DNA of 34,703 nucleotides, taken from the NCBI GenBank assembly GCA_035303785.1, contig DATGRI010000012.1:1-34703 (forward strand), in the 5' to 3' direction. The first letter of the stretch is position 1; each line of letters starts with the position of its first letter. This document shows positions 1-34,703 of this stretch, in pieces. The notes under the pieces are model-generated. The model was not told where the DNA came from, did no database searches, and saw nothing but the letters and a program-made list of their open reading frames with translations. The DNA comes from Sphingobacteriaceae bacterium. GTDB lineage: Bacteria > Bacillota > Sulfobacillia > Thermaerobacterales > RSA17. A program made the translations under genes and the position numbers.

Positions 1-809
1 TCCCGGTAGCCGCACCGGCGGGCCAGCTGCACCGCCCGCCGGAAGTCACGCCCCACATGGGCAGGATCGTGGGCGTCGGAGCCCAGGCTGATGGGCACCC
101 CGGCCCCAGCCAGGATTTCCAGGAATTGCGGCGCCGGATAGGCCTCGCCCACGGGCACGTGCCAGCCGGCGGTGCTCAGTTCGGCGGTCACGCCGGCCCG
201 GGCGAAGACCTCAGCCGCCTCCCGGTACAAGGGCGTCAAATCAAAGGAAGGCCGGTGGCCGAATTTTTTGATCAGGTCGGGGTGGGCCATGATGTCGAAC
301 AGCCCCGTTGCCGCCGCTTCCATGAGGAATTGAAAATAATCCCGGTAGGCTTGGTCCACGTCCCGATGGGGCCAGCCGTCCTGGGGGCTGACATCGATGG
401 CCCAGCCGGGCAGAAAGTGGACGGAGCCGATGACGTAGTCCCACGGGTACCCCGCCAGCAGCGCCCGGATGTCGTCTTCCCGGCCGGGGATGTAGTCCAC
501 TTCCAGCCCCAGCCGGATGGCCACGGGCGCCTCCCGGCCGGCGGCCGTCAACACCGCTGCCACGTACCCGTCCAAGTCGTAGTTGAACTGGTCGGGGAGC
601 CACCAGCCGCCTGCCACCAGCTGGGGTTCCAGCAGGGACGACATAATGGGCCGGAATTGGCGGAACCGGTGGCAATGCTCGCTGATGCCGATTTCCGCCA
701 ACCCTGCCGCCGCGGCGGCGGCCGCGTATTCCATCACCCGGTCAGGGGCGAAGCGGCAGTCTTCCGTAACGCTGTCCTTTTCCAGGTGCATGTGGTAGTC
801 GGCCAGCAA
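1..809 (-). CDS. PHP-domain phosphoesterase, histidinol-phosphatase-like (3' end cut by window edge)
   Basis: Read on the minus strand from a TTG at 809 that follows an AAGGAAGGG ribosome-binding site. The frame stays open to the window edge, giving 269 codons without a stop, about the length of a complete family member, so only a short tail is missing. PHP metal-binding motifs occur in order: DYHMHLE at the N-terminus, SEHCHRF near residue 45, GLEVDYIPG near 105, GSVHF near 130, AHPDLIKKF near 175 and GSDAHDP near 245. PHP proteins of this size hydrolyse phosphomonoesters such as histidinol phosphate using a trinuclear metal centre. No his gene is visible, so histidinol phosphate as substrate is a family-based guess. 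It is divergent from the glycolysis unit. Confidence 0.85.
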   Translation of the reverse strand, partial: MLADYHMHLEKDSVTEDCRFAPDRVMEYAAAAAAAGLAEIGISEHCHRFRQFRPIMSSLLEPQLVAGGWWLPDQFNYDLDGYVAAVLTAAGREAPVAIRLGLEVDYIPGREDDIRALLAGYPWDYVIGSVHFLPGWAIDVSPQDGWPHRDVDQAYRDYFQFLMEAAATGLFDIMAHPDLIKKFGHRPSFDLTPLYREAAEVFARAGVTAELSTAGWHVPVGEAYPAPQFLEILAGAGVPISLGSDAHDPAHVGRDFRRAVQLARRCGYR

Positions 810-891
810 GGGGCTCCCTTCCTTTCTGCCAAACCCTCCTACCCTTCGCGACGGGCCGTGGAGCTCCTGCTCAAGGACATGGGCCCTTTCC

Positions 892-920
892 TTGCCCGGG
901 GTGCAGGGCTTATCTATAAT
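892..920 (+). promoter_or_regulatory. sigma-A promoter of the zinc ribbon-pfkA-pyk unit
   Basis: TTGCCC at 892-897, a 17-base spacer and a perfect TATAAT at 915-920. The predicted transcript starts near 927, about 70 bases before the zinc-ribbon start codon. Confidence 0.75.
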
Positions 921-997
921 GAAGGCGGCCTTCCGACGCCGGGCTTCCCCGGACATTGGACCATTTCCTGTTCGAGGTGTTGTTTTTGTCCAGGTTG

Positions 998-1225
998 ATG
1001 AATATCCGAAGGTACCAAATCTGCCCCAATTGCGGCTATCAGGAAGAGCAGGGGAGGCGCTGGGAACGGCGTCGTCAGGTCTATCATTACTTCTGGCGCA
1101 ACGACGACTGCCCCCAATGCGGTGAGAAGCTGGCGCGCAGCTGCCCCAACTGCCAGGCCGACATCTTGTCCCCCGAAGCGCGGGAATGCCCCGAGTGCGG
1201 CCAAACTTATCCCTGGGTTAAATAA
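998..1225 (+). CDS. small double zinc-ribbon protein
   Basis: A 75-residue protein with four CxxC knuckles: CPNC near residue 9, CPQC near 40, CPNC near 50 and CPEC near 64. Two zinc ribbons are therefore likely. It is rich in Arg and Tyr between the first two knuckles. The upstream ATG at 956 in the same frame is possible, but 998 was chosen because family-like sequence begins there; neither start has a strong Shine-Dalgarno sequence. It is the first gene after the promoter at 892-920, just ahead of pfkA. The function is unknown: such ribbons mediate nucleic-acid or protein contacts, and nothing here identifies a partner. Confidence 0.7.
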   Translation: MNIRRYQICPNCGYQEEQGRRWERRRQVYHYFWRNDDCPQCGEKLARSCPNCQADILSPEARECPECGQTYPWVK

Positions 1226-1287
1226 ACAATTGCGCAGGTTCCTTCCCCTCTGCGTGGAAACCATGTAGACGGGAGGGATCCGGGCTG

Positions 1288-2253
1288 GTGGCCGGGCCGA
1301 GACTTGCCGTCTTGACCTCCGGGGGCGACGCCCCCGGCATGAACGCTGCCGTGCGGGCCGTGGTTCGCAACAGCCATTACCACGGCTGGGAGCCCATCGG
1401 CGTCTACAACGGGTTCCACGGCCTCATCACCGGCAATTTAGCCGTCATGGATGCCGGCTCTGTTGGGGATATCATCCACCGGGGCGGCACCGTGCTGCGC
1501 TCCGGCCGGTCCGATGCCTTCACCACCGAGGAAGGGTTCCGGCAGGCCCTGCAGACCTTGTCGGAGCAGCAGATTCAAGCCGTGGTCGTCATCGGCGGCA
1601 ACGGCTCCCTGCGGGGCGCCCTGCGCCTGGCCCAGGCAGGGGTGTCGGTAATCGGCGTGCCGGCTACCATCGATAACGATATCGGCGGCACGGAAACCAC
1701 CATCGGCTTCGACACGGCGGTGAACACGGCCGTAGAAGCCATCAACCGGATCCGGGACACCGCCAGCGCCCACGACCGCACCTTCATCGTGGAGGTCATG
1801 GGCCGCCACAGCGGCTTCATTGCCCTGGCCGCCGCCCTGGCGGGCGGGGCCGAGTCGGTGCTCATCCCCGAGGAGGAGCCCGACTACGATGAGATATGCC
1901 GCCGCATCCAGCGGGGCTACCAGCGGGGCAAGGCCCACAGCATCATCGTGGTGGCCGAAGGGGCTGCCGACGGCTTTCAGGCGGCCCGGGAGATCGAGCG
2001 GCGCACCGGCCTGGAAACCCGGGTGACGGTCCTGGGGCACGTGCAGCGGGGCGGTACACCCACCGCCTCCGACCGCATCCTGGCCAGCCGCCTGGGCGCG
2101 GCGGCCGTGGACCTGCTGGTGGAAGGCCGGCACGGGCTCATGGTGGGCATCGCCGCCGGAGAGGTCCGGCCGGTGCCCTTGGCCACGGCCCTGGCCGAAA
2201 CGCCGCGCCCCGACCCGGCCCTGATCCGCCTGGCAAGCATTCTCGGATCCTAG
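1288..2253 (+). CDS. pfkA: 6-phosphofructokinase, ATP-type
   Basis: Phosphorylates fructose 6-phosphate to fructose 1,6-bisphosphate, the committed step of glycolysis, in the cytoplasm. It has 321 residues, normal for bacterial PfkA. Motifs: SGGDAPGMNAAVR at 11-23, GGNGS at 103-107, PATIDND at 125-131, IGFDTAVNT at 139-147 and MGRHSG at 171-176. The Gly at 106 is typical of ATP-dependent rather than pyrophosphate-dependent enzymes. Two deviations stand out: the Mg-ATP-binding Asp of GGDGS is Asn105, and the usual PGTIDND reads PATIDND. The GTG start follows a GGGAGGG ribosome-binding site at 1271-1277. It lies 47 bases before pyk, presumably in one transcript. Confidence 0.93.
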   Translation: MAGPRLAVLTSGGDAPGMNAAVRAVVRNSHYHGWEPIGVYNGFHGLITGNLAVMDAGSVGDIIHRGGTVLRSGRSDAFTTEEGFRQALQTLSEQQIQAVVVIGGNGSLRGALRLAQAGVSVIGVPATIDNDIGGTETTIGFDTAVNTAVEAINRIRDTASAHDRTFIVEVMGRHSGFIALAAALAGGAESVLIPEEEPDYDEICRRIQRGYQRGKAHSIIVVAEGAADGFQAAREIERRTGLETRVTVLGHVQRGGTPTASDRILASRLGAAAVDLLVEGRHGLMVGIAAGEVRPVPLATALAETPRPDPALIRLASILGS

Positions 2254-2300
2254 CACCACTAAGCGCCCGACAGCCGGCAGCACCTGAAGGGAAGCTGGGT

Positions 2301-4094
2301 ATGGCACGCACAAAAATCATCGCCACCTTGGGGCCCGCCACCGACAACATCGACGTGCTGGTGGCCATGATCAAGGCGGGCATGGACGTAGCCCGGGTGA
2401 ATCTGTCCCATGTGACCCCCGAAAGTTTGACCGCCTACATCGAGAAAGTGCGGGAGGCCGCCCGCCTGGCCCAGCGTCCCACCTTGGCCGTCATGCTGGA
2501 CACCCGCGGCCCCGAAATCCGGGTAGGCAACCTGCCCTACGGCGGCATCAAGCTGACCGAAGGCCAGCTGGTGCACCTGGTGCCCGGCGACGGGGAATTT
2601 TCCCCCGGCGAGCCGTGGCTGGCCGGCGGGCCCGGCAATCCCAGGGTGGCCGTCATCCCCGTGACCTACGGCAAATTGGCCGAAGTGGTGGAGCCGGGCC
2701 AGCGCATCCTGCTGGACGACGGGAATTTCGCCCTGGATGTGGAGCACGTGGAAGCGCCCCGGGTGGTGGCCCGGGTGCTGGTGGGCGGGCATCTGAAGGC
2801 CCGCAAGCGGGTAACCCTGCCCCACCAGCCCGGCGACCTGCCGGTGCTGACGGAAGCCGACACCGAAGACCTGCGTCTGGGCCTGAGCCTGGGGGCCGAC
2901 CTGGTGGCGGCCTCCTTCATCCGGGACGCCGCCGACGTGTTGACCGTGCGGCGCCTCATCGAAACCATGGGCAGCAGCGCCGGCGTGGTGGCCAAGGTGG
3001 AAAACCGCCAGGCCGTGGAGCAATTGGACGAGATCTTAAGTGTGGCCGACGGCATCATGGTGGCCCGGGGCGACTTGGGTGTGGAATTGACGGCGGAAGA
3101 AGTACCGGTGCTGCAGAAGGAGATCATCCGCCGCTGCAACCGGGCCGGCAAGCCCGTCATCATCGCCACCCAGATGCTGGAGTCCATGGTGTCCCGGCCC
3201 CGGCCCACCCGGGCCGAGGCCAGCGACGTGGCCAACGCCATCTTCGACGGCGCCGACGCCGTGATGCTCTCGGCGGAAACGTCGGTGGGGGAGTACCCCG
3301 TGGAAGCGGTGGAGGTCATGTCCCGCATCGCCACCCGGGCGGAGGAGGCCCTGGATCACGAATCCTGGCTGGAGGCCTTCGGCCCCTTGGGGCCCATCAG
3401 CGTCACCGACGCCATCAGCCAAGCCTCCTGCACCATCGCCCACAAATTGGGCGCGGTGGCTATCATTTCCGCCACCCAGTCGGGCCATACCGCCCGCATG
3501 GTGGCCCGCTACCGGCCCAAGCAAGTCCTGCTGGCGGCCACCCCCGACGACGCCGTGGCCCGCCGCATGTCGCTGGTCTGGGGCGTGGAACCCCTGGTCA
3601 TCACCTTGCAGGAATCGGCCGGAGCCATGCGGGACGAGGCCATCGAGCAGGCCATTGAGTTGGGCCTTATCGTGCCGGGGGACTTGGTGGTGTTCACCGC
3701 CGGCGTGCCCATCGGCGTCACCGGCACCACCAACCTGCTGCAGATCCACACGGTGGGCGAGGTGGCGGTCCGGGGCACCGGCGTGGGGCAGGGCAGCTAC
3801 AGCGGCCCGGTGCGCTTCATCGTCAACCCTGACACCGACCCGCCCCCGGAGCCCGGGGACGTGGTGGTCTGCACCGCCACGACGGAAGACATGACGCCCC
3901 TGCTGGAAAAGGCCGGGGCCTTGGTGGCCGAAGCCGCCGGCTTGTCCAGCCATGCCGCGGTCCTGGGCCTGCGCCTGGGCGTTCCCACCATCGTGGGGGC
4001 CATCGGGGCCATGTCGGCCCTGGAGCCCGGGGAGATCGTCACCGTGGACGCCCAGCGGGGCCTCATCTACAGGGGCCGGGCCACGGTGAAATAG
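2301..4094 (+). CDS. pyk: pyruvate kinase with C-terminal PEP-utilizer domain
   Basis: Transfers phosphate from phosphoenolpyruvate to ADP, the last step of glycolysis. It has 597 residues, about 110 longer than the E. coli type. The core begins ARTKIIATLGPA and contains the active-site segment MVARGDLGVEL and the downstream ATQMLESM motif. Residues from about 490 onward form an extra domain like the mobile phosphohistidine domain of PEP-utilizing enzymes, with SSHAAV and the candidate histidine at 551. Geobacillus-type pyruvate kinases carry a similar extra C-terminal sequence. The ATG at 2301, preceded by an AAGGGAAG site, was chosen over a much longer open frame because the family begins exactly there. 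Confidence 0.95.
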   Translation: MARTKIIATLGPATDNIDVLVAMIKAGMDVARVNLSHVTPESLTAYIEKVREAARLAQRPTLAVMLDTRGPEIRVGNLPYGGIKLTEGQLVHLVPGDGEFSPGEPWLAGGPGNPRVAVIPVTYGKLAEVVEPGQRILLDDGNFALDVEHVEAPRVVARVLVGGHLKARKRVTLPHQPGDLPVLTEADTEDLRLGLSLGADLVAASFIRDAADVLTVRRLIETMGSSAGVVAKVENRQAVEQLDEILSVADGIMVARGDLGVELTAEEVPVLQKEIIRRCNRAGKPVIIATQMLESMVSRPRPTRAEASDVANAIFDGADAVMLSAETSVGEYPVEAVEVMSRIATRAEEALDHESWLEAFGPLGPISVTDAISQASCTIAHKLGAVAIISATQSGHTARMVARYRPKQVLLAATPDDAVARRMSLVWGVEPLVITLQESAGAMRDEAIEQAIELGLIVPGDLVVFTAGVPIGVTGTTNLLQIHTVGEVAVRGTGVGQGSYSGPVRFIVNPDTDPPPEPGDVVVCTATTEDMTPLLEKAGALVAEAAGLSSHAAVLGLRLGVPTIVGAIGAMSALEPGEIVTVDAQRGLIYRGRATVK

Positions 4095-4130
4095 ACCTGG
4101 AGCCGCAACGGCCCGCCGTCGCCGCCGCCC

Positions 4131-4160
4131 TTGGCCTTAAAGCCCTTTCTGTGCTAACAT
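4131..4160 (+). promoter_or_regulatory. promoter of tRNA-Leu(CAA)
   Basis: TTGGCC at 4131-4136, an 18-base spacer and TAACAT at 4155-4160, with TGC directly before it (extended -10). The start point would lie about 7 bases before the tRNA. Confidence 0.5.
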
Positions 4161-4173
4161 GATGGGTGCATCC

Positions 4174-4260
4174 GCCGGAGTGGTGGAATTGGCAGACACG
4201 GTGCACTCAAAATGCACTGGGCGTACGCCCTTGTGGGTTCGAATCCCACCTCCGGCACCA
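4174..4260 (+). tRNA. tRNA-Leu, anticodon CAA
   Basis: An 87-base class II tRNA. Acceptor arm GCCGGAG pairs with CTCCGGC. The anticodon stem GTGCA/TGCAC encloses anticodon CAA at 4208-4210. It has a long variable arm typical of leucine tRNAs and a T arm around GGTTCGAATCC. Discriminator A is at 4257 and the 3' CCA is encoded at 4258-4260. It reads UUG codons. Confidence 0.97.
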
Positions 4261-4304
4261 TCTTCCACCCTCGCACATAGTCGAATGGAAGAAGCCTGAA
4301 GCGG

Positions 4305-4340
4305 CGCCGGGTTCCTTTTGGATGACCGGCGTTTTTATTT
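4305..4340 (+). terminator. intrinsic terminator after tRNA-Leu(CAA)
   Basis: Stem CGCCGG (4305-4310) and CCGGCG (4326-4331) with a 15-base loop, followed by TTTTTATTT. It separates the tRNA from the birA promoter. Confidence 0.65.
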
Positions 4341-4346
4341 GGCAGG

Positions 4347-4401
4347 ATTGTCACCCTAATTCAGATTGCAGGTTGACATTGGGCGGGCGGCGCCGTAGAT
4401 T
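4347..4401 (+). promoter_or_regulatory. BirA-type operator overlapping the birA-bioY promoter
   Basis: Two half-sites, ATTGTCACCC (4347-4356) and GGTTGACATT (4371-4380), form an inverted repeat matching at 8 of 10 positions with a 14-base gap. This is the spacing and half-site type of BirA biotin operators. The right half-site contains a perfect -35, TTGACA (4373-4378), and a -10 TAGATT follows after 17 bases (4396-4401). Bound BirA would block the polymerase, so autorepression by biotinyl-AMP-BirA is expected. Confidence 0.75.
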
Positions 4402-4474
4402 TTTGCCATCCGGATGGAAAGCAACGGGCTTGGAAGCCCGGCAACGGTGCATCGGTGCGGAAAGGACGGTCGTC

Positions 4475-5479
4475 GTGTCCACCACCACCCAGGACCGCAT
4501 TCTGGCCCAACTGCAGAAGGCGGGAGGCCGGTTCCTGTCGGGTGAGGAGATGGCCGCCCGGCTGGGCATCAGCCGCAACGCCGTCTGGAAGGCCGTCACC
4601 GCCCTGCGGGAGCGGGGCTACACCATCGGGGCGGTGCCCCGCCGGGGCTACCGGCTGGCGGCGGCACCCGATAGGCCTTTCGCCGCCGAGGTGCTGCGGG
4701 ATCTTCCGGGCCCCATGGCCTGGCAGGTGGAGTACATGGCCACCGTCGCCTCCACCAACGACGAAGCCCGCCGCCGGGCCCAGGAAGGCGCCCCCGAGGG
4801 GCTGGTGGTGGTGGCCGAAGAGCAGACGGGCGGTCGGGGCCGGCGGGGCCGCTCCTGGCTGTCGCCGCCGGGCCTGGGCATCTGGTGCTCCCTGGTGCTG
4901 CGGCCGCCCTTGGCGCCCAGGGAAGTGCTGCCCCTGGGCCTGCTGACGGCGGCGGCCGCCCGGGCCGCCCTGGCGGCGGAAACGGGCCTCCCCGCGGCCA
5001 TCAAGTGGCCCAACGATCTGGTGTTGCCCGACGGCCTGAAGCTGGGCGGCATCCTCATAGAAATGGGCGCCGAGGCGGAGCGGGTCCATTACGTCATTGC
5101 CGGCATCGGCATCAACGTCAACCAGCAGGCGGAAGATTTCCCCGGGCCCCTGGCCGCCACGGCCACATCCCTGCGGCTGGCCCTGGGCCGGCCGGTGCCC
5201 CGGGTGCCCTTGCTCCGGTGCCTGCTGGTGGAATTGGCCCGGCGCTACCAAGCCGCTTTGGCCCAAGGCTTCGGGCCCGTGCTGGACGAGGTGCGCAACC
5301 ACTGCATCACCTTGGGCCAATGGGTGCGGGTGGAGTCCGACGGCCGGCCGTGGCACGGCCGGGCCTTGGACCTGACGGTCGACGGGGCGCTGCTGGTGCT
5401 GCCGGAAAAGGCCGCTGAACCCGTCACCCTCTACGCCGGCGACGTGAGCATCCGCCCGGCGCCCGGCGGCGGACGGTGA
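4475..5479 (+). CDS. birA: bifunctional biotin ligase and biotin repressor BirA
   Basis: Activates biotin to biotinyl-5'-AMP and transfers it to biotin carboxyl carrier proteins; with its N-terminal helix-turn-helix it also represses biotin genes. It has 334 residues. The winged helix spans about 5-62, with the LGISRNAVWKAVTALRERGY recognition region. The catalytic domain has GGRGRRGRSW at 119-128, KWPNDL at 177-182, KLGGIL and AGIGINVNQ. The C-terminal SH3-like domain is present. The GTG at 4475 follows AAAGGA with suitable spacing; the longer open frame upstream runs through the tRNA and is not coding. bioY follows 7 bases later, and an operator-like repeat lies over the promoter. Confidence 0.95.
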   Translation: MSTTTQDRILAQLQKAGGRFLSGEEMAARLGISRNAVWKAVTALRERGYTIGAVPRRGYRLAAAPDRPFAAEVLRDLPGPMAWQVEYMATVASTNDEARRRAQEGAPEGLVVVAEEQTGGRGRRGRSWLSPPGLGIWCSLVLRPPLAPREVLPLGLLTAAAARAALAAETGLPAAIKWPNDLVLPDGLKLGGILIEMGAEAERVHYVIAGIGINVNQQAEDFPGPLAATATSLRLALGRPVPRVPLLRCLLVELARRYQAALAQGFGPVLDEVRNHCITLGQWVRVESDGRPWHGRALDLTVDGALLVLPEKAAEPVTLYAGDVSIRPAPGGGR

Positions 5480-5486
5480 TCTCCCT

Positions 5487-6032
5487 ATGATGCCTTTGAA
5501 CCGCCTGATCATGACGGGCCTGTTCGCCGCCTTGTCGGGGGTCCTGGCCCAACTGCTCATTCCCCTGCCCTTTACGCCGGTGCCCATCACCCTGCAAACC
5601 TTGGCCCCCATGCTGGCGGGGCTGCTGCTGGGTCCCCGCTACGGCGCCTTGTCCCAGGTGGTGTATTTGGCCTTGGGCCTGGCCGGCGCGCCCGTGTTCG
5701 CCGGCGGCCAGGGCGGTCCGGGAGTGCTGCTGGGCCCCACGGGCGGCTACCTGGTGGGCCACGTGGCGGGAGCCTGGCTGACCGGCCGGTTGGCCGCCGG
5801 ATCCTGGGGCAGGCCTTTGCTCCGTTTCGTAGCCGCCGCCGTAGCGGGGGGCATCGCCGCCATTTACGCCGTCGGGGTGCCCTGGCTGGCGGTGGTTGCC
5901 GACCTGCCTGCCGGGGCGGCCCTGGCCGCCGGCGCCTTGCCCTTCCTGCCGGGGGACATCATCAAAGCGGCCGCCGCTGCCCTCTTGGCCCAACGCTTGG
6001 CCCATGCTCTACCTGATTTGCCGCCGGCATAG
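5487..6032 (+). CDS. bioY: biotin transporter BioY, substrate-binding component
   Basis: Integral membrane S-component that binds biotin and works alone or with an ECF energy-coupling module. It has 181 residues and about six hydrophobic segments. Family landmarks are the early FTPVPITLQTLAPMLAGLLLG segment and the glycine-rich GPTGGYLVG loop near residue 90. No EcfA or EcfT gene is in the window, so it would share a module encoded elsewhere or act alone. It begins 7 bases after birA in the same transcript, so the BirA operator should control uptake as well as ligase. The start could also be the next codon, another ATG. Confidence 0.95.
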   Translation: MMPLNRLIMTGLFAALSGVLAQLLIPLPFTPVPITLQTLAPMLAGLLLGPRYGALSQVVYLALGLAGAPVFAGGQGGPGVLLGPTGGYLVGHVAGAWLTGRLAAGSWGRPLLRFVAAAVAGGIAAIYAVGVPWLAVVADLPAGAALAAGALPFLPGDIIKAAAAALLAQRLAHALPDLPPA

Positions 6033-6069
6033 GCATTAGCCACCACCAGGGAAGGCGAGTTGGGGGCCG

Positions 6070-7689
6070 ATGCCGGGGCAGCGGCGCCTGAACAGCCGGC
6101 GGCGGTTTGACCAAGGGATTGACCGACAGAGCCCGACAGACCATCGGGGCTGCCGGTGGCGTGCAGCGGCGGCCCTGGCCCTATTGCTGGTGCTCCTTCC
6201 GGTCTATGGGGCCCTGGCCGACCAGCTGGCGGCGCCGGGAGTGGCCAGCCCCTTGGTGGAAGACGCCCCGGTCCCCGCCGGTGAAGCCGCCCACCTGCCC
6301 GGCGACCGGCTCCAGGTATTTCAATTTGCCGACCGGCTCAACGCTCGCCTGCGGGAATGGGGCCAGGGCGCCACCGGGCAGGAGCCCTACGACCGCCTGC
6401 TGCTCCTGGTGCCCGCCCGCACCTTGATCGCCTACCGGGACGGCCGGCCGGTGCGGGCCTACCCCGCAGCCGTAGGCCGCAGCACCGATCCCACCCCTAC
6501 GGGTTCCTTCCAAATAATCAACCGGGTGGTGGACCCCACCTGGTATCCCCGGGGCGCTGAACCGGTGCCGCCGGGCCCCGACAATCCCATCGGCTCCCGC
6601 TGGCTGGGCTTGGACCTGCCCGGCTACGGCATCCATGGCACCAACAATCCCGACAGCATCGGGCTGCCCGTTTCCCTGGGCTGCATCCGCCTGCTCCCCG
6701 GCCATGTGGAGGAACTGTTTGACCGCACCATGATCGGCACCCCCGTGGACATCGTCTACCAGCGGCTTTGGCTGGCCCCTTCCCCCGACGGCCTGGAGGT
6801 GCTGGTGGGCGTCTTTCCCGATCCGTACCATCAGGAAGAAGTGGCGGTGGCCGATGTGTTTGCCCGGCTGACGGCCTACCGGCCCGCGGGTGTCCCGGGT
6901 GATGCGGCAGCGGCGTGGCTGGCGGCCGGCGACGCCGGCCCGGCCTTGTTCGTGGTGGGCCCGGAGCGGGCGGCGGTGACCACCTTGAACGGCCGCCCCC
7001 TGCCCGGTGTGGAACCCGTCATGGTGGATGCCGACCCCTGGCTGCCCGTGGAACCCTTGGCAACTTACATAGGCGCCAGGGTCCAAGGGGACTCCCCGCC
7101 GGGCGAGCTGTGGGTGGACGGCCGGCCGGTGCCTGCCCGCATGGTGGCCGGCCGACGGGTGGCCCCGGCGCGGCTGCTGGCCCAAAGGCTGGGCCTGTCC
7201 ATGACGGCATTGGTGGATGCCGATGAGATCCTCATGGTGGAGTTGTCGGGGTTGGGGGTCTTCTGGTGGGGCGGCCCGCCCTCCGGTCCCGGCGGCCACC
7301 CCGGGCCGCAGGAGAGCCAAGAGGCCCAGGGGGGCCGACGGCTGTTCCGCCGGCAGCGCCCCATCCTGGTCACCCGCAGGGCCATGCACCTGGCCGGCGG
7401 CCGCCTGGCCGTCCCGGCGGCGGACCTCCAGCCCTGGCTGGGCGACCAATTGGCGGTGGGGCCGGGCACCGCCCTGCCCTTAGGCGGCCCTAACCCAAGC
7501 TACAGCGGCGGCCCATTCCGAGTCACATACCGCGGCCGGCCCGTGGCCTGGGTGACGGGGCCGGGGCCGACCGCCGGCGAACCAAAGGTTTACCTCCTCC
7601 TGGACAGCCTGGCGGCGGCGGGGGCCTTCACCGTGACGGCCCATCCTTTTTATCCCATGGTGATTCTGCAGGGACGGGGCAGCCCCTGA
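6070..7689 (+). CDS. L,D-transpeptidase (YkuD) with C-terminal stalk-like region
   Basis: Probably forms 3-3 cross-links in peptidoglycan or attaches substrates to it, outside the membrane. It has 539 residues. A hydrophobic signal or anchor lies at about 31-50 after an Arg-rich N-terminus. The YkuD domain spans about 107-235 and contains HGTNNPDSIG with His189 and SLGCIRL with the catalytic Cys205. About 300 residues follow. They include segments resembling copper-amine-oxidase-like stalk domains seen in Bacillota envelope proteins, and a Gly/Pro/Gln-rich linker near 405-430. The ATG at 6070 has a GGAAGG site somewhat far upstream. It precedes the ECF sigma pair. Confidence 0.88.
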   Translation: MPGQRRLNSRRRFDQGIDRQSPTDHRGCRWRAAAALALLLVLLPVYGALADQLAAPGVASPLVEDAPVPAGEAAHLPGDRLQVFQFADRLNARLREWGQGATGQEPYDRLLLLVPARTLIAYRDGRPVRAYPAAVGRSTDPTPTGSFQIINRVVDPTWYPRGAEPVPPGPDNPIGSRWLGLDLPGYGIHGTNNPDSIGLPVSLGCIRLLPGHVEELFDRTMIGTPVDIVYQRLWLAPSPDGLEVLVGVFPDPYHQEEVAVADVFARLTAYRPAGVPGDAAAAWLAAGDAGPALFVVGPERAAVTTLNGRPLPGVEPVMVDADPWLPVEPLATYIGARVQGDSPPGELWVDGRPVPARMVAGRRVAPARLLAQRLGLSMTALVDADEILMVELSGLGVFWWGGPPSGPGGHPGPQESQEAQGGRRLFRRQRPILVTRRAMHLAGGRLAVPAADLQPWLGDQLAVGPGTALPLGGPNPSYSGGPFRVTYRGRPVAWVTGPGPTAGEPKVYLLLDSLAAAGAFTVTAHPFYPMVILQGRGSP

Positions 7690-7696
7690 CGAAGCG

Positions 7697-7725
7697 GGAA
7701 CAAACGTGACCTGCCCATCGTCAAA
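7697..7725 (+). promoter_or_regulatory. ECF-type promoter of the sigma/anti-sigma pair
   Basis: GGAACA at 7697-7702, a 16-base spacer and CGTCAAA from 7719 match the general ECF pattern (GGAAC then CGTC). Transcription would begin near 7730, leaving about 24 bases that include the GGAGG ribosome-binding site of the sigma gene. Confidence 0.6.
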
Positions 7726-7753
7726 GCCCAACAGGCGGGAGGATGCTGCCGGC

Positions 7754-8395
7754 ATGGATCACGCCCCCCAGCCCCTGGCCCGGAGCGGTGACGACGACGA
7801 CCGGGAACTGGTGGAACGGGCCCGGGCCGGAGATGAAGGGGCCTTCGCCCAGTTGGTCACCCGCTATGAAGGCCGGGTTTACAATTTGGCTTTGCGCTAC
7901 TGCGGCGATGCCCACGAGGCCGGCGACCTGGCCCAGGAGGCCTTCCTGCGGGTTTACCGGGGGTTGTCGGGGTTCCGGGGCACCGCCCGGTTTTCCACTT
8001 GGCTGTACCGCATTGTCATCAACGTCTGCCGGGATTGGGAGCGCAAGCGCCGTCGCCGTCCCACGGTGGCGTGGCCTACGGTGGACGACGGCGACCGCCC
8101 CAAGGACTTGCCCGACCCGGCGCCGGGACCCGAAGAAGTTTCGGCGGACAACGAACTGCGGCGCCGGGTGGTCCAGGAGATCGCCCAGCTGCCGCAGGAG
8201 TACCGGCAGGCGGTGCTGCTCCGGGACGTGCAGGATTTGAGCTACGGTGAGATTGCCCACATCCTGCAGGTGAGTGTCGGCACCGTCAAATCGAGAATTC
8301 ACCGCGGCCGCGCCGCCTTGCGGGACCGCCTGGCAGCGGCCGGCCTGCTGCCCCCCGGCAGCGGCGCGGGCCGAGGGGAGGACGATGGGCCTTGA
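7754..8395 (+). CDS. ECF-family RNA polymerase sigma factor
   Basis: Directs RNA polymerase to a stress or envelope regulon. It has 213 residues. Region 2 spans about 25-95, including DLAQEAFLRVYRGL and the FSTWLYRIVINVCRD segment. Region 4 spans about 145-195, with LPQEYRQAVLLRD, LSYGEIAHIL and VGTVKSRIHRGR. The ATG at 7754 follows GGAGG at 7738-7742. An in-frame GTG at 7706 lies inside the proposed ECF promoter and is rejected. It overlaps the anti-sigma gene by 4 bases, which implies translational coupling. The promoter pattern suggests positive autoregulation. The specific regulon is unknown. Confidence 0.95.
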   Translation: MDHAPQPLARSGDDDDRELVERARAGDEGAFAQLVTRYEGRVYNLALRYCGDAHEAGDLAQEAFLRVYRGLSGFRGTARFSTWLYRIVINVCRDWERKRRRRPTVAWPTVDDGDRPKDLPDPAPGPEEVSADNELRRRVVQEIAQLPQEYRQAVLLRDVQDLSYGEIAHILQVSVGTVKSRIHRGRAALRDRLAAAGLLPPGSGAGRGEDDGP

Positions 8396-9081
8396 CCGAC
8401 GCCCATCCCCAGGAAGAACTGCTGTCGGCCTGGGTGGACGACGCCCTGTCGCCGGCAGAAAAAGAGGCCCTCGACCGGCACCTGGCCCAATGTGACCGGT
8501 GCCGCGCTACCGTGGCCCAGCTCCAGGCGGTGCGGGACCTGTTGCGGGACCTGCCCCGGGAGCCGGTGCCCGCCGGTTGGCGGGACGGGCTCATGGCCCG
8601 GGTGGCCGGGGAAGAAGACGCCCCGCCCGACGGCGCCGCCGCCCCGGCGGGGGGCGCCCCCTGGTGGTCCTCCCGGCCCGGCCTGCTGGCCGGTGCGGCG
8701 GTCGTTCTCCTGATCCTGGTGGTGGGCGGCCTGCGCCTCATGGGCCCCCTGGGAGCCGGCTCACCGGCAGCCGACGAAGTCGCTCCCTTGAGCCAGCCCT
8801 TCATCGCCATGGAACGGGTGGAAACAACCGATGAACTGGTCCCCGAATCCGATGCCGCCGGCGACCCCGGCGTGGGCGGCCATGCCCTAGACGCCGGCCG
8901 AGCCCAGGACGCCGGCGACACCCAGGACGGCGGTGCCAATGAGATCCTGATGGCTGAGCGGCAGCCCGGCAGGCGGCGGGTGCATTTCACGGTGCTGGCC
9001 ACAGCGCTGACAACGCTGGCGGTTACCGTCTCCCTCTTGATCGTGGTCACCCGCCGGCGCCGGTCCCCGCCCCCCGCCTAG
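8392..9081 (+). CDS. membrane anti-sigma factor with zinc-finger (ZAS) domain
   Basis: Expected to hold the upstream ECF sigma factor inactive at the membrane. It has 229 residues. The N-terminal zinc-binding anti-sigma motif is complete: His5, then His30, Cys34 and Cys37 in the H-x3-C-x2-C arrangement. A hydrophobic segment at about 98-118 crosses the membrane, followed by an acidic Asp/Gly/Ala-rich stretch. A second hydrophobic segment near the C-terminus (about 198-220) ends in an Arg-rich tail, giving two possible membrane spans where many family members have one. The TTG start overlaps the sigma stop codon as TTGA and has a strong GAGGGGAGG site. Confidence 0.9.
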   Translation: MTDAHPQEELLSAWVDDALSPAEKEALDRHLAQCDRCRATVAQLQAVRDLLRDLPREPVPAGWRDGLMARVAGEEDAPPDGAAAPAGGAPWWSSRPGLLAGAAVVLLILVVGGLRLMGPLGAGSPAADEVAPLSQPFIAMERVETTDELVPESDAAGDPGVGGHALDAGRAQDAGDTQDGGANEILMAERQPGRRRVHFTVLATALTTLAVTVSLLIVVTRRRRSPPPA

Positions 9082-9177
9082 AACCGCCCGGGCAGGAATA
9101 GGCCTGCCTCTTGCGAAGTGCATGGGAGTATGGAATTCCCTTACATCAGGCAATCAGGGCCGGGGGGAGATGACTCG

Positions 9178-11667
9178 TTGAAGCAGGCCAGGCGCTTGAC
9201 TCCTGAAGAAGTCATCAACGTATGTGACCCTGAAGAATTCGACTTCGAAACTACAGAAGAGGTGCCGGCCCTGGCCGGCATGATCGGCCAGGAGCGGGCC
9301 ACCCGGGCCATGGAGTTCGGCCTGCGGATGAACGGCACCGGCTACAACATTTTCATGGCCGGCCCGCCGGGCACCGGCAAGACCACCTACGCCGTCAACA
9401 TGGCGGGCCTCATGGCCGGAAAGAAGCCTGTTCCCCGGGATTGGGTCTACGTTTACAACTTCGACCGGCCCGATCAGCCCCAGGCCATCAGCCTGCGGCC
9501 CGGCTTCGGGCGGCTGTTCGTACAGTACATGTCCGAACTGGTCACCGACGCCGCCGCCGAAATCGCCAAGGTTTTCGAAAGCGAACATTACGAGAAGGAA
9601 CGCCAGGAACTCATGCTCTCCCTCCATCGCAAGGGGGAGGAGATCTTCAAGGAAGTGGAGGCCCAGATCCGGCCCTACGGCTTCGCCTTGAGCCACGGCC
9701 CCACCGGCTTCCTGACCATTCCCCTGGACGCCCGGGGCCAGCCCCTGAGCCGGGAAGACTTCGAAGCCCTGCCGGAGTCCTACCGCAAGCTGCTGGAGGA
9801 GCGGAGCCGGGTGGTCCAGCAGATCCTTAGCGACGGCATGCGCCGGGTGCGGGCCGTGGAGCGGGAGACCCGGGAAGCCCTGCGCAAGCTGGACCGGGAT
9901 CTGGCCAACGCCGCCCTGGAGCCTTTGTTCCGCCGGGTGGCCGAAGCCTTCCCCAAAGAGCCCAAAGTGGCCGCCTATCTGGAGCGGGTCCAGGCCGACA
10001 TGGTGGACCGGCTCCACGTCTTCCGCACCACCGAGGAGCGGAAGCCGCCCCTGCCCATGTTCGGCCCCAGCCCCGACGAGCGCAAGGAAACCCTCCAGCG
10101 CTACGCCGTCAACCTCCTGGTGGACCACAGCCAGAGCCGGGGCGCCCCCGTGGTGGTGGAGGCCAACCCCACCTACTACAACCTGCTGGGCAAGGTGGAG
10201 TTCGTCGGCCACATGGGCGGCCTGACCACCAACCATACCCAGATCAAGGCCGGCGCCCTGCACCGGGCCAACGGCGGCTATCTCATCCTGCAGGCCATGG
10301 ACGTCCTCATGAGCCCCGGGGCCTGGGAGGCCCTGAAGCGGGCCCTCAAGACCAGCCGGCTGTACATCGAGGCCCTCGGGGCCCAGGCCGGCTTCGTGCC
10401 CATGCGCAGCATGCGGCCCGAGCCCATTCCCCTGGACGTGAAGGTCATCCTCATCGGCAACCCCCGGCTGTACCACATGCTGCACCAGTACGACGAGGAT
10501 TTTGACAAGCTGTTCAAGGTGCGGGCCGACTTCGACGTGGAGATGGACCGGAATCCCGCCAACCTGATGGGTTATGCCAGTTTCATCAGTTCCCACAGCC
10601 GGCGGGAGGCCCTGCGCCATTTCGACCGCACCGCCGTGGCCAAGATCATCGAATTCTCCTCCCGGCTGGCCGACGACCAGCGAAAGTTGTCCACCCGCTT
10701 CGGCGAGATCGTGGACATCCTTTACGAAGCCAACGCCTGGGCCGAAGCCAGCGGCATGCCCGTGGTCAACGGCGACCACGTGAAGCAGGCCATCGAGGAA
10801 AAGATCTACCGTTCCAATCTGATGGAGGAGAAGATCCAGGAAGCCATCCAGCGGGGCCGTCTCCTGGTGGACGTGTCCGGCCGGGTGGTGGGCCAGGTCA
10901 ACGGCCTGTCGGTCATGGGCATCGGCGACCACTTCTTCGGCCGGCCGTCCCGCATTACCGCCCGCATCTACATGGGGGAGAAGGGCGTAGTCAACATCGA
11001 GCGGGAAACGGAACTGTCGGGCCGCATCCACGACAAGGGGCTCCTGACCCTCATCGGGTACTTGGGCGGCCGCTACGCCCAGAATAGGCCCTTGACCTTG
11101 TCGGCCAGCATAACTTTCGAGCAGTTGTATTCAGGGGTGGACGGCGACTCCGCCTCCAGCGCCGAACTGTACGCCCTCCTGTCGGCCCTGGCGGGGCTGC
11201 CCATCGACCAGGGCATCGCCGTCACCGGCTCCATCAACCAGTACGGGCAGATCCAGCCCATCGGCGGCGTCAACGAGAAGATCGAAGGCTTTTTCGCCGC
11301 CTGCAAGGCCTTGGGCATGACGGGCCGCCAGGGCGTGGTCATTCCGGTGCAAAACGTGGAGAATTTGATGCTCAAGGACGAGGTGGTGGAAGCCGTCCGG
11401 GACGGGCGCTTCCACATCTGGGCCATTTCTACCGTGGATGAAGGCTTGGCCTTGCTCACGGGCGTCCCCGCCGGGGAGCCCGACGAACAGGGGCAGTACC
11501 CGCCCGACACCGTCCACGGCCGGGTCCACGCCCGCCTGGAAGAGTTGGCCCAAGGCTTGAAGGCCTTCGGTGTCCGGGGCGCCCCCGCCCCCGGCGCCCG
11601 CCGTACCTATCCTGAGGTCGAGGAGCCGGAGCCGGTCCCCAGGGACGACGGCGAGGCCCCATGGTGA
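9178..11667 (+). CDS. ATP-dependent Lon-like protease (LonB type, AAA_32)
   Basis: Cytoplasmic ATP-driven serine protease. From the chosen start it has 829 residues. The Walker A motif GPPGTGKTT begins at residue 62, after an N-terminal CDPEEFDFETTEE segment typical of this family. A long helical insertion at about 130-250 sits between ATPase segments. The C-terminal Lon protease domain contains GDSASS with catalytic Ser658 and GGVNEKIEGF with Lys701; the 43-residue spacing equals that of classical Lon. The TTG at 9178 was preferred over GTG 9118 and ATG 9130 because GGGGGGAGATGA lies just before it. Its stop overlaps the polA start by 7 bases. Confidence 0.93.
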   Translation: MKQARRLTPEEVINVCDPEEFDFETTEEVPALAGMIGQERATRAMEFGLRMNGTGYNIFMAGPPGTGKTTYAVNMAGLMAGKKPVPRDWVYVYNFDRPDQPQAISLRPGFGRLFVQYMSELVTDAAAEIAKVFESEHYEKERQELMLSLHRKGEEIFKEVEAQIRPYGFALSHGPTGFLTIPLDARGQPLSREDFEALPESYRKLLEERSRVVQQILSDGMRRVRAVERETREALRKLDRDLANAALEPLFRRVAEAFPKEPKVAAYLERVQADMVDRLHVFRTTEERKPPLPMFGPSPDERKETLQRYAVNLLVDHSQSRGAPVVVEANPTYYNLLGKVEFVGHMGGLTTNHTQIKAGALHRANGGYLILQAMDVLMSPGAWEALKRALKTSRLYIEALGAQAGFVPMRSMRPEPIPLDVKVILIGNPRLYHMLHQYDEDFDKLFKVRADFDVEMDRNPANLMGYASFISSHSRREALRHFDRTAVAKIIEFSSRLADDQRKLSTRFGEIVDILYEANAWAEASGMPVVNGDHVKQAIEEKIYRSNLMEEKIQEAIQRGRLLVDVSGRVVGQVNGLSVMGIGDHFFGRPSRITARIYMGEKGVVNIERETELSGRIHDKGLLTLIGYLGGRYAQNRPLTLSASITFEQLYSGVDGDSASSAELYALLSALAGLPIDQGIAVTGSINQYGQIQPIGGVNEKIEGFFAACKALGMTGRQGVVIPVQNVENLMLKDEVVEAVRDGRFHIWAISTVDEGLALLTGVPAGEPDEQGQYPPDTVHGRVHARLEELAQGLKAFGVRGAPAPGARRTYPEVEEPEPVPRDDGEAPW

Positions 11668-14540
11668 GCCGGCAAGGGCCCGCAGGCGGGCAAGGACGAC
11701 AAGAGAACGGACAGGGGAAGGGCCGTCCCCGCCTGATGCTGGTGGACGGCTACAGCCTCATCTTCCGGGCCTTCTTCGCCCTGCCTCCCGATTTGCGCAG
11801 CGCCGACGGCCAGCCCACCCAGGCGGTCCTGGGCTTCATGAACATGCTGGTGCGGCTCCTGTCGGAGTTGGAGCCCACCCACCTGGCCGTGGCCTTCGAC
11901 GCCCCGGGGCCCACCTTCCGCCACGAAGCCTATCCCGAGTACAAGGCCCACCGGGAGAAAACCCCCGACGAGCTGCTCAGCCAGTTCCCCCTGGTGCGGG
12001 AACTGCTGGACGCCTTGAACGTGCCCGTCATCGAAGCCGAAGGCTATGAGGCCGATGATGTTATCGCCACCTTGGCGGGGCTGGGCCGCCGCCACGATGC
12101 CGAGGTCATCGTGGTGACGGGCGACCGGGACCTGCTCCAGGTGGTGGACGAAGGGATCCGGGCCCTGGTGAGCCGCCGGGGCATCACCGACCTCCACGAG
12201 TACGACTTGGACCGGATCCGCCGGGAGTTCGGCGTGGAGCCCCGCCAGCTGGCCGACGTGAAAGGGCTCATGGGCGACCAGTCCGACAACATCCCCGGCG
12301 TGCCCGGGGTGGGGGAGAAGACCGCCCTGAAGTTGATCCGCCAGTTCGGCAACGTGGACGGCGTCCTGGCCAACCTGGACGCCGTTGGGGGCAAGAAGTT
12401 GCCGGCGGTGCTGGCGGAGCATGCCCAGGCGGCCCGCACCAGCCGGGACCTGGCCCTCATCGCCGCCGACGTGCCCCTGCCCGTAACGGATTTGAACCCC
12501 TTGGTCCGCCGCCCGCCCAAGGAGGAAGAGACGGTGGCGGTGCTGGACCGCCTGGGCTTCCGGACCTTGAAGGCCAGGCTGGGCCTGGACCGCCCCCAGG
12601 ATGCCGTTGAGGCGGGCCGCAGGCTGGGGGAGGCGGCAGGGACCATCCACATCAAGAACCCCGGCGATCCTTTGGATGATTTGCACACGGCCGTGGCCGC
12701 CGCCCGGCAGGCGTCTCTGGTCTACCGCTGGCACAACCCCGAACCCAACCCCCGCCGGGAGCCCCTCTTGGTGCTGGCCGCCGCCCTGGAGCCCGGCGGC
12801 ACGTGGATTGTCTACAGCGGCGCGCCGGCGGAATCCGGCAGCCCGCCGGCCCTGGAGGGCGTGGGGGACGGTGGCGCCGGCGCCGGCCCCGCCGACGCCT
12901 CCTTGCTGGCGGTGGTGGACGACCTGCTGGATCGGGCCGCCGCGGGCCGGTTGAAGCTGGTGGTCCACGACTTGAAGCCCCTGCTGGCCCGTCGCCGGCG
13001 GGACGACTGGGCCGCATTGGACTTCCCGCCGGGGGCGGTGTTCGATACGGCCATAGCCGCCTATCTCCTGGACCCGGGCCGCAGCACCTACCGGGTGGGA
13101 GAACTGGCCCGCCAGTACTTGGAGCAGACTTTGCCCGAGCCCGAGGACCTGCTGCCCACGGGCCGGCGCAAGGCCGGGCAGCCCCCCGCCGGCTTCGGCA
13201 GTGTGGACCGGCAGGCCTTGGCCGGGGTTTTGGCAGCGACCGCCGCAGCCCTGCCGGACCTGGCGGAAGCCATGGCCGCCCACCTGCAGGCGCAGGAAAT
13301 GGAGCCCTTGTTCCACGACATCGAGACGCCCCTCATTTTCGTCCTGGCGGCCATGGAGCAGCGGGGCGTGGCCATCGACCCCCAGGTGCTCAAGGATTTG
13401 GGCCAGACCATCAGCCGCCGCATCGAGGAACTGGCCGGCCAGATCTACGAATTGGCCGGGGGCCCCTTCAACATCAACTCCACCCAGCAGTTGGGCAAGG
13501 TGCTGTTTGAAGACCTGGACCTGCCCATCATCAAGCGGACCAAGACGGGCTACTCCACCGACGCCGAGGTGCTGGAGACCCTTGCGGGGGAGCATCCCAT
13601 CGTGGACCTGGTCATGGAGCACCGGCAGCTGGCCAAGCTCCAGAGCACCTATGTGCAGGGGCTGCTGGCGGAAATCGACCCCCAGGACGGCCGCATTCAC
13701 ACCACCTTCCAGCAGACGGTGGCGGCCACTGGGCGCCTGGCCTCCACCAACCCCAACCTGCAGAACATCCCCATCCGGGACGAGCCGGGGAAGGGCCTGC
13801 GCCGGGCCTTCACGGCGCCGCCGGACCACATGCTGGTGACGGCCGACTACTCCCAGATCGAACTGCGCATCCTGGCCCACCTGTCGGGGGACCAGGTGCT
13901 GGTGGAGGCCTTCGCCGCCGGGGAAGACATCCACCGGCGCACCGCCGCGGAAGTGTTCGGCGTGCCCCTGGACCAGGTGACGCCCGATCAGCGGTCGGCC
14001 GCCAAGGCGGTCAACTTCGGCATCATCTACGGCATCAGCGATTTCGGCCTGTCCCGGCAATTGGGCATCAGCCGCGCCGAGGCCAAGGAGTACATCGACG
14101 TCTACTTCAGCCGCTATCCCGGGGTGGCAGAGTACATGGAAAAGCAGATCCAGCGGGCCCGGGAGCAAGGCTACGTGCGCACCATGTTCAACCGGATCCG
14201 CTACCTGCCCGACATACACCACCGGGTGCCCCACCGGCGCCAGTTCGCCGAGCGCACCGCCATCAACACCCCCATCCAGGGCACCGCCGCCGACATCATC
14301 AAGCTGGCCATGGTAAGGGTGGCCCGCCGGCTGGGGGCCGAGGGGATGGCCGCCCGGCTGGTGCTGCAGATCCACGATGAACTGATGGTGGAGGCCCCCC
14401 AAGGAGAGGTGGACGCCGTGGCCCGGCTGCTGGTGGAGGAGATGACGGGCGCCGTGGACTTGTCGGTGGCCTTGGTGGTGGATGTGAACGTGGGGCCCGA
14501 CTGGTACAATATCTCTCCCTACCAGGTGAATGCCGGATAA
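11661..14540 (+). CDS. polA: DNA polymerase I
   Basis: Fills gaps and removes RNA primers in replication and repair. It has 959 residues. The N-terminal 5'-nuclease domain (about 25-300) has LMLVDGYSLIFRAFFAL, EGYEADDVIATLA, VTGDRDLLQ and the GDQSDNIPGVPGVGEKTA helix-hairpin-helix. The middle 3'-5' exonuclease region is present in length but lacks the DxE metal-binding residues, so proofreading is probably absent, as in Bst and Taq polymerases. The polymerase domain has DYSQIELRILAHLSGD (motif A, near 729), RSAAKAVNFGIIYG (motif B) and QIHDELMVEAP (motif C). The ATG overlaps the end of the protease gene. mutM follows 24 bases downstream. Confidence 0.97.
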   Translation: MVSRQGPAGGQGRQENGQGKGRPRLMLVDGYSLIFRAFFALPPDLRSADGQPTQAVLGFMNMLVRLLSELEPTHLAVAFDAPGPTFRHEAYPEYKAHREKTPDELLSQFPLVRELLDALNVPVIEAEGYEADDVIATLAGLGRRHDAEVIVVTGDRDLLQVVDEGIRALVSRRGITDLHEYDLDRIRREFGVEPRQLADVKGLMGDQSDNIPGVPGVGEKTALKLIRQFGNVDGVLANLDAVGGKKLPAVLAEHAQAARTSRDLALIAADVPLPVTDLNPLVRRPPKEEETVAVLDRLGFRTLKARLGLDRPQDAVEAGRRLGEAAGTIHIKNPGDPLDDLHTAVAAARQASLVYRWHNPEPNPRREPLLVLAAALEPGGTWIVYSGAPAESGSPPALEGVGDGGAGAGPADASLLAVVDDLLDRAAAGRLKLVVHDLKPLLARRRRDDWAALDFPPGAVFDTAIAAYLLDPGRSTYRVGELARQYLEQTLPEPEDLLPTGRRKAGQPPAGFGSVDRQALAGVLAATAAALPDLAEAMAAHLQAQEMEPLFHDIETPLIFVLAAMEQRGVAIDPQVLKDLGQTISRRIEELAGQIYELAGGPFNINSTQQLGKVLFEDLDLPIIKRTKTGYSTDAEVLETLAGEHPIVDLVMEHRQLAKLQSTYVQGLLAEIDPQDGRIHTTFQQTVAATGRLASTNPNLQNIPIRDEPGKGLRRAFTAPPDHMLVTADYSQIELRILAHLSGDQVLVEAFAAGEDIHRRTAAEVFGVPLDQVTPDQRSAAKAVNFGIIYGISDFGLSRQLGISRAEAKEYIDVYFSRYPGVAEYMEKQIQRAREQGYVRTMFNRIRYLPDIHHRVPHRRQFAERTAINTPIQGTAADIIKLAMVRVARRLGAEGMAARLVLQIHDELMVEAPQGEVDAVARLLVEEMTGAVDLSVALVVDVNVGPDWYNISPYQVNAG

Positions 14541-14564
14541 TGTTCAGGACAGGAAGACAGTCTC

Positions 14565-15524
14565 ATGCCCGAATTGCCTGAAGTGGAGACGGTCCGCCTA
14601 TCCTTGGCCGAACAGGTGCTGGGGGCGGAAATCGAGGGAGTCCAGGTCCATCACCCCGACGCCGTCCTGGCGCCGCCCCCCGGCCGGTGGCAGGATCTCC
14701 TGGCCGGGGCCGCCATCACGGGCACCGGCCGCCGGGGCAAGTATTTGTTCCTCGCCTTGCATCAGCCCAACTTGGCAGACGACATGGTGCTGCTGGTCCA
14801 CCTGCGCATGACCGGTCGCCTGCTGGTAGTGCCGGGCGACGAGCCCCTGGAGAAGCACACCCATGTGCAGATAGGCCTGTCCGGCGGGCGGGACCTGCGT
14901 TTTGTCGATACCCGGCGCTTCGGCCGCCTGGCGGTGCTGCCCATGGCTCACCTGGGCCCCGTGGCGGCAGCCGCCGGATTGGCGCCGTCGTCCAATGACG
15001 AGGATCTCGACGGCGGGGCGCGCAGCAGCGTCAAAGAAGCAGCTGCTGCCTTGGACTGGTTCCAGGTGCGGGAAGCCCTGCCGCCGGGCCTGTGGACCTT
15101 GGGCCCCGAGCCCCTTTCCCGGGATTTCACGCCGTCCTATCTGGCCCGGCAGCTGGAAGGGCGCAAGGCGCCCATCAAGAGGCTGCTCCTGGACCAGCGG
15201 CTGGTGGCCGGCCTGGGCAACATCTACGTGGATGAAGCCTTGTTCCGGTCCCGCATCCACCCGGCCCGGTCCGCCGGGTCCCTGACCAGGGCCGAAATCC
15301 GGCGGCTCCACAAGGCCATAGGCCAGGTGCTGCAGGAAGGCATCGCCTGGCGGGGCACCACCTTTTCCGACTTCGTAGACAGCGAAAGCCGGCCCGGTGA
15401 CATGGGCCGGCGGCTGCAGGTCTTTCGCAGGCAAGGGGAGCCTTGCCCCAAATGCGGCACAACCATTGAGAAAACCCGCCTGGCGGGCCGGGGGACCCAC
15501 TTCTGCCCCCGCTGCCAGGCTTAG
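14565..15524 (+). CDS. mutM: formamidopyrimidine-DNA glycosylase
   Basis: Excises 8-oxoguanine and formamidopyrimidines and cleaves the resulting abasic site. It has 319 residues, against about 270-290 usual. The N-terminus PELPEVETVR carries catalytic Pro and Glu. Lys59 in RRGKYLF matches the conserved active-site lysine. The helix-two-turn-helix region contains LVAGLGNIYVDEALF. The C-terminal zinc finger has CPKC and CPRC pairs. The extra length is an insertion near residues 140-180, Ala/Ser/Asp-rich then Trp-containing, before the conserved LGPEPLS. An AGGA site precedes the ATG. The stop codon shares bases with the convergent oxidoreductase gene. Confidence 0.95.
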   Translation: MPELPEVETVRLSLAEQVLGAEIEGVQVHHPDAVLAPPPGRWQDLLAGAAITGTGRRGKYLFLALHQPNLADDMVLLVHLRMTGRLLVVPGDEPLEKHTHVQIGLSGGRDLRFVDTRRFGRLAVLPMAHLGPVAAAAGLAPSSNDEDLDGGARSSVKEAAAALDWFQVREALPPGLWTLGPEPLSRDFTPSYLARQLEGRKAPIKRLLLDQRLVAGLGNIYVDEALFRSRIHPARSAGSLTRAEIRRLHKAIGQVLQEGIAWRGTTFSDFVDSESRPGDMGRRLQVFRRQGEPCPKCGTTIEKTRLAGRGTHFCPRCQA

Positions 15525-16552
15525 GGAACGAGAACTACCTTCCCCACGTGCTGCCGGTTTTCGATGATCTGATGGGCTTGGGCCGCTTCCTCCAAAGGCA
15601 GGGCCCGGTCCACGACCCCCCGCAGCCGGCCCGCTTCGATGTAGGGCAGCATGGTCCACAGGTCGGCCTTGGGGCCCATGTAGGTGCCCACCATGGTCTG
15701 GTGCTTGGCGAACAGATGGCGCAGGTCGATGCCCACCTGGGGGCCGCTGGTGGCGCCGCAGGTGACCAGGCGGGCCTGCCGGCCCATGCTGCGCAGGGCC
15801 GCTTCCCAGACGGCGGCGCCCACGCTTTCCACCACCACGTCCACGCCCCGGCCGCCCGTCAGTTCCTTCACCGTCTGGGCAATGTCCTGGCTGGTATGGT
15901 CGATGACCTCATGGGCACCCAGTTCCTTGACCCGCCGGGCCTTCTCCTCCCCGCCGGCCACGGCCAGCACCCGGGCGCCCCGCAGGCGGGCGGCCTGGAC
16001 GGCGGCGGTGCCCACACCGCCGCTGGCGCCGAAGACCAGCACCGTTTCGCCCATCTCCAGCCGGGCCCGGTCCAGCATGTGCCAGGCGGTGATGAACACC
16101 AAGGGGATGGCGGCGGCTTCCTCATAGCTCAAGTTGGCGGGCTTGGGCACCAGGTTGACGGCGGGCACCGTCACGTATTCCGCATAGCCCCCGTTGCGGG
16201 CCACGCCCATGACGCCGTACCGGGGGCACCAGTTGTCCCGGCCGCTGAGGCAGGCGGGGCATTGGCCGCAGGACAGGCCGGGGTTGATCATGACCTGGTC
16301 GCCCTCGCTCCAGCCCTGGACGCCGGGGCCCAGCCGGGCCACTTCGCCGGCGATGTCGGAGCCCAGGATGTGGGGCAGGGGATTGGTGGGCTTGGGCTGG
16401 CCCTTGCGGGTCCAAAGATCCAGATAGTTCAGGGCGGTGGCGCCCACCTTCAGGAGAACCTCGCCCGGCCCCGGCTCGGGGACGGGCACCTCCTCCAGCC
16501 GGAGAACGGAAGTGTCGCCGAATTCATGGATGCGAACAGCCTTCATAGTCAT
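15521..16552 (-). CDS. medium-chain zinc-type alcohol dehydrogenase / quinone oxidoreductase family protein
   Basis: NAD(P)-dependent reductase of the MDR superfamily; the substrate is unknown. It has 343 residues. The N-terminal GroES-like domain includes ALNYLDLW and GSDIAGEV. A structural-zinc loop with four cysteines occurs at about 95-110 (SCGQC, then CLSG, then WCPRYG). The nucleotide-binding glycine motif is GASGGVGTAAVQ near 165. The catalytic-zinc Cys and the GHE histidine are replaced (NYLD and GSD), as in quinone reductases. The ATG at 16552 sits 7 bases after GGAGGTG. It is convergent with mutM, with a 4-base overlap of stop codons. Confidence 0.88.
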   Translation of the reverse strand: MTMKAVRIHEFGDTSVLRLEEVPVPEPGPGEVLLKVGATALNYLDLWTRKGQPKPTNPLPHILGSDIAGEVARLGPGVQGWSEGDQVMINPGLSCGQCPACLSGRDNWCPRYGVMGVARNGGYAEYVTVPAVNLVPKPANLSYEEAAAIPLVFITAWHMLDRARLEMGETVLVFGASGGVGTAAVQAARLRGARVLAVAGGEEKARRVKELGAHEVIDHTSQDIAQTVKELTGGRGVDVVVESVGAAVWEAALRSMGRQARLVTCGATSGPQVGIDLRHLFAKHQTMVGTYMGPKADLWTMLPYIEAGRLRGVVDRALPLEEAAQAHQIIENRQHVGKVVLVP

Positions 16553-16636
16553 GCATCAGCACCTCCAGGGGTGATTGGTGGTTGTTTTCGCGGGCTTCCG
16601 GAGTATCCCTGCCCATCAAGCCGGGGCCTTCGGCGG

Positions 16637-16645
16637 TGCTATAAT
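16637..16645 (+). promoter_or_regulatory. extended -10 promoter of the coaE unit
   Basis: TGC directly before a perfect TATAAT (16640-16645). No good -35 occurs at 16-18 bases upstream, so recognition probably relies on the extended -10. The start point is near 16652. Confidence 0.55.
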
Positions 16646-16674
16646 GGGTCAATGGGAAGGGCAGGTGGCGCCTG

Positions 16675-16878
16675 TTGGTCTTCACCTTGGAATTCGACTC
16701 CTTGGCCGATTTGGAAAGCACCATCAAGACCTTGCGGGAAAAGCACGACGTAACCGGCGAGTTTCACTACAAGCCCCTGGAAGGAGGCGGCTGGCGCTTG
16801 AAGGTCCACAGCGAGAAGCCCCTGCGGGACTCCACCATCGAGCGCCTCCCCGGCCGCTGGGTAGACATGCCCACCTGA
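16675..16878 (+). CDS. conserved-looking small protein of unknown function
   Basis: A 67-residue protein starting at TTG 16675 after an AAGGGCAGGTGG site. It is a mix of acidic, basic and hydrophobic residues with no membrane segment, signal or cysteine. An N-terminal stretch (FTLEFDSLADLESTIKTLRE) suggests beta-strand then amphipathic helix; two Gly-rich turns and a Trp-Arg-Leu-Lys strand follow, which would fit a small alpha/beta fold. I do not recognise the family. It is the first gene after the extended -10 promoter and lies 7 bases before coaE, so it is expressed with it. Confidence 0.65.
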   Translation: MVFTLEFDSLADLESTIKTLREKHDVTGEFHYKPLEGGGWRLKVHSEKPLRDSTIERLPGRWVDMPT

Positions 16879-16885
16879 TGGGATC

Positions 16886-17503
16886 ATGCTGGTCATCGGC
16901 TTGGGTGGAGGCATCGGCACTGGCAAATCCAGGGTGGCAGCCCAGCTGGCGGAATGGGGCGCCGTGGTCATCAGCGCCGACCAATTGGCCCGCCAGGCGG
17001 TGGAGCCCGGCACCCCCGGCTACCAGGCGGTGGTGGCCCGCTTCGGGGCCCAGGTGGTCAATCCCGACGGCACCTTGAACCGGCAGCGCCTGGGCCGGCT
17101 GGTGTTTGGCGACGAGCGGGCCCGCCAGACCTTGGAAGCCATCATTCATCCTTGGGTGCGGCAGGAGATGGCGCGGCGCGTGGAGGAACTGCGGGCGTCA
17201 CCCCAGCCGCCGCCCGCCGTTATCATCGAAGTCCCCCTGCTGCGTCCCGACAGCCCCCCGGTCCCCATGGATGAGATTTGGGTGGTCCACACCTCCTTGG
17301 AGACCCGCATCCGGCGGGTGATGGAGCGGGACGGGCTGTCCCGGGATGAAATCCTGGCCCGCATCCAGGCCCAGCCCAGCCAGGATGACCTGTTGCGCAG
17401 CGCCCACGCCGTCATCGACAACGACGGGCCGTGGGAACAGACGGTGGCCCGGCTGCAGCAGCTTTGGCAGAGCCGCGTGGCCGGCAAGGAGCGCCCCATT
17501 TGA
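16886..17503 (+). CDS. coaE: dephospho-CoA kinase
   Basis: Catalyses the last step of coenzyme A synthesis, ATP-dependent phosphorylation of dephospho-CoA at the 3' hydroxyl. It has 205 residues, the usual size. The P-loop GGGIGTGKS occupies about 7-15; the substrate segment VVISADQLARQAV and the IIHPWVRQEM region follow, then IEVPLL and the adenine-site region near SQDDLLRSAHAVIDN. The ATG is 7 bases after the preceding small gene, and its stop overlaps the TTG start of the transglycosylase. No other CoA gene is in the window. Confidence 0.95.
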   Translation: MLVIGLGGGIGTGKSRVAAQLAEWGAVVISADQLARQAVEPGTPGYQAVVARFGAQVVNPDGTLNRQRLGRLVFGDERARQTLEAIIHPWVRQEMARRVEELRASPQPPPAVIIEVPLLRPDSPPVPMDEIWVVHTSLETRIRRVMERDGLSRDEILARIQAQPSQDDLLRSAHAVIDNDGPWEQTVARLQQLWQSRVAGKERPI

Positions 17504-18081
17504 CCAGGCGGCTGGTGCGTTGGCTCTTTTGGCCCGCCCTTTTCCTGATGCTCCTGGCCGCCGCCCGCACAGTGTACCCCTTGCCCTACAAGGAATTGAT
17601 CATCAGCGAAGCTGAGAAGAACAACCTGGACCCCTTGCTGGTGGCGGCGGTCATCCGGGTGGAAAGCCGGTTCAATCCCACGGCCCGTTCCCACCGGGGC
17701 GCCGTGGGGCTGATGCAGATCATGCCCTCCACGGGAACGTGGATCGCCGAAAGGATGGGCAGGGAGCCCCCCGGCATCGCCGACCTGGAAGACCCCGCCG
17801 TCAATGTGCCCCTGGGCACATGGTACCTGGCCGATCTCCTCAAGGAATTCGGCCCGCTGGAGATCGCCCTGGCGGCCTACAACGCCGGGCGGGGCCATGT
17901 GGGGGAGTGGCTGGCCGGCGGCCTGGGCCCCGCCGGCGATGAATCCCTGGACTGGATTCCCTTTCCCGAGACCCGCAGCTTCGTCGGCCGGGTAATGCGG
18001 GACTACCGCCGCTACCGCTGGCTGTATCCCCGGCTGGCGTCGGCGGCGCCGTTGGAGTGGGTGAGCACCTTTGACCGGTGA
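17500..18081 (+). CDS. membrane-anchored lytic transglycosylase (SLT domain)
   Basis: Cleaves the glycan backbone of peptidoglycan with formation of 1,6-anhydromuramic acid, outside the membrane. It has 193 residues. An N-terminal hydrophobic anchor occupies about 9-28. The SLT domain has the catalytic Glu55 in VIRVESRFNP, then GAVGLMQIMPST and the C-terminal ALAAYNAG motif with GRGHVGEWL. The TTG at 17500 overlaps the coaE stop as TTGA and has AAGGAG 9 bases upstream, so it was preferred over a longer frame inside coaE. The size and order match Slt-type proteins that follow coaE in several Bacillota. Confidence 0.93.
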   Translation: MTRRLVRWLFWPALFLMLLAAARTVYPLPYKELIISEAEKNNLDPLLVAAVIRVESRFNPTARSHRGAVGLMQIMPSTGTWIAERMGREPPGIADLEDPAVNVPLGTWYLADLLKEFGPLEIALAAYNAGRGHVGEWLAGGLGPAGDESLDWIPFPETRSFVGRVMRDYRRYRWLYPRLASAAPLEWVSTFDR

Positions 18082-18124
18082 CGGGCCCCGGCAAGACAAG
18101 CACCAGGAGGAGCCTAGGCAGGAC

Positions 18125-18292
18125 ATGTCCGGCAAGGAGGCCGGCGACGGCCAGGAGCCGTCCCTGCCGGCCACGTGGCTGGACGCCCTGGCCCTGATTC
18201 TGGCTCTGTACCGGCTGCTGCTGCCCCTCCTGGCCGGGCTGCTGGCCCTGGTGGCCTTGATCTACCTGCTCCTGGTGCTGCGGTCCGCCTAG
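18125..18292 (+). CDS. small single-span membrane protein
   Basis: A 55-residue protein: a charged N-terminal 18 residues followed by a Leu-rich stretch of about 30 residues broken by a Tyr-Arg pair, ending in LRSA. It is probably one long or two short membrane helices. The ATG at 18125 is preceded by AGGAGGAG and GGCAGGA. A TTG at 18071 overlapping the transglycosylase is an alternative. No family is recognised. It is the last gene of the coaE unit. Confidence 0.5.
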   Translation: MSGKEAGDGQEPSLPATWLDALALILALYRLLLPLLAGLLALVALIYLLLVLRSA

Positions 18293-18316
18293 AGGCCGGC
18301 GGGCCGGCCGTCCATG

Positions 18317-18345
18317 TTGCCGTGAAACCAACCCTGTGGTATCAT
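18317..18345 (+). promoter_or_regulatory. promoter of tRNA-Leu(CAG)
   Basis: TTGCCG at 18317-18322, a 17-base spacer and TATCAT at 18340-18345. The start point is near 18352, 8 bases before the tRNA. Confidence 0.7.
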
Positions 18346-18359
18346 TGGGTACGCCGAAA

Positions 18360-18444
<85 letters not shown>

Positions 18445-18456
18445 ATCCCCGAACGA

Positions 18457-18495
18457 CGAAACCCTTGCCCGGTGGCAAGGGTTTCGCCCTTTTCT
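18457..18495 (+). terminator. intrinsic terminator after tRNA-Leu(CAG)
   Basis: A perfect 13-bp stem, CGAAACCCTTGCC (18457-18469) with GGCAAGGGTTTCG (18474-18486), a 4-base loop, then CCCTTTTCTC. Confidence 0.85.
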
Positions 18496-18547
18496 CAAAC
18501 TTTGCGTCCTGCACCGGGGCGGTGGCCGGCGCCGGGCCGGCCGGCCC

Positions 18548-19060
18548 TCAGTGGCCCAGGCCGGTGCTGTTCTTGGCCGTCAAGGTTTCGATTTCCAGTT
18601 CGTAAAGGATGATCCGGTCGATGAGGGGATAGCCCGGCTCCAATTCCCAGGACGGGTCGCCGTGCTTCTCCATCAGCTTGTCGAAGAACCAGTTCTTCTT
18701 GTCGTCGTCATCGATGATCTTCAAGAAGCCGTAGACGACGGCGCTGGTGTACACCAAAGCCGAAGTGCAGGCATGGCGCTTGCCGGGGATCAGGCGGCCC
18801 ATGGTGGACACTTCCAGGCAAACCCGGTTGTCGTGCTGGACGTTGGTCAGGAAGTGGCCCTGCCGGGCGCCGGTGTGCAGGTAGATGACGTCGCCGCCTT
18901 CGTAGACGTAAACCAAAGGGATGACGTAGGGCCATCCGTCGGGGCCTACCGTAGCCACGTGGGCCACCGACTGCTGCTTGAGAAATTCGCGGGCTTCGTC
19001 CAGAGGCATGTCGCGGCGCCGGGTGCGGCCCCGGAGGGAAGGCTGGGCTTCGCCGGTCAC
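18548..19060 (-). CDS. pyridoxamine 5'-phosphate oxidase-like FMN-binding split-barrel protein
   Basis: A 170-residue flavin-binding split-barrel protein. The N-terminal segment MPLDEAREFLKQQSVAHVAT and the strand DGWPYVIPLVYVY are typical of the branch that includes NimA-like reductases. The segment IYLHTGARQGHFLTNV followed by NRVCLEVST matches the FMN-phosphate and barrel region. The physiological substrate cannot be inferred. The GTG start at 19060 follows a GAAGGGGGCG site. It is transcribed divergently from tRNA-Leu(GAG) and convergently towards the tRNA-Leu(CAG) terminator. Confidence 0.85.
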   Translation of the reverse strand: MTGEAQPSLRGRTRRRDMPLDEAREFLKQQSVAHVATVGPDGWPYVIPLVYVYEGGDVIYLHTGARQGHFLTNVQHDNRVCLEVSTMGRLIPGKRHACTSALVYTSAVVYGFLKIIDDDDKKNWFFDKLMEKHGDPSWELEPGYPLIDRIILYELEIETLTAKNSTGLGH

Positions 19061-19106
19061 AAGTTTTCGCCCCCTTCGGCATGTGACCTGGAATTACCGC
19101 CATACT

Positions 19107-19135
19107 AACATATGCTGGGGGCAGGAGAATGAAAA
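19107..19135 (-). promoter_or_regulatory. candidate promoter of the split-barrel gene
   Basis: On the minus strand TTTTCA (19135-19130), a 17-base spacer and TATGTT (19112-19107). Each hexamer has four consensus matches; the spacing is ideal but the evidence is modest. Confidence 0.4.
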
Positions 19136-19164
19136 TTGTTGGATTTGGTTAGAATTCAGTGCTG

Positions 19165-19193
19165 TTGCGGGTGCAGGTGCACCCTGGTAGAAT
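19165..19193 (+). promoter_or_regulatory. promoter of tRNA-Leu(GAG), possibly also fba-glpX
   Basis: TTGCGG at 19165-19170, a 17-base spacer and TAGAAT at 19188-19193. The start point is near 19200, leaving a leader of about 75 bases before the tRNA that contains a GC-rich hairpin around 19228-19250. Confidence 0.65.
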
Positions 19194-19275
19194 GAATTTG
19201 CGATTGCTTGTACCCTCGCTTTGAACACGGCCTGCGCCCGATGGGCGGGCCTTCTATATGCGCGGTGGTGGATAT

Positions 19276-19363
19276 GCGGTGGTGGCGGAACAGGCAGACG
19301 CGCAGCGTTGAGGGCGCTGTGGGCATTACGCCCGTGGAGGTTCAAGTCCTCTCCACCGCACCA
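19276..19363 (+). tRNA. tRNA-Leu, anticodon GAG
   Basis: Acceptor GCGGTGG (19276-19282) pairs with CCACCGC (19353-19359). Discriminator A is at 19360 and the encoded CCA at 19361-19363. The anticodon stem CAGCG/CGCTG encloses GAG at 19310-19312. It has a long variable arm, and the T arm is around GGTTCAAGTCC. It reads CUC and CUU. Confidence 0.97.
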
Positions 19364-19364
19364 T

Positions 19365-19398
19365 GGGAGCGGTTCATGGGGCCGCTCCCTTATTGTTT
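19365..19398 (+). terminator. intrinsic terminator between tRNA-Leu(GAG) and fba
   Basis: Stem GGGAGCGG (19365-19372) and CCGCTCCC (19382-19389), a 9-base loop, then TTATTGTTT. It begins one base after the tRNA CCA. No separate promoter is evident between it and fba, so partial read-through may feed fba-glpX. Confidence 0.75.
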
Positions 19399-19434
19399 CC
19401 AACAGCGGTCAAATGAAGGAGAGAGGTGTTTCCG

Positions 19435-20289
19435 TTGGCCTTCGTACCAGCCCACGAGTTGATGGCTGATGCCGAACGGGGCAACTACGCCGTCGGTGCG
19501 TTCAACGTCAACAACATGGAGATCCTGCAGGCCATCGTGGCGGCGGCCAAGGAGGAGCGGTCGCCCGTCATCCTGCAGGCCAGCCAGGGCGCCATCAAGT
19601 ATGCCGGCATCAACTACATCACCGCCCTGGCCCGGGTGGCTGCCTCTGAGGTGGACGTGCCCGTAGCCCTGCACCTGGACCACGGGCCCAGTTTCGAGCA
19701 GGCCATGGAGTGCATCCGGCACGGCTTCAGTTCCGTAATGTATGACGGTTCCCACCTGCCCTTGGAGGAGAACATCGCCATCACCCGCCAGGTGGTGGAA
19801 GCCGCCCACGCCGTCGGCGTCTCCGTAGAAGGGGAAATCGGCCGGCTGGTGGGCATCGAGGACAACATCCAAGTTTCCGAACTGGAAGGCGCTCTGACGG
19901 ACCCCGACGAGGCCAAGAAGTTCGTTGAAGAGACGGGCATCGACATGGTGGCGGTGGCCATCGGCTCCCGGCACGGCTTCTACAAGGGCGAGCCCAAGCT
20001 GGACTTCGACCGGCTGGAGGCCATCCGGGAGCGGGTGAACGTGCCCATCGTCCTCCACGGTGGCTCCGGCATCCCCGAAAGCCACATCCGCCGGGCCATC
20101 GAACTGGGCGTGCGCAAGATCAACATCGACACCGAACTGCGGGACGTGTTCGTCCGCGCCGCCCGCGGCATCATGGATGAAAAGCCCGACGAAATCGATC
20201 CCCGCAAGATCCTCGGCCCCGCCCGGGAGCAGATGAAAGAAAAGGTAAAGGAAAAGATGCGCCTGTTCGGCAGCTCCGGGAGGGCTTGA
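19435..20289 (+). CDS. fba: class II fructose-bisphosphate aldolase
   Basis: Reversible cleavage of fructose 1,6-bisphosphate to dihydroxyacetone phosphate and glyceraldehyde 3-phosphate. It has 284 residues, normal for zinc-dependent class II aldolases. Motifs: GAFNVNNME near 21, LHLDHG with Asp82 and His83, VEGEIGRLVG near 130, the GSRHGFYKG segment with a zinc-binding His, HGGSGIP, and the substrate phosphate segment KINIDTELR. The TTG at 19435 was chosen because GAGAGGTG ends 6 bases before it; the GTG at 19426 lies inside that site. glpX follows after one base, so the pair is a gluconeogenic unit. Confidence 0.96.
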   Translation: MAFVPAHELMADAERGNYAVGAFNVNNMEILQAIVAAAKEERSPVILQASQGAIKYAGINYITALARVAASEVDVPVALHLDHGPSFEQAMECIRHGFSSVMYDGSHLPLEENIAITRQVVEAAHAVGVSVEGEIGRLVGIEDNIQVSELEGALTDPDEAKKFVEETGIDMVAVAIGSRHGFYKGEPKLDFDRLEAIRERVNVPIVLHGGSGIPESHIRRAIELGVRKINIDTELRDVFVRAARGIMDEKPDEIDPRKILGPAREQMKEKVKEKMRLFGSSGRA

Positions 20290-20290
20290 G

Positions 20291-21268
20291 GTGCAGCGGG
20301 AACTTACCCTGGAATTAGTGCGGGTCACCGAGGCGGCCGCCCTGGCGGCGGCCCGCTGGATGGGCCGGGGCGACCGCAAGCAGGCCGACCAGGCCGCCGT
20401 GGATGCCATGCGGGCCCTGTTCGACACGGTGGACGTGAAGGGCACCGTGGTCATCGGTGAAGGGGAGATCGACGAGGCCCCCATGCTCTACATCGGCGAG
20501 GAAGTGGGCACGGGGCAAGGTCCCGAGGTGGACATCGCCGTCGATCCCCTGGAAGGCACCAACCTGGTGGCCTTGGGCCTGCCCAACGCCCTTTCCGTAG
20601 TGGCGGCGGCGCCCCGGGGCTGCCTGCTTCACGCCCCCGACATCTACATGGACAAGATCGCTGTCGGGCCCGCCTGTGTGGGCAAGGTCAGCCTGGACGC
20701 CTCCGTGACCGAGAACCTCCAGGCCGTGGCCGACGCCCTGGGCAAGAAGGTGGCCGACGTGACGGCCATCATCCTGGACCGGCCCCGGCACGAGCAGCTG
20801 GTGAAGGAAGTGCGGGAGGCAGGAGCCCGCATCCGCCTCATCTCCGACGGTGACGTGGCGGCGGCCATTGCCACCGCCCTGCCCGGCACCGGCATCGACG
20901 TCATGTTCGGCATCGGCGGCGCCCCAGAAGGGGTCCTTGCCGCCGCCGCCCTCAAGTGCCTGGGCGGCGAGATTCAAGGCCGGCTCAAGCCCCGCAATGA
21001 CGAGGAGCGGCAGAGGGCGGCCGACATGCTGGGGGGCGATCCCGAGCGGCTGCTGCTGATGGACGATTTGGTGCGCAGCCGCGACGTCATCTTCGCCTGC
21101 ACCGGCATCACCAAGGGCGATATGCTGGACGGCGTCCGCTTCACCGCCGAAGGGGCCATCACCCAGTCCCTGGCCATGCGGGCCCACACCGGCACCGTGC
21201 GGGACATCCGGGCCATCCACCATCCCGAGCGGAAGCCCGTCATCGGCTCTTTGTTCAACGAGGAGTGA
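20291..21268 (+). CDS. glpX: class II fructose-1,6-bisphosphatase
   Basis: Hydrolyses fructose 1,6-bisphosphate to fructose 6-phosphate, the irreversible step opposite phosphofructokinase. It has 325 residues. Metal and substrate motifs: GEGEIDEAPMLYIGEE near 57-72, DPLEGTN near 88, LDRPRHEQLV, LISDGDVAAAI and GIGGAPEGVLAAAA. The GTG start is one base after the fba stop with GGGAGGG just upstream, so translation is coupled. Together with pfkA and pyk at the left end, the window encodes enzymes for both directions of the lower Embden-Meyerhof pathway, from separate promoters. Confidence 0.96.
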   Translation: MQRELTLELVRVTEAAALAAARWMGRGDRKQADQAAVDAMRALFDTVDVKGTVVIGEGEIDEAPMLYIGEEVGTGQGPEVDIAVDPLEGTNLVALGLPNALSVVAAAPRGCLLHAPDIYMDKIAVGPACVGKVSLDASVTENLQAVADALGKKVADVTAIILDRPRHEQLVKEVREAGARIRLISDGDVAAAIATALPGTGIDVMFGIGGAPEGVLAAAALKCLGGEIQGRLKPRNDEERQRAADMLGGDPERLLLMDDLVRSRDVIFACTGITKGDMLDGVRFTAEGAITQSLAMRAHTGTVRDIRAIHHPERKPVIGSLFNEE

Positions 21269-21385
21269 CGCCGGAAAGTAGCCCGCAAGACGACGGGGCT
21301 GGACGCCAGAAAACAGCATCCATTGCATATCCTGCCGCTGCCGTGATGGGGGTCCCTGGCCGTCACCGGGGCATGCTAAGGGTCG

Positions 21386-21784
21386 ATGAGACCCGGAGCC
21401 GTAGTTCTTGCCAAGGTAGGCTGGACCTTCACCGCCCTCTGGCTGGCCCTGAGGGTCACGGGCAGCGGCAGCATGCTCTTGCCCGTGGTTGCGGCACTCC
21501 TTTACAGCGCTATCGCCTATCCCTTGGTGGATAGGCCTTTTCTTTTCCGGCCGGGGCAGGCCATAGGCCGCAACTGGGCCGCCTGCATCGGCGAGGGCCT
21601 GCTGGTGGTGGTCCTGACGTGGGCCTTGGCCGGCATCCTGCCCAATGCCCAGGTGAGCGGGCCGGCCCTGCTCCTGGCCGGCACCGGCGTGGCGGTGGGG
21701 GAGTGGTTCGTCCACCTGGCCTTGCGGGGTCCCGTCCCCGTGTCGGAGCGGCATAACCGGCCTCCGGGGATCAGCGATGAATGA
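21386..21784 (+). CDS. DUF2512-like four-helix membrane protein
   Basis: A 132-residue hydrophobic protein with four predicted membrane helices at about 8-25, 30-47, 68-85 and 92-112. The pattern (Lys-containing first helix, Asp-Arg-Pro-Phe after the second, small C-terminal polar tail) resembles DUF2512/YndM-type proteins of spore-forming Bacillota, whose role is unknown. The ATG at 21386 has an AAGGGT site. The next small gene begins near its stop. The family assignment is by overall appearance only. Confidence 0.6.
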   Translation: MRPGAVVLAKVGWTFTALWLALRVTGSGSMLLPVVAALLYSAIAYPLVDRPFLFRPGQAIGRNWAACIGEGLLVVVLTWALAGILPNAQVSGPALLLAGTGVAVGEWFVHLALRGPVPVSERHNRPPGISDE

Positions 21785-21800
21785 CGGCCGGAGACGAATG

Positions 21801-22070
21801 ATGAAGTCGAAAGGGGCGGTTGCCGTGGCTAAAGGCAAGAAGGACCGGCGTCGCCGGAATCCCGGCGATGTGCCGGCGGGGCCGGCCCGGGGCATCCAGC
21901 CGGGCCGCAGCCTGGTAGGGACCGAAAACCCCGATGACCTGGAGGACATGGAGATCGGCGCCATTCCCGGAGTGCCCGCTTCGCCGCCGCCCGGCCAGAG
22001 GCAGCGGGATGGAGAGCGGCAGGGGCCACACCGGCGCCGGCCCCAAAGCCGCCGGGGACGCCTGCCCTAA
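21801..22070 (+). CDS. small basic low-complexity protein, unknown
   Basis: About 89 residues. The N-terminus is Lys/Arg-rich (a GKKDRRRR cluster), the centre contains an acidic patch (ENPDDLEDMEIG) and the C-terminus is Pro/Gln/Arg-rich. No fold or family is recognised and the protein is probably disordered. The ATG at 21801 has GGAGA 6 bases upstream; ATG 21777, overlapping the previous stop, and GTG 21825, behind AAAGGGGCGG, are alternatives. It is followed by a strong terminator, which supports transcription through this frame. Confidence 0.45.
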   Translation: MKSKGAVAVAKGKKDRRRRNPGDVPAGPARGIQPGRSLVGTENPDDLEDMEIGAIPGVPASPPPGQRQRDGERQGPHRRRPQSRRGRLP

Positions 22071-22079
22071 TAAGCGAAA

Positions 22080-22106
22080 GGGTGCCGTCCCTCGGGGGCG
22101 GCACCC
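22080..22106. terminator. bidirectional terminator between convergent units
   Basis: GGGTGCCG (22080-22087) pairs with CGGCACCC (22099-22106), with an inner CCC/GGG extension. ATTTTA follows on the plus strand and TTTCGCTT on the minus strand, so it can serve both the small basic gene and the ferredoxin gene. Confidence 0.65.
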
Positions 22107-22162
22107 ATGAATTTTACAAGGAATAGCCACGTTTGAGTCAGGTCCGGCTTCAGCCGCACCCG

Positions 22163-22609
22163 TCAGACCACCGACTCCTCCACCTCTTCGGGCAGGGTGC
22201 CCGGCCTCACCACCAGGATGGCCCGCTTCAAGCAGACATCCTCGCACAGGAAGCAGCCCACGCAGGACTTGGCATCCACCAGCTGGGCGGTGCCGTGGAA
22301 GGAGGTGCCGTCGCCGGAAATGGCCAGGCAGTCGAAGGGGCAGACGTCCACGCAGTAGGTGCAGCCGGTGCAGTACTCCTCGATGACCACCGGCTTGGGC
22401 CATTCGTTGCGCCGGATGCGGGCCGCCTGGTTGCCTTCCTCATCAAAAATGCAGGCAGCGGGGCACACCCGGCCGCAAACGCCGCAGTCGATGCAAATGT
22501 TGGCGTCGATGCTGTGGATCACACCCCGGTCGCCGGTGATGCAGTCGACCGGGCAGACGTTGACACATGCCGTACACCCGATGCAGGCTTCGGTAATGCG
22601 GTGGGCCAA
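22163..22609 (-). CDS. polyferredoxin with four [4Fe-4S] binding motifs
   Basis: A soluble electron carrier of 148 residues. Four complete C-x2-C-x2-C-x3-C motifs occur at 9-19, 39-49, 80-90 and 116-126, arranged as two double modules separated by an Arg/Trp/Pro segment near 65-75. The last motif lacks the usual following Pro. The C-terminus is acidic. The TTG start at 22609 follows GGAAGGGGATGA. It has its own extended -10 promoter inside the end of the upstream gene, so it can be expressed apart from the cytochrome operon. The electron partner is unknown; linkage to the quinol:cytochrome c oxidoreductase is suggestive only. Confidence 0.92.
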   Translation of the reverse strand: MAHRITEACIGCTACVNVCPVDCITGDRGVIHSIDANICIDCGVCGRVCPAACIFDEEGNQAARIRRNEWPKPVVIEEYCTGCTYCVDVCPFDCLAISGDGTSFHGTAQLVDAKSCVGCFLCEDVCLKRAILVVRPGTLPEEVEESVV

Positions 22610-22639
22610 CTAAATCATCCCCTTCCGGCGACTCACCGT

Positions 22640-22648
22640 ATTATAGCA
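22640..22648 (-). promoter_or_regulatory. extended -10 promoter of the polyferredoxin
   Basis: TGC followed by a perfect TATAAT on the minus strand (22648-22640). The TATAAT overlaps the TAA stop codon of the upstream NERD-like gene. No good -35 is seen. The start point is near 22633, about 24 bases before the TTG start codon. Confidence 0.55.
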
Positions 22649-23324
22649 TTCCGGCAAAGAAGCTGTGTAGCCGCTGCTGGTCGTCGGGCCCCGGCTCCCC
22701 CTCCCGGACGCTTTCATAGGGGTCGGGGGACTGGTCGTATTTCTCCAGGTGTTCAGCCAACTGCTCCGGGGCCACCAGGGGCAGCCCTTCCACCACCAGG
22801 GCGCCCGGCTCGTCGGAGGGCGCGGCCAGGGTGGCCAGCAGGGCGGGCTGGACGGCGTAGTTGGCTACGCCCTGGCCCTGCAACAGCCGGTGGCAGAGCC
22901 GGTAGGCCTCCCACAGACGGGCGGCGATGCGCTTGCGCCGCTGCAGCCGGCCGGTGGACCGGGTGTGGGGCGGTGTTTCATCCACCGCCAGCAAGTGGAC
23001 TGCTCCCCGGCCCACGATCAAGTATTCCACGTCCACTTTGCGCCCCTGGCCGTCGGTCAGGGCCACCTGGGGCACCAGCAGGAAGCCTTCCGGCAGGCTT
23101 TCCAGGGCTTCCCGCAATTTGCGCCGGCCCTCGGCGGTCACCGCCGTGACAAATACCCGGGTGCCCAGGTAGCCGATGATGACGATGCCGATGGTGCCGA
23201 ACATCCGGTACAGGCCTATGCCCGTGGTTTGATAAGCCCGGAAAAGACTGCCCACCCCGTAGGCTACAACGGCGGCGGTTATGAGCCATGGGGTGGGCGA
23301 AGGTTCTCGGGGTGTCACGGACAT
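22641..23324 (-). CDS. membrane protein with NERD-like domain
   Basis: A 227-residue protein. Two hydrophobic segments occur at about 13-30 and 40-60. A soluble part follows in which DVEYLIVGRGAVHLLAVDE (near 98-116) resembles the core strand pattern of nuclease-related NERD domains, then an Arg-rich region and an acidic C-terminus. The catalytic residues of active nucleases are not clearly visible, so nuclease activity is not claimed. The ATG overlaps the stop of the cytochrome c gene as TAATG, which implies coupling. It is the last gene of the cytochrome operon before the separately promoted ferredoxin. Confidence 0.6.
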   Translation of the reverse strand: MSVTPREPSPTPWLITAAVVAYGVGSLFRAYQTTGIGLYRMFGTIGIVIIGYLGTRVFVTAVTAEGRRKLREALESLPEGFLLVPQVALTDGQGRKVDVEYLIVGRGAVHLLAVDETPPHTRSTGRLQRRKRIAARLWEAYRLCHRLLQGQGVANYAVQPALLATLAAPSDEPGALVVEGLPLVAPEQLAEHLEKYDQSPDPYESVREGEPGPDDQQRLHSFFAGML

Positions 23325-24241
23325 TACGGCTTCAAGCCCGACAGGTATTCAATCATGATCTCGATATCTTCTTCAGTAGCCCCCAGCTGCTTGAGGGGGT
23401 TGGGCATGATGGTCTTATGGTCGCCCTGCCAATCGGCCACGATTTCCTTGGGCTCGTTGTTGCCCCACCAGATGGTGGGCATGCGGGGCTCCACGTTCTC
23501 CGTATCCGTCAGCCACCGGCGCAGGAATTCGGGCGTAGTCCAGTGGCCCACGTCGGCCAGGTTGGGGCCGAAGGGACGGCCGTAATCGCCGATGACGTGG
23601 CAGGTGATGCAGGCCCGCTCGATCATAAGCTGGCGGCCCCGGTCGTTCACTGCCCTGGACACTCCCACAGCCTCGGGCAAGTCGGAGGGCTCGATGGGCA
23701 CCTCGACGGAAATCATCTCATCCGGGTTTTCCGGGTTGGGCTGCTGGACCATCTTGGTGGTCACCGCCGGCGGGATCAAGGGGGTGACGTCGCGGAAGTC
23801 ACCCTCGGTAAGGAACACCACCAGATCCTCCACCTGCTGCTCGTTGAGGGGACCACCGTTCTCCTTCCCGAAGACGGGCATGGCCGTATGGGATTCGATG
23901 GTGCCGTCTTCGTGGTGGATCCAGGTGGTGGTGGCGTTGCCGCCACGACCCCGGGCGATGGTCCGGGTCAGGAACTCCCGGGTAGCCTCCATTTCGAGGG
24001 CGGTGCCTTCGCGCCATTCAGCCCGGAGGAGAGGCGGGCCGACCACGCCCTCACCGATGGGCCCGTGGCAAATGACGCAGTTTTCGGCGTACAGCTTGGC
24101 CCCCCGGGCGGCTTGCACCTCCGTCAGCCGCTCGCCGCCCTCGGCCAAGCGCCAGCCCTCGGTCATCCATGCGAATTGAAAGACCAATATGGTGAACCAC
24201 AGGACTAAAAGCGCAATAAGTTTTGTCTGCGGCGACCTCAC
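23324..24241 (-). CDS. membrane-anchored diheme cytochrome c of the quinol:cytochrome c reductase
   Basis: The electron-accepting c-type subunit of the bc complex. It has 305 residues. One N-terminal anchor occupies about 8-25. Two haem-binding sites, CVICH at 55-59 and CITCH at 211-215, mark two cytochrome c domains; Met121 and Met279 are plausible axial ligands. Between the domains is an acidic Pro/Asn-rich linker (165-185). The GTG at 24241 was chosen because AAAGGGGTCAGG precedes it and the anchor follows directly; the longer frame overlaps the 45-residue gene. Diheme cytochromes in this position are known from heliobacterial b6c-type complexes. Confidence 0.9.
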   Translation of the reverse strand: MRSPQTKLIALLVLWFTILVFQFAWMTEGWRLAEGGERLTEVQAARGAKLYAENCVICHGPIGEGVVGPPLLRAEWREGTALEMEATREFLTRTIARGRGGNATTTWIHHEDGTIESHTAMPVFGKENGGPLNEQQVEDLVVFLTEGDFRDVTPLIPPAVTTKMVQQPNPENPDEMISVEVPIEPSDLPEAVGVSRAVNDRGRQLMIERACITCHVIGDYGRPFGPNLADVGHWTTPEFLRRWLTDTENVEPRMPTIWWGNNEPKEIVADWQGDHKTIMPNPLKQLGATEEDIEIMIEYLSGLKP

Positions 24242-24278
24242 CGGTGCCTGACCCCTTTCCGCCGGCTGGGTGCCGGTA

Positions 24279-24416
24279 TCATTCTTCTGCTTCTTCGTCC
24301 GGCATGTACTCCAACGGATGGCCGAACTTGCGCTGGATGAAGTCGATGGCCCACATGGCAAGTCCGACCATGATCACAACGGCCAGGAGTTCGACCGACT
24401 CCAGAACTTCAATCAT
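24279..24416 (-). CDS. 45-residue single-span membrane protein of the cytochrome operon
   Basis: A 45-residue protein: a short acidic N-terminus (MIEVLESVE), one hydrophobic helix (about 10-27), then a charged C-terminus ending in four acidic residues among the last six. The ATG at 24416 has a strong AGGAGGGAG site. It sits between the Rieske and cytochrome c genes, 13 bases after the Rieske stop. Size, topology and location fit a small accessory subunit of the complex, comparable in principle to the Pet small subunits of b6f, but no homology is recognised. Confidence 0.65.
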   Translation of the reverse strand: MIEVLESVELLAVVIMVGLAMWAIDFIQRKFGHPLEYMPDEEAEE

Positions 24417-24429
24417 GGGCCGCTCCCTC

Positions 24430-25425
24430 CTAAACCGAAACTGGTGTGGCTTGATCGGGGTGATACCGTTCCCGCTCGATGATGGTGCCGGTATCAACCC
24501 AGATTTCCCCGTCCACTACCTCCACCGGGAACAAGTCCAGGGGACGGGGAGCGGGGCCGCCCAAATAGTCACCGGTAATGGAGAACTCCGAGCCGTGGCA
24601 GCCGCAGCAGAAGCAGCCGCCGTGCTCAGGGTGCTTGTCGGGCCGCCAGGGCACCGTGCAGCCCAGATGGGTGCACGTCCAATACACGGCCAGCAGGCCG
24701 TCGTTCACATGGACCAGATAGAACTTGCCGGCGTCCACGGCCGTGACGGTCCCCAAGGGGAACTTCTCCACCGGGCCGATGTTGATGCGGCTGCCGAAGG
24801 CGCCCAGACGGCGCGGCCAGAAGAAATCCAGGAAGAACAGGGAGATCTGGCCGAGGAAGAGCAGGGCGCCGCCCCAAATGCCCAGGCGCAGGAAGTCCCG
24901 GCGGGTGTACGCCTGGGTGCTGCCGGCCGGCTCCACGGGCTTCTCGGCCTTGCTGGCCGGCACCGCAGCCTTCTTCTTGGGCGCGGGCTTGGCCGCCCCG
25001 GCGGCAGCGCCTTTGGCCCCCGCGGCCTTGGCGGCAGCCAGCTTCTTAGCCTCTTCGATACGCTTTTGACGATCGGGGTCATCCTTACGGGCTTTGGGAT
25101 AAGTGCCCTTGGGCACATCGCCGGCGCCGGCCCCTGCCTTGGCGGCTGCAGCAGCAGCGGGGCGCTTGGGCCCGTCCGCCTTTGCGGGGGCTGCGGGCTT
25201 GGCCGCCTTGGGGGCTGCCTTTTCCGAAGAATCGCCGGCCTCGGCTTCAGCCTTGGGGGCGTCGGCCTTCGCCTCGGGCTTGGCGGCATCACCGGCCTGG
25301 GCCGCGGCGTCGCCCTGAGCTTTGGCTTCAGGGGCGCCGGCACCGGCGGCGTCGGGGCCGGGTTTGGCGGCCGCCGCTTCGGGCGTGCCCTCGCCCTCCT
25401 TCTTCGGATCCGGTTGTTCGTTCAT
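24430..25425 (-). CDS. Rieske iron-sulfur protein with long Ala/Lys/Pro-rich N-terminal extension
   Basis: The high-potential [2Fe-2S] subunit of the quinol:cytochrome c reductase. It has 331 residues, about twice the usual size. Residues 1-170 are low-complexity Ala/Lys/Pro/Asp/Glu. A twin-arginine motif follows (TRRDFLRLG, Arg175-Arg176) with one membrane anchor to about 200. The Rieske domain has box 1 CTHLGC at 251-256 and box 2 CGCHGS at 274-279, supplying both cluster ligand pairs and the disulfide. Two additional cysteines (271, 273) precede box 2. The ATG at 25425 has GGAGGTGG 7 bases before it. The extension would lie on the cytoplasmic side. Confidence 0.93.
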   Translation of the reverse strand: MNEQPDPKKEGEGTPEAAAAKPGPDAAGAGAPEAKAQGDAAAQAGDAAKPEAKADAPKAEAEAGDSSEKAAPKAAKPAAPAKADGPKRPAAAAAAKAGAGAGDVPKGTYPKARKDDPDRQKRIEEAKKLAAAKAAGAKGAAAGAAKPAPKKKAAVPASKAEKPVEPAGSTQAYTRRDFLRLGIWGGALLFLGQISLFFLDFFWPRRLGAFGSRINIGPVEKFPLGTVTAVDAGKFYLVHVNDGLLAVYWTCTHLGCTVPWRPDKHPEHGGCFCCGCHGSEFSITGDYLGGPAPRPLDLFPVEVVDGEIWVDTGTIIERERYHPDQATPVSV

Positions 25426-25482
25426 CCAGAGCCACCTCCGCCTAAAACTCAGTGGGTACGCCCAGCCATCCGGCAACAGCCA

Positions 25483-26196
25483 TTACTTGGGATGCTCCAG
25501 CTGCCAGGGCCAAACGAGCCGCATGCTGTCCCCGCGGAAGCCGGTGCCGATGATGGTGAGTACTACGTACGAAGCTACGAACATGGTGAACAGGGCGATG
25601 ATTACGTGCCGGGTGTCGGCCTGCCACCGCCGTCGCACGATGGATACCAGCAGGCCCGGAATGACGGACATGACTACGATGGGCACCACGATGCCGCCCA
25701 GGACATCCACCACCGCCGGGGGCAGGCCCAGCAGGCTCAGGGCCTGACGGGTGCCGATGAACTCGCTGAACAGCACAAGGCCGACGACCCAGACGGTCGT
25801 GTAGATAAAGGAGAACTTGGTGATGGCCCATCCCTTGCGGCTGGTGAACCAAACGCCCGTCCCCGCCTCATCCTTGTCGATGTAAGGGATGGCGGCGATG
25901 AGGATCAAAGCCACGGTGGGCAGCAGCACCCCGGCCAAGGTGGGATGCATGTGAAGCAGCAGCTCCTGCAGGTTCAGGAAGTACCACGGCGCCTTGGCGG
26001 GGTTGATGGTGTACTCCGGCTGGGCCAATTCCAGCAGGGGCGCCCGCAAGACGATGGACAGGATGATCAAAAGGCCCGTAAAGATCATCAAGCCGATGAA
26101 TTCGATGATTAGGAAGTGGGGCCAAGTGTTCACCCGCTCCAAAGGATCGGGCCGGCGTACCGTCTTTACCTCTTGAGTGGCTTCTTTGGTGGTCAT
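25483..26196 (-). CDS. cytochrome b subunit IV (C-terminal half of cytochrome b)
   Basis: The quinol-oxidation-site subunit that completes split cytochrome b. It has 237 residues, longer than the roughly 160 of chloroplast PetD, with about five or six membrane helices. The segment INPAKAPWYFLNLQELL (residues 64-80) aligns with the Qo region; the canonical PEWY reads APWY here, so the Glu is absent. The ATG overlaps the cytochrome b stop as ATGA and has AAGGAGGAGG upstream. It is the second gene of the operon. Confidence 0.9.
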   Translation of the reverse strand: MTTKEATQEVKTVRRPDPLERVNTWPHFLIIEFIGLMIFTGLLIILSIVLRAPLLELAQPEYTINPAKAPWYFLNLQELLLHMHPTLAGVLLPTVALILIAAIPYIDKDEAGTGVWFTSRKGWAITKFSFIYTTVWVVGLVLFSEFIGTRQALSLLGLPPAVVDVLGGIVVPIVVMSVIPGLLVSIVRRRWQADTRHVIIALFTMFVASYVVLTIIGTGFRGDSMRLVWPWQLEHPK

Positions 26197-27017
26197 CCGC
26201 GAGCCTCCTCCTTGACCGGACCAAGCACCGGGTGATCCTCGACGAGAATGGGCCGCGTAGCCGAGAAGCCGTCCTTACGCACCCGCCAGAAATGCAGGAG
26301 CATCAGCCAGAAGCCGATGGCCGGCAGGAACAGCACGTGGAGCGTGTACCAGCGGACGATGGTGGCCTGGCCGATGTCGTGGCTGCCGAGGAGCAAGATC
26401 CGCACCTGGTCGCCGATGATGGGTGAGGAGCCGCCCATGCGCACGCCTACGGTGATGGCCCAGTAGGCCAGCTGGTCGAAGGGCAGCAGGTAGCCGGTGA
26501 AGCTCAAGAGCAGGGTCAGGACGAAAAGCACCACACCGATGACCCAGTTGAACTTCCGCGTGCCTTTGTAGCCACCGGTGTAGAAAACCCGCAACATGTG
26601 GAGGAACACCAGGAGCACCATGACGTGGGCCGTCCAGCGGTGCAGGTTGCGGAAAAACTGGCCCATAAAGACGTCGGTGCCCAGGGCTCGGACGCTGAAG
26701 TAGGCGTCGGGAACCGAGGGCACGTAGTAAAACATCAAGAAGACACCGGTGATGGCCAGGATGAGGAACATCCCGAAAGAAAGCCCGCCCAGGCCTAAAG
26801 TGTAGCGGTAGTTGATGGAGTAGCGGGTCACCCGGTTGGGGTGCAGGTGAAGGAAGAGGTTATTCATGACCGCCAAGACCTGGGTGCGGCGGTTGTAAGG
26901 ATAATCACTCATGTAGATGGACTTGAACAACTCGGTCCGGCGAAAGGCCCCCCAGATTCTCAGGAAGAGCCCGTACAGGCCACGTTCTCGATGAACCCGG
27001 CCTTTGTCATCCTTCAT
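26193..27017 (-). CDS. cytochrome b6-type subunit (N-terminal half of cytochrome b)
   Basis: The diheme membrane subunit that moves electrons from the quinol-oxidising to the quinone-reducing site. It has 274 residues and four helices after a cytoplasmic N-terminus of about 70. The haem-binding histidines occur as two pairs: one with 13 residues between (LHRWTAH region to FLHML) and one with 14 (YTLHVLF to LLHFW). The 13/14 pattern is the b6 type rather than the mitochondrial 13/13 type. ATG 27017 has GAGGGGAG upstream; GTG 27038 lacks a ribosome-binding site. It is the first gene of the operon, with a leader of about 200 bases. Confidence 0.93.
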   Translation of the reverse strand: MKDDKGRVHRERGLYGLFLRIWGAFRRTELFKSIYMSDYPYNRRTQVLAVMNNLFLHLHPNRVTRYSINYRYTLGLGGLSFGMFLILAITGVFLMFYYVPSVPDAYFSVRALGTDVFMGQFFRNLHRWTAHVMVLLVFLHMLRVFYTGGYKGTRKFNWVIGVVLFVLTLLLSFTGYLLPFDQLAYWAITVGVRMGGSSPIIGDQVRILLLGSHDIGQATIVRWYTLHVLFLPAIGFWLMLLHFWRVRKDGFSATRPILVEDHPVLGPVKEEARG

Positions 27018-27428
27018 ACCCCTAGCGTCTCCCCTCACATGTCATGTTACAAGCGGCGGACCTGCGGCGTGGTCCAAGACCGTGGCACAACCCTAAACTG
27101 TTTCGCAGGGCGGTCGGTCCATTCCTGCTTGTCCGGGCGCCCGAAATGGGGTGTGGAGAGGGCTGTTGGACACGGTTGCCCACAGCCTACCGGTGTTTCT
27201 GCGCGGGCGGCAATCGGGCGCCCGCCCGATTTTAGCACAGGCGCCAAGCCCCTACAACGGAGGGAGCCGCTGCCGGGGGAATCTTTTCCGGATTGCCGCG
27301 GCATCCCGTCTCTCAAGGGAATGACGGGGCCGGCGCCCGGGGCGTACATGCTGTAGTCTTCTCCTTCATACACATATCAACGATTGCGGTCTAGGACCAG
27401 GCTTACGGGCTTGCCGAGGAGGATGATC
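27018..27428. other. intergenic region with cytochrome operon leader
   Basis: About 410 bases between the divergent cytochrome operon and the SH3 gene. The part 27018-27222 would be the transcribed leader of the cytochrome operon (minus strand); it has several GC-rich inverted repeats but matches no riboswitch or small RNA I recognise. The rightmost 170 bases precede the SH3 gene. They contain no convincing sigma-A promoter, only AT-rich patches near 27355-27385. Short open frames here look non-coding. Confidence 0.5.
27212..27257 (-). promoter_or_regulatory. promoter of the cytochrome operon overlapping a palindrome
   Basis: On the minus strand TTGTAG (27257-27252), a 17-base spacer and TAAAAT (27234-27229), with TGC before the -10. 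The start point is near 27222. A perfect 8-bp inverted repeat, AATCGGGC (27212-27219) and GCCCGATT (27224-27231), covers the end of the -10 and the start point, which is a typical position for a repressor operator. Confidence 0.6.
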
Positions 27429-27821
27429 ATGAGCGAATTGCAGGGGCTGGCGGAGCAGATGGTTTCGTCGGAAAAGCCGTTGCTGCAGGAATACGATGCA
27501 TTGGCCCGCCGGGCCGTCACTGAGACGGAGCGGCGCCTGGTGGATCAGATGATCCGGGCCCAGCGCTTCCAACTGGCGGCCCTGGCCCTGGTGGCCGAGG
27601 GCATGGTGCCCGAGAGCTTCCACTGCTTCGGGGTCATCACCCACGACGATGTGAAGGTGCGCATGGGGCCTTCTCCCCGGCAGGAGGAGAAGCGGCGGCT
27701 TCATCAGGGAGTGCCCGTGGTGGTGGAGGAATACCAGGGCAACTGGGCCCGCATCCAACTGCCCGACGGCGACAGAGGATGGGTTTTCAAGGATTACGTT
27801 CGCTGCGAGTTGACGGGCTGA
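27429..27821 (+). CDS. SH3-domain protein of unknown function
   Basis: A 130-residue protein. The N-terminal 60 residues are helical and charged (SELQGLAEQMVSSEKPLLQE, then an Arg-rich helix). The C-terminal 60 residues form a bacterial SH3 domain: DDVKVRMGPSP, a loop, then VPVVVEEYQGNWARIQL and GDRGWVFKDYVR. Such domains usually bind cell-wall peptides, but there is no signal peptide, so location is uncertain. ATG 27429 was chosen because AGGAGG ends 6 bases before it; an in-frame ATG directly at the AGGAGG is too close. Confidence 0.75.
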   Translation: MSELQGLAEQMVSSEKPLLQEYDALARRAVTETERRLVDQMIRAQRFQLAALALVAEGMVPESFHCFGVITHDDVKVRMGPSPRQEEKRRLHQGVPVVVEEYQGNWARIQLPDGDRGWVFKDYVRCELTG

Positions 27822-27917
27822 GCATTGTTTCGGGAGCCCCATGGCCGGGGTCCGGAATGGGCCCCGGGACCCAAAAAGGCTAAAAAAGCAGGACAAAGGG
27901 CATTTTCCGCTTAATAC

Positions 27918-27947
27918 CCTCCCGGTGATGTCTATTTTACCGGGAGG
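27918..27947 (+). promoter_or_regulatory. hairpin burying the ribosome-binding site of the SleB-type hydrolase
   Basis: CCTCCCGGT (27918-27926) is perfectly complementary to ACCGGGAGG (27939-27947) across a 12-base loop. The 3' arm contains the GGGAGG ribosome-binding site, 5 bases before the ATG at 27953. No T-run follows, so it is not a terminator. Confidence 0.65.
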
Positions 27948-27952
27948 AACCC

Positions 27953-28825
27953 ATGATTCGTGACAGCGGCGCCTTTAGCCGGCGGCGTCTGGGTGTCCTG
28001 CTCGCCTTGGCCTTGACGGCCGTCCTGCTGATGGGCATCACCCCCGCCGCCGCCTCGGGCAGCCCCATTTCGGTAAACGGTGAGCCTTTGGCCCTGGAGG
28101 CCCCGGCCATCACGAAGAACGGGCGGGTGTTCGTGCCCGTGCGGGATCTGGCGGAAGCCCTCCAGGCCCAACTGTTCTTTTATCAAGATGTGGCGGTGAC
28201 CCTGAACCACGGGGTGCAGAGCGTCACCCTCCGGGTGGACAACCCGGCGGCGATCCTCAACGGGGCCACCGAGACCATCGAGGATGTACCCTTCATCGCC
28301 CACGAGCGCATTTACATCCCCTTGCGGCTGACCTCGGAGAACTTGGGGTTCTCCGTGGAGTGGGATGCCGAAACCCAGTCCATCACCATCACCAAGGTGG
28401 ATCCCCAGGTCGCCACGGCAGCCTTTGACTCGCCGGCGGCAGGTGAGACCGGGGAAGCCCACGTTGCCTACACCGATCAGGAATTCGAACTGCTGGCCCG
28501 GGTCATCAACGCCGAAGCCTACAGCGAGCCCTACGAAGGCAAGGTGGCGGTGGGCAACGTCATCATCAACCGGGTGCTGCATCCCAAGTTCCCCAACACC
28601 ATCTGGGACGTCCTGCATGCCCCCAATCAGTTCACTGTAGTGTTCAACGGGCAGATAAACCGGCCGGTGCGGCCCGACTCCTATGAGGCGGCCCGGGAAG
28701 CCCTGTACGGGGCCGACCGCAGCCACGGGGCCCTCTACTTCTACAACCCCAGGGTCAGCACCAGCAGCTTCTGGCAGGGCCGGCCCATGACGGTGGAGAT
28801 CGGCAACCACCGCTTCACCCGCTGA
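27953..28825 (+). CDS. SleB/CwlJ-type cell-wall hydrolase with copper-amine-oxidase-like domain
   Basis: Predicted secreted peptidoglycan hydrolase of the spore-cortex-lytic type. It has 290 residues. The signal peptide covers about 1-35 (Arg-rich start, Leu/Ala core, PAAASG). A stalk domain of the copper-amine-oxidase N type spans 38-150 (VNGEPLALEAPAITKNGRVFVPVRDL, then IYIPLRLTSENLGF). The Hydrolase_2 domain spans 174-290 with LLARVINAEAYSEPYEGKV (probable catalytic Glu188), VGNVIINRV, FTVVFNG, GALYFYNP and FWQGRP. Such enzymes act in germination or vegetative wall turnover. Its ribosome-binding site lies in a perfect hairpin. Confidence 0.92.
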   Translation: MIRDSGAFSRRRLGVLLALALTAVLLMGITPAAASGSPISVNGEPLALEAPAITKNGRVFVPVRDLAEALQAQLFFYQDVAVTLNHGVQSVTLRVDNPAAILNGATETIEDVPFIAHERIYIPLRLTSENLGFSVEWDAETQSITITKVDPQVATAAFDSPAAGETGEAHVAYTDQEFELLARVINAEAYSEPYEGKVAVGNVIINRVLHPKFPNTIWDVLHAPNQFTVVFNGQINRPVRPDSYEAAREALYGADRSHGALYFYNPRVSTSSFWQGRPMTVEIGNHRFTR

Positions 28826-28859
28826 GCCCGGAGCAGGCAGTTTTTCCAGACATTAAAAG

Positions 28860-28904
28860 GCTCCCCCCGGAGGCAGAATAAGGTCCGGTCACCCCGGGGG
28901 GAGC
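28860..28904 (+). promoter_or_regulatory. hairpin burying the ribosome-binding site of the MFS gene
   Basis: GCTCCCCCCGG (28860-28870) pairs perfectly over 11 bp with CCGGGGGGAGC (28894-28904), with a 23-base loop. The 3' arm holds GGGGGGAG, the only ribosome-binding site for the TTG at 28912. No T-run follows on this strand. Confidence 0.65.
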
Positions 28905-28911
28905 GAAGCGC

Positions 28912-30219
28912 TTGAAGCCCGCCACCAGGAAGCCTTTTGCCGTTCTAGCTTCGGTGCCTTTCGTGATGGTCCTGAGCAACTCCATGCTCATCCCCGTGCT
29001 GCCCGCCCTGCAGCGGGGCCTGAACATCAGCCTCTTCAAGGCCGGCCTCCTCATCACCGCCTTTTCCGTGGTGGCGGGCCTGGTCATCCCCCTGGCGGGG
29101 ATCGGTTCCGATTATTGGGGCCGCAAGACGGTGATGGTGCCCGCCTTGTTTCTGTTCGGCCTGGGCGGGCTGGTAGCGGGCCTGGCGCCCGTCTTTTTCA
29201 AGAATGCCGCCTACCCCGTCATCATCGCCGGCCGCATCATCCAAGGGGTGGGGGGCGGCGGCACCTACCAGGTTGCCCTGGCCCTGGCCGGCGACATCTT
29301 CCAGAGCAAAGAGCGGTCTAAAGTCATGGGCCTGCTGGAGGCGGCCAACGGGCTGGGGAAGGTCATCAGCCCCATCCTGGGCGCCGCCCTGGGCATCATC
29401 AACTGGTATGTGCCCTTTTTCGCCTATCCGGCCTTGGCCTGGGCTTCGGCCGCCGGCTTGTGGCTGGTGGTCCGGGAGCCCAAGGAGAAGGCCCAGCCCC
29501 GCAGCCTGTCGGCCTACCGGAAGGATTTGCAGGAGGTTTTCGCCGGCCGGGGGCTGCCCCTGGCGGCGGCCTTCGCCAGCGGGGCCGTGGTGCTGTTCAT
29601 GCTGTTCGGCGTGCTCAGCTGGTACTCGGATGTGCTGGAAAAGGACTACCACATCACCGGCATCGTCAAGGGGCTGGTCATCGCCATTCCCGTTCTGGTG
29701 CTGTCGGTCACCGCCTGGCTGGGAGGGACCACCCTGCAGCACCACCTGAGCCGGTGGCTGCGGGCCACGGTGATGGCAGGGCTTGCCCTGGGGGCCGCCG
29801 CCTTGGCCGGTCTGATCTTCGCCAGGGGCATCTACTGGGTGACGGCGGCCCTGGTGCTCCTGGGTTTCGGCAACGGCTTGGTCCTGCCCACCCTGAACAC
29901 GGGCGTCACCAGTTCGGCCGGGGAGTCCATTCGGGGCCTGGTCACGGCCTTATACGGCACGGTGCGCTTTTTTGGCGCCGCCCTGGGGCCGCCGGCCTTC
30001 GGCTTGATGGTGGATATGGGCGTGACCCTCACCTTTGCCCTGGCCGCCGGCCTCCTGGCGGCGGTGGGGGTGATGGTTTTCTTCTGGCTGGATCAGAAGA
30101 AACTGCTGCCCCCCGAAATGGCCAAAGCCGGCAAGGCCCGGCAACCCAAGCAGCGCCGGGCGAAAAAGGTGCGGCCCGTGGGCCCCCTGGTGCGGCTGGG
30201 CAACGACGACGACGGGTAG
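28912..30219 (+). CDS. major facilitator superfamily transporter (DHA1-like)
   Basis: A proton-coupled transporter or efflux protein of 435 residues with 12 predicted membrane helices. Motif A appears as GSDYWGRKTVMVPAL near 64-78 and the helix-4 motif as GRIIQGVGGGG near 106. It has a cytoplasmic loop near 190-215 and a basic C-terminal tail (Lys/Arg-rich, 400-425) ending in acidic residues. The substrate is unknown. It lies between the spore-type hydrolase and the phosphosulfolactate synthase, so a sulfonate or other small anion is one idea; drug efflux is equally compatible with the sequence. The TTG start lies 7 bases after a hairpin that includes its ribosome-binding site. Confidence 0.9.
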   Translation: MKPATRKPFAVLASVPFVMVLSNSMLIPVLPALQRGLNISLFKAGLLITAFSVVAGLVIPLAGIGSDYWGRKTVMVPALFLFGLGGLVAGLAPVFFKNAAYPVIIAGRIIQGVGGGGTYQVALALAGDIFQSKERSKVMGLLEAANGLGKVISPILGAALGIINWYVPFFAYPALAWASAAGLWLVVREPKEKAQPRSLSAYRKDLQEVFAGRGLPLAAAFASGAVVLFMLFGVLSWYSDVLEKDYHITGIVKGLVIAIPVLVLSVTAWLGGTTLQHHLSRWLRATVMAGLALGAAALAGLIFARGIYWVTAALVLLGFGNGLVLPTLNTGVTSSAGESIRGLVTALYGTVRFFGAALGPPAFGLMVDMGVTLTFALAAGLLAAVGVMVFFWLDQKKLLPPEMAKAGKARQPKQRRAKKVRPVGPLVRLGNDDDG

Positions 30220-30286
30220 TTTCGGGGCTCCGGGCCGCCCGGCGGAATCGTTCCAGTTCCAATAGGAAGTTTAGGGTGCTGCTCTG

Positions 30287-30313
30287 CCTCCCCTGCATAG
30301 GCTGGTTGGGAGG
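30287..30313 (+). promoter_or_regulatory. weaker hairpin at the ribosome-binding site of comA
   Basis: CCTCCC (30287-30292) is complementary to GGGAGG (30308-30313) with a 15-base loop. The ribosome-binding region GGGAGGAGGAG extends beyond the stem, so sequestration would be partial. Listed because the two upstream genes show the same arrangement more strongly. Confidence 0.35.
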
Positions 30314-30327
30314 AGGAGCCGGTTTCC

Positions 30328-31209
30328 ATGCCCGCAGACCATCTTCCACCTTCTCAACAACCCAGCCCCCAGTCGCCGCCGGTGTGGGATCCGGCCTGGG
30401 GCCAAGCCGTAGAGGCGCCCATGGCCCGGACCGAGGCCAAGCCCCGCCGGCGGGGCCTCACCATGGTCATGGACAAGGGCATGTCCCTGGCCGAGGGCCG
30501 GGGCTGGCTGGATTTATGCGCCCCCTACGTGGATTTCGTCAAACTGGCCTTCGGCACATCGGTCTTGTACGACGGAAGGGTGCTGGCGGAGAAAATTCGC
30601 CTGTTCCGCCACTTCGGTGTGGAGGTGTATCCCGGCGGCACCCTGCTGGAGATCGCCATCATGCAGGATCGGGTCAAGGCCTTCGTGGAGCGGGCGCGAC
30701 GGCTGGGCTTCAAAACCTTGGAGGTATCCGACGGCACCATCAACTTGCGGCCCCGCTACCGGGAGCGGCTCATCCGCGCCTTGACGGCCGAAGGGTTTCA
30801 AGTGCTGACCGAAGTGGGCAAGAAGCACCCCGCCGACCGGGTGCCCCACATGCGCATCCGGGAGCAGATTCTGGAGGACCTGGCCGCCGGTGCCTTCAAG
30901 GTCATCGTGGAGGGGCGGGAATCGGGCAAGGGCGTGGTCATCTACCGGGACGACGGCTCCATCGACGGGGATGAATTGGAATCGTTGGCCCGGGTGGTGC
31001 CCGACCCGGATCTGCTCATTTGGGAGGCGCCCCACAAGGACCAGCAGCAGGATTTGATTTTGCGCTTCGGGCCCAACGCCAACCTGGGCAACATCCGGCC
31101 TGAGGAGGTGCTGTCCCTGGAGGCCCTGCGCCAGGGCATGCGGGGCGACACTTTGCGCCACATCTTGCTCACCCGGCCCCAGCCGTCCGGCGAGCCCACC
31201 TGGCCTTAG
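30328..31209 (+). CDS. comA: phosphosulfolactate synthase (ComA family)
   Basis: Joins sulfite to phosphoenolpyruvate to form (2R)-phospho-3-sulfolactate. It has 293 residues and a TIM-barrel fold. Family landmarks: KPRRRGLTMVMDKG at 38-51, DLCAPYVDFVKLAFGTS, EVYPGGTLLEIA, FKTLEVSDGTINL, LTEVGKKHPADRV and VIVEGRESGKGV. The family is known from coenzyme M synthesis in methanogens and from YitD-type proteins linked to sulfolactate in Bacillus spores. About 30 Pro/Gln-rich residues precede the core; ATG 30421 is an alternative start without that extension, but 30328 has the stronger ribosome-binding site. Sulfite could come from cysH-sat nearby. Confidence 0.88.
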   Translation: MPADHLPPSQQPSPQSPPVWDPAWGQAVEAPMARTEAKPRRRGLTMVMDKGMSLAEGRGWLDLCAPYVDFVKLAFGTSVLYDGRVLAEKIRLFRHFGVEVYPGGTLLEIAIMQDRVKAFVERARRLGFKTLEVSDGTINLRPRYRERLIRALTAEGFQVLTEVGKKHPADRVPHMRIREQILEDLAAGAFKVIVEGRESGKGVVIYRDDGSIDGDELESLARVVPDPDLLIWEAPHKDQQQDLILRFGPNANLGNIRPEEVLSLEALRQGMRGDTLRHILLTRPQPSGEPTWP

Positions 31210-31258
31210 GCGGGCACCGGCACGGCACCCCGTTCCCCTCCGGAACCGGCCCATGCCG

Positions 31259-32224
31259 TCAGCGAGGGGCCGGATGGAGGGGCGGCAGGCCCCTGAGCAC
31301 CCGGCCTACATCTTCAGCCACCTGGCGTCCTACCCGTTCCTGGGCTTCCTCCGTCAACCCGGCTGTATGAGGAGTAAGGATCACCTGGTCCAAGGCCGCC
31401 AGGGGGTCGGGCTGGGGCGGCGGTTCATGCTCCCGCACGTCCAGGGCGGCGCCGGCCAGGCGGCCCGAAGTTAGGGCGGCCAGCAGGGCGGCTTCGTCCA
31501 CCACACCCCCGCGGGAAGTGTTGACCAGCAAGGCTCCCGTCCGCACGGGGGCCAGGCGCCGGGCGTTGACGTAATGCAGGGTATCCGGCCGCAAGGGCAA
31601 GTGGATGGAGATGATGTGGGCCGTGGCCCACAACTGCTCTTCTGCCACCCAGTCGACGCCGGCGGTGATGAGGTCGGGGTGCCCGGCGTGCTTACGGGGG
31701 TGGTGGGTGATGCAGTGCATTCCCAGGCACCGGGCGGCTTCCGCCACCAGGCGGCCTACGGTGCCGAAGCCCACAATGCCCCAAGTCTTGCCCCGCAGTT
31801 CGGTGCCCAGGAGGGCGCCCCGGTCCCACCGGCTGCTCCGGGCCATGGCATCGGCAGCCCGTAATCTCTTGGCCAAGGCCAGAGCCAGAGCCACGGTATG
31901 CTCGGCCACCGAAGCCGCATTCCCCCAAGGGCTGTACACTACTTGAACTCCCCGGTGCCGGCAGGCAGGCACGTCCATGTTGTCCAGGCCGGCGCCCAAA
32001 CGCCCCACCACCCGCAGATGGGGCGCCCGGGCCAGGAGGGCAGCGTCCACCAGGGTGCGGTTGCGCACCACCAGCCCATGAGCACGGGCTACAGCCTCTT
32101 CCAAGGCCTCCCGGTCTTGCGCCAGGCCGGGCTCGTACACCACGGTGCCCAGGGGTGTCAGATGCTCCAAGGTGCCGGGCGGCACGAACTCGCTGACTAC
32201 GATGTGGAATCCGGTTTCAGCCAC
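31259..32224 (-). CDS. D-isomer-specific 2-hydroxyacid dehydrogenase, sulfolactate-dehydrogenase-like
   Basis: An NAD(P)-dependent oxidoreductase of 321 residues. The Rossmann motif GFGTVG lies at 152-157; the second strand ends in CITHHPR, lacking the acidic residue of NAD-specific enzymes, so NADP use is possible. Catalytic residues are Arg238 (NTSRGG), Glu265 (DVREHEPP) and His286 (LTPHTAG). The N-terminal pattern (VVSEF, VVYEPGL, LVVRNRTLVD, VGRLGAGLDNMDV) recalls SlcC-type (S)-sulfolactate dehydrogenases and related 3-phosphoglycerate dehydrogenase paralogues; this comparison is from memory. It is convergent with comA. The GTG start follows AAGGAG. Confidence 0.82.
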   Translation of the reverse strand: MAETGFHIVVSEFVPPGTLEHLTPLGTVVYEPGLAQDREALEEAVARAHGLVVRNRTLVDAALLARAPHLRVVGRLGAGLDNMDVPACRHRGVQVVYSPWGNAASVAEHTVALALALAKRLRAADAMARSSRWDRGALLGTELRGKTWGIVGFGTVGRLVAEAARCLGMHCITHHPRKHAGHPDLITAGVDWVAEEQLWATAHIISIHLPLRPDTLHYVNARRLAPVRTGALLVNTSRGGVVDEAALLAALTSGRLAGAALDVREHEPPPQPDPLAALDQVILTPHTAGLTEEAQERVGRQVAEDVGRVLRGLPPLHPAPR

Positions 32225-32666
32225 GTCTCCTTGGCCTCCCCGTCAACGAAAGCCACCATGTTCAGCCAATTGTTGCTTTTCCGCAAAATTAAACTCCACT
32301 GAAACGGGCCGGATGATTGCAATTTTTGAGTTTTTGGGTGATCCGGGCAGGGCCGAGCAGGGCCTGGAAGGGCCTAAAGCGCCAAGTTTGGCCGGTATTG
32401 GGCGAGATTCTGCGCCCATCGGCAATTTTGCCCCGCAAAAAATGGCCCCCTACGGTACAAAAACTCAAAATGTTGCTCAGTACGCCCGAAAAGCAAGTGC
32501 AACTTTTTGCGGAATGGCCTGATCCAGCCGCTGAACGCCGGCCTGGCAGCTGCCCGGACGCCCTTCATGGAAAAATGTATGCCTGCAGTCGGCCGGGCTT
32601 GTGAGTCACCGGCCGGTCCACCGGGCGAATAGGTTGAAAAGGCTGAATCAGGAGGGGGGAAGGCCT
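32225..32666. other. AT-richer intergenic region between divergent dehydrogenase and cysH
   Basis: About 440 bases with lower GC content than the surroundings. It holds a long imperfect inverted repeat (separate entry) and, nearer cysH, a 7-bp GC-rich hairpin (CGGCCGG at 32590-32596 with CCGGCCG at 32609-32615). The small open frames inside have no ribosome-binding sites or recognisable products. Promoters for both flanking genes must lie here, but none is convincing. Confidence 0.5.
32279..32514. repeat. imperfect long inverted repeat, possible MITE-like or regulatory element
   Basis: TTCCGCAAAA at 32279-32288 recurs inverted at 32505-32514. Further inside, GCAATTTTTGAGTTTTTG (32319-32336) recurs inverted at 32458-32476 with one substitution and one extra base. 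The spacing between the two blocks is 30 bases on the left and 28 on the right, so the arms are about 57-58 bases each. Poly-A/T runs are unusual for this genome segment. Confidence 0.55.
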
Positions 32667-33377
32667 ATGGCGTTGCAGCAGTCGGTGGACTGGGACCAAA
32701 TGGGCCGCCGGTGGGAGGCGGCCCCGTCGGAAGAAGTGCTGGCCTGGGCGACCCGCACCTTCGGCGACGGGGTGGCTTTGGCCTGCAGCTTCGGCGCCGA
32801 GGATATGGTGCTGGTCCACATGCTGGCCCGGGTGGCGCCCGGCGCCCGGGTATTTTATTTGGACACCCACCTGCTCTTTTCCGAGACATACGACTTGGCC
32901 CACAGGGCGGCTGAGCGCTATCCCCTGCAATTTGAGCGCATCGAGCCTGAATTGACCCTGGCCCAACAGGAGGCGGAGCACGGGCCGGCCCTGTGGGAGC
33001 GCCAGCCCGACCAATGCTGCTTCATCCGCAAGGTGCAGCCCCTGCAGGGAGTACTGGCTGGCCTGTCGGCCTGGATTACCGGCATCCGCCGGGACCAGAC
33101 CCCGGAACGGGCCAACGCTCCGGTGGTGGGCTGGGATGACCGCTTCGGCCTGGCCAAGGTCAACCCCCTGGCCCGCTGGACTTGGGACGACGTGTGGCAG
33201 TACATCCGGGAGCATGACGTGCCCCACAATCCCCTGCACCACCAGGGGTATCCCAGCATCGGCTGCCTGCCCTGCACGGCGCCCGTCGACCCCGGCGCCG
33301 ATCCCCGGTCGGGACGCTGGCAAGGTCACGGGAAGCGGGAATGCGGCCTCCACGGCGCCGGGGGGTCGGCGCAATGA
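32667..33377 (+). CDS. cysH: assimilatory APS/PAPS reductase (iron-sulfur type)
   Basis: Reduces adenylyl sulfate (or PAPS) to sulfite with thioredoxin. It has 236 residues. The PP-loop-like start ACSFGAEDMVLVHML (39-53) binds the nucleotide. The [4Fe-4S] cysteines Cys117-Cys118 and Cys200/Cys203 (SIGCLPC) are all present, which is diagnostic of the iron-sulfur type that can use APS. The catalytic cysteine is Cys226 in KRECGLH near the C-terminus. The ATG at 32667 follows AGGAGGGGGG. It overlaps sat by 4 bases (ATGA). No APS kinase gene is in view, which fits direct APS reduction. Confidence 0.95.
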   Translation: MALQQSVDWDQMGRRWEAAPSEEVLAWATRTFGDGVALACSFGAEDMVLVHMLARVAPGARVFYLDTHLLFSETYDLAHRAAERYPLQFERIEPELTLAQQEAEHGPALWERQPDQCCFIRKVQPLQGVLAGLSAWITGIRRDQTPERANAPVVGWDDRFGLAKVNPLARWTWDDVWQYIREHDVPHNPLHHQGYPSIGCLPCTAPVDPGADPRSGRWQGHGKRECGLHGAGGSAQ

Positions 33378-34703
33378 AAAAGGACGGCTTCAGCGGCGAA
33401 GGGATGCGGGGTACAGGCTTGCGCGACGAAGTACGGCATGACGAAGGGCTGCGCGACGGCGGGCTCCCGCCGCCCCACGGCGGCCGGCTGGTGAACCGGC
33501 TGCTGACGGGCGAAGCCCGGGAGGCAGGCCTGGCCGCCTGGGCCGCCTTGCCCCGGATTGCTCTGGACGCCGTGGCCACGGCCGACGCCCGGCTGATTGC
33601 CGCCGGCGCCTACAGCCCCATCGCCGGCTTCATGACCAGAGACGACTACGAATCGGTAGTGGAAGAAATGCACCTGGCAAACGGGCTGCCTTGGACCATT
33701 CCCATCACCTTGACGGTGGATGAGGAAACCGCCGCCCGGCTGCCCTTGGACGGCAGGGCCGCCCTGGCCGATACCCAAGGCCGGCCTTTGGCCATTCTCC
33801 AGGTGGAAGACATTTTTCGCTTCAACAAGGCCCGGGAAGCCCACTTCGTATACGGCACCGAGAGCCTGGAACATCCGGGAGTTGCGGCCCTCTACCGGCG
33901 GGGCGACGTGGCCGTGGGCGGCGCCTTGACCTGGCTGGCTGCATTGGACGAAGGCGGTGAGGGCGGAGGCGGTGAAGGCAGAGGCGCTGAGGGCTCCAGT
34001 GCCGGTGGTGCCGGCACCGGCGCAGGAATCCAGCGGCCCCTGACGCCGGCGGAAACCCGGCGGGAGTTCCAGGCCCGGGGCTGGCGGGACGTGGTGGGCT
34101 TCCAAACCCGCAATCCCATCCACCGAGCCCATGAGTACATCCAGAAATGCGCCTTGGAACTGGCCGACGGCCTGCTGCTCCATCCCCTGGTGGGGTGGAC
34201 CCGGAGGGAGGACATCCCGGCGGAAGTGCGGATGGCTTCCTACGACGTGATGATCCGGAACTACTACCCCCGGGAGCGGGTGCTGCTGACGGGCTTCCCC
34301 GCCGCCATGCGCTACGCCGGCCCCCGGGAGGCGGTGTTCCACGCCTTGGTGCGGAAAAATTACGGTTGCCGCTATTTCATCGTGGGCCGGGACCACGCCG
34401 GCGTGGGCGGCTTCTACGATCCATATGAATGCCAGGGGATTTTCCGGCGCTTCCGGCCGGAGCAGCTGGGCGTATCGCCCTTGTTTTTCGAGCCGGCCTT
34501 CTACTGCCGGGCCTGCGGCGGCATGGCCACCCGCAAGACGTGCCCCCACGGGCCTGACCAGCACGTGCATTTGAGCGGCACCCAGGTGCGGGAGCGGCTG
34601 GCGGCGGGGGAGGAACTGCCCCGGGAGTTCAGCCGGCCCGAAGTGGCCGCTTTGCTGGCGGCGGCCCTAACGAAAAACGGCCCGCCGCCCGAAAAGGGAA
34701 GTA
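33374..34703 (+). CDS. sat: sulfate adenylyltransferase (3' end cut by window edge)
   Basis: Forms adenylyl sulfate from ATP and sulfate. The 443 codons present run to the window edge without a stop. Motifs: TRNPIHRAHEY from about 245, the LVGWTRREDIP segment, GFPAAMRYAGPREA, GRDHAGVGGFYDPYE near 338, and a zinc-type cysteine set CRACGG with TCPHG near 380-400. The terminal PREFSRPEVAALL shows the family end is near. Two oddities: an N-terminal extension of about 45 charged residues, and a Gly/Glu/Ala/Ser-rich insertion of about 25 residues near 195-220. It is translationally coupled to cysH. Confidence 0.94.
   Translation, partial: MKKDGFSGEGMRGTGLRDEVRHDEGLRDGGLPPPHGGRLVNRLLTGEAREAGLAAWAALPRIALDAVATADARLIAAGAYSPIAGFMTRDDYESVVEEMHLANGLPWTIPITLTVDEETAARLPLDGRAALADTQGRPLAILQVEDIFRFNKAREAHFVYGTESLEHPGVAALYRRGDVAVGGALTWLAALDEGGEGGGGEGRGAEGSSAGGAGTGAGIQRPLTPAETRREFQARGWRDVVGFQTRNPIHRAHEYIQKCALELADGLLLHPLVGWTRREDIPAEVRMASYDVMIRNYYPRERVLLTGFPAAMRYAGPREAVFHALVRKNYGCRYFIVGRDHAGVGGFYDPYECQGIFRRFRPEQLGVSPLFFEPAFYCRACGGMATRKTCPHGPDQHVHLSGTQVRERLAAGEELPREFSRPEVAALLAAALTKNGPPPEKGS

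Follow-up and report, generated by a model that had tools for sequence, protein, structure and literature searches.

The stretch of DNA analysed here (the window, 34,703 nucleotides) carries, among others, four genes, SH3, sleB, MFS and comA, that are co-directional on the + strand:

27429..27821 (longest ORF from 27384), + strand: SH3-domain gene upstream of sleB (PF08239/PF06347)
27953..28825, + strand: sleB-like cell-wall hydrolase with a Cu_amine_oxidN1 domain, 290 aa (PF07486, 5e-31; PF07833, 1e-23)
28912..30219, + strand: MFS transporter, TTG start, 435 aa (PF07690, 1e-55)
30328..31209, + strand: comA, phosphosulfolactate synthase (PF02679, 7e-84)

The catalytic part of the hydrolase fits SleB (Hydrolase_2) and its N-terminal half is Cu_amine_oxidN1; against the model for the SleB spore cortex-lytic enzyme (TIGR02869, spore_SleB) it reached 6e-40 and 137 bits, under the curated cut-off of 236.5. 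The start of the MFS gene is backed by orthologues that align from residue 1, and the best NCBIfam model for its product was BcbE, with a score under the cut-off of that model. Elsewhere in the window, a 629-aa + strand ORF (24223-26112) had no Pfam match, and the coding model favours the - strand ORFs 24430-25425 and 25483-26196 over it; it is unlikely to be a gene.

ComA acts in the synthesis of spore sulfolactate. In B. subtilis this compound accounts for 5% of the dry weight of spores, and the yitCD operon is mainly controlled by sigmaK, with some contribution from sigmaE (PMC517825). The MFS gene adjoins comA in at least 12 relatives, and sleB lies about 1 kb from comA in another. In four relatives the MFS orthologue is found 4-6 kb from sigG, which suggests an old sporulation neighbourhood. 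Some MFS orthologues have forespore promoters that fit the consensus, and two (L035 and L039) have perfect sigmaG sites, GCATA-N18-CATGTTA; sites agreeing at 9 or more of 10 positions were present for 4 of 29 MFS orthologues and 12 of 30 sigG genes, and for 0 of 30 each of tyrS, pfkA and yabP. On the grounds of these MFS-comA and sigG neighbourhoods, the role of comA and the sigmaG sites of MFS orthologues, the sleB-MFS-comA cluster most likely belongs to sporulation.

The Shine-Dalgarno (SD) sequences of sleB and the MFS gene both lie in hairpins, located by sequence and by folding, and a shorter stem precedes comA:

27918-27926, + strand: 5' arm of the sleB hairpin, CCTCCCGGT
27939-27947, + strand: 3' arm of the sleB hairpin, ACCGGGAGG, holding the SD GGGAGG (27942-27947)
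28860-28870, + strand: 5' arm of the MFS hairpin, GCTCCCCCCGG, within the spacer of a candidate -35/-10 pair
28894-28904, + strand: 3' arm of the MFS hairpin, CCGGGGGGAGC, holding the SD
30287-30313, + strand: 6-bp stem of comA, CCTCCC (30287-30292) with GGGAGG (30308-30313), fold z +0.14

The initial annotation had reported two perfect stems that mask SDs, and both are where it placed them. CCTCCCGGT and ACCGGGAGG form 9 perfect base pairs, which one G-U and one A-U pair extend to 11 in the fold, and the ATG of sleB follows the masked SD at 27953; GCTCCCCCCGG and CCGGGGGGAGC form 11 perfect pairs ahead of the TTG start at 28912. Fold and opening energy agree that both SDs are masked, and the view that these are not terminators stands as well, neither hairpin having a T-run on its 3' side. 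Set against dinucleotide shuffles, as had been recommended, the sleB fold gave z from -3.8 to -5.9 with 0 of 200 shuffles equally stable, and the MFS fold gave z from -1.2 (86 nt) to -2.3 (61 nt); the comA fold gained nothing over its shuffles (z +0.14).

Our survey covered 1.34 Mb of this 1.64-Mb genome, in which we called genes and measured their start regions. Ranked by the energy needed to open the SD at 37 C among 1242 genes, sleB came 1, MFS 7 and comA 112, and at 65 C the ranks were 2, 5 and 35; the sleB and MFS stems are extreme for this genome. The inclusion of comA in the set on account of its hairpin could not be upheld, and a direct RNA-level switch for that gene was dropped, given its ordinary fold and its rank of 112. 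The loop of the comA stem holds GCATAGGCTGG (CATA at 30296-30299), a mother-cell-type -10, and comA ranks 40 among about 1230 genes of its genome by sigmaE-type matrix score. PfkA, which had been listed among the genes free of a comparable stem, proved to have one: its SD (start 1288) is masked by a long imperfect hairpin (window 1228-1287, CCTTCCC...GGGAGGG, with one G-U pair) that takes 13.1 kcal/mol to open.

In a GC-rich genome with G-rich SDs, the pair of stems might be nothing but the visible tail of what chance produces. Perfect stems of at least 9 bp over the SD zone were found in 11 of 1232 genes, against 5.4 expected from shuffled upstream sequence (the MFS gene, whose start had been called too far in, was left out of this count), and the expected number of 11-bp stems is about 0.4 per genome. 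The proposed check on GC content thus gave a divided answer: by itself a stem of 9 bp is no rarity here, one of 11 bp is. Two neighbours would both fall in the top 7 with a chance of about 3% under random placement (our own estimate, for a pair picked post hoc). We then annotated 30 of the top 40 SD-hairpin genes and 30 random genes by one fixed score. The top set includes GerA, coat F, a SpoIIQ-like peptidase, a YlxY/PdaB-like deacetylase and SigG, while the random set had no recognisable spore genes (Fisher p ~0.03, our own estimate). The sigG gene (L143:17898-18665) in this set recalls the small SD hairpin of B. subtilis sigG. Standouts by perfect stem were YabP (12 bp) and a YkuD L,D-transpeptidase (10 bp).

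Conservation, which had been proposed as a further check, is absent for both window stems in their respective orthologues. The sleB hairpin was found in 0 of 15 other sleB-type genes, which are only 34-41% identical to it; for the MFS protein, a scan of genome contigs found no close relative, the nearest comparison genome being of another genus (62% identity). Taken as a family, the MFS orthologues do carry more SD stems than expected, at 5 of 29 vs. 1.1 for stems of at least 7 bp (P = 0.002) and, with swaps within GC quartiles, 3 of 29 vs. 0.4 for at least 8 bp (P = 0.006), the window's own gene being counted in both.

Orthologue upstream regions were collected from 60 relatives in the class, and as a control the upstream half of each was combined with the SD half from another genome within the same family. 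A first set of 30 sigG, 30 yabP and 30 spoIIM loci held 10 stems of at least 8 bp vs. 2.4 expected from swaps (P = 0.0004); for tyrS and pfkA together there were 0 vs. 0.9 expected. YabP and spoIIM had been picked via the lead from the window's own genome, and further genomes were then fetched as replication: 24 more for yabP gave 5 stems of at least 8 bp vs. 1.0 (P = 0.002) and 16 more for spoIIM gave 4 of at least 7 bp vs. 0.6 (P = 0.005). When swaps were made only within GC quartiles, 9 of 55 yabP genes (2.7 expected) and 7 of 46 spoIIM genes (1.2 expected) had stems of at least 8 bp, each count reached by 0 of 4000 permutations. Pooled, this is 16 of 101 genes vs. 4.0 (GC-stratified swaps; 0 of 4000 permutations), with the reservation that some genomes are related (f18, f25) and the stem cases are not all independent. 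Perfect stems of at least 7 bp were absent from the tyrS and pfkA loci of the class (0 of 60; pfkA, 30 loci), no excess was seen in the class for spoIVA (P ≥ 0.27) or spoVT (P ≥ 0.49), two families selected beforehand, and sigG and comA had none under GC stratification. Nor was there any for yabP in 36 GTDB genomes outside the class (P ≥ 0.18); the two longest yabP stems outside the class set (L437 and L435) have CATA in the loop.

The arms themselves have wholly different sequences from genome to genome: CCCCGTCCGC with GCGGACGGGG, TTCCCTCCTT with AAGGAGGGAA, CTTTGCAC with GTGCAAAG and GACCCTGCCTC with GAGGCAGGGTC. Because they differ between genomes yet match each other, they point to selection for pairing and not for sequence. 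The case for chance draws on the roughly 5 genes with stems of at least 9 bp expected per genome sample, on the lack of conservation of the two window stems and on an adjacency that was noticed after the fact; it has to contend with two window genes whose opening energies are among the 7 highest of 1242, with the expectation of about 0.4 for an 11-bp stem, and with an excess that spore-gene families show and housekeeping genes do not. We consider it rather unlikely.

The position of the promoter bears on what the stems could do. Of the 22 stems of at least 7 bp in yabP and spoIIM, 19 enclose a sigmaE-type -10, CATA, mostly at -1 to +9 nt relative to where the 5' arm ends. The matrix derived from these genes reads GtCATAa ... 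ggCATAa..TT, which by comparison with the B. subtilis consensus would be a sigmaE-type promoter. Within the 20 nt before the -10, complementarity of at least 7 bp to the SD was found in 8 yabP genes vs. 2.8 expected and in 9 spoIIM genes vs. 2.8 (0 of 5000 permutations); in a window 22-44 nt further upstream it was found in 1 and 2. Since C is abundant in the spacers ahead of CATA and G in the SDs, such complementarity could in principle be a by-product of promoter make-up that needs no selection. We find this highly improbable: the expectation of 2.8, which the observed 8 and 9 far exceed, already comes from genuine spacers and SDs re-paired within a family and GC stratum, and several arms are not simple C or G runs (CTTTGCAC, TTCCTAG, GACCCTGCCTC).

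The same layout can be seen in the window's own genome, where its strongest examples are yabP (L152:429-743) and the YkuD-type gene (L123:7990-8787), with SD stems of 12 and 10 bp; in both, CATAGGCATG borders the loop and another GCATA is placed at the spacing of a -35. In a gerA gene (L103:1090-2685), the 5' arm of a 7-bp SD stem overlaps with a sigmaG-like site, GATTA-N18-CATCCTC. Across this genome, CATA was not enriched upstream of SD-hairpin genes (3 of 35 vs. 72 of 521), and the test for sigmaE sites was marginal (2 vs. 0.2 in the top 25 SD-hairpin genes, P = 0.014; top 50, P = 0.05).

A transcript begun at such an embedded promoter would lack the 5' arm, and the stem would be possible only in RNA that reads through from upstream. 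The initial annotation had named a promoter inside the stem as a finding that would tell against its proposal. Such promoters are what we see in yabP and spoIIM of the relatives; the phenomenon is not removed by them, and because they sit inside the stem the mechanism shifts to a lock that acts on read-through mRNA alone.

Candidate promoters in the window are:

27910..27916, + strand: best sigmaG-like -10 of sleB, CTTAATA, with GCAGG 17 nt upstream (8/10 of the consensus, shuffle p ~0.11)
28851..28855, + strand: candidate -35 of the MFS gene, CATTA (CATTA-N18-CAGAATA, 7/10, p 0.12 position-constrained)
28874..28880, + strand: candidate -10 of the MFS gene, CAGAATA, in the loop, 4 nt past the 5' arm and 38 nt before the start codon

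MFS orthologues with sigmaG sites of 9-10 out of 10 have the -10 at 35-42 nt before the start in L039, L035 and L056 (offsets -35, -39 and -42, vs. -38 for the window gene) and at 52 nt in L050. L056 repeats the layout of the window gene with a strong site, GGATA-N18-CATGGTA, whose spacer holds the 5' arm of a 9-bp stem. For sleB, GCAGG-N17-CTTAATA is a weak candidate (p 0.11) that would place the start near 27923, inside the 5' arm; TTAATAC was enriched upstream of starts (6 vs. 0.24 expected), and a consensus scan of sleB orthologues showed no enrichment for any sporulation sigma factor. The embedded geometry appears to fit the MFS gene; for sleB we can only infer it.

No terminator-like site on the + strand was found between SH3, sleB, MFS and comA, the only two + strand hits sitting inside the MFS gene, and SH3 is the likely source of read-through mRNA into sleB. 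The direction of the upstream neighbour across orthologues gave no signal, antisense ORFs being long in GC-rich DNA. In read-through RNA the predicted chance that the SD is unpaired is 0.001 for sleB and 0.002 for MFS; from their inferred own starts it is 0.50 and 0.26.

Stems that mask an SD are also the classic form of regulated translation, in which the 5' arm belongs to the normal mRNA and a protein, small RNA, ligand or temperature opens the stem, and the normal leader of B. subtilis sigG likewise has a small SD hairpin (PMC5942855). Here, an Rfam search of 26100-31300 gave nothing near any gathering score, and no known riboswitch or cis-regulatory RNA family was matched. An RNA thermometer, which would melt within the growth range, finds no support either: at 65 C the SDs of sleB and MFS are still predicted to be paired at 0.99-1.00 and their stems to cost 11.8 and 10.7 kcal/mol to open. 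Stem sequences vary by gene and genome, which leaves no common site for a protein, and the -10 is inside the stem in 19 of 22 family cases. Regulated translation is therefore improbable in our judgement. From the shared control of a small gene set that had been suggested, the tie to sporulation survives, and the temperature switch and the RNA-binding protein are not supported, the former on the opening costs at 65 C and the latter for want of a common sequence.

Our preferred reading, to which we assign a probability of about 0.55, is that the hairpins at sleB and MFS are locks on sporulation genes that act in read-through messages. RNA arriving from an upstream gene would contain both arms, the SD would be buried, and the hydrolase and transporter would go unmade in growing cells. 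Once the sporulation sigma factor is active, transcription would begin within the hairpin, at a point beyond most or all of the 5' arm, leaving the SD free for translation. For sleB and MFS we infer each element of this (promoters inside the stems, read-through mRNA and the block on translation). Cortex hydrolases and other sporulation proteins might damage cells that are still growing, and transcription in bacteria runs on beyond the ends of genes. If the reading is true, these hairpins would be a filter that needs no regulator, with only messages begun at the sporulation promoter being translated: a lock on leaked-in messages alone, impossible in the gene's own message, would make translation specific to the stage. 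We give even odds to the wider proposal that a sporulation promoter embedded in a hairpin masking its own SD is a recurrent design in this class, evolved repeatedly with new sequences, and that sleB and MFS are among its users. Recurrence across the class, in several spore genes and with matched arms of different sequence, would make it a general design.

Two known systems provide the closest comparisons. In phage T4, long early transcripts of gene e form a hairpin over the SD and give 100-fold less lysozyme, and late promoters just upstream of the ribosome-binding site yield transcripts that lack the 5' part and are translated (PMC3014915). The T4 late genes e, soc, 49 and I-TevI (PMC3014915) have their SDs masked in long early transcripts, as is predicted for the window stems, and the product of gene e is a cell-wall hydrolase, as is that of sleB. 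The T4 system differs in that it concerns phage genes and the T4 late sigma and was shown by experiment, whereas ours concerns bacterial sporulation sigma factors and is computed only. For B. subtilis sigG, a large hairpin that cannot form in transcripts from PsigG has been proposed to block translation of read-through RNA (PMC5942855); there, with read-through from spoIIGA-sigE (PMC5942855), a spore gene lies downstream of an earlier-transcribed gene, as would be the case in the window. That proposal is for one gene and a hairpin of at least 20 bp, whereas the present stems, of 7-12 bp, belong to yabP and spoIIM, with MFS and sleB as probable further cases, and their sequences are unrelated from one genome to the next. 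RNA thermometers and riboswitch leaders share the sequestration of the SD, but the present stems match no known family, stay closed at 65 C and probably have no 5' arm in their own mRNA. Of the features that mark such a lock, an SD in the 3' arm of a stem that is stable in long transcripts is predicted by folding and accessibility; a promoter inside or 3' of the 5' arm was found by motif in 19 of 22 yabP and spoIIM stems, the window sites being weak (p 0.11-0.12); and upstream transcription may run into the genes, which are co-directional and have no + strand terminator-like site between them. The window hairpins would most likely work in the manner of T4 gene e and the proposed B. subtilis sigG hairpin.
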